Assembly (NCBI RefSeq): GCF_002754475.1
Contig: NZ_PEFL01000001.1
Location: 2,294,001-2,358,000 of the forward strand
Direction of reading: 5' to 3'
Length of the DNA: 64,000 bases
Origin: Comamonas sp. 26
GTDB lineage: Bacteria > Pseudomonadota > Gammaproteobacteria > Burkholderiales > Burkholderiaceae_C
In this document: positions 1-64,000 of the stretch, one piece after another
How positions within the stretch are numbered: the stretch's first letter is position 1
Layout: each line of letters begins with the position of its first letter
Made by a program: the position numbers and the translations under genes
Notes under the pieces: model-generated
Seen by the model: only the letters and a program-made list of their open reading frames with translations
Database searches by the model: none
Told to the model about the DNA's origin: nothing

Positions 1-3000
1 TGGCTTCTGGCGCATTTTTCGTGTCTTTGATCTTGCGCTGGGCAGCCGCGTATTCCAGCAAAATCACGCCGGACATGCGCGCCACTTCGTTGGCAATCAA
101 GGTCAGACGACCCCGGCCATCTTGCACGCGCTGCTTGAAGTCGGCTTCGTTCGAAGGCAGCGGCTCTTGCAGGAAAGCGCGATCAATGGCCACGTTGATG
201 ATCTGCTCGCGCAGCTCTTCCTGCGTGCCCAGCGGCATAAAGGCAACGGCCATCTTCTGCAGATCGGGAATGTTCTTTTCCAGGTACTTGAGCGCATCGC
301 GAATCTGCAGCGCAAAAAGGCGGCGCAGGCCCACTCGATGCTTAGCGGCAGCGGCTTCGGGCTCGTCAAACACTTCAATGCCGACCCCATCACCGTGATC
401 GATCAAGGCCGGGAAACCAATCAGCGTCGTGCCGCCCTTTTTGATTTCCATCAGCTCGGGCAGCTCGCCAAAGCTCCAGTCCTTGTAACGTGCTTCATGC
501 GACTGAGCAGGAGGCTTGCTGGCCTGATTGACGGCCTGTACCTTCTCATTTTTAGGAGCTGCTTGCGCCTGATTTGTCTTGGTTTCAGCCTCTTTTTTGC
601 CAGAATCGCCCTGTTGAACAACGGTAGCAGCTACTTTTAATGAAGCAAGGGCCTGAAACGCTCCACGCGCCTTGGCGCCCCACTCGGCCTTGAGCGCGCC
701 CAGATTGCGGCTTTGGCCCAGCTGGCGACCATGCTCGTCGGTGATACGGAAGTTCATGAACAAATGCGGGCTCAGCATATCGAGCTTGAAGTCCGCACGT
801 TTGACGTCCAGCGAGGTCTCGTCGCGAACCTGCTTGAGCAATGCGTCGATCAGCCCTCCCTGAGCCCAGCGCTCACTCTGGGTGAACAGCTCGGCCAAGC
901 GCGCAGCACTTTCGGGCAGCGGCACAAAGCGGCTGCGCGGGCGCTGCGGCAGACTCTTCAAAAGCGCCTGAATTTTGTCCTTGAGCATGCCAGGCACCAG
1001 CCATTCCGCACGCTCGTCACTCACCTGGTTCAGCACAAACAGCGGCACGGTGACGGTCACGCCATCACGCGCATCGCCGGGGCTATGCAGATAGGCGGCG
1101 GCGCAGTCCACGCCGCCTAGCTTGACCAGCTTGGGGAAGTTGTCAGTGGTGATGCCAGCGGCCTCATGGCGCATCAACTCATCGCGCGACAGGCGCAGCA
1201 GATCAGGGTTGGCCTTGCTCTGGGCGCGGAACCATTGGTCGAAGGTCGCACCGCTGTAGACGTCCTTGGGCAGTTGCTGGTCGTAGAAGGCGAAGATCAG
1301 TTCATCATCCACCAGTACGTCTTGACGGCGGCTCTTGTGCTCCAGCTCTTCCACCTTGCGCATCAGCTTCAAGTTGGCAGGCAAGAAATGCCACTTGGTT
1401 TCCCACTCGCCCTCCACCAGCGCCTGGCGGATGAAGAGGTTGCGTGCCTCGTGCGGGTCGATGCGGCCATAGCTCACGCGACGGCCGTTGTAGACCACCA
1501 GCCCGTACAGCGTGGCGCGCTCCAGCGCCACCACATCGGCCTGCTTTTTGGACCAGTGCGGGTCCAGCATCTGCTTCTTTAAAAGATGACCGCCGACTTC
1601 TTCCAGCCACTGCGGCTCAATGGCTGCAATGCCCCGGCCATACAGACGCGAGGTTTCAACCTGCTCGGCCGCCAGAATCCAGCGGCCGGGCTTCTTGCTC
1701 AGATGGGCGCCGGGGTGGGCATGAAACTTGATGCCATGTGCACCCAGATAGGTTTCGCTTTCCTCGGCCTTGTAGCCGATATTGCCCAAAAGGCCCGCCA
1801 GCATGGAAAGGTGCAGCGCGTCGTAGCCAGCCGCCTCGTTATTGAGCAGCCATTTCTGCTCTTTCACCACCGTCATCAGCTGCGAATGAATATCGCGCCA
1901 TTCGCGCACGCGGCGGATATTGATGAAGTTCTGGCGCAGCAACTGCTCCCACTGGCGGTTGCTGATTTTGTGGCTGGCGGCTTGCTCCACTTCGGAGGGG
2001 TTGAACAGCGCCAGGCGCTCTTCGACCGTGCCTTCGACCTGTGCACCACTGCTGCGCTGGCTCACCGGCAAGAATGCCTGGCTGCGTGTGCTCGGTCTGG
2101 ATGCCGGTGCGTTTTGCGCCGCCATTTCCTTGCGCGACTGGGCCACCACCTTGCCGCCACGCGCATCCTGTAGCCATTTCCACAGGCGCAGATAGCCGGT
2201 GAATTCGCTTTTTTCGTCGTCAAACTTGGCGTGAGCCTGATCGGCCTGCTGCTGCGCTTCCATAGGCCGGTCGCGCACGTCTTGCACCGATATGGCTGCG
2301 GCAATGATCAACACCTCGGCCAAGGCCTTGCGGTCGCGCGCTTCCAAAATCATGCGACCCACGCGCGGGTCCAGCGGCAGGCGTGACAGCTCCTTGCCCA
2401 TAGACAGCAGGTTGCCACGGTCGTCCACCGCGCCCAGCTCAGCCAGCAACTGGTAGCCGTCGGCAATGGCGCGGCCCGACGGCGCTTCCAGAAACGGGAA
2501 GTTCACCACATCGCCCAAGCCCAGCGACTTCATGCGCAAGATCACACCGGCCAGCGAAGAACGCAGAATTTCAGGGTCGGTGAACTTGTCGCGGCTGGTA
2601 AAGCTCACCTCGTCATACAGGCGAATACAGATACCGTTGGCCACACGACCGCAGCGGCCCGCGCGCTGGTTGGCAGCGGCCTGCGAGATAGGCTCGACCA
2701 GCAGTTGCTCCACCTTGCTACGGAAAGAATAGCGCTTAACGCGCGCTGTACCAGCGTCAATCACGTATCGGATGCCGGGAACCGTGAGCGAGGTTTCGGC
2801 AACATTCGTCGCCAGCACAATACGCCGACCCGTGTGGCCGTCAAAAATTCTGTCCTGCTCGGCTTGCGACAGGCGCGAGAACAGTGGCAGCACCTCGGCA
2901 TTGCGCAACACAGGCGAATGCTGCAAATGCTTGCGCAGGTGGTCGGCGGCTTCGCGGATTTCGCGCTCACCAGGCAGGAAGATCAGAATGTCCCCGCCCT

Positions 3001-3709
3001 TACCGCCTTGCCAGAGTTCGTCCACGCCATCGGCAATGGCGTCGTTCAAATCCTTGTCTTTTTCGCCTTCAAACGGGCGATAGCGCATCTCCACCGGGTA
3101 GGTGCGACCGGAGACCATGATGACGGGCGCAGGGCCGTCCTTGTTTTCAAAGTGCTTGGCAAAGCGGTCCGCATCGATGGTCGCCGAGGTGACCACCACT
3201 TTGAGGTCGGGGCGCTTGGGCAAGATCTGGCGCAGATAGCCCAGCAAAAAGTCAATGTTCAGGCTGCGCTCATGCGCCTCGTCGATGATCAGCGTGTCAT
3301 AGGCCTTGAGCAGCGGATCGGTCTGGGTCTCTGCCAGCAAGATGCCGTCGGTCATCAGCTTGACGGAAGCGCCTTTTTGCAGCGTGTCCTGAAAGCGCAC
3401 CTTGTAGCCCACCACCTCGCCTTGCGGCGTGTTCAGCTCTTCGGCAATGCGCTTCGCCACTGAGGAAGCCGCAATCCGACGCGGCTGGGTATGACCGATC
3501 AAATGGCCGCGCACTTGGCCGTTCGCATCGGGCGTGGCGTTGATCTTGCCGCGCCCCAGCGCCAGCGCAATCTTGGGCAACTGCGTGGTCTTGCCCGAGC
3601 CTGTCTCACCACAGACGATGATGACTTGGTGGCGGTCCATGGCCTCCATGATTTCCTGGCGACGGCCAGATACGGGGAGCGACTCGGGGAAGGTGATCTT
3701 CAAAGGCAT
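1..3709 (-). CDS. hrpA: ATP-dependent RNA helicase HrpA, 3' end outside window
   Basis: DEAH-box RNA helicase that unwinds RNA with ATP; in Escherichia coli HrpA acts in mRNA processing and rescue of stalled ribosomes. The reading frame is open from the ATG at 3709 to the window edge, giving at least 1236 residues; the E. coli protein is about 1300, so only a short C-terminal piece is missing. Walker A (GETGSGKTTQLPK) lies near residue 34 and the DEAH box (IIDEAHERS) follows in the RecA-like domain. The C-terminal part, read from about 660 down to 1, fits the DUF3418 region of HrpA; an Ala/Gln/Lys-rich linker is encoded around 510-640. No gene overlaps it upstream. The frame was read directly from sequence because the stop is off the window. 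Confidence 0.93.
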   Translation of the reverse strand, partial: MPLKITFPESLPVSGRRQEIMEAMDRHQVIIVCGETGSGKTTQLPKIALALGRGKINATPDANGQVRGHLIGHTQPRRIAASSVAKRIAEELNTPQGEVVGYKVRFQDTLQKGASVKLMTDGILLAETQTDPLLKAYDTLIIDEAHERSLNIDFLLGYLRQILPKRPDLKVVVTSATIDADRFAKHFENKDGPAPVIMVSGRTYPVEMRYRPFEGEKDKDLNDAIADGVDELWQGGKGGDILIFLPGEREIREAADHLRKHLQHSPVLRNAEVLPLFSRLSQAEQDRIFDGHTGRRIVLATNVAETSLTVPGIRYVIDAGTARVKRYSFRSKVEQLLVEPISQAAANQRAGRCGRVANGICIRLYDEVSFTSRDKFTDPEILRSSLAGVILRMKSLGLGDVVNFPFLEAPSGRAIADGYQLLAELGAVDDRGNLLSMGKELSRLPLDPRVGRMILEARDRKALAEVLIIAAAISVQDVRDRPMEAQQQADQAHAKFDDEKSEFTGYLRLWKWLQDARGGKVVAQSRKEMAAQNAPASRPSTRSQAFLPVSQRSSGAQVEGTVEERLALFNPSEVEQAASHKISNRQWEQLLRQNFINIRRVREWRDIHSQLMTVVKEQKWLLNNEAAGYDALHLSMLAGLLGNIGYKAEESETYLGAHGIKFHAHPGAHLSKKPGRWILAAEQVETSRLYGRGIAAIEPQWLEEVGGHLLKKQMLDPHWSKKQADVVALERATLYGLVVYNGRRVSYGRIDPHEARNLFIRQALVEGEWETKWHFLPANLKLMRKVEELEHKSRRQDVLVDDELIFAFYDQQLPKDVYSGATFDQWFRAQSKANPDLLRLSRDELMRHEAAGITTDNFPKLVKLGGVDCAAAYLHSPGDARDGVTVTVPLFVLNQVSDERAEWLVPGMLKDKIQALLKSLPQRPRSRFVPLPESAARLAELFTQSERWAQGGLIDALLKQVRDETSLDVKRADFKLDMLSPHLFMNFRITDEHGRQLGQSRNLGALKAEWGAKARGAFQALASLKVAATVVQQGDSGKKEAETKTNQAQAAPKNEKVQAVNQASKPPAQSHEARYKDWSFGELPELMEIKKGGTTLIGFPALIDHGDGVGIEVFDEPEAAAAKHRVGLRRLFALQIRDALKYLEKNIPDLQKMAVAFMPLGTQEELREQIINVAIDRAFLQEPLPSNEADFKQRVQDGRGRLTLIANEVARMSGVILLEYAAAQRKIKDTKNAPEA

Positions 3710-3801
3710 AAGGGCTGAGATTATCCCCGCCCTTGGCTCCATGCGCTCGCGATATGTTGATCCGTGCTTGCTGCCGATCCCATTCGCCGGGGCTGAAAGA
3801 C

Positions 3802-3833
3802 AAAAAAGCCGCCATCTTTTTACAGATGGCGGC
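3802..3833 (-). terminator. Rho-independent terminator
   Basis: A perfect 10-bp inverted repeat (GCCGCCATCT / AGATGGCGGC) with a short loop is followed, in the minus direction, by a run of six T. It lies just after the stop of the small lipoprotein gene at 3875 and before hrpA, so it should end that transcript. Confidence 0.85.
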
Positions 3834-3874
3834 AAGTCCTCAAACTGCAGCGTCAGGACTCAAGCTTGGCGCCG

Positions 3875-4261
3875 TCAGCGACGCTCCCAGCCTCCCCGGT
3901 GCAGCATCCACTGCCCACCTCCACCTGGGCGCCAGGCTGGCTGACGATAGGTATAGCCGGGACGCGCATGTTCGTAATGGCCAGGCCTCCAGACGTGACG
4001 GCCTCCTTCCCAGTCCCAGAAACCGCCAATCCAGATGCTGCCAACCACAGGAGCCACGGGAATGGTCTCCACATAGGGCGCTGGCGGCGCGACGCTGGCG
4101 GTAATGTCACCGCCATAACCATAGGCCGGTGCGGTTGGTGCCACCACACAACCTGTCAAGGCCACGGCAGTGACCAAGGCCGTCACAGCCCAGACTTGCC
4201 GATGGCTGCGGCCAGTGCGCCGACCTTCAAGGTCGACATGAACCAATGTGGGTGCTTGCAT
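3875..4261 (-). CDS. YXWGXW-repeat-type lipoprotein
   Basis: Predicted small exported lipoprotein of 128 residues, function unknown. A hydrophobic segment at about 23-37 ends in a lipobox (ALTGC, Cys38), so the mature protein would be lipid-anchored. The mature part carries aromatic/glycine repeats of the form W-x-GG-x-W and W-x-PGH-x (IWIGGFWDWEGG, HVWRPGHYEH), as in the YXWGXW repeat family common in beta- and gammaproteobacteria. The N-terminal region before the hydrophobic segment is long for a signal peptide, so the true start may be internal. It stands alone, with its own terminator downstream. Confidence 0.7.
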   Translation of the reverse strand: MQAPTLVHVDLEGRRTGRSHRQVWAVTALVTAVALTGCVVAPTAPAYGYGGDITASVAPPAPYVETIPVAPVVGSIWIGGFWDWEGGRHVWRPGHYEHARPGYTYRQPAWRPGGGGQWMLHRGGWERR

Positions 4262-4546
4262 GGCTTCAGTCCTTCAAGTAAATGCGTTCTGAAAATAGAG
4301 AAACCCATGAATGACAAGTCCATTGTGCAAAACAAACTTAGACCAGACTTAAGCGAATGGAGCGCCCCTCCACCTTCGCTGCGAAGGCACCGATCCCAGT
4401 TGCTTCTGCAGACACGAAATTAACGATTTGAACCATTGCCCGCACAAAGCTTTGGCTGAGCTTTACAAGCCCGTCACATTTGATTAACGCCGCATTTCTA
4501 GACTGAACCTCATACCTTCTTCTGTCCGAAAAGAACGGAGATCCCC

Positions 4547-4699
4547 ATGGAGCTCAAACGTGCAGTTTTATTGGTCAGCGTCATTTTGCTGAGCGCGGCG
4601 TTGAGAGATGTCTTCTTGCCCCGGGAGTGTCTGGAAGAATGGATTGGCCGTTGCTTGGGCAAGATCACTGACCCCGGCAAAACCTGGCACTTGGGCTGA
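4547..4699 (+). CDS. Small single-pass membrane or secreted protein (50 aa), candidate
   Basis: A 50-codon frame opens with ATG at 4547, about 6 bases after a purine-rich Shine-Dalgarno-like stretch (ACGGAG), and ends with TGA at 4699. The N-terminus is MELKR followed by about 14 hydrophobic residues, which could be a signal peptide or a membrane anchor. The C-terminal half is charged, with two cysteines (positions 28 and 36). It is convergent with the histidine kinase gene, whose stop lies 27 bases away. No family is recognised. The ribosome site and hydrophobic helix argue for a real gene; the short length argues for caution. Confidence 0.42.
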   Translation: MELKRAVLLVSVILLSAALRDVFLPRECLEEWIGRCLGKITDPGKTWHLG

Positions 4700-4726
4700 A
4701 TTGAGAAGAAGCCTTGAACCAGGCGC

Positions 4727-6235
4727 TCAAATCTGCGCCCTCCCCTGCTCTGGATCATGCTGCGGCATTGAAGGCAATTGAAGCCCTACGCTGAGACCTG
4801 CTTCGGACTGCTTGGCCCAGACCTTTCCCCCATGCATCACCGCGATGGCTCTGACAATGGCCAACCCCAGGCCATGGTTTTCTCCGCTATTGGCACGCGC
4901 GCCGTCCAGGCGATAGAAGCGATCAAACAAATGTGCCAGCTGATCAGGGGCAATGATCTGGCTGGCATTGGTGATGATCAGCTCGGCCATACTCGGCTCT
5001 GCCCCTTTCTGCGCCAGGCCGGATTCAATCCTCACCTCAATGAGCGCTTTGCCCACGCCATGCTGTATGGCGTTTTGCAGCAGATTGCTCATGGCACGCC
5101 GCAGCAAGGGGCGCTGCACCATAACTTGAGCATCGCCACTTAAGTGCACCTGCAGGCCGGCATCATCGAGCAGCATCTCAAAGAACTCGACAATCTTGCC
5201 CATTTCCTCGGCAAGCGAAACGTGAACAGCGTCATAGGCGCGCGCTCCCTGTTCGGCCCGGGCCAGAAACAGCATGTCGGCCACAATGCCGCGCAAGCGC
5301 TCCAGCTCCTCGAGATTGGATTGCAAAATATCACGCAACTCTTGCGCTGAGCGTTCGCGCGACAATGCAACCTGGGTCTGACCAATCAAGTTGGTCACCG
5401 GGGTGCGCAACTCGTGCGCCACATCAGCGTTGAAAGTTTCCAGTTGCAGGTAAGTGACACTGAGCCGGTCCAGCGCGGCGTTGATCGAAATGCCCAGATT
5501 CAACAACTCCTTGGGCAAGACAGGCAGTTGCAAGCGTTCATTGCCTTGTCCCACCTTATTTTCTCCGGCCTGTTTGCGGCCAATGCGCTGGGTTTCGCTC
5601 GACAGTTGCTGCAAGGGCCGCAGACCCAGGCCTGCAATCCAGTAGCCAAGAGCAGCCACAAGCAAAGCCGCCAGCAAGGTCAAACCCAGCACAGCCGTGC
5701 GAAAACTATGCAGGGTATTGGCCAAACCGGTGGCATCCATGCCCACCATCAGTTGCACGGCTGGGCGCACATCGTTGGCCGTCAAGTTTGCACCCAATAC
5801 AGCCACGACCTTCGCCTCACCCGGCACGGTCAGGTGCAAAAGAGTTGATGGCACCCCATTCAATACCGACGATGACAGCTGCTGGGCCACCCATTGGGCG
5901 CTGCCTCCGAGGCGGTAGGCTGCGTCCTCGCTCCAGAGCCAATAGCGGTTGCGCCCATCAGCAGCCTGCAAATCCAGTATCTTTTCCTTGGCATGCTCGG
6001 CCAGCTGGGGCGAGCGGCTGTGTACCAGCATGTAGCGCAGGTCTTCCATGCGCCCTTGCAACTGCTGCAGCTGGTAATGATCCAGTTCACGCTCCAGCAC
6101 ATGCATCAGGGCTGCGCCCATCAGCACAAAGATGGCCACTGCAGCCAAAGCAAACATGCAGGCCAGGCGCGCCGCAATGCTCCAGCGCTCACCCTTGACG
6201 TTGCTGGCCTGCATGGCGTTGGGCTCAAGCGCCAT
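4727..6235 (-). CDS. Sensor histidine kinase of the efflux operon
   Basis: Inner-membrane sensor kinase (502 aa) that would phosphorylate the response regulator encoded just upstream. Two membrane helices (about 23-46 and 182-204) flank a periplasmic sensor of about 135 residues. Then come a HAMP-like linker, the H-box (VAHELRTP, phospho-His274), the N-box ([11 protein letters not shown], around 383-393) and the G-box (NHGLGLAIV). Architecture matches the CusS/CopS-type metal-sensor family (IrlS), but the ligand cannot be read from sequence. The ATG at 6235 overlaps the regulator's stop by 11 bp; an ATG at 6214 is the alternative. It is the last gene of the operon that starts at 12952. Confidence 0.88.
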
Positions 6236-6902
6236 CGCGTTCTTCCAGCACATAGCCCATGCCGCGGATGGTGTGCAGCAGCGGCGGATGAAACGGCGTG
6301 TCGATCTTGGCGCGCAGCCGCTTGATGGCCACCTCCACCACATTGGTGTTGCTGTCGAAGTTCATGTCCCACACCAGCTCGGCAATCGCCGTCTTGGAGA
6401 GTATTTCGCCCTGGCGCCTGGCCAGTAGTTCCAGCAGAGCGAACTCCTTGGCTGTCAGATCAATGCGCTGGTCGGCACGCACCACCTTGCGCCGGATCAG
6501 GTCGATGTTCAGCTCGCCCACGCGCAACAGCGTCTGCTCCTGCGCGCGACCACGCCGCGTCAGAGCCTGCAGCCGCGCCAGCAACTCCAGAAAGGAAAAG
6601 GGCTTGATCAAATAGTCGTCCGCCCCGGCACGCAAACCGTTGATGCGGTCGTCCACCCCATCGCGAGCCGTGAGCATGATGACAGGTGTGTTCTTGACGG
6701 CGCGCATGGAGCGCAGGATGTCGAAACCGTTCAGACCGGGCAGCATCACATCGAGCACCACCACATCAAAGTCGTAGTTGACCGCCAAGTGCTGGCCGTC
6801 GATGCCGTCATGCGCCACATCCACCGTCCAGCCCTGCTCGGTCAGGCCCTGGCACAGGTAGTCGGCGGTCTTGCGTTCGTCTTCGATGATCAGAACTTTC
6901 AT
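6225..6902 (-). CDS. OmpR-family response regulator of the efflux operon
   Basis: DNA-binding response regulator of 225 aa. The receiver domain has the acidic pair near the start (IIEDE), phospho-acceptor Asp51 (VVLDVMLP) and the conserved Lys100 (DDYLIKP). The C-terminal winged helix ends in the typical [12 protein letters not shown]. It resembles the heavy-metal regulator group (CusR/CopR/SilR). Its ATG overlaps the RND pump stop as ATGA, and the kinase start overlaps its own stop by 11 bp, so translation is probably coupled. Being inside the pump operon, it is likely to activate its own promoter. Confidence 0.92.
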
Positions 6903-9900
6903 GGCTTCACCATCGTAGAGGAAGAAGCCGTTGCTGTCGTGTACGGGTTGCGCCCGGCCTTCTGGGCCTTTCGTGCCGCTCTGGCTGCACGTTGGCTCTC
7001 CATCCAGTAATGCGCGCGGTCCAGGTACAGATAAATGATGGGCGTGGTGAACAAGGTCAGCAACTGCGAGAGCAGCAAGCCCCCGACCATGGCAAAGCCC
7101 AAGGGGCGGCGCAGCTCGGAGCCAGCGCCTTGACCCAGCATCAGCGGCAGGCCGCTGAGCAGCGCGCACATGGTGGTCATCATGATGGGGCGAAAGCGCA
7201 GGATACAGGCCTCAAAGATCGCATCGCGTGGCGACATGCCCTGATCGCGCTCCGCGTGCAAGGCAAAGTCCACCATCATGATGCCGTTCTTCTTGACGAT
7301 GCCGATCAACAGAATGATACCGATCAGCGCAATCACGCTCAGGTCATAACCACCGGCCATCAGAATCAACAGCGCCCCAACGCCGGCCGACGGCAAAGTG
7401 GACAAAATCGTCAGAGGATGGATATAGCTCTCGTACAACAGGCCTAGCACAATGTAGACCGCCACCAGCGCCGCGGCGATCAGATAAGGCTGGGTGCGCA
7501 GCGAATCACCAAAGGCCTGGGCCGTTCCCTGAAAATTGCCATTGAGCGTGGGCGGCACGCCCATCCGGGCCTGGGTCTGGCCGATCGCATCCACGGCCTG
7601 CCCCAACGCATGGCCGGGCAGCAGGTTGAACGAAATCGTCACGGCCGGGAACTGGCCTTGGTGGTTCACGGCCAGATAGCCGGTGTGGCTGGTGTCCAGC
7701 TTCACAAACGTGGATAGCGGTATTTGCAGGCCGGTGATGGGCGAGGTCAGGAAGATCTTGTCAAACAGCTGTGGATCTTGCTGCAGCTGGGGTGTGACCT
7801 CCAGCACCACGTTGTAGCTATTGAGCTGGGTGAAATACTGCGCCACTTGGCGCTGGCCTACGGCGTCGTTGATGGTGGCGTCCACCAGCGCTGGCGTGAT
7901 TCCGTAGCTGGACGCCAGATCGCGGTCGATGGTCAGCATGGCCGTGGGGGCGGCGTTTTGCTGGTCCGAGGTGACGTCGGTCAGACCCGGCAAAGCGCGC
8001 AGCGCCTCGAGAATCTTCGGCGTCCAGTCATTGAGTTCCTGCAGATTGCTGTCGGTCAACGTGTATTGGTACTGAGCGCTGGCCAGACGCCCGCCCACAT
8101 TGATGTCCTGCCCGGCCTGCATATACAAGGTCACACCCGGAATATGGGCCAGTTGCGGACGCAGCCGACCAATCACCTGGTCGGCCGTGGCCGTTCGGCC
8201 TTCGTCAAGCGGGCGCAGGCCGATAAACATATTGCCGGTATTGAAGGTGCTGGCACCGGCTTGCATGCCGAAGGCTGTCACATCAGGGTCTTTACGCACG
8301 ATGTCGGCCAGCGCCAGCATGCGCTGGTGCATGGCGTCGGACGAGCTGTCCTGCCCCGCAATCGCCGAGCCAAAAATGTAACCCGTGTCTTGCTGCGGAA
8401 AGAAGCCTTTGGGAATCACCGCATACAGCACGACTGTGGCCGCCACCGTGGCGATAAAACTCAGCAAGGTGATGAACTGGTGGCGCAACACCACTTCCAG
8501 TCCCTTGCGGTAACCATTCAGCATGGCGTCAAAACCGCGCTCAAACCACATATAGATACGGCCATGGTGCTCGGAGTTGCCGTCGCCGTGGTCGTTGCCG
8601 CCCTGTGCGTCCGCAGCATGGCGGGCGCGCAGAAACTTGGCGCACATCATGGGTGTGACAGTGAGCGACACCAGCACCGACACGGCAATGGTGATGGTGA
8701 CAGTGACCGCAAACTCGCGAAACAGACGCCCCACGATGCCCCCCATCAGCAGCAAGGGGATGAACACCGCCACCAGCGACACCGAGATCGAGATGATGGT
8801 GAAGCCGATCTCGCGCGAGCCTTGCAGCGCGGCCTGCAGTGGCTCCATGCCGGCTTCGATGTGGCGGTAGATGTTCTCGAGCATCACGATGGCGTCGTCC
8901 ACCACAAAGCCCACGGCAATCGTCAAGGCCATCAGCGAGAGATTGTCCAGGCTGTAACCCAGCACATACATCACTCCGGCCGTGCCCAGAATAGCCAGCG
9001 GCACAGTGACGCTGGGAATCACCGTGACCATCACATTGCGCAAGAACACGAAGATCACCATCACCACCAGAGCGATCGATAGCAGCAAGGTAAATTCGAC
9101 ATCCTTCACCGAAGCGCGAATGGTCTGCGTGCGGTCAATCAGCGTGTTGACGGTGATGCTGGGCGGAATGCCAGCCTGGAGCTTGGGCAGTGCGGCGCGA
9201 ATGCGGTTGACCGTGTCGATCACATTGGCCCCTGGCATCTTGGTGATGGCCAGCAAAATGGTGCGACCGTTGACGATGTTCGCCCCCTCGGGCGCAACTG
9301 GCCCAGCATAGGCCCAGGCTGCAATCTTGGCGTTTTCTGGGCCGTCCACCGCCACGCCCACATCGCGCACGCGAATCGGTGCGCCGTTACGCCAGGCGAG
9401 GATCACGTTGTTCCAGGGCTCAGCCTTGAGCAACTGGTCATTGGTATAGACATTGAAGGCCTGCGTGGCGCCATCCACGGTGCCCGTGGCAGCACTCACC
9501 GTCGTGTTGGCAATCACACCGCGAAGGTCCTCCAGGCTCAGGCCAAGGGCCTTGAGCTTGGCAGGATCGGCCTGAATGCGCACGGCAGGTTTTTGCTGGC
9601 CAAACACATTGACCAATCCCACGCCGGCGATGCGCGAGATCTGCTGGGCCAGAATATTTTCGGCTGAGTCATCAACCTCGGTAATGGGCAGCACCTGGGA
9701 CTGCACGCCCAGAATCAAGACCGGCGCATCAGCCGGGTTGATTTTGCGAAAGCTGGGCGGACTGGGCAGGTTCTTGGGCAACTGACCGGTGGCTGCATTG
9801 ATGGCGGACTGCACATCCAGCGCCGCTCCGTCGATATCGCGGGCCAGATCGAACTGCAAGGTAATCTGCGACATGCCCAGGGAGCTGGTCGAAGTCATCT

Positions 9901-10135
9901 GCGTCAGACTAGGGATCAGCGAGAACTGGCGCTCCAGCGGTTGGGCCACGTTCGAGGCCATGGTCTCGGGACTGGCACCCGGCAGGCGGCCCGTGACCTG
10001 AATGGTTGGGAAATCTACCTGCGGTAGCGGCGCGACCGGCAGCAAGGGCCAAGCCGCGAGACCGATCAGCAGCAAGGCTAGCGCCAGCAGCGAGGTGCCA
10101 ATAGGCCGTTTGATGAAGGCAGCCGAGATATTCAT
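6899..10135 (-). CDS. RND multidrug efflux permease (HAE1 family, MdtB/MdtC-like)
   Basis: Proton-driven inner-membrane pump (1078 aa), which with the membrane fusion protein and outer-membrane channel upstream would form a tripartite efflux complex. Length and order match HAE1-type RND permeases: first helix after [18 protein letters not shown], then the paired acidic residues in helix 4 ([15 protein letters not shown]) used for proton relay, and a second-half FRPIMMTTM motif. The closest groups by eye are MdtB/MdtC/MuxB, which usually come as two pumps; only one is present here. Despite the metal-type regulators next door, the permease looks like a drug pump rather than a CusA/CzcA metal pump. 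The stop overlaps the regulator start (ATGA). Confidence 0.93.
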
Positions 10136-11379
10136 GATGCATGCCCCTTGTCAGCAGCGCTGCCGGTCGACCCGATGCTGCTGACCTGATCCACGACCTG
10201 GGCACCAGGGGTCAGCCGGTACTGGCCATCGGTCACCACGCGCTGGCCAGGCTTCAGGCCCTGACTTATCACCGTCAGCTCGCCGTCACTGTCTCCAGCC
10301 ACCAGAGGCTGCATCTGTGCCCTATGGTCTTTGTCGACCACATAGGCAAACAGACCATTGCTGCCGCGTTGCACCGCCGCATTGGGTACGACTACCGCTT
10401 GGGACGCCATGTCCAGCACCAGCCTTGCCAGTGCCGTCTGGCCAGGCCACAGCTTGTGCTCAGGATTCGCAAAATAAGCTTTAAGCGTGATCGTTCCCGT
10501 AGTGGTGTCGATCTGGTTGTTCACCAAGGTCAGCGCACCCGTGGCCAGCAGCGCGCGCGAGCTTTGGTCTTGCGCCTGCACGGCCAGCGTCTGTCCGGTA
10601 TTGATGGCGCGGTTCACCGCCTGGAACTGCTCTTGCGGCAGGCTGAACTGCAAGGCAATCGGGTCGATCTGGTTGACCACCAGCAAACCGCCCGTGTCTG
10701 CGGCATGCACGATGTTGCCAGCATCCACCAGTCTGGCACCCACGCGACCCGCAATCGGCGAGGTGATGGTGGTAAAGCCCAATTGCACCTGAGCGTAATG
10801 GACCAGCGCGGCATCGTTTTGCACCGTGGCCTGCAACTGGCGCACCAGGGATTTCTGCGTCTCCAGTGTTTGGCGCGTGGTGGCCTCGTCTCGGATCAGT
10901 TCGTTATAGCGCTGCAAATCAGTCTGGGCATTGGTCAGCAGAGCTTCGTCCTTGGCCTTTTGCGCCTGTGCTTGCTGCAACTGGGCCTGGAAGGTACGGG
11001 CATCGAGCTTCGCCAGCACCTGACCGGCCTTCACATCCTGACCCTCCTTGAAAGCGACCTGATCGAGTTGCCCGTCGACGCGGGTGCGGATGGTGACCGA
11101 AGCCGCAGGCAGGACCGTGCCTATGCCTGTCACCGCCAGCGGCATATCTTGGGTGGTAACCAAAGCAGTGCGCACCGGCACCTTGGCTGCGCCCACCTTG
11201 ACGGCTGCTGCCGATCCAGTGCTGGCTGCGGACTGCCCATGCCAATGCGGCCAAGCCACCACCAGCGCAAGAGCAGCCGCCACGCCAACCAGGCCCCAGA
11301 CCTTGCGCGGCACGCACTGTGTTGAAGCAGGCTTGTTGCCCGAGTGGCCTGGCGCAACCACCGGTATTTCATTGCTCAT
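10132..11379 (-). CDS. RND efflux membrane fusion protein
   Basis: Periplasmic adaptor (415 aa) linking the RND pump to the outer-membrane channel. It has one N-terminal hydrophobic segment (about 28-46, VWGLVGVAAALALVVAW), a barrel-sandwich/lipoyl domain, a coiled-coil hairpin rich in Gln/Ala (KLDARTFQAQLQQAQAQKAK region), and a beta-barrel domain (TITSPIAGRVGARLVDAG). The ATG at 11379 is preferred because GGAG lies 7 bases before it; an ATG at 11385 is too close to that site. The start overlaps the channel gene's stop by 11 bp, and its own stop overlaps the pump start as ATGA. Confidence 0.92.
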   Translation of the reverse strand: MSNEIPVVAPGHSGNKPASTQCVPRKVWGLVGVAAALALVVAWPHWHGQSAASTGSAAAVKVGAAKVPVRTALVTTQDMPLAVTGIGTVLPAASVTIRTRVDGQLDQVAFKEGQDVKAGQVLAKLDARTFQAQLQQAQAQKAKDEALLTNAQTDLQRYNELIRDEATTRQTLETQKSLVRQLQATVQNDAALVHYAQVQLGFTTITSPIAGRVGARLVDAGNIVHAADTGGLLVVNQIDPIALQFSLPQEQFQAVNRAINTGQTLAVQAQDQSSRALLATGALTLVNNQIDTTTGTITLKAYFANPEHKLWPGQTALARLVLDMASQAVVVPNAAVQRGSNGLFAYVVDKDHRAQMQPLVAGDSDGELTVISQGLKPGQRVVTDGQYRLTPGAQVVDQVSSIGSTGSAADKGHAS

Positions 11380-12952
11380 GGTCATTCTCCAGTTCGGTGG
11401 TCGGTACGGCCGCCGTTTCCCTCCCAGCGATGGCGCTGCCACATAGGTCGGGGTCCACCGCTGCACTCTTTGGGTGCTTTTCCCCTGCAGGCGGCAGTTG
11501 CGCGGTACACCAGCCACCACCCAAGGCCTTGATCAGCGCCACGCTGGCTGCATATGCACGACCCTGCACTTGCAGCGCGGCGCGCTCATTGCTCAGGGCC
11601 AGCGCCTGGGCGGTGATCACATTGATATAGGTGACGGTGCCAGCACGGTACTGACTCAACGCCACGCGCTCTGCAGTCTGGGCCGCGGTGCTCGCGCGTT
11701 GCTGAGCCGTATATTCCTGCTGCAAGTCATTCATGGCGGCCAGGTTGTCTTCCACCTCCTGAAAACCGTTGAGCACGGTCTGGCGATAACTGGCCGCCGT
11801 AACTTCAAAGCTGGCACGCGCATGGGCCAGATTGGCACTGCGCGCGCCTCCGTCGAACAGGGTGCCGGCAAGGGCCAAGCCCAGCGCCCAGACTTTGCCG
11901 GGTGCGGCCGCCCAGCTCAGCAGGCCCAGACCCGGGCCGCTGTTACCGCCAGAGGCACTCAGTGTGAGGTTGGGATAAAAGGCCGCTTGCGCCACTCCGA
12001 TCTGGGCGTTGGCCGCAGCCGCCTGGCGCTCCGCACCGGCGATATCTGGGCGACGCTCCAGTAATTGGGACGGCAAGCCCAAGGGCATGCCGGGCAAACC
12101 CGGCAGGACGACGGTCTCATCGGCAGGCAAGCTGAAGTCGGCCGGCGTGCGCCCCAGCAGCACCGCCAGCGCATGTTCGAGTTGCCGTCGCATCAGGTCC
12201 ACATCCAGCGCCTGGGCCTGGGCGGCGGCCAACGTGCTTTCAGCAAGCGACACTTCGGCTCGCGTGGCCACACCGGCGTGCAACTGGGCTTCGGTGAGCT
12301 GGAGCGATTTTCCATAGCCCGCCGTGGTGCGCGTGTACAGCGCTTGCTGGCGATCCAAAATGCGCAGCTGCAAATAGTCGTTGACCACGCTAGCCTGTAC
12401 AGCCAGTTGCGCCGCTGCCAGATCGGCAGCCGTGGCCTGGGCGGTGTCCTGGGTCGATTCCACATTGCGGCTCACCCGTCCCCAGAAATCGGGTTCCCAG
12501 GCTGCACTCAAAGACCAGCTGTGGCTATCACCCAGCGTGCTGCTGCCTGAGCTGACAGTCCTGGCCCTCTGCCCCGCCGCATTGATCCCAACCACGGGGA
12601 AGTAACTGGCTTGCGCGCCCTGCACCAGCGTTTGCGCCGCCTGATACTGGGCCTGGGCCTGGGCTACGGTCTGGTTGGCCGCCGTGGCTTGCTCGACCAA
12701 GGCATTGAGCCGGCGGTCGCCATAGGCCTGCCACCAGGGCGTGTGCGGATCAGGCGCCGCCGGCATGGCCTGGCGCCAAGGCCCATCTTCCTTGAAGCTT
12801 TGCTGGCTGCTGGCGCCATCGGGGGCCTCGGGCCTGACATAGTCGGGCCCCACAGCGCAAGCAGACAAGGCAAACACGGCCAGCACGCCAGACCAGCGGC
12901 GCGATTGCCATAGTCCAGCCAACTGAGTTGTCACAGCCTTGCGTGTCCACAT
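11369..12952 (-). CDS. RND efflux outer-membrane lipoprotein channel (NodT/OprM family)
   Basis: Outer-membrane channel (527 aa) and first gene of the efflux operon. A signal peptide ends in a lipobox (FALSAC) followed by AVGPDYVRPEAP, which is typical of the NodT family. Two repeated alpha-helical/outer membrane efflux domains follow, with the family features RRPDIAGAE and YRAGTVTYINVI. GTG at 12964 and ATG at 12952 are both open; the ATG is chosen because GAGGTGG lies 5 bases upstream of it. The promoter of the five-gene operon should lie between 12953 and 13154. Confidence 0.92.
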   Translation of the reverse strand: MWTRKAVTTQLAGLWQSRRWSGVLAVFALSACAVGPDYVRPEAPDGASSQQSFKEDGPWRQAMPAAPDPHTPWWQAYGDRRLNALVEQATAANQTVAQAQAQYQAAQTLVQGAQASYFPVVGINAAGQRARTVSSGSSTLGDSHSWSLSAAWEPDFWGRVSRNVESTQDTAQATAADLAAAQLAVQASVVNDYLQLRILDRQQALYTRTTAGYGKSLQLTEAQLHAGVATRAEVSLAESTLAAAQAQALDVDLMRRQLEHALAVLLGRTPADFSLPADETVVLPGLPGMPLGLPSQLLERRPDIAGAERQAAAANAQIGVAQAAFYPNLTLSASGGNSGPGLGLLSWAAAPGKVWALGLALAGTLFDGGARSANLAHARASFEVTAASYRQTVLNGFQEVEDNLAAMNDLQQEYTAQQRASTAAQTAERVALSQYRAGTVTYINVITAQALALSNERAALQVQGRAYAASVALIKALGGGWCTAQLPPAGEKHPKSAAVDPDLCGSAIAGRETAAVPTTELENDHEQ

Positions 12953-13005
12953 AAGCCACCTCACAAGATGAGCTTTACTCTAGGCAACAGAGCCGGTCAC
13001 TGCGC

Positions 13006-13021
13006 TGACAGGAAAATGACA
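13006..13021 (-). promoter_or_regulatory. Possible regulator site: TGACA direct repeat at 11-bp spacing
   Basis: Two TGACA half-sites lie one helical turn apart (13006 and 13017) about 55-70 bp upstream of the efflux operon start. OmpR-family regulators bind direct or inverted half-sites at such spacing, and metal-type members often use TGACA-containing boxes. This is only a candidate for autoregulation by the operon's own regulator. Confidence 0.2.
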
Positions 13022-13154
13022 AAACCGTCAGTAACTCGATGTTATTGACGGTTGCTATGCTCGGCGCCACTGCATCCTCAGGCTTTGCGCCTGATGGCAT
13101 CTCCATCGCGCTGTTTCTTTTTTCTACCAGTACTTTTCCCGCGACTCCTAACTC

Positions 13155-14322
13155 ATGGTTTCAATCGCCACCTTCGCCATTCCCTTGCTTGCCATCTGGT
13201 TGTGGTGGCCCCTCAATCGCATGTCGCTGCGAGCTCGAATTCTCGCCACTTTGCTTACAGCGATGCTGGGCATATTCCCGGCCATGCTTCTTCAGCTTCT
13301 ACAAACAGGTGCAGTGCCATACATCCATATCGCTCCCTGGCAAGTGCCAAGTGGCTGGATTCTGGCGATCTTGCTGATGCTGGCCGTTTTTGTCGTGCTG
13401 CGCGATCTGCTCTGGCTGCTCGCTGCGCTCACAGGCCGTCAGGGCCTAGCGCAGCTCATTCATATTCCGGCCATCACTGTCGGTGCACTCGTCGTAGCGG
13501 GGGGCTGAGCGCCATTGGCATCTTCAATGCACTGCAGCCGCCCAGAGTGATTGAGCAGCCACTGGTTGTCAGGCACCTGCCCCCCGCACTGGAAGGCCTG
13601 CGCGTTGCCGTGCTGGCCGATATTCATGCCAGCCCCGTCAACGATGCACGCTATGTCAAAACCATTGTGGATCGCACCATGAGCGCCGCGCCCGATCTGA
13701 TCGTTCTGCCGGGCGATCTGGTGGATGGCGACGCTGCCAGTGGACGCGCCCATGTGGCGCCACTGGCCAGGCTCAGTGCCCGCTACGGCGTGTGGGCCGC
13801 GCCGGGCAATCATGAGTACTACAGCGGCTACAACAGCTGGATGGCCGAGTTCCGCAATCTGGGTCTGAACCTGCTTGAAAACCGCATGCAGGTCATCAAC
13901 ATCAAGGGCAGCAAGCTGGCGCTCTCAGGCGTTGGCGACCCAGTCTATGGCCGCACATCGCCCAATAACGCCAACCCGAATGTGCCCGAAGGTATCCCCC
14001 CGATGTGGATGCCGTGGCCAAGCAGGCCCGCAAGGCAGGCGCGCAGTTTCATATTCTGCTGGCGCATCAACCCAAGTTCGCTCGTCTCAATGCGACGAAG
14101 GGCGTGAACCTGCAAATTTCCGGCCACACACATGGCGGTCTGATTGCAGGACTGGATCAATGGGTGGTCGCCCCTATCAACAACGGCTTTGTGCGCGGCG
14201 AGTATGAGATTGGGAATATGAAGCTGTTTGTCAGCAGCGGCGCAGGACTATGGGCCGGTTTTGCCGTGCGACTGGGAGTGCTGCCGCGCATTGAGGTTCT
14301 GACACTGACTGCCGAGAAATAA
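13155..14322 (+). pseudogene. Metallophosphoesterase (YkuE/YaeI-like), two frameshifts
   Basis: Membrane-anchored calcineurin-like phosphoesterase, present as three consecutive frames. Frame one (from ATG 13155) gives an N-terminus with about four hydrophobic helices and stops at 13508. The next frame carries the first metal motifs (VLADIHA, LPGDLVDG, GNHEYYSG) to about 14000. The third, ending at 14322, has LLAHQP and SGHTHGG. Both breaks sit exactly at six-base homopolymers (G at 13499-13504, C at 13996-14001). Restoring one base to each gives an uninterrupted protein of about 389 aa that reads smoothly across both joins. All metal-binding motifs are intact, so it is either a recent pseudogene or, quite likely, two homopolymer sequencing errors. 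Confidence 0.85.
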
Positions 14323-14817
14323 AAACCGGCCTTGGTTTTTCCAGGAAACCACAATCACCAAGGCCTCTATTACCCTCGCACTCTTACAAAGAAAATACTA
14401 TCAACCATTTAAAGTATTTTGCTTAAATCAATCACATCTCAGGTTCTACATTTTTTGTATTTTTCCTGATCGGAAATATGAGGAGTTCAATACTCCTATA
14501 AATATCATTAGCTTAAGCGAATCTATATTGCTCGAAATTTAAAAATAGAATCAAAACCGGGCAACTCGAAACCACTCACTGACAAAAAGCTGTCGCACTC
14601 ACTTAGATGCACAGCCAAGTCGCATCAGTCGCCGGGTCCCTGCCAATGCGCAGCTAAGATACAAAGCAGCTATCAAGGCCGTAATCATCGCTGGTGCACT
14701 GAAACCATTGCCTGAGCAAGCATGATGCGGCAAGCACCTATTCATTCAGGGCTTTGCCAGCAGCAGTAATACGACTGAGCAGCCAATGCCCGCAACCTAT
14801 TTCATCGATTGCAGACA
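14323..14817. other. AT-rich intergenic region
   Basis: About 500 bp, much richer in A+T than its surroundings up to about 14560. Near 14328-14365 there is a 9-bp inverted repeat (GGCCTTGGT / ACCAAGGCC) with a 20-base loop, a weak terminator candidate. A half-copy of the ATAGCTG-type repeat (GCAGCTATCAA) lies at about 14667-14677. No convincing gene is visible; it probably contains the promoter of the zinc-ribbon gene cluster. Confidence 0.5.
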
Positions 14818-15690
14818 ATGAATTGTTCACAATGCAGCAATCCGCTGACCCCCAACGCCAAGTTCTGCAAGAACTGCGGCGCCAGGCAAGAGACTCCGGC
14901 GGCAGAAACCGCCCCCATTGAAAAAATCTGTGGCGACTGCCAGGCAGTGTGCAAGCCACAGGCCAAGTTCTGTCCCAAATGCGGCACGGTGTTTGCTGAA
15001 GGTGCAGCTAATCCTGCCAATGCGGCGTCTGCCATTCCTTCATCTATTGCTGCGACTACATCTGCCGTTTCAACGCCAGCTATCTCAGCCATGCCAGTAG
15101 TGACAACTGCTTCTGATGCACCTACTGCGTCTATTGCACGCACAGAGCCGCCACTGATCGAGCCCATGGATTGGGCCGCAGCACCGCCTGCCACGATCAA
15201 TGCGCCTGTATTTCCGCAGCGCAATAACAGCCCCCCGGCGTTCCCTCAAGAGCCAGTGCGCAGCAGCAAGGCATGGATCAAATGGGCCGTGCTGGTTCTG
15301 ATCGTGGCAGCCGTCGCAGGCGGCGTGTTGATGGCCAGCAACATGAAGACACTCAGCGGCGCGAACAGCACGCCCACCGCATCGCAGGCGGGCAAGGATT
15401 CGGTGTCACCCGAGGATAAAGCCAAGGCCGATGCACTGGTAGGCCCGCAAGGTGGCAATGCAGCCGCAGTACCAGCTGCGCCGCTGAATGATCCATCCAG
15501 CGTCACCATTGCTCCGTCACCAGTCACAAACCCAGCGCCAGCGGCTCCTGTCATCAACACAAGTCCTGAACTGGCATCTCCACCAGCAGCGCCAACAGCA
15601 CCTGCAGTCGCCCCTAACAAGCCTGCCCCTGTGAAGGTGCAACCCGCCAAGAAAAGCGGCGGCCCTTCGCTGGATGACCTGCTGGATTGA
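14818..15690 (+). CDS. Double zinc-ribbon membrane protein, unknown function
   Basis: A 290-aa protein with two N-terminal treble-clef/zinc-ribbon motifs: Cys3, Cys6, Cys17, Cys20 and Cys38, Cys41, Cys52, Cys55. A Ser/Thr/Ala/Pro-rich linker follows, then one membrane helix (about 154-176, WAVLVLIVAAVAGGVLM), and a second low-complexity Pro/Ala tail ending in a short acidic motif (LDDLLD). The ribbons would face the cytoplasm. A TTG nine bases upstream is open; ATG 14818 is chosen because the zinc motif begins at once. It is followed within 5 bp by a lipoprotein gene and then by another zinc-ribbon membrane protein, suggesting a shared envelope-related task. No specific function is recognised. 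Confidence 0.75.
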   Translation: MNCSQCSNPLTPNAKFCKNCGARQETPAAETAPIEKICGDCQAVCKPQAKFCPKCGTVFAEGAANPANAASAIPSSIAATTSAVSTPAISAMPVVTTASDAPTASIARTEPPLIEPMDWAAAPPATINAPVFPQRNNSPPAFPQEPVRSSKAWIKWAVLVLIVAAVAGGVLMASNMKTLSGANSTPTASQAGKDSVSPEDKAKADALVGPQGGNAAAVPAAPLNDPSSVTIAPSPVTNPAPAAPVINTSPELASPPAAPTAPAVAPNKPAPVKVQPAKKSGGPSLDDLLD

Positions 15691-15695
15691 ACCTC

Positions 15696-16352
15696 ATGAA
15701 AATTGCCAAACTCACTCTCATCGCCTGCGCCGCCACCATTCTGAGCGGCTGCGCCACCCTGGAAGAGGCATCCACCTCGCTGAGCTGCATGCTCTCGCGC
15801 GTGACCAGCGCGGCTGACCCAAGCTGCGGCCCTGCGGCTGCGGCAACCACCATGTCCGGCGGCCACAGCGAGCGCTTCTCTCGCCTGCAAGCCGCGCTGA
15901 ATCAAGAAACTCAGCAAGCGCAAAGCATTCAGGCTCAGGCTGTGCAAGCCATGCAGTCTCTCCCCGTCAAGCAGCGCGCCATGGCTGGGCCTGTGCTGAC
16001 ACAGCCCGTGTCCATTGCCGACGCGCAAAGCGGCCAGACGCTGCAGGTACGCGCCTTCTCTTCTGTGAGCGTGGAGATGCCGCTGGCCGCCAAGGGCCGC
16101 AAGGAATACACCCGTGCCATGGATCTGCTCAAAGAGCTGGCCAATGAACTGGCCGACAACCGCGGCTCCTCCAGCATTGTGGTTGACCAAGCCGATGCCG
16201 ATGTGAAAGCCGGACGTGTGAACACCGCCACAGGCACCACCCAGTCCAAGGGCGGCAAGCCCGTGTCGGTCATCAAGCGAATTGATGCCGGAGTACCTAG
16301 CGGCGTGGAACGCTACACCATCGAAGCAGGTGCTATTCGCGGCAAGCTTTAA
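15696..16352 (+). CDS. Putative lipoprotein in the zinc-ribbon cluster
   Basis: Exported lipoprotein of 218 aa, family not recognised. The signal peptide ends in the lipobox ILSGC, with Cys near residue 19. A helical Gln/Ala-rich stretch follows (about 60-90), then a compact alpha/beta part containing VSVEMPLAAKGRKEYTRAM and SSIVVDQADADV. The ATG at 15696 starts 5 bp after the stop of the double zinc-ribbon gene, so the two are surely co-transcribed. The stop codon lies inside the first bases of a dispersed repeat. Confidence 0.72.
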   Translation: MKIAKLTLIACAATILSGCATLEEASTSLSCMLSRVTSAADPSCGPAAAATTMSGGHSERFSRLQAALNQETQQAQSIQAQAVQAMQSLPVKQRAMAGPVLTQPVSIADAQSGQTLQVRAFSSVSVEMPLAAKGRKEYTRAMDLLKELANELADNRGSSSIVVDQADADVKAGRVNTATGTTQSKGGKPVSVIKRIDAGVPSGVERYTIEAGAIRGKL

Positions 16353-16480
16353 GAGCGGCTAACACTACCCCGCAAACCAACGGTTTGCGTTTGAGACGAG
16401 GCGCGAAGCCGCAGGCAGTACAGAAGTACGACAAGGCGAAAACGACGTATCAAGGGTTGTGTTACCAGTTCCAAGCGCCG
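16351..16480. repeat. 130-bp imperfect-palindrome dispersed repeat, copy 1
   Basis: This copy matches 42091-42222. The central ~50 bases (from TTTGAGACGAGGCGCGAAGC through AAGTACGACAAGGCGAA) differ at one position. The outer parts are less alike in sequence but still pair: TAACACTACCC near 16360 is complementary to GGGTTGTGTTA near 16454. It fills the gap between the lipoprotein gene and the next zinc-ribbon gene. Confidence 0.85.
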
Positions 16481-16551
16481 CCTGAGCGGTGCAACCAAGG
16501 CCTGAGGTCACATCCAAAGGCTCAAGATCCATCAATAAGACAGGACGCGAC

Positions 16552-18282
16552 ATGAGAGAGCAATCACTGGGAGATATTCGTTTCGGCACCCTTGCCAGAG
16601 CCGCAGAAGGGCTGACTCAGTGGCGACCACTGCTCATGAGCTTTCTGACACTGGTGGTCTTTAGCCTGCTGATCGCTCTTGGTGCATCGATGCTCACCAA
16701 AACCGTTTTTATATCCAGCATCATCATGCTCATCGCACTGGTAGTGCTGATGGCTGGCTCATCGGCTGTTGGCATCATGCTGATGGACAAGGCAAAAAAT
16801 GAACCGATTCGCTCTTTTGCAGCGGCCGCTTCCGCCGGTCTGCTGTGCCTGCCCAAATTCATTCTGGTCGGCCTGATCGTATTTGCGGCCACCCTGGTTT
16901 ATGGGTTGGTCGCAGCCATCATTTACTTTGTCTGCAAGATCCCGTTTCTTGGCGGCATTTTGGCCTTTGTAGCCCACCCCATTCTGGTTCTGGTCGCCGC
17001 CGCTTTGCTGATCGCCATGATCTGGGTCATTGGCCCGCTGATGGGCCCGGCCCTGTGGAGCGGCCTGTCCGTCAAGGCGGCTCTGGCCAACGTATTGAGC
17101 ATTGCCCGAAAGCGGCTGGTTGAAGTGGTGCTGATGGAAGTGGTGCTCTACATCATCCTCACGCTGATTTGCGTGATGCTGTTTGCAGGCTTGGTTCCAG
17201 CCACCATGTCGCTGACAGGCATGGCCATGAGCATTACCTCCAACGCAAGCAGCATGGGCGGATTAGGCGGCTATGGTTACGGCGGCGGCATAGGCAGCAG
17301 CATGATGGGCATGATGATGGGCAGCGGTGCCAGCACGGGTCTGATCTCAGGCCTGGGGGTACTGTTCGCAGTGATTGGCGCCTTGCTCGCCCAGGTCGCC
17401 GTGATGGGCATGAACCTGATTTATCTGCAAGCCCGCGAAAGCGTGGACCCGACGGAAGCCGAAGACGCACTCGATGGCCTGATTGGCGATGTACGCAAGA
17501 AAGCCGAAGAAGCCAAGGCCCACACCATGGCAGCCGCTGAACGCACCATGGCCGCTGCAGAGCGTGCCAAACAAGCCGCGTCAGATCGCCTGCAAGAAGC
17601 CTCTGCCAAAAATGCAGCGGCAAATACAACAGCAGATACAGCAGCCGATACCGCAGTGAATGCTGAACCCGCTACCCCAGCAGCATCGCTTGCCCCCATC
17701 ATTGCAGCGACCACAGCAGCCGCTGCGGCGGCAGAGGCCCACGCCCGCCAAGCCGCTGAAGAAGAAGCTGCGCGACTGCGCACCGAAGCAGAAGTGGCCC
17801 GTGTACGCGCCGAAGCGGAAGCCGCTCGTCTGACGGCTGAAGCAGAAGCCCAAGCTCAGCAAGCCCAAGCCGAGCGCGCAGCCCAGGAACGTGTTGAAGC
17901 CCAAGCGGCTGAAGCGGCCCGCCAGCGTGCGCAAGCCGAAGCCGAAGCCGAAGCCGAAGCCGAAGCCGCTGAACGCGCAGCAGCCGCGCAAGCGGCACAG
18001 GCAGCCGAAGAAGCCCGCGAAAAGGCTAATGCGGCGCGCCGTGCAAGCGAGCTGCAATCCCAGCATGAAGCAGAAAAACGTGAGGCTGAGCGCCAAGAGG
18101 CCGCCGCGCGTGAAGCGGCCCGTGTCAAAGCTGAAGCTCAGGCACAAGCTCAGGCACAAGCTCAGGCTCAGGCCGAGGAAAAAGCCCGTCAAAGCCAGGC
18201 ATTGACCCACTGCTCAGCCTGTAAGGCCACTATCGCGCCAGATGATATGTTCTGCGGGGAATGCGGCCACAAGCTGAAGTAA
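16552..18282 (+). CDS. Multi-pass membrane protein with long Ala/Glu coiled coil and C-terminal zinc ribbon
   Basis: A 576-aa protein of unknown function. Residues 1 to about 305 contain roughly six hydrophobic helices, with a Gly/Met-rich loop (GGLGGYGYGGGIGSSMMGMM) near 240-265. Residues about 320-545 are highly charged Ala/Glu/Arg/Gln sequence predicted as a long coiled coil, with (AE)n and (AQ)n tracts. The last residues form one zinc ribbon (HCSACKATIAPDDMFCGECG). The ATG at 16552 has AGGA 6 bases upstream. With the double zinc-ribbon protein at 14818 it frames a lipoprotein gene; all three are likely one unit, ended by the terminator at 18303. The repetitive tract may vary in length between strains. 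Confidence 0.78.
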   Translation: MREQSLGDIRFGTLARAAEGLTQWRPLLMSFLTLVVFSLLIALGASMLTKTVFISSIIMLIALVVLMAGSSAVGIMLMDKAKNEPIRSFAAAASAGLLCLPKFILVGLIVFAATLVYGLVAAIIYFVCKIPFLGGILAFVAHPILVLVAAALLIAMIWVIGPLMGPALWSGLSVKAALANVLSIARKRLVEVVLMEVVLYIILTLICVMLFAGLVPATMSLTGMAMSITSNASSMGGLGGYGYGGGIGSSMMGMMMGSGASTGLISGLGVLFAVIGALLAQVAVMGMNLIYLQARESVDPTEAEDALDGLIGDVRKKAEEAKAHTMAAAERTMAAAERAKQAASDRLQEASAKNAAANTTADTAADTAVNAEPATPAASLAPIIAATTAAAAAAEAHARQAAEEEAARLRTEAEVARVRAEAEAARLTAEAEAQAQQAQAERAAQERVEAQAAEAARQRAQAEAEAEAEAEAAERAAAAQAAQAAEEAREKANAARRASELQSQHEAEKREAERQEAAAREAARVKAEAQAQAQAQAQAQAEEKARQSQALTHCSACKATIAPDDMFCGECGHKLK

Positions 18283-18302
18283 TCCAGCAAAACAAAACAA
18301 AA

Positions 18303-18326
18303 GGCATCCATTTGGATGCCTTTTTT
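18303..18326 (+). terminator. Rho-independent terminator
   Basis: A 7-bp stem GGCATCC / GGATGCC with a 4-base loop is followed by six T, 20 bp after the stop of the zinc-ribbon membrane protein gene. Confidence 0.9.
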
Positions 18327-18344
18327 ATGCCCGGCTCGATAGAA

Positions 18345-19607
18345 CTACGGCTTTTCCGCCTCGCAAAGCTCTTCGGCGTTTTCCGTCAACTTCACGCGCA
18401 CTAGCTTGCGTGCATCGGCATCAAACACCATCAAATCCGGGCAGTAACGCGGCCCTTGCGGTGTATTTACCTGCTGGTAGCTGGACCCATAGGCCTTGAG
18501 CACGCGCGGGGGCTTGCCCTCCTCAGGCTCGGCCAGCACCTGCAGCTGGTTCTGCCCCATGGTCTCTGCAGGGTTCGCATCACACCAGTCGCCGCTGGGC
18601 TCGCGCCCCAGACTCAGGCCATCGGCTCGCTGGTACAGGCCTGTGGGCCAGCGAATCTGGCCCTGAACATATTGCGGCATTTGATAGCAAGCCATGAGCT
18701 TTCCGCCCTTGCGCACGGGCAGCATATAACTCTCGGCCTGCGCTACCAGCTCCAGCCCCTGTGGCTTCCATGCATAAACATCCACACCATGGCTGCAGCA
18801 ACTGGCACGCCACTCGCTGTAAATGCGCTGAGCCTTGGCATCAAACACAGGGGATGTGATGCCCTGCAAAGCCTGCGGGCCCAGCACAAACTGCTTTTTG
18901 GCCGGGTCATAGAGCCAGGTCGTAGTCGGAATATTCGGCCCTGCAGGCAATTGCTGCGCCTGTGTCAGATCGGGCCAGCCATCAAAATTGGCATCTACCC
19001 AGCTTGGCTGCACCAGCCAGCAACTGCCTTGCGCTGCGGTGGGCAGCTTTTGTTTCAAGCGCCCCTGCTCGTACACATGGATGGCTGAAACGTCCAGTTC
19101 CGTGAGCTGACCGCAGTCGGCCAGTGAGCGAACGGGCTGATTCAGCATCAGCCGCAACTCATAGCGCGTGGCATGAGCAAACGCTGGCGGCTGCAGCGCC
19201 AGATCCACAGGCCAGCGCCGCTTGCCATTCATGGACTGCCACTGCCCCTGCAAACGCGTGGGCGGCATGCCGAAAAAGGCAGCCAGTAACCAGCGCCCCG
19301 TGGGTTTCGCATCGCTGCTGCCCGTCATCGGTGTTTCGGTCAGCTGCCCGCTGGCTGCGCCCTCCAGGTCAATCATCGCGCCGGGACGGTTGCAGGGCTC
19401 ATAGCAATAACTGCCGCCCACCGCACCATCCAGCCGCCACAGCTCAAGCTGCACAGCCTTGCCGGCCAGCGTGCCGCGATAGCTGGCGGACCAGACAGGT
19501 GCCTCGTGGATAGGGGGAACAGCCTCCTGCGCCTGCGCAGGAAAACACAAAGCGCTCAAGGCGGCCCCAATGCTGCACAACGAAAATTTCAAATACGTAG
19601 AAGACAT
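18345..19607 (-). CDS. Exported protein of unknown function with a XAC2610-like NFDG motif
   Basis: A 420-aa protein with a standard signal peptide (cleavage after AQA, about residue 27). The mature part has many cysteines, several possibly paired (YCYEPCN, ASCCSHG), and a calcium-loop-like segment (DANFDGWPDL) seen in XAC2610-type and FG-GAP-like bacterial proteins. The function is not known. ATG 19607 is chosen because AGGT lies just upstream; ATG codons also occur 12-18 bases earlier. It is transcribed alone, divergent from the MFS transporter gene. Confidence 0.65.
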   Translation of the reverse strand: MSSTYLKFSLCSIGAALSALCFPAQAQEAVPPIHEAPVWSASYRGTLAGKAVQLELWRLDGAVGGSYCYEPCNRPGAMIDLEGAASGQLTETPMTGSSDAKPTGRWLLAAFFGMPPTRLQGQWQSMNGKRRWPVDLALQPPAFAHATRYELRLMLNQPVRSLADCGQLTELDVSAIHVYEQGRLKQKLPTAAQGSCWLVQPSWVDANFDGWPDLTQAQQLPAGPNIPTTTWLYDPAKKQFVLGPQALQGITSPVFDAKAQRIYSEWRASCCSHGVDVYAWKPQGLELVAQAESYMLPVRKGGKLMACYQMPQYVQGQIRWPTGLYQRADGLSLGREPSGDWCDANPAETMGQNQLQVLAEPEEGKPPRVLKAYGSSYQQVNTPQGPRYCPDLMVFDADARKLVRVKLTENAEELCEAEKP

Positions 19608-19717
19608 AGGTACCTGCATCATCAATTTATTATTTGCATGCCAATCGGTTGTGCACCGTCAATTTGAATACGGCAAGATGTCATTCAGGCTTCTAGCATC
19701 CACAGCCCAAACGATTT

Positions 19718-20911
19718 ATGCAATCAGACAAAAACACACAACAAAATCGCAATATGGGCCTGCTGGTCGCAGCCCAATCTCTAGGCGGGGCGTCGCCGCC
19801 CATCATCATCTCGCTAGGCGGGCTGGTGGGGCAGCAGCTGTCGAGCAATCCCACGGCCTCCACCTTGCCGGTCAGCATTTATCAGCTGGGTCTGGCGCTC
19901 TCCACCCTGCCTGCGGCCTGGATCATGAACCGCATGGGCCGCCGCGCTGCCTATGTCCTGGGTGCCATTCTGGGCGTGATCTCGGGCGTGGTCGCTGCGC
20001 AAGGCATTGCGCACAGCAACTTCATCACCTTTTGCATCGGTACGGCGCTGGCCGGTTTTTATGCAGCCTGCGTGCAGAGCTATCGCTTTGCCGCCACTGA
20101 CCTGGTCGGCGAGCCCAGCGAGCAGGCCAAGGCCATTTCACGCGTGATGATTGGCGGGCTGATCGCCGCCATCATCGGTCCGCAGGTGGTGATCTGGACA
20201 CGCGATCTGCAACCGGCCACGCCGTTTGCCGGCAGCTTTTACAGCCAGGCCTTTCTGGCCCTGCTGGCCCTGCCCTTGCTGATGGCACTGCGCCTGCCGC
20301 CGCCCCCGTCCAAAACCTTAGCCAAGGGCGACGCCAGACCGCTGCGCGAGATTGCCCGCACGCCGCAGTTCATCGTCGCCTGCGCGGCCGGCGTGGTCAG
20401 CTATGGACTGATGGCGTTTTTGATGACGGCAGCGCCCATGGCGATGGTGGGCTGCGGTCACAGCGTGGGCGAGGCGGCCATGGGCATTCAATGGCATGTG
20501 CTGGCCATGTTTGCGCCCAGCTTTTTCACCGGCCGCCTGATTGCACGTTTTGGCAAACGTTCCATCACCGCCTTGGGGCTGCTGATGATTGGCGCGGCGG
20601 GAGCGCTGGCTTTGATGGGCCTGGATATCTTCCATTTCTGGGGCTCGCTGATCCTGCTGGGTGTGGGCTGGAACTTCGGCTTTATCGGCGCCACGGCCAT
20701 GCTCACCGAGTGCTACCGCCCCTCGGAGCGCGCCAAGGTACAGGCGCTCAATGACTTTCTGGTCTTCGGCACGGTAGCCGTGGCCTCTTTCGGTTCAGGC
20801 CAGCTGCTGCACAGCGCCGGCTGGAACGGCATCAACATCGGCATGCTGCCCCTAGTAGCTGTGGTGCTGCTGGGCCTGCAAGCCCAGCGACAAAAGTCAG
20901 TAGCCCGCTAA
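19718..20911 (+). CDS. MFS transporter
   Basis: Twelve-helix inner-membrane permease of 397 aa. The loop between helices 2 and 3 carries the family signature in the form NRMGRRAAYVLG. The second half has a similar RFGKRSITALG segment, and a conserved ECYRPSERAKVQALNDF loop follows near residue 335. This subgroup is annotated as YfcJ-like or uncharacterised exporters; the substrate cannot be told. It is monocistronic, and a half-copy of the ATAGCTG repeat follows the stop at about 20916. Confidence 0.85.
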   Translation: MQSDKNTQQNRNMGLLVAAQSLGGASPPIIISLGGLVGQQLSSNPTASTLPVSIYQLGLALSTLPAAWIMNRMGRRAAYVLGAILGVISGVVAAQGIAHSNFITFCIGTALAGFYAACVQSYRFAATDLVGEPSEQAKAISRVMIGGLIAAIIGPQVVIWTRDLQPATPFAGSFYSQAFLALLALPLLMALRLPPPPSKTLAKGDARPLREIARTPQFIVACAAGVVSYGLMAFLMTAAPMAMVGCGHSVGEAAMGIQWHVLAMFAPSFFTGRLIARFGKRSITALGLLMIGAAGALALMGLDIFHFWGSLILLGVGWNFGFIGATAMLTECYRPSERAKVQALNDFLVFGTVAVASFGSGQLLHSAGWNGINIGMLPLVAVVLLGLQAQRQKSVAR

Positions 20912-20960
20912 AACCATAGCTTCTTGCGCTTACCCTGTATTGGTTTGAGGCCGATTTGGC

Positions 20961-22103
20961 TCATTTTTTCTCAACAGGCTGCCGCACTCCCAGCCAGAGC
21001 ACGGCCAGCCAGGTCAGCAATGCCATGCTGGCCAGCCAGGCCAGTTGCGACAAACCTGCCAACAAGGGCGCACCCAGCTGATTGAAACGCAGCGAGGCCT
21101 CTATCCCCGCCGTGCTGGGCGAAAGCCAGCGCAGCCACTGCAGCGGCTCGGGCAAAGCCTCGACCGGCCAGGTGAAGCCCCCGAGAAAGGCCAAGGGAAT
21201 AGAGGTGAACAACACCAGCTGCAAGGCCCGCTCGCGGTCGGCCAGCCACCAGCCCAGCAGGGTGGCACAGCCCACCACAGCAGGTACAAAGCAGGCCAGC
21301 AAGGCAAGTGCCCCCCAGGGGTTGCCGCCATGCGGAAAGTCCTGCCAGACAAAGATCCAGCCAAAATAAAACAGTCCCGCCAGCCAGCCCGGCACACACA
21401 GCGCCAGCAGCCGCGCCAGCCATTGGCGCGCACCGGCACGGTCAGAGCCTTGTTCACGCCAGGTTCCCACCAGCAGCGCGCAGCCCATCAACAAGGTTTG
21501 CTGCAGGATCAGCACGGCCACGGCCGCCACCACAAAGCTGCCATAGCCTTCCGTAAGGTTGAACAAGGCCACGGCCTGCGAATTCACGGGAGAACGCCCC
21601 GCTGCCGCCTGTGGTGCACTTTGCCCACCCGCTTCCAGTCGCTTGATTTCCACGCCTGCAGACACGGTGCCAAAAGCCTCGGCGAAGCCGTATTGCACCT
21701 GCTTGCTCACCAGCGGATAAGCACCATTCGCGTAGACGGGCACGACCACATTCGCGCGGCGCAACACATCGCGCTTGAGATCGCGCGGCAGCAGTGCATA
21801 GCCCATGACCTCACCGCGCAGCAAAGCCTCTCGGGCCTCGCCCTCATCGGCCGTCACCAGTTGCGGATCGATGCGGGGACTGGCATGGGCAAAGCGCAGC
21901 ATTTGCCTCGCCAGACTGGAGTTGTCCTGCACCACGACGGCGACGGGCACACGCTGCACGACCTGGGTACTGTAGAACCAGGGATAGAAAAAGCCGTAAA
22001 GCACCGGTGCGCCCACCAGCAGCAAAAGCGCGCCCTTGTCGCGCAGCATGAGGATCAGACTGTCCAGCCAGAGCCTGAAAAAGCCGATGTCGGAACGGTC
22101 CAT
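20961..22103 (-). CDS. ABC-2 type transporter permease (second of pair)
   Basis: Inner-membrane permease of 380 aa, related to the YhhJ/YbhR group. One N-terminal helix is followed by a large periplasmic domain (about 45-190), then five to six helices, including the family segment FTWPVEALPEPLQWLRWLSPSTAGIE split around residue 310-330. It starts 3 bp after the preceding permease gene and is last in the operon. In well-studied ABC-2 exporters such a pair works with an ATPase, which is not encoded here. Confidence 0.85.
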   Translation of the reverse strand: MDRSDIGFFRLWLDSLILMLRDKGALLLLVGAPVLYGFFYPWFYSTQVVQRVPVAVVVQDNSSLARQMLRFAHASPRIDPQLVTADEGEAREALLRGEVMGYALLPRDLKRDVLRRANVVVPVYANGAYPLVSKQVQYGFAEAFGTVSAGVEIKRLEAGGQSAPQAAAGRSPVNSQAVALFNLTEGYGSFVVAAVAVLILQQTLLMGCALLVGTWREQGSDRAGARQWLARLLALCVPGWLAGLFYFGWIFVWQDFPHGGNPWGALALLACFVPAVVGCATLLGWWLADRERALQLVLFTSIPLAFLGGFTWPVEALPEPLQWLRWLSPSTAGIEASLRFNQLGAPLLAGLSQLAWLASMALLTWLAVLWLGVRQPVEKK

Positions 22104-22106
22104 GAC

Positions 22107-23291
22107 TTAGCGCCCTCCCCATTTTTCGGGCCTGCCCAGACCGCGCAACAAACCCGCCGAGGCCAGCGCCAGCAACACCAGCGCAGCCAGCAGCAGGCCG
22201 GCAACCACGGGCAGGGTCTGCGCCACGGGTGCGCCCATCTGCCACTGCTCGATTTGCAGCCTGGCGTAATGGGTGTAGGGCATGGCCAGTGCCCAACCCC
22301 TGGCACTGTCCGTCATCGCCAGCAAGGGAAAGCCAACGCCGCTGAACGCAAACGCAGGAGCCGACAGCAGGCCTGTGCCTGACAGCGCCGTGCGCAGCGA
22401 CAGCGTTATGCCCGACAGCGCGGCTCCGGCCGCCAGACTCACAGCCACCAGCGCGGCCAGCCCCACGGCAATCCAGCCGATGCTGCCTGCCACCGTCCAG
22501 CCCCGCAGTTGCGCCAGATACAGCAAAGCCGCCATGCCGCAGCCCCACAGCAGCAGCGCAGGCAGCAGCAGCTTGCCCAGCAGCGCCGCAGCCACCGAAG
22601 CCATGCCCGCTGACTGACCACCAGGACTCAGCCAGCCCCCCAGGGTGCGTTCACGCAGCTCGCGCCCCACGGACCATGCACCGGCCGTCATGGCCAGAAT
22701 ATGAATCAGCGCAGGAACCAGGGCAGCGGCCAGAAACTGCTCGTAATTGGTGGAGACATTGAACAGCGCCACCAACTGAGTCTTGATGGGCTCCATCTGC
22801 ACCTGCAGCACCTGGTGGGGCGAGCCGCGCTTGGCCGCCGTCTGCATTTCCACACCGGCCGACAGCGTGCCGACCACCTGCTTCAAGTCACGCTGCAGCA
22901 GGCTGGATGCCGTGGCCAGCTGCGCGTTGTGCAGCAGGGTCACCGTGCCACCACGGCCCTGCTTGACATGGGTTTCCAGATCGGGCGGGATATGGACCAC
23001 GCCATAGACCTCCATGCGCAGCAGCGCGTCCGCTGCCTCGCCCCGATTCAGTACGGTCTGGCGCACATCCAGTCCCGGCGTGGCCTGCAGCATGCGCACC
23101 AGCTGGCGCGACAGCGCAGAGTGGTCTTCGCTCCAGACGGCAATCGGCAAGCGATAGGGCTGGCCTGCGGAAAAAATCCAGCACATCAGCGCCAGCGTCA
23201 GCAGAGGCACCCAGCTGACCATGGCCCAGTCCCAGGGGCTGACTCTGAGCCGACCCCATTCGCGGCGCAAGCTGGCGGTAAAAACGCTCAC
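22107..23291 (-). CDS. ABC-2 type transporter permease (first of pair)
   Basis: Inner-membrane permease of 394 aa with the same plan as its neighbour: one N-terminal helix, a periplasmic domain of about 150 residues, then a cluster of helices. It starts with GTG at 23291 in a GTGA overlap with the membrane fusion protein's stop. It would pair with the downstream permease as a heterodimer. No nucleotide-binding motif is present in it or nearby. Confidence 0.85.
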   Translation of the reverse strand: MSVFTASLRREWGRLRVSPWDWAMVSWVPLLTLALMCWIFSAGQPYRLPIAVWSEDHSALSRQLVRMLQATPGLDVRQTVLNRGEAADALLRMEVYGVVHIPPDLETHVKQGRGGTVTLLHNAQLATASSLLQRDLKQVVGTLSAGVEMQTAAKRGSPHQVLQVQMEPIKTQLVALFNVSTNYEQFLAAALVPALIHILAMTAGAWSVGRELRERTLGGWLSPGGQSAGMASVAAALLGKLLLPALLLWGCGMAALLYLAQLRGWTVAGSIGWIAVGLAALVAVSLAAGAALSGITLSLRTALSGTGLLSAPAFAFSGVGFPLLAMTDSARGWALAMPYTHYARLQIEQWQMGAPVAQTLPVVAGLLLAALVLLALASAGLLRGLGRPEKWGGR

Positions 23292-24364
23292 GCACCGGCT
23301 CCGACAATGCCTTTGACAGTGCCTTCGACGATCACGCTCATGCCAGGACGCGCGCCCTCAATGGGCTGGACGGGCTTGGCTTTCACCTCAAAGGTGCGCG
23401 CATCGAAACCCTGGCTGCCACGTGTAGTGCGCCAGGTGGCAAAGTCGGGCAGCACGCCGAGAAAGTTCACCTCGAACTCGGCCTGCCGGTTTCCCAACGC
23501 CGGCAACCTGCCGGTAAAGCGGCTTTTCATGGCAAAGCGCTGTAACTGGTCCTCCCGCACATTGAGCACCACCCACTGATCGCTCAGATCCACCACCGTC
23601 ACCACCGCCACTCCCTGGGGCGACAGCTCGCCCTGCTTGGCCAGCACATTCGCCACTTCGCCGCCCACGGGGCTGCGCAGCTGCGTCTCGGCTTCGGCGG
23701 CCTTGACCTCGGCCACCACACCATCGACCTGGCGCACCTGCGCGTCCGCTGCGCTCTTGTCTTCCTTGCGCGCGCCGCTGGCCGCCATCTCGTACTGTGC
23801 CTTGGCGGCGCGTGCCTGGGCATCCGAGGCGCGCCAGTTGGTCTGTGCCTCGTCACGCTTCTGGGCAGAGACCAGACCCTGGTTGAACAGGCTTTGCACC
23901 CGGTCGTAAGAAGTCTTGGCCAGATCAGCCGCCGCCTGGGCGCGCTCCCAGCTCAGGCGTGCCATCTGCACTTCTTCGGGACGCGCGCCGTTGCTGGCCT
24001 TTGCGGCCACGGCCTGCGCCGCATCGCGGGCAGCCTGCGCCTGGGCCAGCTTGGCCTGCACCTCGGGGCTGTCCATTTCCACCAGCAAGTCGCCCGGCTG
24101 AATACGCTGCCCCTCGGTCACAAGCACTTTGGAGATGCGTGCCGTCACCTTGGGTGCGATATCGGTTTCACGCGCCTCCATCTGCCCCTGAAAGAAAGGG
24201 GCGGCAGGTTGGGCGGAGCGCCAGAAACCCCAGACGATAAAGATCAGCACCGCAGCCGCGACGATCACCGCCACGACCGGAAGGCGTCTGTCCTTCTGGG
24301 CTGCTCGGCTGGAATCAGGGCTTGAATCATGGCCGGATGGCGGATTGGGTAAAGGTGTATTCAT
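23288..24364 (-). CDS. HlyD-family membrane fusion protein
   Basis: Periplasmic adaptor of 358 aa. A cytoplasmic N-terminus rich in Pro/Ser is followed by a membrane helix (about 29-47), a lipoyl half-motif (GQRIQPGDLLVEMDSPEVQA), an Ala/Lys-rich coiled-coil hairpin, the second lipoyl half (LRSPVGGEVANVLAKQGELS), and a beta-barrel domain. The type is that of YhiI/YbhG adaptors of ABC-2 exporters. ATGA overlaps exist at both ends, with the TolC gene upstream and the permease downstream. Confidence 0.88.
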   Translation of the reverse strand: MNTPLPNPPSGHDSSPDSSRAAQKDRRLPVVAVIVAAAVLIFIVWGFWRSAQPAAPFFQGQMEARETDIAPKVTARISKVLVTEGQRIQPGDLLVEMDSPEVQAKLAQAQAARDAAQAVAAKASNGARPEEVQMARLSWERAQAAADLAKTSYDRVQSLFNQGLVSAQKRDEAQTNWRASDAQARAAKAQYEMAASGARKEDKSAADAQVRQVDGVVAEVKAAEAETQLRSPVGGEVANVLAKQGELSPQGVAVVTVVDLSDQWVVLNVREDQLQRFAMKSRFTGRLPALGNRQAEFEVNFLGVLPDFATWRTTRGSQGFDARTFEVKAKPVQPIEGARPGMSVIVEGTVKGIVGAGA

Positions 24365-25788
24365 GGTGCGTCTGAGGTGATCTGGATATCGGCACGGGCC
24401 ATGTAGCGGCTGAACTCATCGGCCTGCCCTGTACTCTCAAGCAGGGCGGCCAGGGCCTGCACATACTGGTTGGCAACAGAGGCACGCTCGGTCTGCACCT
24501 TGGCCAGATTGAGCTGGGCGTCGATCAAGTCCAGTGCAGTGCTTGTGCCTTCTTTCAGCCCCGCCTGGCGCAGACGCAACAGTTCGCGAGCCAGATTTTC
24601 CTGAGCCTGACCAGCCAGATACTGGCTGCGAGACTGCTCCACGGCCAGCCAGTTCTTCTCGACCAGCAAGCCGATGTCGGAACGCACCTGGGCATCGGTC
24701 AACTCGGCCTGCTCCACCTTGCGCTGGCCTGCTGCCGAAAGCTTGTCACGGTCGATGCTGTCCCACAGCGCCCAGCGCACCGCCACACCAGCCACCCAGT
24801 TGGGCTTGCCCGAGGTGTTGACCTCACGCATGCCAAAGGCCAGCACCTGCGGCTTGCGCAGCGCCTCGGTGGCATCGTGCAAAGATTCGGCCTGGCGGCG
24901 CTTGGCAGCAATCTTGCTCAGACCCGGATGATGACTCTGTGCCGAGTCCAGAAACCGCTGCAGCGGCGGCAATGCTTCGCTGCTGACAAACAAGGGCGAG
25001 CTGGGTCGCACAGCGACATTGGCATGCACGGTGCGCAGCAACGCACTGCGGGCCAGCCGCGCATCGTCATCGGCCTTGCGCGACTGCTGCTGAGCCTCGG
25101 CCAGGGCCGCGCTGGCTTGCAATCGCTCGACCTGGGCAATGACGCCGGCCTTGAGCATGCGTTGGGCCGCGTCATCATGGGCACGCACGCCTTCCAGCGC
25201 GCGCTGGCGTAAGGTTGCAGCCCGTTCGGCCAGCTGGGTTGTGAAATAGCGCTGTACCAGCAGGGTCTGGAGCTGATCCGCACTGCTGGCCGCATCGGCC
25301 ACCGCCTCGTCGGTCATGGCATCGAGCTCGCTGCGCACGGCATTACCCAGTCCGCCCATGTAAAGCGGCCAGACAGCGGCCAGACTGGCCGAAGCCGCTG
25401 TGTCCTTGCGCTGCAAGTTGTAGTTGGACGGCAGGCTGGGCAGCTGCGCCACGGCCCCGCCGAGCTGCGGCGGCAGCAGCGAGATACCGTTACCCAGAGC
25501 ACGCCGTGCAGGGTCCAGGTCCAGATCGACATTGGCCGAATAGCGGTAGCCCAGGCCGATCACGGCCACTGACGGGCCGCCCAGCCCTTCCATGCCTTCG
25601 CGGCGCAAACGTGCGCTGTCCACGGCCTTGGAGGAGGCTGCCAATTGATCCGAACGTTCCAACAAAGCGGCCCTGGCCTGCTCAAAGCTCAGGGAATGGG
25701 CCGCCGGAGCTGTCTGCGCCTGCACCGAGGTCGGCAATGCCGCCGCCATCAGCAGACTTAAGGTCAAGGAAAAGCAGCTGATATTCAT
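24361..25788 (-). CDS. TolC-family outer-membrane efflux protein
   Basis: Outer-membrane channel of 475 aa. A signal peptide ends near residue 24 (SVQAQ), followed by two alpha-helical outer-membrane efflux repeats. It lacks a lipobox, unlike the RND-operon channel at 11369. It is first in the operon TolC - HlyD - ABC-2 permease - ABC-2 permease, so the whole export path except the motor is encoded here. No clear Shine-Dalgarno precedes the ATG at 25788. Confidence 0.85.
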   Translation of the reverse strand: MNISCFSLTLSLLMAAALPTSVQAQTAPAAHSLSFEQARAALLERSDQLAASSKAVDSARLRREGMEGLGGPSVAVIGLGYRYSANVDLDLDPARRALGNGISLLPPQLGGAVAQLPSLPSNYNLQRKDTAASASLAAVWPLYMGGLGNAVRSELDAMTDEAVADAASSADQLQTLLVQRYFTTQLAERAATLRQRALEGVRAHDDAAQRMLKAGVIAQVERLQASAALAEAQQQSRKADDDARLARSALLRTVHANVAVRPSSPLFVSSEALPPLQRFLDSAQSHHPGLSKIAAKRRQAESLHDATEALRKPQVLAFGMREVNTSGKPNWVAGVAVRWALWDSIDRDKLSAAGQRKVEQAELTDAQVRSDIGLLVEKNWLAVEQSRSQYLAGQAQENLARELLRLRQAGLKEGTSTALDLIDAQLNLAKVQTERASVANQYVQALAALLESTGQADEFSRYMARADIQITSDAP

Positions 25789-26445
25789 GAATAGCTAGAG
25801 GCTCGCTTGAATACTGGGGAGAAAACAACGAGATATCCGGGTCCGGATCGAAACAATATTGCAGCACCGGCAGTCTTCCCAAAGCAGCACGCTCTCTGCA
25901 AACACCATATCCGACCCGCTCTTTTCAAAAAGCATTATCCATGGCTGATTGCATGTGCATAGCCTGACTCGCCGGACATCGCCTCTTCCACCGCGCGCAT
26001 GCCGTCGCGGCTGAGATATATCCCGCAGCCTTCTGGTGCTCGAAGATACGGACCAGGACTGTTTTTCGAATCTGGAGAACACCGCGCAACGAGATACGTC
26101 TGCGCGCAATCACCCACGGCTTTAACCCATCGCAACAGCCCACCACTTTGGCACAGCGCTTCGACTCACCTCGCTTGCTATCAATATAAAAGCTGCTTGT
26201 TCCTGATATGAAATGATTTCAAGGACTAAATGGCTTCAACAAACGCCACATTGAGCGCATGCTGCTACGTTTTTGAAAGCACGGCTTACTCCAACACACA
26301 GTCTGCGCGATCTGCGCACACAAATCCTTGCCACAAGCGGGCGAGAGCCGCAAGTAGCCGCTACACTTTGCGCCGCAGGCCTGCGTGACCACGATAATTG
26401 GAACGCGGGCCTTTTTTACCCTTTTCGAGGTTTTCGCGCACCGCC
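25789..26445. other. Intergenic region between divergent transcripts
   Basis: About 650 bp between the TolC-type operon and argA. Short frames occur on the minus strand (for example 25935-26135), but none has a ribosome site or a recognisable product. An AT-rich stretch near 26170-26200 contains a loose ATAGCTG-type repeat (GCTATCAATATAAAAGCTGC). It should hold the promoters of both neighbours; no clear operator was seen. Confidence 0.4.
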
Positions 26446-27792
26446 ATGTCCACCGTCTTCAACTTCACCTTTGTCCCCTGGTTCCGGTCTGTGGCCCCCT
26501 ATATCCACAAGTTCCGACACCAGACCTTTGTGGTGGGCCTGACCGGTGAAGCCATTGATGCAGGCAAGCTCAGCTCCATCGTCCAAGACCTGGCCATGAT
26601 TCAGGCCATGGGCGTCAAAATCGTGCTGGTGCACGGCTTTCGCCCTCAGGTGAACGAGCAGTTGCGCCTCAAAGGCCAGGAGCCGCGCTACTACAACGGC
26701 ATGCGCGTGACCGACTCCATCGCTCTCGACTGCGCGCAAGAAGCCGCAGGCCAGCTGCGCTACGAGATTGAAGCGGCCTTCAGCCAGGGCCTGCCCAACA
26801 CCCCCATGGCCGGCGCGCGCGTCCGCGTGATCTCGGGCAACTTCCTCACCGCCCGCCCCGTGGGCATTGTGGATGGCGTGGACTTCATGCATTCGGGCCT
26901 GGTACGCAAGGTCGATGTGGAAGGTATTCGCAATGCGCTGAACTCTGAAGCCATGGTGCTGGTGTCGCCCTTTGGCTTCTCACCCACGGGCGAAGCCTTC
27001 AACCTCAGCATGGAAGAAGTCGCCACCCGCGTGGCCATTGAACTCAAGGCCGACAAGCTCTTGTTCTTGACCGAAGTGCCTGGCATCCGCATGGATCCCA
27101 CCGGCACCATCGACGAAAACAACCCCATCGATACCGAGCTGCCGCTGGACGCCGCCCGCCGCATGCTGGCCAAGCTGCCCCCAGCACAAGAACCCACCGA
27201 CGTCGGCTTTTACCTGCAGCACTGCGTGCACGCCTGCGAGCATGGCGTGGAGCGCAGCCACATCCTGCCGTTCTCCACCGATGGCGCGCTGCTGCTGGAA
27301 ATTTATGTGCACGACGGCATCGGTACCATGGTCATCGACGAAAAGCTCGAAGAGCTGCGCGAAGCCACGATTGACGATGTGGGCGGCATCATTCAGCTGA
27401 TCGAGCCCTTCGAGCGCGACGGCACGCTGGTCAAGCGCGACCGCACCGAGATCGAGAGCGACATCGCCAGCTACACCATCATTGAGCATGACGGCGTCAT
27501 CTTCGGCTGCGCAGCCCTGCACCCCTACCTCGAATCCAAGACCGCAGAAATGGCCGCCGTCACCGTCTCACCCAAGAGCCAGGGCACGGGCGACGGCGAA
27601 AAACTGCTTAAACGCATAGAGCAACGCGCCCGCGCCCTGGGTTGCGACACCATGTTCGTGCTGACCACGCGCACCATGCACTGGTTTATCAAGCGCGGCT
27701 TTCAGCCCGTGGACCCAGAATGGCTGCCCGAAGCGCGCAAGGCAAAATACAACTGGAGCCGCAAGAGCCAGGTTCTGGTCAAAAAACTGTAG
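26446..27792 (+). CDS. argA: Amino-acid N-acetyltransferase (N-acetylglutamate synthase)
   Basis: First enzyme of arginine biosynthesis: glutamate plus acetyl-CoA gives N-acetylglutamate, in the cytoplasm. The 448-aa protein has an N-terminal amino-acid-kinase-like domain (VLVHGFRPQVNEQL, near residue 65) and a C-terminal GNAT acetyltransferase domain (from about 300, with VSPKSQGTGDGEKLL as the acetyl-CoA loop). This is the classical bacterial ArgA plan and length. The ATG at 26446 fits the conserved start (STVFNFTFVPWFRSVAPYIH). It is monocistronic, ending before a bidirectional terminator; the kinase-like domain is the usual site of arginine feedback inhibition. Confidence 0.95.
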   Translation: MSTVFNFTFVPWFRSVAPYIHKFRHQTFVVGLTGEAIDAGKLSSIVQDLAMIQAMGVKIVLVHGFRPQVNEQLRLKGQEPRYYNGMRVTDSIALDCAQEAAGQLRYEIEAAFSQGLPNTPMAGARVRVISGNFLTARPVGIVDGVDFMHSGLVRKVDVEGIRNALNSEAMVLVSPFGFSPTGEAFNLSMEEVATRVAIELKADKLLFLTEVPGIRMDPTGTIDENNPIDTELPLDAARRMLAKLPPAQEPTDVGFYLQHCVHACEHGVERSHILPFSTDGALLLEIYVHDGIGTMVIDEKLEELREATIDDVGGIIQLIEPFERDGTLVKRDRTEIESDIASYTIIEHDGVIFGCAALHPYLESKTAEMAAVTVSPKSQGTGDGEKLLKRIEQRARALGCDTMFVLTTRTMHWFIKRGFQPVDPEWLPEARKAKYNWSRKSQVLVKKL

Positions 27793-27864
27793 ACGCAGCT
27801 TGGGCCTAGGGGGCCGGCTTGCAATTTTTAATAACTGTCTCGACCCCTGTAATGCTCAACCCAC

Positions 27865-27894
27865 AAAAAAGCCGGCACGAATGCTGGCTTTTTT
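27865..27894. terminator. Bidirectional Rho-independent terminator
   Basis: The stem GCCGGCA / TGCTGGC (one wobble pair) has a 4-base loop and is flanked by six A on the left and six T on the right. It lies between the convergent argA and SDR genes and can serve both. Confidence 0.9.
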
Positions 27895-27916
27895 GCGCGA
27901 CTCAATTGCTTTGAGC

Positions 27917-28684
27917 TCAGAGCATCATGCCGCCGGACACTTCAATGCGCTGCGCCGTGACCCAATTGTTTCCTTCAGATAGCATTGCAGCTAACGCGCC
28001 ACCCACATCGTCAGGCAGCCCTACACGCCCCATGGCCGTGAGCCCGCTCAGATGCGCATTGACTTGCGAGTTATCGCGCACCATGCCACCACCAAAGTCG
28101 GTTTCAATGGCGCCGGGAGCAATGGTGTTGACGCTAATTCCACGGGCTCCCAGCTCCTTGGCCATGTAGCGCGTCATCACCTCAACACCGCCCTTCATTA
28201 CGGCGTAGGCGGCATAGCCCGGGAAGGTGAAGCGCGTCAAACCGGTAGAGGTGTTGATGATTCGACCACCGTCTTTGATCAAGGGCAGCAACTTTTGGGT
28301 CAGGAAAAAAGGACCCTTGAGGTGAATGCTGACGAGCAGGTCAAACTGCTCTTCCGAGGTTTCGGCAAACGGTGCCGTGAGCCCAATTCCGGCGTTATTG
28401 ACCAAGTAATCGAATTGATCGCGCTGCCAGGTCGCCTTCAGTGTGCTTTGAACCTTTGCCATAAAAGCATCGAACGTCTTGCTGTCTGCCACGTCCAAGC
28501 GCAGCGCCACGGCTCGGCTGCCCCGAGCCTCAATCTCTTGCACGACCTCAAGGGCCTGCTGCTCATTGTCTTTGTAAGTAATGATCAGATGCACGCCTTG
28601 CTGTGCCAGCTTGAGCGCTTCGTTGCGGCCCAGTCCACGGCTGGCACCAGTAATCAGAGCAATGCGAGGGTTGGAGGTCGTCAT
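27917..28684 (-). CDS. SDR-family oxidoreductase
   Basis: Classical short-chain dehydrogenase/reductase of 255 aa, using NAD(P)(H). It has the Rossmann motif TGASRGLG near residue 14, NNAG, the catalytic Ser in the INTSTGL segment, and the YxxxK pair (YAVMK), followed by the IAPGAIETD loop. The substrate is unknown. ATG 28684 is chosen over 28690 because AGGAG lies 7 bases before it. It is divergent from a LysR-type gene, which probably controls it. Confidence 0.87.
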   Translation of the reverse strand: MTTSNPRIALITGASRGLGRNEALKLAQQGVHLIITYKDNEQQALEVVQEIEARGSRAVALRLDVADSKTFDAFMAKVQSTLKATWQRDQFDYLVNNAGIGLTAPFAETSEEQFDLLVSIHLKGPFFLTQKLLPLIKDGGRIINTSTGLTRFTFPGYAAYAVMKGGVEVMTRYMAKELGARGISVNTIAPGAIETDFGGGMVRDNSQVNAHLSGLTAMGRVGLPDDVGGALAAMLSEGNNWVTAQRIEVSGGMML

Positions 28685-28769
28685 GTTCATCTCCTGAAGG
28701 TTCGTGGTTGCGATGGAGTGACTTTAATAATTCATAAAAAAAGAATAAACCTTTCAAAAAAGATCACAC

Positions 28770-28788
28770 TGTTTATTGAAAAAAAACA
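28770..28788. promoter_or_regulatory. Candidate LysR-type operator
   Basis: TGTTT-N9-AAACA is an interrupted palindrome in the AT-rich gap between the divergent SDR and LysR genes, 9 bases before the LysR start. LysR regulators bind such T-N11-A sites and usually repress themselves from them. Only the symmetry and position support this. Confidence 0.35.
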
Positions 28789-28796
28789 ATCAGTCT

Positions 28797-29705
28797 ATGG
28801 ACCTTGACTCAATTCGCATCTTTGACCGTGTGGCCGAGCTGCAAAGCTTCACTCAGGCTGCCGAGCAATTGAATTTGACCAAAAGTCGCGTTTCCACTGT
28901 CGTACAACAACTGGAGCAGCACATAGGCACCCGCCTGCTACAGCGCACGACAAGGCAGGTACGCCTCACAACCGATGGCGAACAGTTTCTGGACGGCTGC
29001 AAGGCGCTACTCAATGATGCGGAGCAGCTGAAAAGCATGTTTCAGCCCGCTGCAAGCGGCTTGCGCGGGAGCTTACGGATTGAGTTGCCCACCACGCTGG
29101 CACGCGATGTCGTCATGCCCCAGCTGCCCGAATTTCTGGCCTTGCACCCCTTGCTGGAGGTAGGCATCAGTACCAGCGACTATCTGGTCGACTTGGTCAA
29201 GGACGGCTTCGACTGCGTGGTGCGTGTCGGCACGCTGGCAGATACCGGTTTGATTGCACGCCCCCTAGGCATGATGGCAATGTGCAACCTGGCCAGCCCC
29301 GCTTATTTGAGCCGACACGGAACGCCCCACACGCTTGCAGACCTGGCACAGCATCAAATCATTCACTACGCCAGCAAACTCGGCACCCAAGGGGCTGGCT
29401 GGGAACACCAAGTCGGCCACAAGCGGGTGGTAGAGCCCATGCGCTGTGCACTTGTCGTCAATGGTGCTGACGCTTACGAAGCCGCCTGCGTTGCCGGCCT
29501 GGGGCTGATCCAGGCTCCTGTTCATGGCATCCAGGCCTTGGTCAATCAAGGCTTGCTCGCCAAAGTCATGCCCGACTTTACTGCCCCGCCCATGCCGGTT
29601 TCATTGCTGTATCCCCATCGCAAACATATGGCTCCACGAGTCTCTGCCTGCCTGAATTGGCTTGCCCAGGTCATTGAACGTCACCTGGCCCAAGCGGGCC
29701 AATGA
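28797..29705 (+). CDS. LysR-family transcriptional regulator
   Basis: A 302-aa regulator with an N-terminal winged helix-turn-helix (FTQAAEQLNLTKSRVSTVVQ, about 20-40) and a LysR substrate-binding domain from about 90. This is the CrgA/DsdC-like group often placed next to oxidoreductases. It is divergent from the SDR at 27917 across about 110 bp, so that gene is its most likely target. The effector is unknown. Confidence 0.9.
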   Translation: MDLDSIRIFDRVAELQSFTQAAEQLNLTKSRVSTVVQQLEQHIGTRLLQRTTRQVRLTTDGEQFLDGCKALLNDAEQLKSMFQPAASGLRGSLRIELPTTLARDVVMPQLPEFLALHPLLEVGISTSDYLVDLVKDGFDCVVRVGTLADTGLIARPLGMMAMCNLASPAYLSRHGTPHTLADLAQHQIIHYASKLGTQGAGWEHQVGHKRVVEPMRCALVVNGADAYEAACVAGLGLIQAPVHGIQALVNQGLLAKVMPDFTAPPMPVSLLYPHRKHMAPRVSACLNWLAQVIERHLAQAGQ

Positions 29706-30043
29706 GCAGACGAAGAAGGGCCAGAGTGCTCCCACGATCAAGATGCGCGTTGGATCAGCAAAACGCAGTCATTGGCAGCCTGGAATTGAATCCAATGCTT
29801 TGATCGGTCCTTGCCATGCCACCCTGAACAACCTTAGGCTCGTTGACAGTGGGGATGTCCGCGATATCGCTGCGGCTGCACGGGTTGCCGATTCATGCCC
29901 TGAGCGTCGGTTCGACATCCATAGGGAATTGGTCCACGGTGTAGGCTCAAACGAAGCACTGGGCAGTTGGAGATAACTGCTCCCTGACTTCAACCCCACA
30001 GACTCCATCGCTCCTGCGATCCAGAAAACACAAGGACATGGAC
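29706..30043. other. Intergenic region upstream of the autotransporter
   Basis: About 340 bp of ordinary GC content. A 104-codon frame runs through it (29662-29976), but it begins inside the LysR gene and has no recognisable domain. Nothing else is seen; the autotransporter promoter should be here. Confidence 0.4.
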
Positions 30044-33000
30044 ATGACGCTGAAAGTTGTTTTTGCCGGTGCTTTGTGCCTCCATCCTCAAGCGCGGGCT
30101 TGGCCCATGGCACTTGTTACGGCTTTGCTGTTCGGCGGGCCTGTGCAACTGGTGCAGGCGCAAGTGATCGAGGCATCGGGCGATGTCGACCCGTTTCCGC
30201 CCCCATCACCGGGGCCGGTGTGGAATATAGGCGGCAGCCTGTCCGTGGGGAAGGCGGGCACAGGTGCGCTGACGATCCGGGATGGAGCCGTAGTCAAGGG
30301 TGCCAATGGCCATATCGGCGAGCAGGCCGGCAGCAATGGCACGGTGACAGTCACTGACAAAGACTCAAGCTGGACTAGCGCTGGAGGGCTGACTATCGGT
30401 GAGCGCGGCACCGGCAGGCTCAGCATTCTTGACCAGGCCCAGGTGGTCAGCCGCGACGGCACTTTGGGCGATTGGGATAGCGGCAGCGGTGAGGTTCTGG
30501 TTTCCGGTGTCGGTTCGCGCTGGGGTATTAACTCCAGTTTTCTCATCGGCATTTCAGGATCGGGCCTGTTGAACATACAGAACGGCGGTGTGGTCAGTAG
30601 CAACTTCACCAGCCTGGGCCTTTCAAGCGGCCGCGGCCAAGTGGCCGTGTCGGGCGCAGGCTCGGCCTGGCTCAATGCCTTTGATATCACGATTGGGGAC
30701 AGCGGCTTTGGCGAGTTGTTGGTCAAGGAGGGCGGCCTAGTGCGCACCGACACGGCCTATATAGGTAGTTTTGAAGGAAGCCGGGGAACTGGCTTGGTTT
30801 CTGGCAGTGGCGCGCTTTGGGAAAGTGGGGCTTTATCGGTAGGCGTAGGAGGTTCCGCAAGCTTGCAACTCAGAGACGGTGGTCGCATGTCCGTTTCTGG
30901 CAGCGGGGTCGATCTCGCTACCTACAGCACAGCATCGGGAGCGATTTATATCGGCGCAGCATCTAACAACCCAAGCGATGCAGTGGCCCCAGGCACGCTG
31001 GAGACAGCGCAGCTGCGCTTTGGCGAAGGCTCGGGCACGCTGAACTTCAATCACACGGGCAGCGCCTATGCCTTTGCCGCAGCCCTTTCCTCTGCACCTA
31101 CCGGCTCTCACCAGATCAATCACTATGCCGGCGTGACCCGCCTGACCGGCGACAGCCTTGGCTTCCTGGGCCAGACCCGCGTGCAGGGCGGCACGCTGAT
31201 TGTGGATCAGCGGCTTGGTGGGACGGCCTTGGTCAACGCTGGGCAGTTGCAGGTGAACGGAAGTTTCGCTGGGCCGGTCAGCGTGGAGCAAACCGGGACG
31301 TTGACCGGGTCCGGCACGGTCAATGGTGCGGTGAGGTTTTCCAACGGTGGCGTGCTGTCTGGCGTGCAAGGCCAGACCTTGACGGTGGTGGGCAATCTGA
31401 GCCTTGACAGCGCAAGCGATATCAATGCTGCCTTCGGCGCCCCTGGCAGCACGGTACTGTTTCGGATCGGCGGTGATCTGGTGCTGGACGGCAATCTGCA
31501 CGTCAGTGATATCGGCGGCTTTGGTCGCGGAATCTATCGCTTGTTTGACTATGGCGGTGCGCTGACGGACAAGGGTCTGCTGATCTCGACAAGCCCTACG
31601 GGAATTCCCGCCGGTGAGTTGCATATTCAGACCGAGGCAAAAGGACAGATCAACGTGGTATCGGCCCTGGGTGCCACGCTGCGCGCCTGGGATGGCGGCA
31701 ATACGTCGCTGGATGACAACGGCGTGATTGACGGAGGCTCGGGGACATGGCGCGCCGATGGCGCAAGCTGGACGGAAGTGGACGGTGCACTGAACGGGCC
31801 TTACCAGCCCAATCCGGGCTTTGTCATCTTCCAGGGCACAGCGGGAACCGTGACTGTGGACCGCTCGGCGGGCTCCATTGGCATCATGGGTGCGCAGTTT
31901 GCCAGCGACGGTTACCGAATCGACGGCGACAGCATCGATTTGCAAGGTGAGAATGGGATGACTATGGTGCGGGTTGGCGATGGAACGGCGGCAGGCGCAG
32001 GCATGAGCGCAACCATCACCGCTTCACTGACCGGTGCGAGCCAGCTGGTGAAAACCGATATGGGCACCTTGGTGCTGGGAGGACGCAACACCTACTCTGG
32101 CGGCAGCAAAATCGACAGCGGTGTGCTGTCAGTGTCTAGCGATGCCAATCTGGGTGCCGCATCGGGCGGCATAGAGCTGAACGGCGGAACGCTGGCCACG
32201 ACCTCCAGCTTTGATACCGGCCGCACCATCACCTTGAGCACCGCAGCCGGGCGCGTACAGGTCGCAAGCAATACCGAACTGGGCATGACGGGGGCTATCG
32301 TGGGCAGAGGAGGCCTGGTCAAGCAGGGTCTGGGAACACTGCGCCTGGACAATGTGAGCAGCACTTACAGTGGGGCCACCGAAGTGGCACAGGGACGGCT
32401 GCTGGCGGGCGCCGCCAATGTGCTGAGCCAGGGCTCGGCCCATACAGTGGCGGCCGGTGCGGTGCTGGATATTGCAGGCCGCAGCCAAAGCATTGCCGCC
32501 TTGAACAACAGCGGCCTGGTGATGCTCAGCGACCCGAACAGCAGCAGGCCGGGCACGGTTCTCAAGATCACCGGCCCTTATGTGGGCAATAGTGGTGCGC
32601 TGAGCCTGTCTGCAAAGCTGCAAGGTCCGGGCAGCGCCAGCGACATGCTGCTGCTCAGCGGTAGAAATGCCGTGGCGAGTGGCAACACCACACTTGTCGT
32701 GAACAACGCAGGAGGCCTGGGTGCGAAAACCGATACCAAGGGCATCGTGGTGGTCGGCACGGAAAACGGTGCCAGCCTGAGCCCGGGTGCTTTTACGCTC
32801 GCTGGTGGGCAGGTCGATGCCGGTGCATTTGAATACCGTCTGAAAAGTGATGCCTCAGGGGCCTCGCTGCATTCGAGCATCAACGGTATCGATACCTCCT
32901 ATCGAGCGGAGGCTTCGTTGATCAGCTCATTGCCCTCACAGCTGCGCCAAGCCGATCTGACCTTGGTAGGCAACCGGCAGCAGCGTGTTGGCGACGATAT

Positions 33001-33853
33001 CAACGAGGGCGGTGATGGCCGTCAAGTTCGCCAGACCTGGGGACGGCTGATCCGAAGCGAGCCACGCATCAGTCAGCCGGGATTGGTGAGCGCGCGAAGT
33101 CGGGCCGTGCTGACAGGTTTTCAGGTGGGACTCGATGTCTGGGCGAATGGCGACTGGAAAACAGGCCTGTATGTGGGGCAACTCAGCGGAGACGTGCAGG
33201 TGCTAGGCTTTTCCGGCGGGCAACAAGGTCAGGACGTGGGCTTCAATAGTCTTCGCAATCGCTATATCGGCGTATATAGCAGCTACCAGAATGCACAGAA
33301 CTTCTACCTGGATGCGGTGCTGCAGGCCGCCGACTACCGAAGCGAGCTCTACACCCGCAGCAATGCCAGGGCGCTCACCAAGGGTCATGGCTGGCTGGCA
33401 TCGCTGGAGCTTGGTCAGCCTCTGCCCTTGCACGGCGGCTGGCAGATTGAGCCGCAAGCGCAGTTGATTTACCGCAGCATGTCCCTGGCCGACACCACCT
33501 TGGGGACCACCCGGGTCGGCATCCGCGCAGACAATGACTGGCTTTTGCGCCTGGGGGCTCGCATCAAAGGCCGCTTCCCGACTTCCGTCGGTGTGTTCCA
33601 GCCTTCGGTGCGGGTCAATCTCTTCCATGCCAGTCGCGCCACGGATGTGGCCAGTTTTATGACCTCGTCAACGACCACCGCCATCCCGGCCCGAGGTGGC
33701 TACACCAGCACCGAGCTTGCGGTTGGCGGCACCTTGAAGTTGAACCCCATGACCAGCGTTTATGCCGAATTGAACAAGCTGTGGGCCAACGGTGGCGATA
33801 CACGTGTCAAGACGGGAGTGCAGGCCATTCTGGGCGTAAAACGAAGCTGGTAG
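30044..33853 (+). CDS. Autotransporter (type V secretion) with beta-helix passenger
   Basis: A 1269-aa surface protein. The N-terminus carries a long signal sequence (hydrophobic stretch about 23-37, ending VQAQ). The passenger, about 40-960, consists of degenerate Gly/Ser/Thr-rich repeats that should form a right-handed beta-helix, with PEP/autotransporter-type repeats such as LVLGGRNTYSGG and GGLVKQGLGTLRL. The last ~270 residues, from about QVRQTWGRLIRS, are the outer-membrane translocator barrel. The final residue is Trp rather than the more common Phe; both are aromatic. AAGGA lies 7 bases before ATG 30044, favouring it over ATG 30038. The passenger function (adhesion or other) cannot be told; there is no protease motif. 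Confidence 0.9.
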   Translation: MTLKVVFAGALCLHPQARAWPMALVTALLFGGPVQLVQAQVIEASGDVDPFPPPSPGPVWNIGGSLSVGKAGTGALTIRDGAVVKGANGHIGEQAGSNGTVTVTDKDSSWTSAGGLTIGERGTGRLSILDQAQVVSRDGTLGDWDSGSGEVLVSGVGSRWGINSSFLIGISGSGLLNIQNGGVVSSNFTSLGLSSGRGQVAVSGAGSAWLNAFDITIGDSGFGELLVKEGGLVRTDTAYIGSFEGSRGTGLVSGSGALWESGALSVGVGGSASLQLRDGGRMSVSGSGVDLATYSTASGAIYIGAASNNPSDAVAPGTLETAQLRFGEGSGTLNFNHTGSAYAFAAALSSAPTGSHQINHYAGVTRLTGDSLGFLGQTRVQGGTLIVDQRLGGTALVNAGQLQVNGSFAGPVSVEQTGTLTGSGTVNGAVRFSNGGVLSGVQGQTLTVVGNLSLDSASDINAAFGAPGSTVLFRIGGDLVLDGNLHVSDIGGFGRGIYRLFDYGGALTDKGLLISTSPTGIPAGELHIQTEAKGQINVVSALGATLRAWDGGNTSLDDNGVIDGGSGTWRADGASWTEVDGALNGPYQPNPGFVIFQGTAGTVTVDRSAGSIGIMGAQFASDGYRIDGDSIDLQGENGMTMVRVGDGTAAGAGMSATITASLTGASQLVKTDMGTLVLGGRNTYSGGSKIDSGVLSVSSDANLGAASGGIELNGGTLATTSSFDTGRTITLSTAAGRVQVASNTELGMTGAIVGRGGLVKQGLGTLRLDNVSSTYSGATEVAQGRLLAGAANVLSQGSAHTVAAGAVLDIAGRSQSIAALNNSGLVMLSDPNSSRPGTVLKITGPYVGNSGALSLSAKLQGPGSASDMLLLSGRNAVASGNTTLVVNNAGGLGAKTDTKGIVVVGTENGASLSPGAFTLAGGQVDAGAFEYRLKSDASGASLHSSINGIDTSYRAEASLISSLPSQLRQADLTLVGNRQQRVGDDINEGGDGRQVRQTWGRLIRSEPRISQPGLVSARSRAVLTGFQVGLDVWANGDWKTGLYVGQLSGDVQVLGFSGGQQGQDVGFNSLRNRYIGVYSSYQNAQNFYLDAVLQAADYRSELYTRSNARALTKGHGWLASLELGQPLPLHGGWQIEPQAQLIYRSMSLADTTLGTTRVGIRADNDWLLRLGARIKGRFPTSVGVFQPSVRVNLFHASRATDVASFMTSSTTTAIPARGGYTSTELAVGGTLKLNPMTSVYAELNKLWANGGDTRVKTGVQAILGVKRSW

Positions 33854-34035
33854 CTGGTAGCGCCTAAGGCATCAAAAAACGCGCTCAGCACAGTTTTTCA
33901 GGCAGGTTTGCTATTTTTTCTTATGCATATTTGAGGCCTTTTCCAAATCACCACTTTGCCTTTGTTGCGTTGCGTCACAGCATTCGGGTGCCAACTGGTT
34001 ACAAAGGCGTATCTGACTTGAGCAAGAGAGATGCC

Positions 34036-36435
34036 ATGACCCCCCTTCCTCCGCAAGCCATCAGCCAGGACGTGCTGGCCGAAAAATACCTGGCCACAGG
34101 CGAGCAGACCGAGCAAGACCTGTTCGCCCGCGTGGCGCGGGCGCTTGCTGCGGTTGAAAAACCCAAGCTGCAGGCCCACTGGCAGCAGCAGTTTCTGGAC
34201 AACCTGCAGCGCGGAGCGATTGGTGCGGGGCGCATCATGGCGGCGGCGGGGCTGGATACCAAGGCCACGCTGATCAACTGCTTTGTGCAGCCCGTGGCTG
34301 ACGCAACCAATGGCTTTGACACACAGGGCAACCCTGGCATTTACACCGCGCTCTCGCAGGCGGCCGAGACCATGCGACGCGGCGGGGGCGTGGGCTATGA
34401 TTTTTCCAACCTGCGCCCGCGCGGCGCACTGGTGCGGGGCACCAATTCCTATGCGTCGGGACCCTGCTCGTTTATCGATGTGTTTGATGCGTCTTGCACC
34501 ACGGTCGAATCCGCCGGTGCGCGGCGCGGTGCGCAGATGGGTGTGCTGCGCATTGACCACCCTGATGTGCTGGAGTTCATCACCTCCAAGCGGCAAAAAG
34601 GCCGCTGGAACAATTTCAATGTCTCGGTGGGTGTGAGCAGCGCCTTTATGCAGGCCGTCAAAGACGATGCGACATGGGAGCTGGTTCACATCGCCAGCCC
34701 CAGCAATGCACAAATAAAAGCTGGCGCACATTTGCGCAGCGATGGGCTCTGGGTCTATCGCAGCACGCCCGCACGTGAGTTGTGGAACGCCATCATGCAA
34801 TCGGCCTATGACTTTGCCGAGCCGGGCATTCTGTTTCTCGACAACATCAACGCCGACAACAACCTCTGGTACGCCGAGCAGATCGCTGCCACCAACCCCT
34901 GTGGCGAGCAGCCGCTGCCGCCTTACGGCTGCTGCGATCTGGGGCCCATCATTCTCACCCGCTTTGTGCGCGAGCCGTTCACGCCACAAGCGCATTTCGA
35001 CCTCGCGGCCTTCCGTGCCTCCGTCGCAATACAGGTGCGCATGCTGGACAACGTTCTGGACGCCGCTGTCTGGCCCCTGCCAGAGCAGCAGCGCGAAGCC
35101 CAGCAAAAGCGCCGCATCGGCGTGGGCTTTACGGGGCTGGGAGATACGCTGATCTTGCTGGGTCTGCGCTATGCAAGCGACGATGGACTCAAGCAAGCGG
35201 AGACCATCGCCCGCGCCATGCGCGATGCCGCCTACGCTGCGTCTGTGGAGCTGGCGCAGGAAAAAGGAGCCTTCCCGCTCTTCAACGCCAGGCAGTACCT
35301 GAAAAGCGGCTTTGCTAAACGCCTGCCCAAAGACCTGCGCGCAGACATCAAAAAGCATGGCCTTCGCAACAGCCACCTGCTGTCCATCGCGCCCACGGGC
35401 ACGGTATCGCTGGCCTTTGCCGACAACGCGTCGAACGGTATAGAGCCCGCATTCTCGTGGACCTACACTCGCAAAAAGCGCACGGCTGATGGCGGCGAGC
35501 AGTTCTACACCGTGCAAGACCATGCATACCGGCTCTACAAGGCCATGCATGGCGACGACGCCCCCCTGCCCGACTACTTTGTCAGCGCTTTAGAGATGAG
35601 CGCCAGCGAGCATGTGGCCATGATGCGCTGCGTGCAGCCTTTTATCGACACTTCGATTTCCAAGACCGTCAACATTCCCGCCGACTATCCGTTTGAGGAC
35701 TTCAAAAATCTTTATATGGAATGCTGGGAGGCAGGCCTCAAAGGCTGTGCCACCTACCGCCCCAACGACACACTGGGTGCTGTGCTGTCAGTGGAATCCG
35801 AAGAAAAAGTGCCTGCACCGCAATCTAGACAAGCGCAAGCAGCTATCAATTCAGGAATCAACAGCGGCATGGGCGCCGTGATCGAGCGCCGCCCCGAAGG
35901 CCCGCTCAACGCCGTAGTCGACAAGATCGAATACTTCACCCACGACGGTGCGCGGCGGCTGTATCTGGTCGTCAGCTTCATGGTGGTGGATGGCGTGGAG
36001 CGCCCCATCGAATTTTTCATGCCCGTGGGCCAGACGGGCGAGAGCCAGCAATGGATCACAGCCACCATGCGCAGCCTGAGCCTGGCCGCGCGCGGCGGTT
36101 TTCTGGACAAAGCACTGGCCGATCTGCGCAAGGTCGCCTGGGACCGCGGCCCCGTGCGCTACGGCAACAAGCTGCGCGACGATGGCAGCCGCATTCCGCT
36201 GTGGCATGACAGCGAAGTGGCCCTTCTGGCCTATGCCATTCAAAGCATCATCGCCAACCGGGGTCTGCCCCAGCCAGCACCCAGTAGGGAGGCCACGCCC
36301 GCATCAGCACCCGAGCCAGAGATAACAGCCCCTGTCAGCGGCAAAAAATGCCCGGACTGCGGCGCGCACGCCATGATCAAAAAAGATGGCTGCCAGTTCT
36401 GCACGGCCTGCGGCCATATGGGATCTTGCGGATGA
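34036..36435 (+). CDS. nrdJ: Adenosylcobalamin-dependent (class II) ribonucleoside reductase
   Basis: Reduces ribonucleotides to deoxyribonucleotides without oxygen, using coenzyme B12 to make the thiyl radical. The 799-aa protein has the redox cysteine in LINCFVQP (Cys82), the active-site motif NPCGEQPLPPYGCCDLG, the SIAPTGT phosphate loop, and a C-terminal zinc-binding tail (CPDCGAHAM ... CQFCTACGHMGSCG). The start at 34036 follows AGAGAG; upstream in-frame codons are open but give sequence that does not look conserved. No cobalamin riboswitch is seen in the 180 bp upstream. A low-complexity linker near residues 597-606 is encoded by a half-copy of a dispersed repeat. Confidence 0.94.
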   Translation: MTPLPPQAISQDVLAEKYLATGEQTEQDLFARVARALAAVEKPKLQAHWQQQFLDNLQRGAIGAGRIMAAAGLDTKATLINCFVQPVADATNGFDTQGNPGIYTALSQAAETMRRGGGVGYDFSNLRPRGALVRGTNSYASGPCSFIDVFDASCTTVESAGARRGAQMGVLRIDHPDVLEFITSKRQKGRWNNFNVSVGVSSAFMQAVKDDATWELVHIASPSNAQIKAGAHLRSDGLWVYRSTPARELWNAIMQSAYDFAEPGILFLDNINADNNLWYAEQIAATNPCGEQPLPPYGCCDLGPIILTRFVREPFTPQAHFDLAAFRASVAIQVRMLDNVLDAAVWPLPEQQREAQQKRRIGVGFTGLGDTLILLGLRYASDDGLKQAETIARAMRDAAYAASVELAQEKGAFPLFNARQYLKSGFAKRLPKDLRADIKKHGLRNSHLLSIAPTGTVSLAFADNASNGIEPAFSWTYTRKKRTADGGEQFYTVQDHAYRLYKAMHGDDAPLPDYFVSALEMSASEHVAMMRCVQPFIDTSISKTVNIPADYPFEDFKNLYMECWEAGLKGCATYRPNDTLGAVLSVESEEKVPAPQSRQAQAAINSGINSGMGAVIERRPEGPLNAVVDKIEYFTHDGARRLYLVVSFMVVDGVERPIEFFMPVGQTGESQQWITATMRSLSLAARGGFLDKALADLRKVAWDRGPVRYGNKLRDDGSRIPLWHDSEVALLAYAIQSIIANRGLPQPAPSREATPASAPEPEITAPVSGKKCPDCGAHAMIKKDGCQFCTACGHMGSCG
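35831..35850 (+). repeat. Half-copy of ATAGCTG palindrome inside nrdJ
   Basis: The bases AAGCGCAAGCAGCTATCAAT match the right arm of the dispersed palindrome seen complete at 48059-48097. They are translated in frame as part of a QAQAAINSG linker between the reductase core and the C-terminal domain. Confidence 0.6.
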
Positions 36436-36555
36436 AACTCTTAAAGTTTGAATCGTTAGAGCGCTGGACAGCACTGCTGCATGGCCTGTGCTCGGCAGAA
36501 AACAGACGCCAAAATCAAAAACCAATCTGCGCCCCAACCTGCTTCCCGCCGATGC

Positions 36556-38148
36556 TCAACAATTTTGCTGGCTTGGGGTCCAGAGCCAGATAGCACGTGA
36601 TCCCAGCTCAAGCACTGGTTTGGCATTGGATAGCGCTGGCGTCATATCCTTTGCCGCCTCCCGCTCTCCAATCACCCATACCCTATGTTGGGTGCTACAC
36701 AAAATATGGTTTGCCTCCTGCTTTTCCAGCAAGAATTGGCTTGCAGTATTAGGCGCAAACTCTGCGGCATCCAGCAGCTCTTTTCTCCAGTTGTCTGATT
36801 TCGATGCTTTGGCGGCTTGCCAGTCATCGACAACCCAAGCCACCTGGCCGCTGTGTATATAAAACGGTGCGCCGTAATACAGTTGCCCCAGCATCATGAT
36901 CCGATCCTCTGGCTGCACTGACAGCATGCTGAGACGATCCCAGCGAGCTTTATGCGGGACGCCCTGGGTGCCTAGGCCGACAGCCAGTGCGGCGCAAAGA
37001 CTCGCGGCAAAAGCGGTTGTGACCGTGAGTTTCGTCCAGCGGAGCTGTACCATTCGCCAATCGTCGGCATATGCGGTTTGCCAGAATCGAGCGATGAGGT
37101 ATGCCATAGGCGGCAGGGCTGGAAGCACATAGCCTACGACCTTGCTGCTGGGAATGGAAAAAAACGCCACCACAGCCAAAAGCCAGACTCCCATATAGCG
37201 ATCCAGACTAGTCTGTGCCGTAGGGAAGTCAGACTCCAACATGAGTCCTTGCCGCGCACGCCATTGTCTCAGGAGCATATAGATGCCAGCGAGAGTCCAT
37301 GGCAGACATGCAAGCGCGATGACAGCCAAGTAGAACCACCATGGCTGGGGGTTGTTGAAGCCGGTTTCGGTATAGCGCTGGAAATGCTGGGTGACAAAAA
37401 AATAATGCAAAAATTGAGGGTGTTGCTTATGCGCAAGCCAAACCCATGGCCCCGCAATCAGGAGCATGACAAACCATACTGGCGGGTACAAGGGCAGTGC
37501 CAACTGCTTCCAACGGCGCTCCCAAAGCATCCAGACGCACCACACCAAGCCCGGCAAAACCAAGCCAATCAATCCTTTGGCTAAAAAGCCCAAACCTGCA
37601 AAGGCCCCGGCTGCGGTGATCCATGCCCGCCAAAATTTGCCAGGACCACACTCTATCGTGGCAATGAACGCGCAAGCGGTGCAGGCGGACATGCAGCCTG
37701 CCAGCAGCATGTCCATGTTGGCGTACTGAGCGGCCAAGTAGGCGAAAGGCATGGTGAGGAAGATGAGCACCGCAGCGATTGCGGTTGAGTGCCTCGTATA
37801 GCGCTTCAGCAGAACCAGCAGACTCATTGCCGCCAGCCATGCCCCAAGCATCGACGGCAGGCGGGCAACCCATTCATGTACACCAAACAATTCATAACCA
37901 CCAGCTGCGAGCCAGTAGTAAAGCGGTGGTTTGTGAAAAAAGGGAAGACCGTTAAGTTGGGGCGTCACCCAATTGCCGTTGCGCAGCATGTCCAGCGCGA
38001 CCATGGCATAGCGCCCTTCATCCGGGTCACTCAATGGACGAATCCATGCCAAGGCCAAGAGCCATAGTCCGATTAACAGGGCCCAAAGGAATGCGTCGTC
38101 GATCTTGCGGCGTGAAGCCTTCATGTCCACATTAATGGCGGTTTGCAT
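36556..38148 (-). CDS. ArnT-like glycosyltransferase (GT39/GT83 family)
   Basis: Integral inner-membrane glycosyltransferase of 530 aa that would move a sugar from a polyprenyl-phosphate donor onto a periplasmic acceptor such as lipid A. It has about twelve hydrophobic helices and the first periplasmic loop motif PLSDPDEGRYA with the catalytic Asp/Glu, followed by FFHKPPLYYWL, as in ArnT and related PMT-family enzymes. A soluble C-terminal domain follows residue 410. No arn operon genes lie nearby, so the sugar is open. It is convergent with nrdJ. Confidence 0.85.
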   Translation of the reverse strand: MQTAINVDMKASRRKIDDAFLWALLIGLWLLALAWIRPLSDPDEGRYAMVALDMLRNGNWVTPQLNGLPFFHKPPLYYWLAAGGYELFGVHEWVARLPSMLGAWLAAMSLLVLLKRYTRHSTAIAAVLIFLTMPFAYLAAQYANMDMLLAGCMSACTACAFIATIECGPGKFWRAWITAAGAFAGLGFLAKGLIGLVLPGLVWCVWMLWERRWKQLALPLYPPVWFVMLLIAGPWVWLAHKQHPQFLHYFFVTQHFQRYTETGFNNPQPWWFYLAVIALACLPWTLAGIYMLLRQWRARQGLMLESDFPTAQTSLDRYMGVWLLAVVAFFSIPSSKVVGYVLPALPPMAYLIARFWQTAYADDWRMVQLRWTKLTVTTAFAASLCAALAVGLGTQGVPHKARWDRLSMLSVQPEDRIMMLGQLYYGAPFYIHSGQVAWVVDDWQAAKASKSDNWRKELLDAAEFAPNTASQFLLEKQEANHILCSTQHRVWVIGEREAAKDMTPALSNAKPVLELGSRAIWLWTPSQQNC

Positions 38149-38484
38149 GGGCTATACCTGACCCTCTATAGAGAGCTTCGACTGATCTTGCTTGGGCCAT
38201 ACCTTCAAACCATTGCATCCCCACCGGCAGCATCACTGACTCCTTTGATTAAACAGGTCGCGATGCATTCAACATGGCAGCTCATCGGCTGTTATCGCTG
38301 GCGGCAATCTAAGTTCAAAAACTTACCAATTTCTTAAGAGTCTTGCAGGTGAGTGCCACGCCCAATGCCCACAGAATTCGGTGACTCAAGCTCATTCAGC
38401 GAACTGCATACACAGATATCGAGAAAATTGCTAACAATCTGCTCAGGTCGCCTTCATCGCTTAACCGCCCTCTGACAGCCAGCT
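38149..38484. other. Intergenic region upstream of the glycosyltransferase
   Basis: About 335 bp between two minus-strand genes. At 38322-38338 the sequence CTTACC-N5-CTTAAG resembles a degenerate PmrA box, which would suit an ArnT-like gene, but it is on the opposite strand orientation and one half is weak. No gene or strong terminator is visible. Confidence 0.3.
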
Positions 38485-39903
38485 TTAACTGCGCTTGTTT
38501 GTAGAAAAAGGTTCAGATGGCTCAACTGGCGACACTGGCTGCGCAGGCTCTGCCTGAGCCGCTGTGGCTTCCGGCTCCTTTGGCAAGGTTGCCCTCGCCA
38601 CATTGAGCATATGCAGAGCCAGCGACTCATAGAGAGGCCGCGCAATCATGCGCGAGATCATGCTGGCGATCATGGCCGAAGCCATGAGGCTGAGCACCAG
38701 TGAATGGCCATCCACCATCTCCATCACGATGATGAAGGCGGTCAACGGAGCCTGAGTGACGGCAGCCAGAAAGGCTGCCATGCCCATGGCGATCAAGGCC
38801 GGAGCAATATCCGTAGTCCCGACAATGGATGCCACGTTATTACCCACCCCCGCACCAATCGATAGCGAAGGCGCAAAAATTCCGCCAGGCACCCCCACCC
38901 AGGCCGATAGCCAGGTGGCAATAAATTTGAGGGTCACATAGAACTCGGGGACATCGGCTTCGCCCTGCAACATGTGCTTGACCGCTTCGGAGCCTGCGCC
39001 AAAGGTGGCACCGCCAGTGACGACACCGATAACGGCAATCAGCAATGCCAGAGCGGCTGCAAAGCGAATGGGAAAACGAGACCTCAGCTTGTTCAAACGC
39101 TCTGTCGATGAAGTCAGCGACACCGTCATCAGCTTGGCAAACAAGCCGCCCAGCACACCGCAGGTCAGCGCTACTGCAAGACAAGGCAGCAGGTCATGCC
39201 AGCTCAGCTCCTGCACCCGAATGCGGCCGAAGTAGCTGAGATTGCCGAACATCGAAACCCCCATCAGGCCTGCCAGCACAATGGCCGCGATGATCAGCCC
39301 GCTCGAGCGCGACTCCAGCTTGCGTGACAGCTCCTCAATCGCAAACACCACACCCGCCAGCGGTGCATTGAAGGCTGCAGCAATGCCTGCTGCACCGCCA
39401 GCCACCAGCAGCGCATGGGTGTTGATGACGGACTTGGGACCCAGCCAGCGCCGCGCCGAATGCATGACGCCTGCAGCCACCTGCACCGAAGGCCCTTCAC
39501 GCCCTATCGACAAGCCAGCCAGGAAGCCGGCACTGGCCAAGATGATTTTGGCAAACGACAGCCACAAGGACACAAAGCGGCTGCGCAAAGTGGCGCTGAC
39601 GCCGGGCTCCAGCGTGGCGATTACCTGTGGAATGCCGGAGCCGCTGGCACCGGGAGCCCATTTGCGCGTGGCCCAGACCGCAGCAGCCGTCACCGCTGGC
39701 ATCCAGATCAGCACCAGCCAGCCGTTGGTGCCGTGATAGATGCTCTCAAAGAAGCCAAATGCTGCTTCGGCCAGCAGTGTGAATGCCACCACACTGAGAC
39801 CCGCTGCGGCGGCATAGGCCAGCACCACCGTCCGCTCCAGCCAGCGCTTGCCATCGCGCATTTCTTCATTGAGGTTGTGAAAGAAATCTGGCTCTTGCTG
39901 CAT
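38485..39903 (-). CDS. CLC-family chloride channel/transporter
   Basis: Inner-membrane anion transporter of 472 aa. The selectivity-filter motifs are present: GSGIPQV (about 88-94), GREGPSVQ (134-141, with the gating glutamate Glu136), and GGIFAPSLSIG in the second half. This matches ClcA-type Cl-/H+ exchangers and their length. The C-terminal tail after about 440 is Pro/Glu-rich and has no CBS domains. It is monocistronic. Confidence 0.92.
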   Translation of the reverse strand: MQQEPDFFHNLNEEMRDGKRWLERTVVLAYAAAAGLSVVAFTLLAEAAFGFFESIYHGTNGWLVLIWMPAVTAAAVWATRKWAPGASGSGIPQVIATLEPGVSATLRSRFVSLWLSFAKIILASAGFLAGLSIGREGPSVQVAAGVMHSARRWLGPKSVINTHALLVAGGAAGIAAAFNAPLAGVVFAIEELSRKLESRSSGLIIAAIVLAGLMGVSMFGNLSYFGRIRVQELSWHDLLPCLAVALTCGVLGGLFAKLMTVSLTSSTERLNKLRSRFPIRFAAALALLIAVIGVVTGGATFGAGSEAVKHMLQGEADVPEFYVTLKFIATWLSAWVGVPGGIFAPSLSIGAGVGNNVASIVGTTDIAPALIAMGMAAFLAAVTQAPLTAFIIVMEMVDGHSLVLSLMASAMIASMISRMIARPLYESLALHMLNVARATLPKEPEATAAQAEPAQPVSPVEPSEPFSTNKRS

Positions 39904-40071
39904 GGGCGGGGCAATCGTTTCGGTCGAGGGCTGGCGGGTGAATGCCTACATTCTGCGCCCGCGAGACCAGCTAACCCATCGGCATTAGCCACAACAAGCC
40001 ATTTGAAACAACAAAGGCCGTCCCTGTTTCACTACGCAATGCCGGCAAAACCAGGATCAGCAGACGGAAAT

Positions 40072-40977
40072 TCAGCTCGCGTAATACCAGCGCTTGAGCG
40101 CTTCACCCGCCTTGGCCAGCACCGCTTCACGCCCAGCCAGGTCGAGCTTGCTGCCGGTCAGATAAGCCGTTACCAGCACTGGCGCCGACTGCTGGGTAGG
40201 CCAGGCAATGAGGGTGTCGCAAGAGGTGCCGTTGTCTCCGCTTCCCGTCTTGCCGCCAATCGTCCATTGTGCGGGCAGGCCTAAGCGCACACGCTTGTCT
40301 CCAGTGCGGCTATCCAGCAGCCATTGGTGCAGCAGCGCGCGGGATGACCCATCCAGCACGTCTGCGAGCAAGATTTTTTGCAGGCTCAGCAGCATGGCCT
40401 CAGGCGTGGTGGTGTCGCGCTCGTCACCAGTCAATGCCGTGTTCAGCGTGGGTTCGTTGCGATCCAGACGCGTGATGCTGTCGCCCAGACTACGCAGCCA
40501 TTGCGTCAGCGCCGCCGGGCCGCCCGTTGACTCCAGCAGCACATTGGCCGCCGTGTTGTCGCTGACGACCACCGCAGCCTCGCACAAGTCCAGCAGCGTC
40601 ATGCCGCCATTGGCACCCGCCCACTTGGCAGATACGGGCGACCAGGCAACGACTTCAGTAGTTGCGTAATACCGCTTGTGCCACAGCTTGATCTGACCGC
40701 TTTGCGCCAGCGACAGCACGTGTGCGACCAGCAAGGTCTTGAAGGTGCTGCACATGGCAAAGCGCTCATCGCTACGCCAGCCCGCAGCCGCACCGCTGCT
40801 CGTGTCCAGCGCATACAAGCCCAGTCGGCCCTGCGCCTGTACCTCCAGCGCGGCCAGCTCGTCACTCAAGACCTTTGCCGCAGCTGCCTGCTGCCTGGCG
40901 ACAAAGGCACAGCCCGACAGACCCCAGGTACTCAGACCCAAGGCCAGTCCTGTTGTCAGCACGCTGCGTCGTTGCAT
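40072..40977 (-). CDS. bla: Class A beta-lactamase
   Basis: Serine beta-lactamase of 301 aa that hydrolyses penicillins or cephalosporins in the periplasm. All class A motifs are present: the active-site STFK (Ser77, Lys80), SDN (139-141), the omega-loop Glu175 in RNEPTLN, and KTG (243-245). The residue before STFK is Cys (Ambler 69), as in several chromosomal Pen-type and carbapenemase enzymes, but the partner Cys238 is not there (KTGSG), so carbapenemase activity should not be assumed. The N-terminus MQRRSVLTTG...LSGC combines an Arg pair with a lipobox. ATG 40977 has AGAGGAA upstream. It is divergent from an AmpR-like gene. Confidence 0.93.
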   Translation of the reverse strand: MQRRSVLTTGLALGLSTWGLSGCAFVARQQAAAAKVLSDELAALEVQAQGRLGLYALDTSSGAAAGWRSDERFAMCSTFKTLLVAHVLSLAQSGQIKLWHKRYYATTEVVAWSPVSAKWAGANGGMTLLDLCEAAVVVSDNTAANVLLESTGGPAALTQWLRSLGDSITRLDRNEPTLNTALTGDERDTTTPEAMLLSLQKILLADVLDGSSRALLHQWLLDSRTGDKRVRLGLPAQWTIGGKTGSGDNGTSCDTLIAWPTQQSAPVLVTAYLTGSKLDLAGREAVLAKAGEALKRWYYAS

Positions 40978-41090
40978 AAGTTCCTCTTTTGCTTCATGGT
41001 CATGATTGAAAGCATATAGCGGACACTTTGCATGAACCAGCAGTAATAATTGACGCAAGCCATTAGAAAAATTTTTACATCCCCTCTTGT

Positions 41091-41966
41091 ATGCAACTGC
41101 CTCTGAACGCCTTGCGCATGTTTGATGCCGCTGCCCGCCACCTGAGCCTGACCCGCGCCGCTCAGGAGCTGCATGTGACGCAGGCCGCCGTCAGCCAGCA
41201 CATCCGCAACCTGGAAGAACGGCTGGGCAAGCCGCTATTCAGACGACTGCCGCGCGGGCTTGCCTTGACCGATGAAGGGCAGGCCCTGTGGCCCGTGGTG
41301 GCGCAGAGCTTTGAGCGCATACAGCAGTCGCTGCAGCAAGTGGCCGAGCCACGGCCGCGCGAGATTCTGACTGTGGGCGTGGTAGGCACTTTTGCCATTG
41401 GCTGGCTGATTCCGAGATTGAACCAGTTCCAGCAACTACAGCCACATATCGACCTGCGCCTGCTGACAAATAACAACCGCGTTGATCTGGCCGGGGAAGG
41501 GCTGGACGCCGCCGTGCGCTTTGGCGATGGCGCCTGGCACGGTACCCATGCGCAGATGCTGCTGCGCGCCCCGCTCTCGCCCATGTGCACGCCTGCGCTG
41601 GCCCAACAGCTGCGCGAGCCCGCCGACCTGACCCACCAGAGTTTGCTGCGCTCCTATCGCAGTCAGGAATGGGAAGGCTGGTTTGCCGGGCTTGAGCAAA
41701 CCGCTCCACTAGCACGCGGCGCCATGTTTGATTCATCGCTGACACTGGCCGAAGCCGCTGCGCAAGGCGCAGGAGTTGCCCTGCTGCCCACACGCATGTT
41801 CGAGCACATGCTGCAGCAAGGGCGGCTGGTACGGCCATTTGCGCATGAGGTCGATACCGGCGCCTACTGGCTGACCCATCTCAAGTCACGCCCGGCTAGC
41901 GGCGCACTACAGATCTTTCGCCAGTGGCTGATTGCACAACTGCAAGCGGACTCTGAAAATCTTTAA
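41091..41966 (+). CDS. ampR: AmpR-like LysR regulator of the beta-lactamase
   Basis: A LysR-type regulator (291 aa) with the typical AmpR/GcvA N-terminus: LPLNALRMFDAAARHLSLTR, then the recognition helix VTQAAVSQHIRNLEERLGK and the GIxLTDEG-like RGLALTDEG. AmpR proteins sense cell-wall muropeptides and switch the divergent beta-lactamase gene on when beta-lactams disturb peptidoglycan recycling. The divergent arrangement, with 113 bp between starts, is the classical ampR-bla layout. The operator should lie in 40978-41090; I could not define it. Confidence 0.88.
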   Translation: MQLPLNALRMFDAAARHLSLTRAAQELHVTQAAVSQHIRNLEERLGKPLFRRLPRGLALTDEGQALWPVVAQSFERIQQSLQQVAEPRPREILTVGVVGTFAIGWLIPRLNQFQQLQPHIDLRLLTNNNRVDLAGEGLDAAVRFGDGAWHGTHAQMLLRAPLSPMCTPALAQQLREPADLTHQSLLRSYRSQEWEGWFAGLEQTAPLARGAMFDSSLTLAEAAAQGAGVALLPTRMFEHMLQQGRLVRPFAHEVDTGAYWLTHLKSRPASGALQIFRQWLIAQLQADSENL

Positions 41967-42090
41967 ACCAAACACCTTCAATCCCCTTATTCATCAATCG
42001 CAAGCAGCTATTAATTAATGAGCATTTCAAACAGAGGATGCCAGACACCACTGCATGGCTTCAGGTGAGCAGTTACAGTAGCCATCCAGT

Positions 42091-42222
42091 AAGAGCGGCT
42101 GGCACTACCCAGTAAACCGAAGGTTTGCATTTGAGACGAGGCGCGAAGCCGCAGGCAGTACAAAAGTACGACAAGGCGAAGCAGCAACGTATCAAGGCTT
42201 GTGCTCCTAGCTCTAAGCGCCA
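42091..42222. repeat. 130-bp imperfect-palindrome dispersed repeat, copy 2
   Basis: Second copy of the element at 16351-16480, in the same orientation. Both begin AAGAGCGGCT and end with AAGCGCC. The outer arms have changed together in part (TAACAC/GTGTTA in copy 1, TGGCAC/GTGCTC here). At its right end this copy merges into a terminator. Confidence 0.85.
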
Positions 42223-42236
42223 CGGCGCTTTTTTTT
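42215..42236 (+). terminator. Rho-independent terminator at the end of the repeat
   Basis: AAGCGC-CACG-GCGCTT followed by eight T in all. It could end plus-strand transcription from ampR. Its left arm is the shared right end of the dispersed repeat. Confidence 0.7.
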
Positions 42237-42261
42237 GACCCATTTCATCTGACCACCTGCC

Positions 42262-42939
42262 TTGACTGCCGCCTCCACCCTGCCCGTTCTGTACTCCTTC
42301 CGCCGTTGCCCTTACGCCATTCGCGCCCGTCTGGCGCTGGCCCATGCGGGTCTGGCCTGCGAGCTGCGTGAGATCAATCTGCGCAACAAACCTCAGGCGC
42401 TGCTGGATGTATCGCCCAAGGGCACGGTGCCTGTACTGGTGCTCCAAGATGGTCAAGTGATCGAGCAAAGTCTGGACGTCATGCTGCACGCCCTGCGCAG
42501 CAACGACCCCGACGGCTGGCTGCAGCCCACGCAAGGCAGTCTTGCAGACATGCAGGCCCTGATCAAGCGCAACGACGGCTTCTTCAAACGGGCACTCGAT
42601 CGCTGCAAATACCCCGAGCGCCACAACGCCGAAGTCGTGAATCAGGCACAGGCCAACGCGCTGACCTGGCTGGCGGATTTGAACGACCAGCTGGAAGAAA
42701 CCGGCTACCTGTTTGGCCTGCACCCCAGTCTTGCAGACATGGCGCTGCGCCCCTTTGTGCGCCAGTACGCCCGCATTGATGAGGCTCAGTGGAACGAGCA
42801 GCCCTGGCCGCATCTGCAGGACTGGCTGCAACGCTGGATTGATTCGGCCCTGTTTGCCGAGATCATGGAAACCTACCCCGGCTGGGTACCCGGCACCACA
42901 GGGCCGACCTTTGTCAGCCGCAGTGTGCAAAGCGACTGA
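42262..42939 (+). CDS. Glutathione S-transferase family protein
   Basis: A 225-aa cytosolic protein with an N-terminal thioredoxin-fold domain and a helical C-terminal domain. The N-terminal motif RRCPYAIRARLAL (Cys16) resembles the active site of Grx2/omega- and beta-type GSTs, where a Cys-Pro-Tyr motif contacts glutathione; KGTVPVLVLQDGQVIEQS supplies the cis-Pro and glutathione gamma-Glu site. The only suitable start is TTG at 42262; this is unusual and the exact start is uncertain. It ends before a bidirectional terminator shared with dsbB. Confidence 0.85.
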   Translation: MTAASTLPVLYSFRRCPYAIRARLALAHAGLACELREINLRNKPQALLDVSPKGTVPVLVLQDGQVIEQSLDVMLHALRSNDPDGWLQPTQGSLADMQALIKRNDGFFKRALDRCKYPERHNAEVVNQAQANALTWLADLNDQLEETGYLFGLHPSLADMALRPFVRQYARIDEAQWNEQPWPHLQDWLQRWIDSALFAEIMETYPGWVPGTTGPTFVSRSVQSD

Positions 42940-42952
42940 AAGCCTGTTTCGC

Positions 42953-42990
42953 AAAAAAGCCCCGGTACCGCAAGGCACCGGGGCTTTTTT
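42953..42990. terminator. Strong bidirectional Rho-independent terminator
   Basis: GCCCCGGT...ACCGGGGC forms an 8-bp GC-rich stem with further pairing in the loop, flanked by six A on the left and six T on the right. It is placed between the convergent GST and dsbB genes. Confidence 0.93.
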
Positions 42991-43012
42991 ATCTGTACAG
43001 ATTCAGCGCTTT

Positions 43013-43513
43013 TCAGCGTTTCCCGGCCTTGATCAGCAGCACCAGCAAGGCGACAAAGAACACGGCAAAACAGATGAAGGACCAGTTGGCGATCGAGCCA
43101 CCCAGGAAAGTCCAGTCAATCGCGGCGCAGTCGCCCGAGCCCTGGAAGATCATAGGAATGGAGCGACTGAAGGAGTAATGCTCGATCATTCCGTAGAAGT
43201 CGCGGCCGCAGGTAGCGAATTCTGGGGGATACCACTGCAACCAGCTCTGGCGCGCAGCCACAAAGGCACCAAAACCGCTGGCCAGCAAAGCCAGAACGCT
43301 AAAACTCATCCACCAGCCTTTTTGGCCTCTGACGCTTGCCAGACCTGTGAAGATAGCTACCAAAATGAGTGCATAGCGCTGCACGATGCACATCGGGCAA
43401 GGCTCAAGCCCAACGACATGCTGCAGATACAGGCCAAAGGCCAGCATGGCTACGCAGGCAGCGCAGATCAGGGCCAGAGTGCGCCGTGGCGCGGTGGTAA
43501 ACCATTGAAGCAT
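43013..43513 (-). CDS. dsbB: Disulfide bond formation protein B
   Basis: Inner-membrane oxidoreductase (166 aa) that reoxidises the periplasmic oxidant DsbA and passes electrons to quinone. It has four membrane helices, the first periplasmic Cys pair CPMC (Cys39, Cys42), and the second pair Cys102 (ATCGRD) and Cys129 (GSGDCA), all as expected. ATG 43513 is chosen over the TTG just before it. It is transcribed alone and ends at the shared terminator. Confidence 0.93.
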   Translation of the reverse strand: MLQWFTTAPRRTLALICAACVAMLAFGLYLQHVVGLEPCPMCIVQRYALILVAIFTGLASVRGQKGWWMSFSVLALLASGFGAFVAARQSWLQWYPPEFATCGRDFYGMIEHYSFSRSIPMIFQGSGDCAAIDWTFLGGSIANWSFICFAVFFVALLVLLIKAGKR

Positions 43514-43619
43514 CAAAATTCTTTCTGCGAAATTTCCGAATCATGCCTGAACCAAGGATAACGCCCCTGAGCAGAGTCAGAGGATTCATCCCTGTGGCAT
43601 GCATCTTCCCTTTCGCAGG

Positions 43620-43695
43620 AGACGACGAGCCAAAGCCGCCTTGCGGCGAGGTCGTCGTCCCCCTCTGGGGGGAAGGCGCAAAGCACCTCAGGGGG
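43620..43695 (-). repeat. GC-rich 3'-end repeat, copy A (after cysA)
   Basis: In the gene's direction: CCCCCTGAGGTGCTTTGCGCC, then TTCCCCCC-AGA-GGGGGA, then a CGTCG / CCGCAAGGCGG part. It starts 3 bases after the cysA stop and can fold as consecutive hairpins. It is related to copies at 46836, 52153 and 63861. Confidence 0.8.
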
Positions 43696-43697
43696 AA

Positions 43698-44825
43698 TTA
43701 AATGCCTGCAGCCTCATCCAGAAACACCTTGGCACGGCGTGGTGTCACCACCAGGGTTTCACCTTCGCGCAAGCCCATGTCCTTGAACTGCTGCGCGGGG
43801 ATCTGGGCTTCGATAAGTCCGTCTTCTCCGGCATTGCTGGCGTTTGGTGTGGTCTCGGAGGGAATAAGTTCCAGCCTTGCGATGGGGCCGACCACAATTG
43901 CACGCGAAAGCTGGGCCACGATGCCTGTGGGGCGGCCCTGCGCATCCAGATTCTGGCCGGGCGAATAGCGCTCCACCTCCAGATCATGGGGGCGCACATA
44001 GGCAAAGGCCTGGCTGTCATGGGCACCGCTGGCGTCGCTGCTGTCCATTTGCATGCCATCGTCCAGGTAAACGCGGCCATCTCTGGCGCGGCCCTTGAAC
44101 AGGTTCACATCACCCAGGAAGCCATAGACAAACGGCGTAGCCGGGTTGTCCCAGACTTGCTGAGGTGTGCCTTCTTGCTCAATCTTGCCCTGGTTGATGA
44201 CGACCACCCGGTCGGCCACTTCCAGCGCTTCCTCCTGGTCGTGGGTCACGAAGATGGACGTCACATGCAGCTCATCGTGCAGTTGACGCAGCCAGCGGCG
44301 CAGTTCCTTGCGCACCTTGGCATCCAGCGCGCCAAAGGGCTCGTCCAGCAGCAGCACCTTGGGCTCTACGGCCAGCGCGCGGGCCAGCGCGATACGTTGA
44401 CGCTGACCGCCAGACAGTTGCGAGGGGAAGCGATCGGCAATCCAGTCCAGCTGCACCAGCTTGAGCAACTTCATGACCTTTTCCTTGATCACGGCCTCAC
44501 TCGGACGCTCTTTGCGGGGCTTGATGCGCAGGCCAAAGGCCACGTTCTCAAAAACGGTCATGTGCCGAAACAGCGCGTAGTGCTGAAACACAAAGCCCAC
44601 GTTGCGGTCACGCACATGCACATCGGTAGTGTCTTCGCCGCTGAAGTGGATGGTGCCCACGTCGGCGGTTTCCAGACCCGCGATGATGCGCAGCAGCGTG
44701 GTCTTGCCGCAGCCCGATGGGCCGAGCAAGGCAATCAGCTCGCCCGACTTGATGTCCAGACTGACATCGCGCAGCGCCTGAAAGTCGCCGAACTGCTTGC
44801 TGACATTACGAATTTCGATACTCAT
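43698..44825 (-). CDS. cysA: Sulfate/thiosulfate ABC transporter ATP-binding protein
   Basis: ATPase of the sulfate importer (375 aa). It has Walker [10 protein letters not shown] (near residue 36), the signature LSGGQRQR, Walker [13 protein letters not shown] and the H-loop THD. The CysA-specific region after residue 240 carries a TOBE domain ending [15 protein letters not shown]. It is the last gene of the sbp-cysT-cysW-cysA set, 29 bp after cysW. Confidence 0.95.
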
Positions 44826-44854
44826 GATGAATCTCTGCTTGGAGTCCAGACAGC

Positions 44855-45895
44855 TCAGGCTGCCGTGGCGGTTTTATGAGGGGTGGTGCTGATCTGGCTC
44901 GGACGCTCGGGCGGAGCTTCAGCAGCGGCCTTGGCTTGTTGTTCAGCGCGCCATTCGGCAAGGGACTTGATCACCAGTGTGACCAAAGCCAGCAGCGCCA
45001 GCAGCGATGCCACAGCAAAGGCAGCAGCAGCCTGATAGTCGGCATAAAGCACTTCTACATGCAGCGGCATGGTGTTGGTCTGACCGCGGATATGGCCCGA
45101 GACCACGGACACCGCGCCAAACTCACCCATGGCACGGGCGTTACACAGAATCACGCCATAGACCAGACCCCATTTGATATTGGGCAGGGTCACATGCCAG
45201 AAGGTCTGCCAGCCCGAGGCGCCCAGCACCACAGCGGCCTGCTCTTCATCACTGCCTTGTGCCTGCATCAGCGGAATCAGCTCGCGTGCAATGAAGGGGA
45301 AGGTCACAAAGATGGTGGCCAGCACAATGCCCGGCACCGCAAAAATAATCTGAATATTGTGCTCGGCAAGCCATGGGCCCAGCCAGCCATTGGCACCAAA
45401 GACCAGCACATACATCAAACCAGCAACCACCGGCGAGATGGAAAACGGCAGATCGATCAGCGTGGTCAAAAAGGCCTTGCCTTTGAACTCGTACTTGGCA
45501 ATACACCAGGCCGCAGCCACACCAAACACCAGGTTCAGAGGAACAGCGATCAAGGCCGTAATCAGCGTCAGCTTGATGGACGACAGCGCATCAGGTTCGC
45601 CCAGAGCCGCCACATAGACATCCCAGCCCTTGCGCAATGCCTCGCCAAAGACGGACAGCAGCGGCAGGATGAGGAACAGGCCCATAAAGAGCAGCGCAAT
45701 GATGATCAGCACCCAGCGCACCCAACGCGGCTCGGTGGTACTCATCTTTTCAAGCTTGGTGGTTTTGCGCGGTGCCGTGAGCTTGAAAAGCACAAGCAGC
45801 ACCACGACGGCCACAGCGATGACCGTAAAGAGATGCACCCAGATGGGCAGAAAATGGGGGAACAGCGCCTGAACGGCTGCGTGAATCGTAGACAT
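44855..45895 (-). CDS. cysW: Sulfate ABC transporter permease CysW, with N-terminal extension
   Basis: Inner-membrane permease of the sulfate importer. The core, from residue about 51 ([11 protein letters not shown]), matches CysW, with the EAA loop [23 protein letters not shown]. Ahead of it lies an extra ~50 residues with one more hydrophobic helix ([20 protein letters not shown], about 18-37), making 346 aa against roughly 290 in E. coli. The start at 45895 forms a TGATG overlap with the cysT stop, which supports it; an internal ATG at 45745 would give the classical length. A Pro/Ala-rich C-terminal tail follows the last helix. Confidence 0.9.
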
Positions 45896-46752
45896 CAGCG
45901 GCCTCCCTGCGCCTTGCGCTGCCATGCTTGCAGAGCGTTGATCAGCAGCAGCAATACAAAAGAAATCAGCAGCATGACCACGGCCACGGCGGTCGCGCCG
46001 GCCACATCATGCTGATCGAGCTTGGCCATGATGATCAGCGGAGTGATTTCAGAAACCATGGGAATATTGCCGGCGATAAAAATCACCGAACCGTATTCGC
46101 CCACGGCACGGGCAAATGCCATGGCAAAACCCGTGAGCAAGGCCGGGCCGATATGCGGCAGGATGACCTTGTAGAAAATCTGCCAGCGCGAAGCGCCCAG
46201 GCTGGTTGCGGCCTCTTCCAGCTCTTTCTCGAAGTCTTCCAGCACGGGCTGCACGGTACGCACCACAAAAGGCAGGCCGATAAAGATCAGCGCAATGGCA
46301 ATGCCCTTGGGGTTGTAGGCCATCTGAATGCCCAGTGACTCGAAGTACTGACCAATCCAGCCATTGCCTGCATACAGCGCCGACAAGGAAATACCAGCCA
46401 CCGCCGTAGGCAGGGCAAAGGGCAAATCGACCAGCGCATCCACCACCTTCTTGCCGGGAAACTGATAGCGCACCAGCACCCACGCGATCAGCATGCCAAA
46501 CACCACGTTCACGCAGGCCGCGATGAACGACATGGTGAAGGACAGCTCATAAGACGCCACCACGGCAGGCGCCGAGACGGCATTCCAGAACTGCTCCCAA
46601 GTCAGGCTGAAGCTGGCGGACAGCAAGGCCACCAGCGGGATGAGCACGACAATGCTGAGATAAAAGATGGTGTAGCCCAGCGTCAACCCGAAACCGGGTA
46701 ACACTCGCTTGGCGCTACGCACCTTGCCTGGAGCTATAACTGCAGAGGTCAT
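45895..46752 (-). CDS. cysT: Sulfate ABC transporter permease CysT
   Basis: Partner permease of the sulfate importer (285 aa), also called CysU. It has six hydrophobic helices and the EAA loop [20 protein letters not shown] that contacts the ATPase. The N-terminal [20 protein letters not shown] is typical of CysT. The ATG at 46752 is used; a TTG 21 bases upstream is open. The gap of 165 bp to sbp contains a GC-rich repeat, so cysT may have some expression separate from sbp. Confidence 0.93.
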
Positions 46753-46835
46753 ATTTTTATTAAAGCGACTCAAAAAGGTGGATCTGCAGGCATCGCCCCT
46801 GCCCTATGAACAGGCAGGCGCCCCATTGGGACGCC

Positions 46836-46910
46836 AAGCAAAGGCCGCTCCGCAGCGAGAGCGTCGTCCCCTCCCGAAGAGAGAGGGGGAAGCCGCAAAG
46901 CGGCTCAGGA
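46836..46910 (-). repeat. GC-rich 3'-end repeat, copy B (after sbp)
   Basis: Begins 7 bases after the sbp stop. In the gene's direction: TCCTGAGCCGCTTTGCGGCT, TTCCCCCTCTC...GAGGGGA, CGACGC, and a last CGCTGCGGAGCGG hairpin. It is a diverged copy of the elements at 43620, 52153 and 63861, with paired changes in the first hairpin (GCCGC/GCGGC instead of GGCGC/GCGCC). Confidence 0.75.
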
Positions 46911-46917
46911 TGAGTTC

Positions 46918-47919
46918 TTACTTACCCGGTGCGTACAGCTTGTCAAACTGACCGCCATCGTTGAAGTGAACCTTCTGCGCTTCGCTCAGAGAGCCAAAGT
47001 ACTTGGCCACAGTGAACTGCTTGATGGGCTTGAACTGATCGGCATGCTTTTTGAGCACTGCTTCAGAGCGGGGGCGAATGGCGTGCTTGGCCGCAATTTC
47101 CTGGGCTTCATCCGAATACAGCCATTGCAGGTAATCGGTTGCCAACTGGGTTGTGCCCTTTTTGGCCGTGGTGCGCTCTACGACGGCCACGGGGTTCTCG
47201 GCCACGATGCTGACGGATGGATACACGGCATCGACCTTGCCCTGACCGAATTCGCGGTCCACGGACACGACTTCCGATTCAAACGTGATCAGCACATCGC
47301 CAATATTGCGCTGCAAGAAGATGCTGGTCGCATCGCGGCCGCCCTTGCCCAGCACGGGGACGTTTTTGTAGAGCTTTTGCACAAAGTCTGCAGCCTGCGC
47401 ATCGGTGCCACCCTTTTCACGCACCGAGCCCCAAGCTGCCAGATAGGCATAGCGGCCATTGCCACCGGTCTTGGGGTTGACGACCACGACCTTGACGTCG
47501 GGGCGAATCAGATCAGACCAATCCTTGATGTTCTTGGGGTTGCCATTGCGCACCAGGAACAGCATGGTCGATGTAGTGGGCGATGCATCGTGAGCGAACT
47601 TCTTGTTCCAGTCCTTGGCAACCACACCGGTGGAAGCCAGGAAGTCCACGTCGGTCGTTGTGTTGAAAGTCACCACATCGGCAGCCAGACCATCGTTGAC
47701 AGCACGGGCCTGAGCGCTGGAGCCGCCGTGCGACTGATCGACCTTGATGTCCACGCCCTTAGTCTTCTTGTAATGGGCGATGAAGGCTGCGTTGTAATCC
47801 TTATAGAACTCCCGGGCCACATCGTAGGAGACGTTTAGCAGCTGCGTCTGAGCCGATGCGGCACCGGCGGCGGCCAGTGCAATAGATGCCAGCAATGTCT
47901 TGAGCTTCACGGAATGCAT
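46918..47919 (-). CDS. sbp: Periplasmic sulfate-binding protein
   Basis: Captures sulfate (possibly thiosulfate) in the periplasm and hands it to CysTWA. The 333-aa protein has a signal peptide cleaved near AASA-QTQ and the family hallmarks NVSYDVAREFYKDYN, SHGGSSAQARAV, GGNGRYAYLAAWG and GGRDATSIFLQRNIGDVLITFE. ATG 47919 is chosen as the one directly before the basic signal-peptide start; an upstream codon adds 14 non-signal residues. Several palindromes lie just upstream. Confidence 0.94.
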   Translation of the reverse strand: MHSVKLKTLLASIALAAAGAASAQTQLLNVSYDVAREFYKDYNAAFIAHYKKTKGVDIKVDQSHGGSSAQARAVNDGLAADVVTFNTTTDVDFLASTGVVAKDWNKKFAHDASPTTSTMLFLVRNGNPKNIKDWSDLIRPDVKVVVVNPKTGGNGRYAYLAAWGSVREKGGTDAQAADFVQKLYKNVPVLGKGGRDATSIFLQRNIGDVLITFESEVVSVDREFGQGKVDAVYPSVSIVAENPVAVVERTTAKKGTTQLATDYLQWLYSDEAQEIAAKHAIRPRSEAVLKKHADQFKPIKQFTVAKYFGSLSEAQKVHFNDGGQFDKLYAPGK

Positions 47920-47951
47920 GGTCGCTGCCTTTTCTTGAGCAATGTGTATAG

Positions 47952-48031
47952 ATGTATACATTGTGCAAAATCGGCTTTAAAACTCAAAAGAATATATTCT
48001 TCTTTGTTTTTCTGAAATTTGATATATCAAA
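47952..48031 (-). promoter_or_regulatory. AT-rich control region of the sulfate operon with three palindromes
   Basis: ATGTATACAT (47952-47961), AAGAATATATTCTT (47988-48001) and TTTGATATATCAAA (48018-48031) are perfect palindromes spaced by about 26 and 16 bases, all within 115 bp upstream of sbp. CysB/Cbl-type regulators bind AT-rich sites before sulfate genes, so these are candidate CysB sites; the match to a defined motif is not established. Confidence 0.4.
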
Positions 48032-48058
48032 AAATTCAGCTGCGAGATATGCATAAAA

Positions 48059-48097
48059 ATAGCTGAAAGTGCTTATGCATCAAGCGCTTTCAGCTAT
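48059..48097. repeat. Complete ATAGCTG...CAGCTAT palindromic element
   Basis: The 16-base arms ATAGCTGAAAGTGCTT and AAGCGCTTTCAGCTAT pair throughout with one G-U, around a 7-base loop. This is the only full-length copy in the window; half-copies occur at several places. It lies between the sbp control region and the 3' end of the hydrolase gene and may also act as a terminator stem. Confidence 0.75.
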
Positions 48098-48129
48098 CAA
48101 GAAGTTAAAAATACAGAAGGAGGTTGGCC

Positions 48130-48729
48130 TCAGGCAGCAAGGGCGGGCCTTAATTCATCACTGGCAACAGCAGCATGGGCAAGAGTGTTCTCCCAGCTGC
48201 TCACATCCATCAGCGACTGCAGCAGTGCCAGCCCCAGCGGCCATGCGCCATAGCCAGATTCAACATTGATATGCCCGGCGTTCTGCAGACGCACCACCTC
48301 ACTGCCCCAGGCCCGTGCATAGGCACCAGCGCGGCGTATGGGGCAAAACGGGTCATTGCTGCTCGCCACCAGCACGCTGCGATATGGCAAAGGCGCATAG
48401 GGCACGGGGGCAAAGTCTTCCAGCTGAGCGCGGCGCTCCGGGTCTGCAGGGGCCACGAGCAAAGCACCATGCACGCGCGCAGCAGCGGCTTCACCCAGAT
48501 GCACGGTGGTGATGCAGCCCAGACTATGGGCCACGATGACGGCCGGGCGCTCATCGGCCAGCAGCACTTCTTCCAGCGCAGCGACCCACGCATCGCGGTG
48601 GGGCACTATCCAGTCTTGCTGCTCTACGCGCACGGCATCGGGCAACTGCTCAGCCCACAGGCTTTGCCAGTGGCCGGGGCCTGAGTTGCGCCAGCCTGGA
48701 ACGATCACGATACGGAATGGGGATTTCAT
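48130..48729 (-). CDS. RBBP9/YdeN-type alpha/beta hydrolase
   Basis: Small serine hydrolase of 199 aa. It has the family start VIVPGWRNSGPGHWQSLW, the nucleophile Ser69 in VAHSLG, the Asp segment ASSNDPFCP, and the catalytic His in NAGHINVESGYGAWP, which is diagnostic for the RBBP9/YdeN family. The cellular substrate is unknown. ATG 48729 has AGGAGG 4 bases upstream. It is a single gene. Confidence 0.88.
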   Translation of the reverse strand: MKSPFRIVIVPGWRNSGPGHWQSLWAEQLPDAVRVEQQDWIVPHRDAWVAALEEVLLADERPAVIVAHSLGCITTVHLGEAAAARVHGALLVAPADPERRAQLEDFAPVPYAPLPYRSVLVASSNDPFCPIRRAGAYARAWGSEVVRLQNAGHINVESGYGAWPLGLALLQSLMDVSSWENTLAHAAVASDELRPALAA

Positions 48730-48875
48730 GCAGCCTCCTGCGGTCTGGGAGCGCTGTGAAGGCCCTGCACGGAAGACCCAACGCTCTTGATCTGCTAGTA
48801 AGAGGCGCATTGTGAGCAGCGCACAGCCAAATTCCAACGAATGTTTTGTTGTTACCTTATGCCCAGAAGCTAATG

Positions 48876-49811
48876 CTATTGCGCGCTTTGCGCTATTTTT
48901 TGCGTAGCAGAGATACTGCTACCGGGCAGGCGCTCACCCAGAAAGTCCAGAAAATGCCGCACCGCCGGAGCCAGCCCGCGCCGCGATGGGAAGATGGCAT
49001 GAACAATCCCCAAAGGCGGCGCCCACTGCGGCAGCAACTGCACCAGCGTGCCTTGGATCAGTTCCTCCTGACACATATAGTCAGGCAGCCAGCACATGCC
49101 GCTGCCCGCGATGGCGGCAAACTTCAGCGTCAGCAAATCATCCACCACATAGCGCGGCTGCAGTTGCAGGCGGTGCTCTTTGCCTTCGGGGCCGACCAGC
49201 AGCAGGTTTGAATGGCCATCGACGGCCGACATGGCAAGGCTGTCAAGTAGTTGCAAGTCTTCGAGCGATCTGGGCGTCCCCTGACGCTGCAGCAGATCAG
49301 GACTGGCAACCAGAATCTGGCGCGAGCTGTCGAGTCGCTTGACCACCATGGAGCCACTGTCGTCCAGATTGGCGCGAACGCGCAGTGCCACATCAATGCC
49401 CTCTTCCACCGGGTTCACCGGACGATTGGTGACCTGCATCTCCACATGGACTAGCGGGCAACGCTTGAGAAATTCGGGCATCAGCTCGCCAAGTACGGTC
49501 TGCGCCAGCGTCACCGGGCAGGTCACGCGAATCGTGCCGCGCGGCTCGGTCTGCACCTCGGCGACGGCATCGGATGCCGCCAGCGCCGCATCGCGCATGG
49601 CCTGGCCGTGGCGCAAAAAGGTCTCGCCCACCTGCGTCAGCGAGAGCTTGCGGGTGGTGCGCTGCAGCAAGCGCACGCCCAGACGGGTCTCCAGCTCAGC
49701 CACACGGCGCGAGAGCCGGGATTTGGGAATGCCCAGCGCACGCCCAGCCGCAGCGAAGCCGCCGCGCTCGACGACCTCTACGAAATACAGCATGTCATTG
49801 AGATCCACCAT
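48876..49811 (-). CDS. LysR-family transcriptional regulator (divergent from azoR)
   Basis: A 311-aa regulator. The winged helix has FAAAGRALGIPKSRLSRRVAELETRLGVRLLQRTTR, here quoted only as the region 19-53. The effector domain contains RGTIRVTCPVTLAQ and VVDDLLTLKFAAIAGSGMCWLP regions typical of the CrgA/AaeR group. It is divergent from the azoreductase gene over 187 bp, and LysR-azoreductase/quinone reductase pairs of this kind are common, so azoR is its probable target. Confidence 0.9.
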   Translation of the reverse strand: MVDLNDMLYFVEVVERGGFAAAGRALGIPKSRLSRRVAELETRLGVRLLQRTTRKLSLTQVGETFLRHGQAMRDAALAASDAVAEVQTEPRGTIRVTCPVTLAQTVLGELMPEFLKRCPLVHVEMQVTNRPVNPVEEGIDVALRVRANLDDSGSMVVKRLDSSRQILVASPDLLQRQGTPRSLEDLQLLDSLAMSAVDGHSNLLLVGPEGKEHRLQLQPRYVVDDLLTLKFAAIAGSGMCWLPDYMCQEELIQGTLVQLLPQWAPPLGIVHAIFPSRRGLAPAVRHFLDFLGERLPGSSISATQKIAQSAQ

Positions 49812-49998
49812 GCAAACATCCTTGGGCTCGATTGAATTGATATCTGGAACGATCCGTCATATTTTTGCAGACTTATCGATCACTCTATTCAAAATTACAA
49901 TCTATCCCATCGCACTTTGAAACGAAACGCTGTTTTGCCGCAATGCAACATCTGGGCTGGGCAAGAAGTATTCTTTAACTCACCGTATAGAAACCGAC

Positions 49999-50601
49999 AT
50001 GCAAATCCTGCACATTGACTCTTCCATCACCGGCACCAACTCCATCACTCGTGAACTGACTGCCGACATCGTTGCCAGCCTCAAGCAAGCCAAACCCGAA
50101 GCGCAAGTGGACTATCTGGACCTGGCCGTGAATGCCCCCAGCCACCTGAGCGCTCAATCTATGGGCTTCCGCACCGGCCAGGCTGCCGCCACCGAAATCG
50201 AACGCCAGGAAAACGCTGTCTCAGAAGCTCTGGTCAGCCAGTTCCTGGCCGCCGACGTGATCGTCGTGGGCGCCCCCTTCTACAACTTCACCATTCCCAC
50301 CCAGCTGAAGGCCTGGCTGGACCGCATCGCCCAGGCTGGCCGTACTTTCAAGTACACCGCTACAGGCCCCGTGGGTCTGGCTGGCGACAAAAAAGTCATC
50401 GTGGCCTCGGCACGCGGCGGTGCTTACTCCAGCAGCGAAGCCGGCCAAGCCATGGAACACCAGGAAAGCTACCTGAAAGTGATGTTCGGCTTCATGGGCG
50501 TGACCGACGTCGCCATCGTGCGCGCTGAAGGCGTGGCCATGGGCCCAGAAGCCAAGGCTGCAGCCCTGCAAGCCGCCAAGGCTCAAATCGTGGCTGCCTA
50601 A
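49999..50601 (+). CDS. azoR: FMN-dependent NADH:azoreductase
   Basis: Flavodoxin-fold oxidoreductase (200 aa) that reduces quinones and azo dyes with NADH through FMN. It has the FMN phosphate loop [18 protein letters not shown] near the start, [20 protein letters not shown] around residue 95-110, and ARGGAYSS, all as in E. coli AzoR. The likely role is protection against quinone stress, under control of the divergent LysR regulator. It ends at a terminator 30 bp downstream. Confidence 0.93.
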
Positions 50602-50630
50602 TCGTCAGCAATAGTCAGAGCATCACCCAC

Positions 50631-50668
50631 AAAAAAGCCGGTACACCTTGAGCGCTACCGGCTTTTTT
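50631..50668. terminator. Rho-independent terminator after azoR
   Basis: Stem GCCGGTA / TACCGGC with a 12-base loop, flanked by six A and six T. Confidence 0.88.
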
Positions 50669-50834
50669 GCATTCAAAACCTTGCGCAAGCTTGATCCAGC
50701 AGGCATTTACTACCAATCGTTTGTAAAAAATGCCGAGATGCAATCGTAGGACTACTGTTTTTTGATACTCTAAAAACAGTTAGATACTTTTCAACCCTTG
50801 GGTGCGGCTCTGCTGACTCAGGGTTGCGCTTTCC

Positions 50835-51263
50835 ATGCCCCCTACTCGCTCCATACCTGCTGCCATTCAACACTCACCGCCGCGTTCTGACGAAAACTAC
50901 GTCGTCACCGCTATTGGCGTGTTTTTGCTGGCATCACTTATCTTAGGTACGGCCACCTATAAATACCTGCAGCACTCAGAGCAGCAAGCGCAGACCCGCA
51001 ACGATCGCCAAGCCTACAAACGCTACAACGATTACCTGAAATCCGCTCAGGAAGACACCCCAGCGCCAGCCGCTCAAGGCCCGTCCCCTGCGCAGGCGGC
51101 ACAAGCATCACAAGCAGCCCCCGCCCAACCCAGCATGGCTGAAAAGCTGCTGAGTCACCCGTCCGTCACCCCCGGCCCCGGCTTCAACGCCCCCGGCGTG
51201 CAACAGACCGGCGTCGCCATCATTGATGCGATGGAGCATGCGCAAGCTACGGCCAAGCAATAA
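50835..51263 (+). CDS. Small membrane-anchored protein, unknown function
   Basis: A 142-aa protein with one membrane helix at about 24-40 (VVTAIGVFLLASLILGTATY), a charged segment (about 45-72), and an Ala/Pro/Gln-rich low-complexity tail ending in a short conserved-looking part (PGPGFNAPGVQQTGVAIIDAM split around residue 115-135). No family is recognised. Upstream, an inverted repeat ACTGTTTTT / AAAAACAGT (50754-50780) may be its operator or part of its promoter. The stop codon sits in a 10-bp tandem repeat. Confidence 0.6.
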   Translation: MPPTRSIPAAIQHSPPRSDENYVVTAIGVFLLASLILGTATYKYLQHSEQQAQTRNDRQAYKRYNDYLKSAQEDTPAPAAQGPSPAQAAQASQAAPAQPSMAEKLLSHPSVTPGPGFNAPGVQQTGVAIIDAMEHAQATAKQ

Positions 51264-51285
51264 GAAGCAATAAGAAGCAATAAGA
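51255..51285. repeat. 10-bp tandem repeat over a stop codon
   Basis: Three near-perfect units of AAGCAATAAG follow each other at the end of the preceding gene. The first unit contains the gene's TAA stop; the others repeat it downstream. Confidence 0.7.
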
Positions 51286-51318
51286 GGCGAAGGTTTGCTA
51301 GACCAGCCTTCAACATCG

Positions 51319-52104
51319 TCAACGCATCACAAGCCCGCCATCGACCAGCAGCACCTGCCCGGTCATAAAGCAACTGAGATCCGATGCCAGAAACAGCACC
51401 GGCCCCGCTACATCCTCGGGCCGGGCCAAGCGACGCAGCGGCGTGGCGGCCATCAGTGATTCGCGAAATGCTTCTTTGGTGCTCTGGCTGCCCTGTGTCG
51501 GGTAGACCAGCCCCGGCGCCACGCAGTTGACGCGAATGCCCACAGGCCCCAGCTCGCTGGCCAGATTGCGGCTAAAGCCCACCAAAGACGCCTTGGCCGT
51601 GGTGTAGTCGTGATAAGGAACGACCGGGTTCTCTACCAAGTTACTGACGATATTCACAATGCTGCCCCGCGCCCGCTGGCGCATTTGCGGTAGCACCGCA
51701 CGGCAAACATTGAAGGCCGCGCCCACTGCACCATCAAACTGGCTTTGGTAGTCGCTCCACTCTAGATCATCAAAGCGGCGACGCTGCTCAGGGTCAAAGG
51801 TGTAGGGCTTGAAGGCGTTGTTGACCACCATGTCGATACAGCCTGCATCGCGCACGATGCTGTCCACCATGGCCTGAACTTCAGTCGCGTTGCCCACATC
51901 GGCCTTCACCGCCCATGCATCGCCCCCTGCGGCCTGACAGGCTGCCACGGTCTGCTCTGCCGCCGCATCGTTAGACAGATAGTTCACCACCACCGTCGCG
52001 CCCTCACGCGCAAAGGCCAGAGCAATCGCCGCACCAATGCCGCGGCTGGCACCCGTCACCAGCACCACTTTGCCGCGCAGACCCATTAAAGAAGATTGAC
52101 TCAT
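51319..52104 (-). CDS. FabG-like SDR oxidoreductase, probable last gene of the TPP-controlled operon
   Basis: Short-chain dehydrogenase/reductase of 261 aa with TGASRGIG (about 18-25), NNAF in place of NNAG, catalytic Ser in IVSNL, and the Tyr-Lys pair YTTAK after YHD. Its C-terminus (TGQVLLVDGG) is of the 3-oxoacyl-ACP reductase type. It lies 129 bp downstream of the binding-protein gene, across a GC-rich repeat, and on the same strand. If co-transcribed, it could reduce the aldehyde made by the LuxC-like enzyme to an alcohol; this role is inferred from context only. Confidence 0.85.
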   Translation of the reverse strand: MSQSSLMGLRGKVVLVTGASRGIGAAIALAFAREGATVVVNYLSNDAAAEQTVAACQAAGGDAWAVKADVGNATEVQAMVDSIVRDAGCIDMVVNNAFKPYTFDPEQRRRFDDLEWSDYQSQFDGAVGAAFNVCRAVLPQMRQRARGSIVNIVSNLVENPVVPYHDYTTAKASLVGFSRNLASELGPVGIRVNCVAPGLVYPTQGSQSTKEAFRESLMAATPLRRLARPEDVAGPVLFLASDLSCFMTGQVLLVDGGLVMR

Positions 52105-52152
52105 ATTTTCTGATTTCCGGTCAAAAACTGGCGCTCACCACCCCAGAGACAG

Positions 52153-52231
52153 CAAGCAAGAGCCGCCCCGCCGCGATGATGTCGTCCCCTTGCTTCCTGT
52201 TTCAGGGGAAGGCGCAAAGCGCCTCAGGGGG
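52153..52231 (-). repeat. GC-rich 3'-end repeat, copy C (after the NMT1-type binding protein)
   Basis: Begins 2 bases after the stop of the binding-protein gene. In the gene's direction: CCCCCTGAGGCGCTTTGCGCC, TTCCCCTGAAA...AGGGGA, CGACATCATCG, CGGCGGGGCGGCT. It has the same plan as the copies at 43620, 46836 and 63861. Confidence 0.8.
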
Positions 52232-52233
52232 TA

Positions 52234-53232
52234 TTACAACGCCACCACCACATCGGACACCTTGATCTTCCGCTGCACCATGCCCAGCGCACGATAGGCA
52301 TCAGCACCCTTTTGCAAGGCAGCAAGATCAAAGCTGCCCAGGGCCTGCCCTTGCACGGCAGGCAGTGAAGAGGCGTTGCGCAGGCGAATCACATCCAGAT
52401 TGATATCACGGCGCGTTCCATCAATCGCGTATTTGCTGGCCAGAACCGAGGCTTCTTCGGGGTTGGCAAGCATCCAGGCAGCGCTCTCGCGGTAGCCACG
52501 CACAAAGGCCTTGAGCAGGTCTTTCTTCTGATGCAGCACTTCTTCGCGCACCACAAACATGTCGCTGGACATATTCAAGTACTCACTCACTTGCATCACA
52601 TTGACCTCGCCAATCCCCTTGCGCAGGCCAACGGCCAAGCCGGTATCGGTGGCGGCTGTGGCATCAACCTGCCCCTGCATCAAGGGCGCGAAGTTGAGCA
52701 GACCGGTCACGACGATGGTCACGTCTGACTCCTTGAGGCCCGCCTGATGCAGCATCACCAGCAGGTTCTGGCGCGTGCCGCTAGCCAGGCTGTAGACACC
52801 AATCTTCTTACCCTTGAGATCGGCCGGCTTGCGAATGCCAGAAGTCTTGAGCGAGACCACGTTGAACACGTTTTGCGGGTAGATGTCGTAGATGGCGACC
52901 AGCTTCTCGCCCTTGTCCAACGCCATAAAGAAGGAGCCGGGGTCGGTAAACGCCACATCGGCCTGACCGCTCAAAATATTGCGAATGGCATCACCGCCAC
53001 CTGCGCCGGGCAGGTAGTCCAGCTCTACGCCATGGCCCTTGAAGAAACCTTTTTCAGGCTCAGCCAAAAGATTGGTGATTTCGCTGATGGGCTTGCTCCA
53101 GCCTGCCAGCCGAATCTTGCCCTGCATGGGATTCGCCATGCTGGCACTCGTCAGAGAAAGCGCAGACAGACCTGCGCAAGCGCCGATCAGGCTGCGGCGG
53201 GAGATGGTGGGGAGCTTGTTCGATATCTGCAT
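52234..53232 (-). CDS. NMT1/THI5-like ABC transporter substrate-binding protein
   Basis: Periplasmic binding protein of 332 aa of the NMT1/SsuA-like family. The N-terminus ISRRSLIGACAGLSALSL has a twin-arginine and a hydrophobic core, so export may be by Tat. The fold signature includes GWSKPISEITNLL, GGGDAIRNILSGQADVAF, KGKKIGVYSLASGTRQN. Members of this family bind thiamine pyrimidines (ThiY), sulfonates or riboflavin. Because the operon is preceded by a TPP riboswitch, a thiamine-related ligand is most likely. The gene starts 22 bp after the permease stop. Confidence 0.87.
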   Translation of the reverse strand: MQISNKLPTISRRSLIGACAGLSALSLTSASMANPMQGKIRLAGWSKPISEITNLLAEPEKGFFKGHGVELDYLPGAGGGDAIRNILSGQADVAFTDPGSFFMALDKGEKLVAIYDIYPQNVFNVVSLKTSGIRKPADLKGKKIGVYSLASGTRQNLLVMLHQAGLKESDVTIVVTGLLNFAPLMQGQVDATAATDTGLAVGLRKGIGEVNVMQVSEYLNMSSDMFVVREEVLHQKKDLLKAFVRGYRESAAWMLANPEEASVLASKYAIDGTRRDINLDVIRLRNASSLPAVQGQALGSFDLAALQKGADAYRALGMVQRKIKVSDVVVAL

Positions 53233-53254
53233 AAAAAGCGTTCAGTAAAAGCCA

Positions 53255-54061
53255 TCAAAGCTTGCTGCCCAATTGAGCAACTTGCGAAATTTCAGAAACA
53301 ACGAAGTGATGAGAGCGCAGCAAGCGCCGCTCCAGCATCAGGCAGGCCTGATACAGCAGCAGGCCAATGGCCGCAATCAGCACCAGCGCGGCAAACATCA
53401 AGGGAGTGTCCATCATTCCCTGCGCCGTAATCACCACGGCACCCAGACCTTGGCTGGCACCCATGAATTCAGCCACCACCGCGCCGACCAGCGCCAGCAC
53501 CACGGCAACGCGCAGGCCCGCAAGAATGGCGGGCAGCCCGGTCGGCAGTTTCAGCTGCAGCAAGGTCTGCAGGCGTGTAGCCCCCAGCATGCGAAACAGC
53601 TGCAGCCGCTGGGCATCGACCTGGCGCAGCCCTGTAAGCGTGTTTTCCATCAAAGGGAAAAAGCAGATCAGTGCCGTAATCAGCACCGTGGGCAGCATGC
53701 CAAAGCCAAACCACAGCACAAACAGCGGGGCAAGCGCCAGCTTGGGCACAACCTGACTGACCACCACATAAGGCTTGAGCACGCGCTCCAGCAGCTCAGA
53801 CTCCGCCAGTGCCATGCCAGCCAGCAGCCCCACGGCACTGCCCATGGCCAGCCCCAGCAGCAGCGCCTTCAATGTGGAAACCAAATGCGGCCAGAAGTAG
53901 CCGGATACCAGCCCAGACCACAGCGACACTGCCACAGCAGAAGGCGGCGGCAGCACCAGAGCAGACAGGTTAAATCGCCTTGTAGCCAGCTCCCATATTG
54001 CGAGAGTAGCTATCAAAAGCAAAGCAGATAGCAAGCGCGGTCTGTTCAGCAAAGCATTCAT
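53255..54061 (-). CDS. ABC transporter permease (SsuC/ThiX type)
   Basis: Inner-membrane permease of 268 aa with about six helices and a binding-protein-dependent permease loop (DAQRLQLFRMLGATRLQTLLQLKLP). It pairs with the ATPase upstream (ATGA overlap) and the binding protein downstream. A loose ATAGCTG-type repeat (TAGCTATCAAAAGC) is part of the coding sequence for the first helix, near 54007-54020. Confidence 0.9.
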   Translation of the reverse strand: MNALLNRPRLLSALLLIATLAIWELATRRFNLSALVLPPPSAVAVSLWSGLVSGYFWPHLVSTLKALLLGLAMGSAVGLLAGMALAESELLERVLKPYVVVSQVVPKLALAPLFVLWFGFGMLPTVLITALICFFPLMENTLTGLRQVDAQRLQLFRMLGATRLQTLLQLKLPTGLPAILAGLRVAVVLALVGAVVAEFMGASQGLGAVVITAQGMMDTPLMFAALVLIAAIGLLLYQACLMLERRLLRSHHFVVSEISQVAQLGSKL

Positions 54062-54804
54062 GCCACGCCCTTTTCCATGGCTGCGCGCACGCGCGCGCAG
54101 TATTCGTTGAACACGGCGCCATGGCGCATGTCCTGCGTGCGCGGCTCGGGCAGCTCAATCGCCCAGTCATTCACAATGCGCCCGGCATGCATGAGGGCGA
54201 TGCGGTCACCCAGATAGACGGCCTCGTTAATGTCATGCGTCACAAACAGCACCGTCGTGCCATGCTCGCGGCAGGTGCGCAGCAAATCGTCTTGCAGCTC
54301 GGCACGGGTGATGGCATCCAGCGCCGCAAACGGCTCATCCAGCAGCAGCAGCGGCGGCTCAAGAATCAAGGCTCTTGCCAGCGCAACGCGGCTTTGCTGG
54401 CCGCCCGAAAGCTGGCGCGGGTAATGCTGCGCATGGGCTGACAGGCCCAGTTGCTCCAGCAAACTCAGCGCATTGCTCACGTCTTGCTGGGAAGGCTTGC
54501 GCTGCAGCGACACGGGCAGCAGCACATTGCTGAGCACCGTATGCCAGTCCAGCAGCGTCGGGGCCTGAAACATAAAGCCCAGTTGCGGCCCCGGCTCTGC
54601 CAGCTCTTGCCCGCGCAGCAAAATGCGCCCCGACTGCGGGCGCAGCAAACCCGCTGCCAGCTTGAGCAGCGTGGTCTTGCCGCAGCCGCTTCTGCCCAGC
54701 AGGCAATGAAATTCACCGGCCTGCATGCGCCAGTTCACCCCATCGACTACCGGCGGTCGGCCCGGGTAGGTAAAGACGGCCTGCTCAATATCCAGAAAAG
54801 CCAT
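54058..54804 (-). CDS. ABC transporter ATP-binding protein (SsuB/ThiZ type)
   Basis: ATPase of the importer (248 aa). Motifs: Walker A GRSGCGKTT, Q-loop LGFMFQAPTLLDW, signature LSGGQQSRVALARAL, Walker B LLLLDEPFAALD, and H-loop FVTHDINEAVYLGDR. This Q-loop/H-loop pattern is usual in NMT1-type taurine, sulfonate and thiamine-pyrimidine importers. ATG 54804 is preferred (GAGGG about 10 bases upstream) over an ATG at 54831 that overlaps the LuxC gene. Confidence 0.9.
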   Translation of the reverse strand: MAFLDIEQAVFTYPGRPPVVDGVNWRMQAGEFHCLLGRSGCGKTTLLKLAAGLLRPQSGRILLRGQELAEPGPQLGFMFQAPTLLDWHTVLSNVLLPVSLQRKPSQQDVSNALSLLEQLGLSAHAQHYPRQLSGGQQSRVALARALILEPPLLLLDEPFAALDAITRAELQDDLLRTCREHGTTVLFVTHDINEAVYLGDRIALMHAGRIVNDWAIELPEPRTQDMRHGAVFNEYCARVRAAMEKGVA

Positions 54805-54820
54805 GGCGGCGTTGCCCTCG

Positions 54821-56284
54821 TCAATCTGCATAGCTTGCAAGCGGCTGCGCCGCCAGCTCGGCCGACTGTTCAATCTCGGTCATGCGCACCAGATCAAGCA
54901 GGTTAAAGCGCCCGTCGTGGTGCCAGCCTGCCTCAAGCATGCTCATGGAACCAATGGCGCTGATGCGCGTGACACCCGCAGCACCCAGCAAATCGGCCAG
55001 CCGGTACAGCTCCTCAGGTCCAGCGGCAATGCCTGCGGTCTGCAAAAACTCGCGCTGTGCGGCAACTACGGGTAGCACGTGGTCAAGCCGGTCCACCGCC
55101 ACCACCGCAATCGTGCGGTACAGCGCCGTGGGTGCCAGCGGCTGCAAGCTGTCGCTGTAGGCCACACTCCACGCGGCATCTACCGGGCCCAGCAACTGGT
55201 GTGTATCGCCAGCCCACTCCATAGTCTGCTGCCAGCGGGCCACCGTAGCGCCCTCTTCCAGGTCCAGCTCACGGCGCGCAAAGCGGCGCTGCAGATTGGC
55301 CAGCTCGGCAGCCAGATAGTCGGCAAACGCACGCGGCGGCACGGGCGCGCCACGCTCTACATAAAAGACATGGGGCGAGTAGCAGCCTTGCTGGTCGTAG
55401 CGCATCACGTCCCACGCCGCCAGCCGGGCGACTGCCGGAGCTTTGAGAGCATCCAGCGCCGCAGTGCCAATCAGGCCAAAGCCCAGCTTGTGGCCATGGG
55501 GTAAAAAGCGTGTTGTCACCGGCAGGCGCTTGCGCAGCGTATCCAGCGTCTGGTTGCCGCCATAGGCCAGCACCGTATCGGCCTGCGCATACAGCGCATC
55601 AGCCTCCTCGCCGCCCGCTCCGCGCCACCACACCACAGCCAGACAATCGGCCAGCGGCGGATGAATTTCGGCCAGCAAGCGTGCAAACCAGCCTGCAAAC
55701 AAGGGCTCGGCACTGGCCAGCTTGCCCACGGCAGGGGCTTTGACCAGCAGCCCACAAATCAGGCTCCACAGCGACAGCGCAGGCACATTGCCCGCCCAGC
55801 TGTGCACCAGCAAATCAGGCCCGAAGGCACGCACAGCACCACCCTTTGGCGCGGGCTGAAAACCATCCAGCACCGCAGGGTTGGCAAAGTCCTCGGCCAC
55901 AAAGCGTTTGAGCTGCGCGGCGCGAAAGGTCTTGAAAAATCCCGTCAGGCCAAGGCGAACCATATCTGCGTCATAGCCGCTGACCACGGGCAGCCAGGCC
56001 TCGGCCTGCTGGCGATAAGCGTCATTGCGGTCGAGCAGGCGCGCCATGGCGCGGTCAATCACGTCGATGATCTGGGCGACTGTCATGCTGCGCAGATGCT
56101 TGGCCGCAGCATTACGCACCCGGTTTGCCAGCGCCTGCATCTGCTCGCCAGTCAGCATAGGCACAGACACTTCCAGCCGCGTGCCATTGCGCTCAAAGTG
56201 CAGCACATGCCACTGCACCTCGTCGTCGCTCAGCCCCGGCAAATAACCGGCCTTGATCTGCTGCACCTTGCTGTTGGCCGTCAT
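54821..56284 (-). CDS. LuxC-family acyl-CoA/acyl-protein reductase
   Basis: A 487-aa protein of the LuxC family (PF05893), which reduces an activated acyl thioester to the aldehyde with NADPH. The aldehyde-dehydrogenase-like active site is visible: Cys301 in YDQQGCYSP, matching the acylated cysteine of LuxC, and a nucleotide-binding region with HSWAGNVPALS (161-171). No luxAB, luxD or luminescence genes are near. Its ATG overlaps the stop of the LuxE-like gene (ATGA), so the two enzymes are made together, as activator and reductase. Control by a TPP riboswitch suggests a thiamine-related carboxylate rather than a fatty acid; that is inference. Confidence 0.87.
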   Translation of the reverse strand: MTANSKVQQIKAGYLPGLSDDEVQWHVLHFERNGTRLEVSVPMLTGEQMQALANRVRNAAAKHLRSMTVAQIIDVIDRAMARLLDRNDAYRQQAEAWLPVVSGYDADMVRLGLTGFFKTFRAAQLKRFVAEDFANPAVLDGFQPAPKGGAVRAFGPDLLVHSWAGNVPALSLWSLICGLLVKAPAVGKLASAEPLFAGWFARLLAEIHPPLADCLAVVWWRGAGGEEADALYAQADTVLAYGGNQTLDTLRKRLPVTTRFLPHGHKLGFGLIGTAALDALKAPAVARLAAWDVMRYDQQGCYSPHVFYVERGAPVPPRAFADYLAAELANLQRRFARRELDLEEGATVARWQQTMEWAGDTHQLLGPVDAAWSVAYSDSLQPLAPTALYRTIAVVAVDRLDHVLPVVAAQREFLQTAGIAAGPEELYRLADLLGAAGVTRISAIGSMSMLEAGWHHDGRFNLLDLVRMTEIEQSAELAAQPLASYAD

Positions 56285-57363
56285 GCGCTGGCGGCTTTCA
56301 CAAATTCATCCACGGCCAAAGAGCAGCCCTTGGCCGCAGCACCCTCAGCACGGCCCAGCAACAAAAAGCCGCCATCTGCCCACAGGCCCACGTCTTCCGT
56401 CAGGATGGTGCTGACAGAGTTGTAATTGGCCAGATCGCAGTGCACCAGAATGCCGCGTTCGCCAGCGGCCACGCTGCGTCCCGTAATGGGCTCAACCAGG
56501 CGCGAGCGAATCCAGTGCGGGCCAGACTTGACCGAAGGCAGAACTGCGTTGCCGTCGTCATAGAACTGCGTGCTCAGCTCCGTCATGCCATACATATTGA
56601 TGCAGTGCGTGCGCGGAACGCCCAGCAGATCGCTCAGATCGGCATAGAACTCTTCAAGCGGCAACTCACGCGACTGCCCTTTGTAGCCGCCCGTATCCAG
56701 AATGCGGCTGCCTGCAGGCAGCTGAAAACGCAGGCCCTGCGCACGCAAAGCGTCCATGACATGCACCAGACTGAAGCTGGCACCCAGCAGCGCATAAGGC
56801 TGTCCGCTGCGCTGAGACTCCTCCAGCGCGGCGCACAGGCCCGGCACATCCAGCCCTTCAGAGCCCAAAAAGTAGCGACTGTCAGGCGTGCCAAATTCTG
56901 ATTTGGCCAGCGCCAGATAGTGGGCCAGCGATGAATTGGGCATGGCCTGTTCATCGGGGAACAAAATAGCCATGGGCAGGCGCTCAGCCCCTTGCATAAA
57001 GCGCTGCGCAAAATAGCGTTTCATCGACAGGTCATATACATCCAGCTGCGGATGAAAGTGCCGCCCGCGCGCCGCGCGGCCTGTGGTGCCGCTGGTCATG
57101 AAAATGCGCTCTGTGGCCGATGCGGGTTGGCTGCGCAATTCCATTGCCTTGAAGGCATCAATGGGCACAGCAGGAATATCGCTCCAGGTCCTGACATTGC
57201 GCAGCGTGGCACCGCGTCGCTGGCAAAAGCTGCGAAACGGGGTATTAGATTCGTACTGATAGGCGAACTGCCGCAGGGCGAGTTGATCAAACTGGTCGTC
57301 GGTACAAGCATCCTGCGCAATAAATGCCAGCAGGTCTGCAACCAGTGAAGCGGCCTTGTCCAT
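56281..57363 (-). CDS. LuxE-family acyl-protein synthetase (carboxylate-activating)
   Basis: First gene after the TPP riboswitch; 360 aa. LuxE proteins (PF04443) adenylate a carboxylic acid and transfer it to an own cysteine for delivery to LuxC. Seen here: the adenylation P-loop FMTSGTTGRAARG (about residue 90), NMYGMTELSTQFYDD corresponding to the A5 region, and a C-terminal Cys347 in KGCSLAVDEF at the position of the acyl-carrying cysteine. ATG 57363 follows AAGGA; that ribosome site is part of a hairpin. Longer upstream frames run into the riboswitch and are not coding. Confidence 0.87.
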   Translation of the reverse strand: MDKAASLVADLLAFIAQDACTDDQFDQLALRQFAYQYESNTPFRSFCQRRGATLRNVRTWSDIPAVPIDAFKAMELRSQPASATERIFMTSGTTGRAARGRHFHPQLDVYDLSMKRYFAQRFMQGAERLPMAILFPDEQAMPNSSLAHYLALAKSEFGTPDSRYFLGSEGLDVPGLCAALEESQRSGQPYALLGASFSLVHVMDALRAQGLRFQLPAGSRILDTGGYKGQSRELPLEEFYADLSDLLGVPRTHCINMYGMTELSTQFYDDGNAVLPSVKSGPHWIRSRLVEPITGRSVAAGERGILVHCDLANYNSVSTILTEDVGLWADGGFLLLGRAEGAAAKGCSLAVDEFVKAASA

Positions 57364-57369
57364 GAAATT

Positions 57370-57400
57370 CCTTCGAGAGCGAGATGAGGTGCTCCGAAGG
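57370..57400 (-). promoter_or_regulatory. Hairpin sequestering the luxE-like ribosome binding site
   Basis: CCTTCG (57395-57400 on the minus strand) pairs with CGAAGG (57370-57375), which contains the Shine-Dalgarno of the first gene. This is the expected off-state structure of a translation-controlling TPP riboswitch. Which bases of the aptamer compete with it was not resolved. Confidence 0.55.
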
Positions 57401-57443
57401 CCCCCTTGCCAGTGCCACTTGAGCAGGATTGTGCAGGGTGCAA

Positions 57444-57516
57444 GCTCTTCTTCCGCCGGAATAACCCGGATCAAGTTCACGGGTGTAGATCTCAGCACTT
57501 GCGTGCACCCCGGAGC
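57444..57516 (-). promoter_or_regulatory. TPP riboswitch (THI element)
   Basis: Read on the minus strand, the aptamer has the conserved parts of the THI element in order: the P1 5' arm GCUC and GGGGUGC, the invariant CUGAGA, ACCCGUGAACUUGAUCCGGG with the pyrophosphate-side UGAUC, UUAUUCCGG, GCGGAAGAAG, and the closing GAGC of P1. P1, P2, P3 and P4/P5 arms can all be drawn. It lies about 80 bases before the LuxE-like start. High TPP should shut the operon down. Confidence 0.93.
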
Positions 57517-57540
57517 GCGGCAGCATCTTAACTCACCGGG

Positions 57541-58290
57541 TGGGCGTACGGACTGCGCTAGCCTTGCCCCATCAAGCGCTGCGCACGCATAGCAAAAGGA
57601 CTCTGTGCCCTGAAACTGGCTCAGGTATTGCTTCTCAAGCCATATCGATAGTGCTCAACACCTTGCATCCACATGGAAGTTAGGAGTCTTTTGACCCTGA
57701 GCACCCAAGCGCAGGAGCCGTTTTTTATAAAAACCACTGCCCTTACTGAAATTTTTCAACTTTTTTCACCCCCTGTTTTTGCCTGCAGCAAAGCAAAAAA
57801 CAGCGTTTCAAGCCTCCAATCAGGCTTTTAAATACTGGTTTTCAAAGCACCACCGCCGATCTGCGCGGCAAGCTGCGCCAAAACACCGGCAACAACGGCC
57901 AAACGCATTGATCTTCAAACGCACTAATACGCAAGTTAAGCGAGATTGAGCGACAAAGACTGCATAAAAGACGCACAAAAAACGTTCTCCCGCCATCTTT
58001 GCACGATCTATCTGTTAACTGAAGCCAAAGTGCCTTTAAACATTCACCGCAAAGCCGCAAAAGTGAAGAAATCATTTCTTATAGGAAATTCATATAAAAA
58101 GCGCAGCAATTGCATGCTTTTGAAAGCAAATTCACAGCGCTAGAATCCGCCTGCATCGCAACCCTCAGACCGTTTTTGCTGCTGAGGGCCAAGGTTTCGC
58201 CAGTCAGCTCTGTATGTCAGTCCTTCGCCCTCACTTTCCCCATCCAATCCCGTCCGTCCTCGCACCTCAGCGGCCAGCAGGAGTCTGCGC
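57541..58290. other. AT-rich gap between the two divergent vitamin operons
   Basis: About 750 bp, distinctly richer in A+T than the genes on both sides, especially 57720-58140. It should hold the promoters of the TPP-controlled operon (leftward) and of the biotin-transport operon (rightward). A 77-codon frame on the minus strand (57842-58075) has no ribosome site and no recognisable product. No tRNA or known small RNA was identified. Confidence 0.45.
58162..58188 (+). promoter_or_regulatory. Hairpin in the leader of the biotin-transport operon
   Basis: A 7-bp perfect stem CCCTCAG / CTGAGGG with a 13-base loop that includes five T, about 100 bp before bioM. It could be a leader structure or a chance hairpin. 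No BirA- or BioR-type operator was found in the leader. Confidence 0.25.
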
Positions 58291-59055
58291 ATGAGCAGCG
58301 GCATGCAACTGCTCGATATCCGCCTGCAGCGCGGCCAGACCACGGTGTTTGATGGGCTGAACCTGACGCTGCAGCAAAAGCGCATCGGCGTTATTGGCAA
58401 CAACGGCGCAGGCAAATCCAGCCTGTTCAGACTGCTGTGTGGGCTGGAGATTCCACAGACCGGGCAGGTGCTGATGGGCGGCGCAGATTTGCTGCAAGCA
58501 CGCCAGCACAACCCCGGCCTTGTCGGCCTGATGTTTCAAAACCCCGATGACCAGATCATCTTCCCCACCGTAGAGGAAGAACTGGCACTGGGTCTGCGCC
58601 CCAAGGGTTTGAACAAGCAACAAGCCAAGGCCAAAGCCCGCGAGCTGCTGACTGAGCGCGGACTGGCCCACTGGGCCGAGCGCGCCGTCAGCAGTCTCAG
58701 CCAGGGCCAGCGTCAGCAGGTATGCTGGCTGTCGCTGCTGATTGCATCGCCCCAGGTGCTGCTGCTTGATGAACCTTTTGCCAGCCTGGACCTGCTCGGA
58801 CAGGCGCGGCTGGCGCGGGACATTGCCGCTGCGCCCCAGCAAATTCTGGTCTCTACCCACGTACTCGAGCATGTGCGCGACTTTGAGCGCGTGATCTGGC
58901 TGGAACAAGGCAAGCTGCGCGGCGACGGCCCCGGCCGCGAGGTCTGCAGCGCTTATGAAGAGGCGGTTGCGGCACAAATCTCCGCAGAACTGGCTGCCAG
59001 TCTGAATCCTTCAAGCGCAGCCACCCCGCACACAGGCGAGCCACACCATGGGTAG
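58291..59055 (+). CDS. bioM: ECF biotin transporter ATPase
   Basis: Energising ATPase of the energy-coupling-factor biotin importer (254 aa). It has Walker A GNNGAGKSS, the ECF-type Q-loop FQNPDDQIIFPTVEEE, a signature SLSQGQRQQV, and Walker [13 protein letters not shown]. The context before bioN and bioY identifies it as BioM. ATG 58291 has AGGAG 7 bases upstream. The last 8 bp overlap bioN. Confidence 0.9.
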   Translation: MSSGMQLLDIRLQRGQTTVFDGLNLTLQQKRIGVIGNNGAGKSSLFRLLCGLEIPQTGQVLMGGADLLQARQHNPGLVGLMFQNPDDQIIFPTVEEELALGLRPKGLNKQQAKAKARELLTERGLAHWAERAVSSLSQGQRQQVCWLSLLIASPQVLLLDEPFASLDLLGQARLARDIAAAPQQILVSTHVLEHVRDFERVIWLEQGKLRGDGPGREVCSAYEEAVAAQISAELAASLNPSSAATPHTGEPHHG

Positions 59056-59641
59056 CCTCTACAGCCAATACGCCACCTGGCTGCACCGCTGGCCAGCCGG
59101 GCTCAAGCTCTTGCTTTTAGCCGTGTTTGGCACGCTATTGTTTTTAATAGCCTCCCCCTTGCTGCTGGCGGGCTGCGGCGTGTTTTGCATGATGCTGTGG
59201 CTGTCGCTAGGCCAGGCCACGCAGATTGCCCGCAGGCTGATGCGCTCGGTCATCATCGCGGCGCTGCTGGTGGCGGGCTTTCATGTTTTCATGGGCAACC
59301 GTGAACTGGCCGCTGCCAGCGCCCTGCGGCTGATCTGCGCATCTACGTTGGGCATTGCTCTGACCATTACCACCCGCCCCAGCGATCTGGTGGAGGTGCT
59401 GGAGTGGCTGCTCTCGCCGCTTGCCAAACTGGGGATTCCTACCGAGCGCGTGGCCATGCAAATTGCGCTGATGCTGCGCTTTACCGAACACTTTTTTGTG
59501 CAATGGAAAAATCTGGACGACGCCTACCGCCTGCGCACCGGCAAAAGCGGCGGCCTGCGCCTGATTGCACCGCTGACGATTCACATGCTGCAGGCCACGC
59601 GTCGTGTGGCCGACGCCCTCTGGGCACGACTGGGCTTCTAA
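59048..59641 (+). CDS. bioN: ECF biotin transporter transmembrane coupling protein
   Basis: T-component of 197 aa with four to five hydrophobic helices. It links the ATPase to the biotin-binding protein BioY through the Arg-containing cytoplasmic helices near the C-terminus (LQATRRVADALWARLG and the region near residue 155-165). It overlaps bioM by 8 bp and is followed by bioY after 16 bp. Confidence 0.88.
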   Translation: MGSLYSQYATWLHRWPAGLKLLLLAVFGTLLFLIASPLLLAGCGVFCMMLWLSLGQATQIARRLMRSVIIAALLVAGFHVFMGNRELAAASALRLICASTLGIALTITTRPSDLVEVLEWLLSPLAKLGIPTERVAMQIALMLRFTEHFFVQWKNLDDAYRLRTGKSGGLRLIAPLTIHMLQATRRVADALWARLGF

Positions 59642-59657
59642 ATTTTTCGGAGACATG

Positions 59658-60251
59658 ATGAACACTTCTTCCTCCCACACCGTATCGCGCCAAGGCGCAC
59701 GCTCCATGGCTCAGGTCTCGCTGTTCGCGGCGCTGATGGCCGTGATGGGCCTGATCCCCAAGATTGACCTGCCGTTTGGCGTGCCCATCACCATCCAGTC
59801 GCTGGGCGTGATGCTGGCAGGCGTCATGCTCGGCCCGTGGCGCGGTCTGCAGTCCATGCTGCTATTCCTCGCTGCCGTGGCCGTGGGCTTGCCCCTTTTG
59901 TCTGGCGGGCGCGGCGGTATTGGCGTGTTCATGGCACCGTCTGCCGGTTATCTCATCGGTTATGCGCTGGCCGCTGGCATTACGGGTGCCATCATGGCGA
60001 CCCTGCCGCAAAGCACGCCCCGCCGCACAGCCTTCAGCGCCTTTATCGCCTCCGTGGTCGGTGGTCTGCTGTGTCTGCATGCCTTTGGCGTGTTGGGCCT
60101 CATGCAACTGGCCAATATGAGCTTTGTGCAGGCCTTCAAAGTGACGCTGGCCTTTGTGCCCGGCGACTTCATCAAATGCATTCTCTGCGCCATCATCGTC
60201 CACACCGTGGCGCGCGGCATGCCTGACTGGCGCTTCGGCGGCCGTCGATGA
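59658..60251 (+). CDS. bioY: Biotin transporter substrate-binding protein BioY
   Basis: S-component of the ECF importer (197 aa), six hydrophobic helices, binds biotin in the membrane. Family motifs are clear: IPFGVPITIQSLGV-like LPFGVPITIQSLGVMLAGV, GLPLLSGGRGGIGVFMAPSA (around residues 80-98), and FVPGDFIKCILC near residue 170. ATG 59658 has GGAG 5 bases upstream and is preferred over the ATG three bases before. Its stop overlaps the next gene's start (ATGA), tying the acyl-CoA ligase to biotin uptake. Confidence 0.95.
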   Translation: MNTSSSHTVSRQGARSMAQVSLFAALMAVMGLIPKIDLPFGVPITIQSLGVMLAGVMLGPWRGLQSMLLFLAAVAVGLPLLSGGRGGIGVFMAPSAGYLIGYALAAGITGAIMATLPQSTPRRTAFSAFIASVVGGLLCLHAFGVLGLMQLANMSFVQAFKVTLAFVPGDFIKCILCAIIVHTVARGMPDWRFGGRR

Positions 60252-61729
60252 GCGCATTGCCTGTATCCGCTCCGCTAGAAGGTTTCTGGCAGCTGGTTCA
60301 CGGCCCCCTGGCCCACTGGGCGCAGCAGCGGCCCGACGCCATTGCGCTTGAAAGCGAAGCAGGCGCGTGGACCTTTGCGCAGTTGCACACCGCCGTAGAG
60401 CAGCGATCAGCCAAGCTCATTGCCCAGCACGCACCGCAGATGGTGCTGCTGGATGCCAGCCAGTCCACGCTGGAACGGCTGGTGGACTTTCTGGCCGTCA
60501 TTCACAGCGGCCGCTGCGCCGCAGTGGCTGACCCAGACTGGCAGCCTGCCGTGCGCCAGCGCATTGAAAGCTGGCTGCCCAATGCCCCAAGCAACCTGAA
60601 TGCAGCCTCGCCCCTCGCGCCCTTCTATACCGGCTTTACCTCAGGCAGCACGGGCGTGCCCAAAGGCTTCAAGCGCCACCATCAGTCGTGGACAGAGAGC
60701 TTTCGCGTCGGTCTGCAAGACTTTGGCCCGGTAGTGGCCCAGCGCACGCTGGCACCAGGGCGCATCTCGCACTCGCTGTTTCTGTTCGGTGCCATGCAAG
60801 GCATCTGGTATGGCTGCGGCGCCGTCATGCAAGAGAAGTTTTCCGCCTCGCGCTGTCTGAGCACTCTGGCCCAAGGCGACACGCCCTGCCTCATCGCCGT
60901 GCCCAGCCAGTTGCTGCTGATGCTGCAATGGGCCGAGCACCGCAAGCTGTGCCCTATCCCCGAGGTGGAACTCATCACCATCAGCGGCGCACGCTGGATG
61001 CGCGACCACACGCCTGCGCTGCGTGCGCTGTTCCCCAAGGCCCGCATCATTGAGTTTTATGGCGCATCAGAAGCCAGCTTTGTGGCGTGGATGGATGCCG
61101 ACGAAGCCAGCAGCCCGCAGGCCGTGGGCCGGCCCTTCAGCAATGTGCAAATTGATATTCGCAGCACGACAGACCATAGCGTGGCCGAAGCAAGCCGCAG
61201 CCAAGAGGGCGATGGGCTGATCTATATCCGCAGTCCCATGCTGTTCATGGACTATGTGGGCGACGCCCACGACCCCACAGCCGTGCTGCGCGATGGGAAC
61301 TGGCTTTCCGTGCGCGACATGGGCCATATCGACGAGCGCGGCATGCTATGCCTGGCAGGCCGCCAGAGCCGTATGATCGTCACGCAGGGCAAAAACCTGT
61401 TTCCCGAAGAAATCGAAAACCTGCTGGGCCAACACCCGCACATCGCCCATGTCTCGCTGCACGGCAGCTCCGATGCACTGCGCGGCATGCAGGTGCAGGC
61501 CGTCGTGCAATGGAAACCAGATATGCAGGAACCACATCCCGGCGCAATGGCGCTGAGCCAGTGGCTGCGCGAGCGCACCGAGGCCTTCAAGGTACCGCGC
61601 CAATGGTGGATCTGCCCAGACTGGCCCCACACGGCCAGCGGCAAGACAGATCACGGCACACTGGGCCTTGCATTGCAAGCCGCCTGCTCTGCAAGCGACC
61701 TACCCCAACTCCTGCCACTGCAAGGCTGA
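60248..61729 (+). CDS. AMP-dependent acyl-CoA ligase in the biotin cluster (YhfT-like)
   Basis: Adenylate-forming ligase of 493 aa that would join a carboxylic acid to CoA with ATP. It has the P-loop TSGSTGVPKGF (about 132-142), the A5 motif FYGASE, the A8 hinge region GRQSRMIVTQGKNLFPEEIE, and the C-terminal catalytic Lys in TASGKTDHG. The start overlaps the bioY stop (ATGA). The order bioY - ligase - thiolase recalls yhfU-yhfT-yhfS of Bacillus subtilis, a biotin-regulated group. The substrate may be a biotin-pathway acid such as pimelate or a biotin side chain; this is inference. Confidence 0.87.
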   Translation: MSALPVSAPLEGFWQLVHGPLAHWAQQRPDAIALESEAGAWTFAQLHTAVEQRSAKLIAQHAPQMVLLDASQSTLERLVDFLAVIHSGRCAAVADPDWQPAVRQRIESWLPNAPSNLNAASPLAPFYTGFTSGSTGVPKGFKRHHQSWTESFRVGLQDFGPVVAQRTLAPGRISHSLFLFGAMQGIWYGCGAVMQEKFSASRCLSTLAQGDTPCLIAVPSQLLLMLQWAEHRKLCPIPEVELITISGARWMRDHTPALRALFPKARIIEFYGASEASFVAWMDADEASSPQAVGRPFSNVQIDIRSTTDHSVAEASRSQEGDGLIYIRSPMLFMDYVGDAHDPTAVLRDGNWLSVRDMGHIDERGMLCLAGRQSRMIVTQGKNLFPEEIENLLGQHPHIAHVSLHGSSDALRGMQVQAVVQWKPDMQEPHPGAMALSQWLRERTEAFKVPRQWWICPDWPHTASGKTDHGTLGLALQAACSASDLPQLLPLQG

Positions 61730-61742
61730 GAATCGCATCACC

Positions 61743-62966
61743 ATGCACCGCCACACCCCCATCATTGCCTGGGCTCGAAGCCCGGTCGCCCCCGTGGGCG
61801 GCTCGCTCAGCCACTTGCAGGCGCATGAACTGGCCGCGCCGCTGTTGCAGTCGCTGCTGGCACAAAGCGGTCTGCCAGCAACGGCGGTAGATGCGGTGGT
61901 ACTTGGCAACGCACTGGGCGCAGGCGGCAACCCCGCCCGCATGCTGACGCTCGCCGCAGGTCTGCCCGACAGCTGCGCCGCGCACAGCATCAATACGCAA
62001 TGCTGCTCAGGGCTGGATGCCATCGCCATAGCCGTAGGCCTGCTGCAATCCGGTCAAGCCGAGGTGGTGATTGCGGGCGGTGCCGAAGCCTGGAGCCGCT
62101 CACCCATACGCCAGACCCGCCCCATGCGCAGCGATGATGCCCCCCAAAGCTATGAACGCCCGCCTTTTGCCCCGGACCCGGCGCGTGACCCGGACATGCT
62201 GCAGTCCGCCGCCGACTATGCACTGCAGCATGGCTACACCCGCAGCGCGCAAGAGCAATACGCACTGCGCAGCCATGCCCAGGCCGTGGCAGCGCAAGGG
62301 CGCCTGAGTGCAGAAATTACGGCCGTGGCAGGCATAGCCCACGACAGCTATCCACGCACGATTAAAGCCGAGCGTGCAGCGCGCATGCCGGTGGTGGCCC
62401 ATGGAAACGACTCCAGCGCCAGCCAAGCCGATATCAATGCCCACGTCCTCAGTGCTCTAACCATCTCTGCCAAGGCAGATGGCGCGGCGCTGATTTTGCT
62501 GGCCACGCCTGAGGCTTGTGTGCACTGGAATCTGCAGCCCCGCGCCCAGTGGCTGGCCAGCGTTTCTATTGGCGCAGCACCCGAAACCCCGCTGCTGGCA
62601 GCCATTGCCGCAGCTCGCATGGCACTGCTGCGTGGCGCAAAATCGCTATCAAAACCAGAGCTGCTTGTGCAAGATTTGTCTGCGCTGGAGCTGCATGATG
62701 CCTTTGCCGTGCAAGGACTGGCCTTTTGCGATGCGCTGAGCCTTGCACCGGAGTCCATCAACCTGCAAGGCGGCGGACTGGCCCGCGGCCACCCCATAGG
62801 CGCCTCTGGCGCCATTGCACTGGTGCGCTGCCTGGCACAGCTTCAAGCAAAGGCTCAGACTGATGCCCAGTCTCAGATGCTAGGCATGGCCGCCATTGCC
62901 GGCGCGGGTGGCATTGGTGCAGCTACGCTGGTGCAATGGCTAGGCAAAGATCGCTCCGTTTTTTGA
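61743..62966 (+). CDS. Thiolase-family protein lacking the second catalytic cysteine (YhfS-like)
   Basis: A 407-aa thiolase-fold protein. The nucleophile is present (Cys87 in NTQCCSG), as is the His of GHPIGASG (His350). Two other catalytic positions differ from ordinary thiolases: the NEAFA motif reads HDAFA (318-322), and the CxG motif near the C-terminus reads AIAGAGG with Ala386 where Cys acts as acid/base. The SCP2-type alternative (HDCF) is not present either. It may catalyse only part of the thiolase reaction or a different acyl transfer. It starts 14 bp after the ligase gene. Confidence 0.85.
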   Translation: MHRHTPIIAWARSPVAPVGGSLSHLQAHELAAPLLQSLLAQSGLPATAVDAVVLGNALGAGGNPARMLTLAAGLPDSCAAHSINTQCCSGLDAIAIAVGLLQSGQAEVVIAGGAEAWSRSPIRQTRPMRSDDAPQSYERPPFAPDPARDPDMLQSAADYALQHGYTRSAQEQYALRSHAQAVAAQGRLSAEITAVAGIAHDSYPRTIKAERAARMPVVAHGNDSSASQADINAHVLSALTISAKADGAALILLATPEACVHWNLQPRAQWLASVSIGAAPETPLLAAIAAARMALLRGAKSLSKPELLVQDLSALELHDAFAVQGLAFCDALSLAPESINLQGGGLARGHPIGASGAIALVRCLAQLQAKAQTDAQSQMLGMAAIAGAGGIGAATLVQWLGKDRSVF

Positions 62967-62992
62967 ATATTTATTTTGATAGCTGCAACCGC

Positions 62993-63697
62993 ATGCCCAG
63001 CCTAGGTAATACCGAAATTTCACCTGCAAATGCACAAGCACTTGCTTTCATGCAGCAGCGCCGCTCTACCCGCGCCTTTCTGCCGGATGCCGTGCCCGAT
63101 GCCCTGCTTGAGCAACTGCTGCTGACCGCACGCCAGGCCCCCAGCGGTGGCAATCTGCAGCCCGGCCAGTTAATTGCCGTACGCGGTGCGCTGCGCGAGC
63201 AATTGAGCAGTGCCCTGCTGCAAGACGTTGCAAACCAGGTGCCTGAATGCGAGGACTACGCCTACTTTCCCCGCCCTATGCCTATGCAGTTGCGCAAGCG
63301 TCAGGTGGCCTCAGCCCAGGCCCTGTATGGCGCTTTAGGCGTGGCCCGCGATGACCGCGCTGGGCGCGAGGCACAGTTTGCGCGCAACTACCAGTTCTTT
63401 GATGCCCCCGTGGCGCTGGTTGTCACCATCGACTCCCACTACGGCCCTGGCGGCTATATGGACCTGGGCATGACGCTCTACGGCCTGCAACTCGCCGCCG
63501 CAGCCATGGGCCTGGGCAGCTGCGCCATTGGAGCCCTCGCCTCCTACCCCGCCACCGTACGCCGCGTGCTGGGCTTGGCCGAGAACAAGCACATCGTCTG
63601 CGGTCTGGCCATCGGCTGGGCCGATGAAGCCGCCCCCGTCAACCAGACACAAACCACCCGCGCGCCGCTTGCCGAGTGGTTTCAAGTGATGGAGTAG
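62993..63697 (+). CDS. Nitroreductase-family oxidoreductase
   Basis: FMN-dependent reductase of 234 aa. It has the family N-terminus RRSTRAFLPDAVPDALLEQLL followed by ARQAPSGGNLQPGQ (the FMN-binding RxSxR and PSxxNxQPW-like segments) and a C-terminal GWADEAAPVNQTQTTR region. It is the last gene of the biotin-transport cluster, 27 bp after the thiolase. Its 5' leader contains a half-copy of the ATAGCTG repeat (GATAGCTGCAA). The role is unknown; a reduction step on the ligase/thiolase substrate is possible. Confidence 0.85.
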   Translation: MPSLGNTEISPANAQALAFMQQRRSTRAFLPDAVPDALLEQLLLTARQAPSGGNLQPGQLIAVRGALREQLSSALLQDVANQVPECEDYAYFPRPMPMQLRKRQVASAQALYGALGVARDDRAGREAQFARNYQFFDAPVALVVTIDSHYGPGGYMDLGMTLYGLQLAAAAMGLGSCAIGALASYPATVRRVLGLAENKHIVCGLAIGWADEAAPVNQTQTTRAPLAEWFQVME

Positions 63698-63708
63698 TCG
63701 CAAAAACA

Positions 63709-63788
63709 ATAGCTGCCAGCGCCTGCTACTCAAAGGCTCTGTAGAGAAACCATACCAAAAACCAAGAGCAGCAAGCGCAAGCAGCTAT
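63709..63788. repeat. ATAGCTG palindrome with long loop
   Basis: The left arm ATAGCTGCCAGCGCCTGCT (63709-63727) and right arm AGCAAGCGCAAGCAGCTAT (ending 63788) are imperfectly complementary and match the element at 48059. They are separated by about 40 bases, as if something was inserted into, or the loop expanded in, this copy. Confidence 0.55.
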
Positions 63789-63793
63789 CAATA

Positions 63794-63818
63794 AAAAAAG
63801 CGCTGCAAGTGCAGCGCT
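63794..63818 (-). terminator. Rho-independent terminator
   Basis: An 8-bp stem GCGCTGCA / TGCAGCGC with a 2-base loop, followed by seven T in the minus direction. It would end the transcript of the truncated minus-strand gene at the right edge, and possibly the nitroreductase transcript from the other side. Confidence 0.85.
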
Positions 63819-63860
63819 TAGATAAATACTCGCGAATCAGGCACGCCCCAACAAAGAGGC

Positions 63861-63930
63861 ACCAAGCAAGAGCCGCCTCGCGGCGAAGGTGCCATCCCCC
63901 TTGGGGGAAGCCGCAAAGCGGCTCAGGGGG
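63861..63930 (-). repeat. GC-rich 3'-end repeat, copy D
   Basis: Begins 6 bases after the stop of the truncated gene at the right edge. In the gene's direction: CCCCCTGAGCCGCTTTGCGGC, TTCCCCCAAGGGGGA, TGGCACC, CGCCGCGAGGCGGCTC. It shares its plan with copies A-C; its first hairpin matches copy B. Confidence 0.8.
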
Positions 63931-63936
63931 TAACTA

Positions 63937-64000
63937 TCAAAACGCCGGAAAGACGGAGCCCTTGAACTCTTTATCAATAAACTGACGCACTTCTTCCGAA
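63937..64000 (-). CDS. C-terminal end of a probable NlpA/MetQ-family lipoprotein (5' part outside window)
   Basis: Only the last 20-21 codons are in the window, read as SEEVRQFIDKEFKGSVFPAF before the TGA at 63937-63939. This ending (x-EEVRxFIxxxFKGxVxPA-aromatic) is what I know from methionine-type NlpA/MetQ binding lipoproteins in proteobacteria. Identification rests on this short piece alone. Confidence 0.45.
   Translation of the reverse strand, partial: SEEVRQFIDKEFKGSVFPAF

Follow-up and report, generated by a model that had tools for sequence, protein, structure and literature searches.

Organization of the operon and its products

The window, a stretch of 64,000 nucleotides from Comamonas sp. 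26, carries on its minus strand, from 57522 to 51319, a TPP riboswitch followed by genes for a LuxE-like protein, a LuxC-like protein, an ABC transporter ATPase and permease, an NMT1/THI5-type binding protein and an SDR. The features, in the order in which they are read, are as follows:

57431..57522, minus strand: TPP riboswitch aptamer (THI element); Rfam RF00059, E 2.3e-9; kept in orthologous loci
57370..57400, minus strand: candidate expression platform (sequence and ViennaRNA folds)
56281..57363, minus strand: LuxE-like acyl-adenylating protein, 360 aa (Pfam PF04443, alignment A2, structure model)
54821..56284, minus strand: LuxC-like thioester reductase, 487 aa (Pfam PF05893, alignment A3, PDB 7xc6 chain A)
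54058..54804, minus strand: ABC transporter ATPase (Pfam ABC_tran, 3.3e-33)
53255..54061, minus strand: ABC transporter permease (Pfam BPD_transp_1, 6.8e-31)
52234..53232, minus strand: NMT1/THI5-type binding protein (Pfam NMT1, 1.4e-50; model nearest ThiY)
51319..52104, minus strand: SDR oxidoreductase, putative aldehyde-to-alcohol step (Pfam adh_short_C2, 4.6e-59)

The LuxE and LuxC genes, as well as the ATPase and permease genes, overlap by 4 bp. Gaps of 16 bp (LuxC to ATPase, with the ATPase start at 54804), 22 bp (permease to binding protein) and 129 bp (binding protein to SDR) separate the others. Every part named in the first-pass annotation, and the close spacing of the parts on one strand, was recovered by Rfam (RF00059), Pfam and gene coordinates. 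A scan for promoter-like sites (1 found, 2.3 expected) and terminator-like sites (12 found, 10.3 expected) was uninformative.

The ATG at 57363 is the most probable start codon of the LuxE-like protein; an alternative frame of 405 aa, starting from the GTG at 57498, would run into the aptamer. A scan of the 405-aa frame matched PF04443 (4.5e-20, 72.3 bits against a gathering score of 24.9). Cys347 and the motif T90-S91-G92-x-T94 are invariant among the 38 sequences of alignment A2. Structural comparison of the LuxE model (pLDDT 87.2) revealed PaaK-type acid ligases as the closest among the matches listed, and 7xc6 was not found in the best 50 rows. The LuxC-like protein matched PF05893 (7.9e-80, 269.1 bits against a gathering score of 21) and chain A of PDB 7xc6 (E 1.9e-16). 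Its Cys301, invariant among the 33 sequences of alignment A3, lines up with a cysteine of 7xc6_A. In the SDR, Tyr167 and Lys171 are invariant in an alignment of 28 sequences.

ThiY binds a thiamine pyrimidine. The model of the operon binding protein has an NMT1 fold with 3ix1 as the nearest solved structure, as expected of a ThiY-type protein; the best PDB rows were the FAMP-binding 3ix1 and then the thiamin-bound 4nmy. Aligned by structure, the binding protein and 3ix1 are 18% identical. The model shows a ThiY-like fold, with a thiamine pyrimidine as the predicted ligand.

TPP element and conservation of the operon

No RNA family was listed in an Rfam scan of the window at the gathering threshold, since the aptamer, at 53.4 bits, scores just under the RF00059 gathering score of 54.3. 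It was detected by a weaker-threshold scan of positions 57200-58400, as an alignment to the full model (1-105). Orthologous aptamers from three other loci (L078, L082 and L083) score above the gathering score. The TPP core (CUGAGA and the loop of the distal helix) is present, and 25 columns are invariant across 22 sequences. Downstream of the aptamer, an anti-Shine-Dalgarno sequence CCUUCG (57400-57395) is complementary to the Shine-Dalgarno sequence CGAAGG (57375-57370). It is overlapped by CGGAGC (57396-57391), for which GCUCCG (57516-57511) in P1 is an alternative partner. ViennaRNA folds gave -62.6 kcal/mol with the Shine-Dalgarno sequence paired and -56.3 kcal/mol with it free. The alternative pairing of anti-Shine-Dalgarno sequence and P1 is a candidate switching platform. 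From the computed riboswitch sequence we infer that in vivo the operon is apparently switched off by TPP.

The same six-gene order was found in 75 of 80 related loci from proteobacteria and Bacillota. A TPP element lies upstream of the operon in 76 of the 80 loci, and 15 of an additional 16 loci have it too; RNA model R1, for the building of which 21 of the 80 served, has only 7 base pairs and works chiefly as a sequence profile. Among 30 control loci of the LuxC family, 6 contained a TPP element, and these were exactly the 6 operon orthologues, while all 24 non-orthologous loci were without one within the flanks of about 1.5 kb on each side, beyond which a farther riboswitch would escape. Because gene order and TPP element are conserved to this extent and the element is absent from the 24 non-orthologous controls, the operon is more than a chance arrangement and is a real unit.

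LuxE and LuxC are named after fatty-acid reduction, and 7xc6 is the sole PDB sequence match of each operon protein. The enzymes might accordingly act on fatty or other aliphatic acids as in bioluminescence, with TPP control being incidental. We find this hardly credible. Scores fall far below the cut-offs of the fatty-acid equivalogs, both for NF052244, long-chain-fatty-acid-protein ligase LuxE (70.8 against 550 bits), and for NF052251, long-chain-fatty-acyl-CoA reductase LuxC (84.2 against 750 bits). The lack of a TPP element at the 24 other LuxC-family loci and the repeated joining of thiamine genes to the operon, described below, also argue against it. The luminous-bacteria LuxE-LuxC reductase (7xc6) resembles the operon proteins in Pfam families, in the conserved LuxC cysteine and in the adjacency of luxE and luxC, but the operon adds a TPP element, an SDR and an importer, and its LuxC stands apart in the tree. 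In this unrooted tree of 48 rows, which has long branches, the 31 chosen operon rows are separated from 17 controls by a branch supported at 100/100. No luxA or luxB luciferase gene was found in ten selected ORFs scanned between 48876 and 60251.

Rows L128, L136 and L140 were left out of the 48-row tree as wrong ORFs with no useful BLAST match to operon LuxC. In a 51-row tree, L136 and L140 fell inside the operon group on branches of more than 8 changes per column.

Association with thiamine genes

The thiD gene precedes luxE in nine loci, and thiE, thiO or thiG lie downstream of the SDR gene in some. In one thiC-less locus, L074, the order thiD-luxE-luxC-importer-SDR-thiE-thiO-thiG stands behind one TPP element on one strand. 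Elsewhere an AIRS-ThiN fusion follows the SDR gene and there is a divergent thiD-thiM-thiE cluster (L095), or thiM lies directly 3' of the SDR gene (L084). The operon has thus acquired thiamine genes on repeated occasions. The first-pass annotation had proposed looking in other genomes for LuxC/LuxE relatives beside TPP riboswitches or thiamine genes. Such linkage is conserved: the frequency of the TPP element, its contrast with the controls (0 of 24) and the recurrent joining of thiamine genes clearly contradict an absence of conserved linkage.

Genome content points to the branch of thiamine synthesis that the operon feeds. ThiC is missing in 7 of the 9 genomes with thiD before luxE, compared to 7 of 64 other carriers (Fisher 6e-5), and 6 of these 7 thiC-less genomes retain thiG. 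ThiG is present in 48 of 49 carriers, and ThiM is above the cut-off in 11 and not in the other 38. In a family sample of 160 genomes, thiG was found in 15 of 16 carriers and in 88 of 144 non-carriers (p 0.011). Since most genomes with thiD in the operon have lost thiC and kept thiG, and most carriers have no thiM above the cut-off, the operon most likely yields the pyrimidine HMP rather than the thiazole. Replacement of ThiC by the operon in all carriers was considered and rejected, as ThiC is present in 43 of the 49 carriers and is not significantly depleted in the family sample.

The first-pass annotation had named both a pyrimidine and a thiazole acid as possible fragments. The pyrimidine is favoured by thiD, by the thiC/thiG pattern, by the carriers with no ThiM above the cut-off and by the ThiY-like model. 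Reduction of 4-methylthiazole-5-acetic acid to hydroxyethylthiazole would account for thiM adjoining the operon in L084 and lying in the divergent cluster of L095. It is nevertheless very improbable given the scarcity of above-cut-off ThiM beside near-universal ThiG, the identity of the gene before luxE in the nine loci (thiD, not thiM) and the proximity of the binding-protein model to pyrimidine-binding 3ix1. Import of intact thiamine acetic acid and its reduction to thiamine is improbable as well: it should aid full auxotrophs, yet among 55 genomes of the family sample lacking both thiC and thiG the operon occurs in 1, a 55% complete assembly, and the linkage to thiD, thiO, thiG and thiE would be left unexplained.

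Proposed pathway and related systems

We consider it fairly probable that the operon, under repression by TPP, imports a carboxylate of the thiamine pyrimidine, of which 4-amino-2-methylpyrimidine-5-carboxylate is the probable one, and that the LuxE-like protein, the LuxC-like protein and the SDR reduce it to HMP with ATP and NAD(P)H. This acid is a natural thiamine product; the references of PMC7780320 include a 1964 title on the acid from rat urine. The computed evidence (the operon, the riboswitch sequence, their conservation, thiamine linkage, conserved cysteines and the ThiY-like fold) suggests the action of the riboswitch, the substrate, the direction and the order of reactions. At low TPP the riboswitch would permit translation, and the ThiY-like binding protein and its ABC transporter would bring in the acid. 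The LuxE-like protein would use ATP to turn the acid into an acyl-adenylate, which would become a thioester on Cys347, from which the acyl group would pass to Cys301 of the LuxC-like protein. Reduction of this thioester with NAD(P)H would yield the aldehyde, and the SDR would reduce the aldehyde to HMP. Phosphorylation by ThiD would follow, and ThiE would then couple HMP to thiazole phosphate. The salvage proposed in the first-pass annotation, thiamine-regulated import and reduction of a carboxylated fragment, fits the comparative evidence, which leads to the substrate itself by inference.

It is unlikely, though deserving of some weight, that the operon yields the thiamine pyrimidine by some other import or chemistry, starting for instance from a different pyrimidine acid, from a conjugate or from a precursor unrelated to thiamine. 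The thiD, thiG and thiC pattern indicates the product branch and not the substrate, and LuxE, LuxC and SDR are known here by reaction class only. On the other hand, the three together are the set expected for conversion of an acid to an alcohol, and no acid that gives HMP is simpler than the C5 carboxylate. Import of HMP itself would make these enzymes unneeded, and the genome of Comamonas sp. 26 encodes a putative HMP permease resembling CytX, its gene preceded by a weak TPP match.

The proposed reduction of the carboxylate would constitute a second, undescribed route of B1 pyrimidine salvage, in which a split LuxE/LuxC carboxylate reductase and an SDR turn a pyrimidine acid into HMP; we think it rather probable that such a route exists and replaces ThiC as the pyrimidine source in some bacteria, L074 being an example. 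Among the hits listed from the open-access literature there was no description of LuxE/LuxC under TPP control, in a search covering few subscription journals and no preprints. If the proposal is true, oxidised thiamine waste becomes a usable vitamin source, the calling of thiC-less bacteria as pyrimidine auxotrophs changes, and LuxE/LuxC relatives gain a vitamin role beyond bioluminescence.

The ThiY/ThiXYZ importer and YlmB-TenA salvage formylaminopyrimidine (FAMP). The operon is similar in its NMT1-family ABC importer, with a binding-protein model nearest to a FAMP-binding structure, but that likeness is at low identity and the enzymes are LuxE, LuxC and SDR instead of an amidohydrolase and TenA; neither tenA nor ylmB is among the six operon proteins. 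Carboxylic acid reductases (CAR) combine ATP activation, a thioester and hydride reduction to the aldehyde. The operon is proposed to follow the same scheme, but it lies outside the CAR family and is split into LuxE/LuxC-type proteins, with cysteines in place of the carrier domain. In contrast to the yeast THI5 HMP synthase (4h67, 4h6d and 4esx), the NMT1/THI5-type gene of the operon adjoins genes for an ABC ATPase and permease, as expected of a binding protein and not of an enzyme.

The operon and its leader in Comamonas sp. 26

The operon is arranged as follows:

57522–51319, minus strand: TPP aptamer, then luxE-like, luxC-like, ABC ATPase, permease, NMT1/THI5-type binding protein and SDR genes

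The aptamer was matched with 53.4 bits (E 2.3e-9), slightly below the Rfam gathering score of 54.3, and the most likely LuxE start is an ATG at 57363, 67 bases 3′ of it. Two mutually exclusive folds are possible in the leader. The minimum-energy fold (−62.6 kcal/mol) is a hairpin, CCUUCG/CGAAGG, that sequesters the SD; in the other (−56.3 kcal/mol) CGGAGC, which overlaps CCUUCG, is paired with GCUCCG of P1. Judged from the sequence, these folds would provide the logic of a translational off-switch. As raw counts over 76 loci examined, the longest exact match contained the GCUCCG pair in 30 and the CGAAGG pair in 18. Divergent from the operon, neighbouring genes on the plus strand (58291–60251) resemble an ECF biotin transporter (ABC ATPase, CbiQ-type, BioY).

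Conservation of the operon and its TPP element

Species genomes were scanned with the LuxC protein and the best 80 of 110 confirmed places were kept. According to record titles, these loci are mostly betaproteobacterial (Comamonas, Delftia, Acidovorax, Variovorax, Ramlibacter, Achromobacter, Bordetella, Thauera, Polaromonas), with others from Azospirillum, Bosea, Erwinia and Pantoea and, among Bacillota, from Geobacillus, Domibacillus, Oceanobacillus and Ammoniphilus. The six genes are found in identical order at 75 of the 80 loci. Four of the five exceptions (L023, L032, L054, L057) run into contig ends; the fifth, L082, has neither permease nor binding protein, and its sole ATPase match is located elsewhere. 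Upstream of the operon, a TPP element was found at 76 of the 80 loci. As to the four without one, the L032 contig is cut, that of L063 starts within thiD, and at L061 and L062 no element was detected by our RNA model or by Rfam at gathering score. The window supplied one of the 22 sequences from which the model was built, and the 80 loci supplied the other 21. Among 16 further loci outside model building, two of which repeat known genomes (L105 that of L075 and L110 that of L034, with identical thiC positions), the element was present in 15, the exception being a 3.5-kb contig. In L078, L082 and L083 the element scores high enough to clear the gathering threshold of Rfam itself. L082 (Pantoea dispersa) and L098 have a TPP-luxE-luxC-SDR arrangement without the ABC importer, and no alternative importer was identified there. 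L011, titled Pantoea sp. 18069, contains a Comamonadaceae-like copy (LuxC 84% identical), which may be explained by label, contamination or transfer.

The best LuxC-family matches among 398 Pseudomonadota genomes, 30 loci, served as a control. The TPP model matched six of them, exactly the six orthologues identified independently, and none of the remaining 24. A tree of 48 LuxC proteins was built from 31 author-chosen operon rows, including L062 and L063, for which no TPP element was found, and 17 controls; three control rows were dropped as wrong ORF picks. The operon set, divergent Bacillota member L095 included, is set apart by a branch with support 100/100; when the three rows are kept, two of them fall within this set. 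In control locus L116 (238–2700) LuxE and LuxC are fused in a single 820-aa protein, the only one with Pfam confirmation; in six control loci of one genus LuxC lies within ~830-aa frames, with no TPP match across the 4 kb examined.

Thiamine genes of carrier genomes

Nine loci have thiD before luxE (L041, L054, L056, L057, L059, L060, L063, L074, L108), and at the eight uncut ones, all but L063, the TPP element lies ahead of thiD, whose identity was confirmed by Pfam in L054 and L060. Downstream of the SDR gene, on the same strand, are thiE, thiO and thiG in L074 and thiO, thiG and thiE in L059. In L060 thiE follows the SDR gene and a second TPP element precedes thiO and thiG, which run towards thiE; L084 has thiM after the SDR gene, and L103 has thiD (on the opposite strand), thiO, thiG and thiE just past it. 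In L095 two divergent TPP elements separate thiD-thiM-thiE from luxE-luxC-SDR-AIRS/ThiN. The last gene (L095:10826–12379), 3′ of the SDR gene, encodes AIR-synthase-like domains fused to ThiN (PF10120). At all other loci tblastn detected no thiamine-gene neighbour inside the flanks examined.

Gene content was surveyed in 49 carrier genomes, those of 50 of the 80 loci minus that of L082. Of these, 43 have ThiC and 48 have ThiG. ThiM scored above cut-off in 11, and another seven gave weak ThiM-family matches only. Since hydroxyethylthiazole has no usual entry to the pathway without ThiM, thiazole salvage is unlikely in most carriers. Where thiD precedes luxE, 7 of 9 genomes lack ThiC (the exceptions are L059 and L108), versus 7 of 64 other carriers (Fisher p 6e-5, which overstates independence because related Ramlibacter-type genomes and drafts dominate the thiC-less thiD-luxE group). 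The 64 comprise 43, 10 and 11 genomes from three sets, the window's own genome and repeated family genomes excluded, and two of their seven absences concern assemblies 55% and 86% complete. Six of the seven thiC-less thiD-luxE genomes have ThiG (a partial match for L063); the seventh, a 3.0-Mb MAG containing L056, lacks it.

Within the window's family, 160 genomes were sampled, and 16 of them encode the LuxC orthologue. ThiG was encoded by 15 of the 16 carriers versus 88 of 144 non-carriers (p 0.011). Of the 55 genomes without both thiC and thiG, one carries the operon, in an assembly 55% complete. No depletion of thiC was detected among these carriers (p 0.29; p 0.06 within thiG-positive genomes). 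Thus, the operon tends to occur in cells capable of thiazole synthesis. This is in keeping with a supply of pyrimidine and speaks against a salvage of thiamine derivatives taken up intact; L095, whose genome has thiM and lacks thiC and thiG, runs counter to this pattern.

The genome of Comamonas sp. 26 contains both ThiC and ThiG. It also encodes a CytX-like putative permease for HMP, the thiamine pyrimidine alcohol (L004:1501–3003; 228.9 bits, cut-off 309.85), preceded by a weak TPP match (35.6 bits) that lies ~4 kb from another TPP element. Here the operon would be an additional pyrimidine source, and HMP itself is probably not what its importer takes up.

Proposed pathway and known systems

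The enzymes of the operon fall into the Pfam families LuxE and LuxC, yet outside the fatty-acid equivalogs, and would work in like manner to a carboxylate reductase. After import of the substrate by the ABC importer, the LuxE-like protein would carry out ATP-dependent adenylation and form a thioester on itself; the acyl group would pass to LuxC and be reduced with NAD(P)H to the aldehyde, which the SDR would reduce to HMP for ThiD and then ThiE. These steps follow the known chemistry of the LuxE, LuxC and SDR families. Operation in reverse, as degradation, seems unlikely because the operon sits behind a TPP riboswitch and has an importer.

The substrate proposed for this salvage route, 4-amino-2-methylpyrimidine-5-carboxylate, appears as a natural thiamine product in the title of a 1964 work cited by PMC7780320. 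Nowhere in the literature searched was a TPP riboswitch joined with LuxE and LuxC, acyl-protein synthetase or acyl-CoA reductase. Papers combining thiamine, LuxC and riboswitch were, by title and abstract opening, on other subjects; among the papers listed for the acid, TPP regulons, LuxE/LuxC and carboxylate reduction in salvage, none was relevant to this system, and LuxE is absent from the main text of a riboswitch-regulon survey (PMC3766115). We file the system as a variant of thiamine-precursor salvage not described in that literature.

The window's SDR (51319–52104) scored 286.8 bits against NCBIfam NF006393 (3-oxoacyl-ACP reductase PRK08642; cut-off 292), and some proteins bearing that name may be thiamine-linked SDRs of the operon type.
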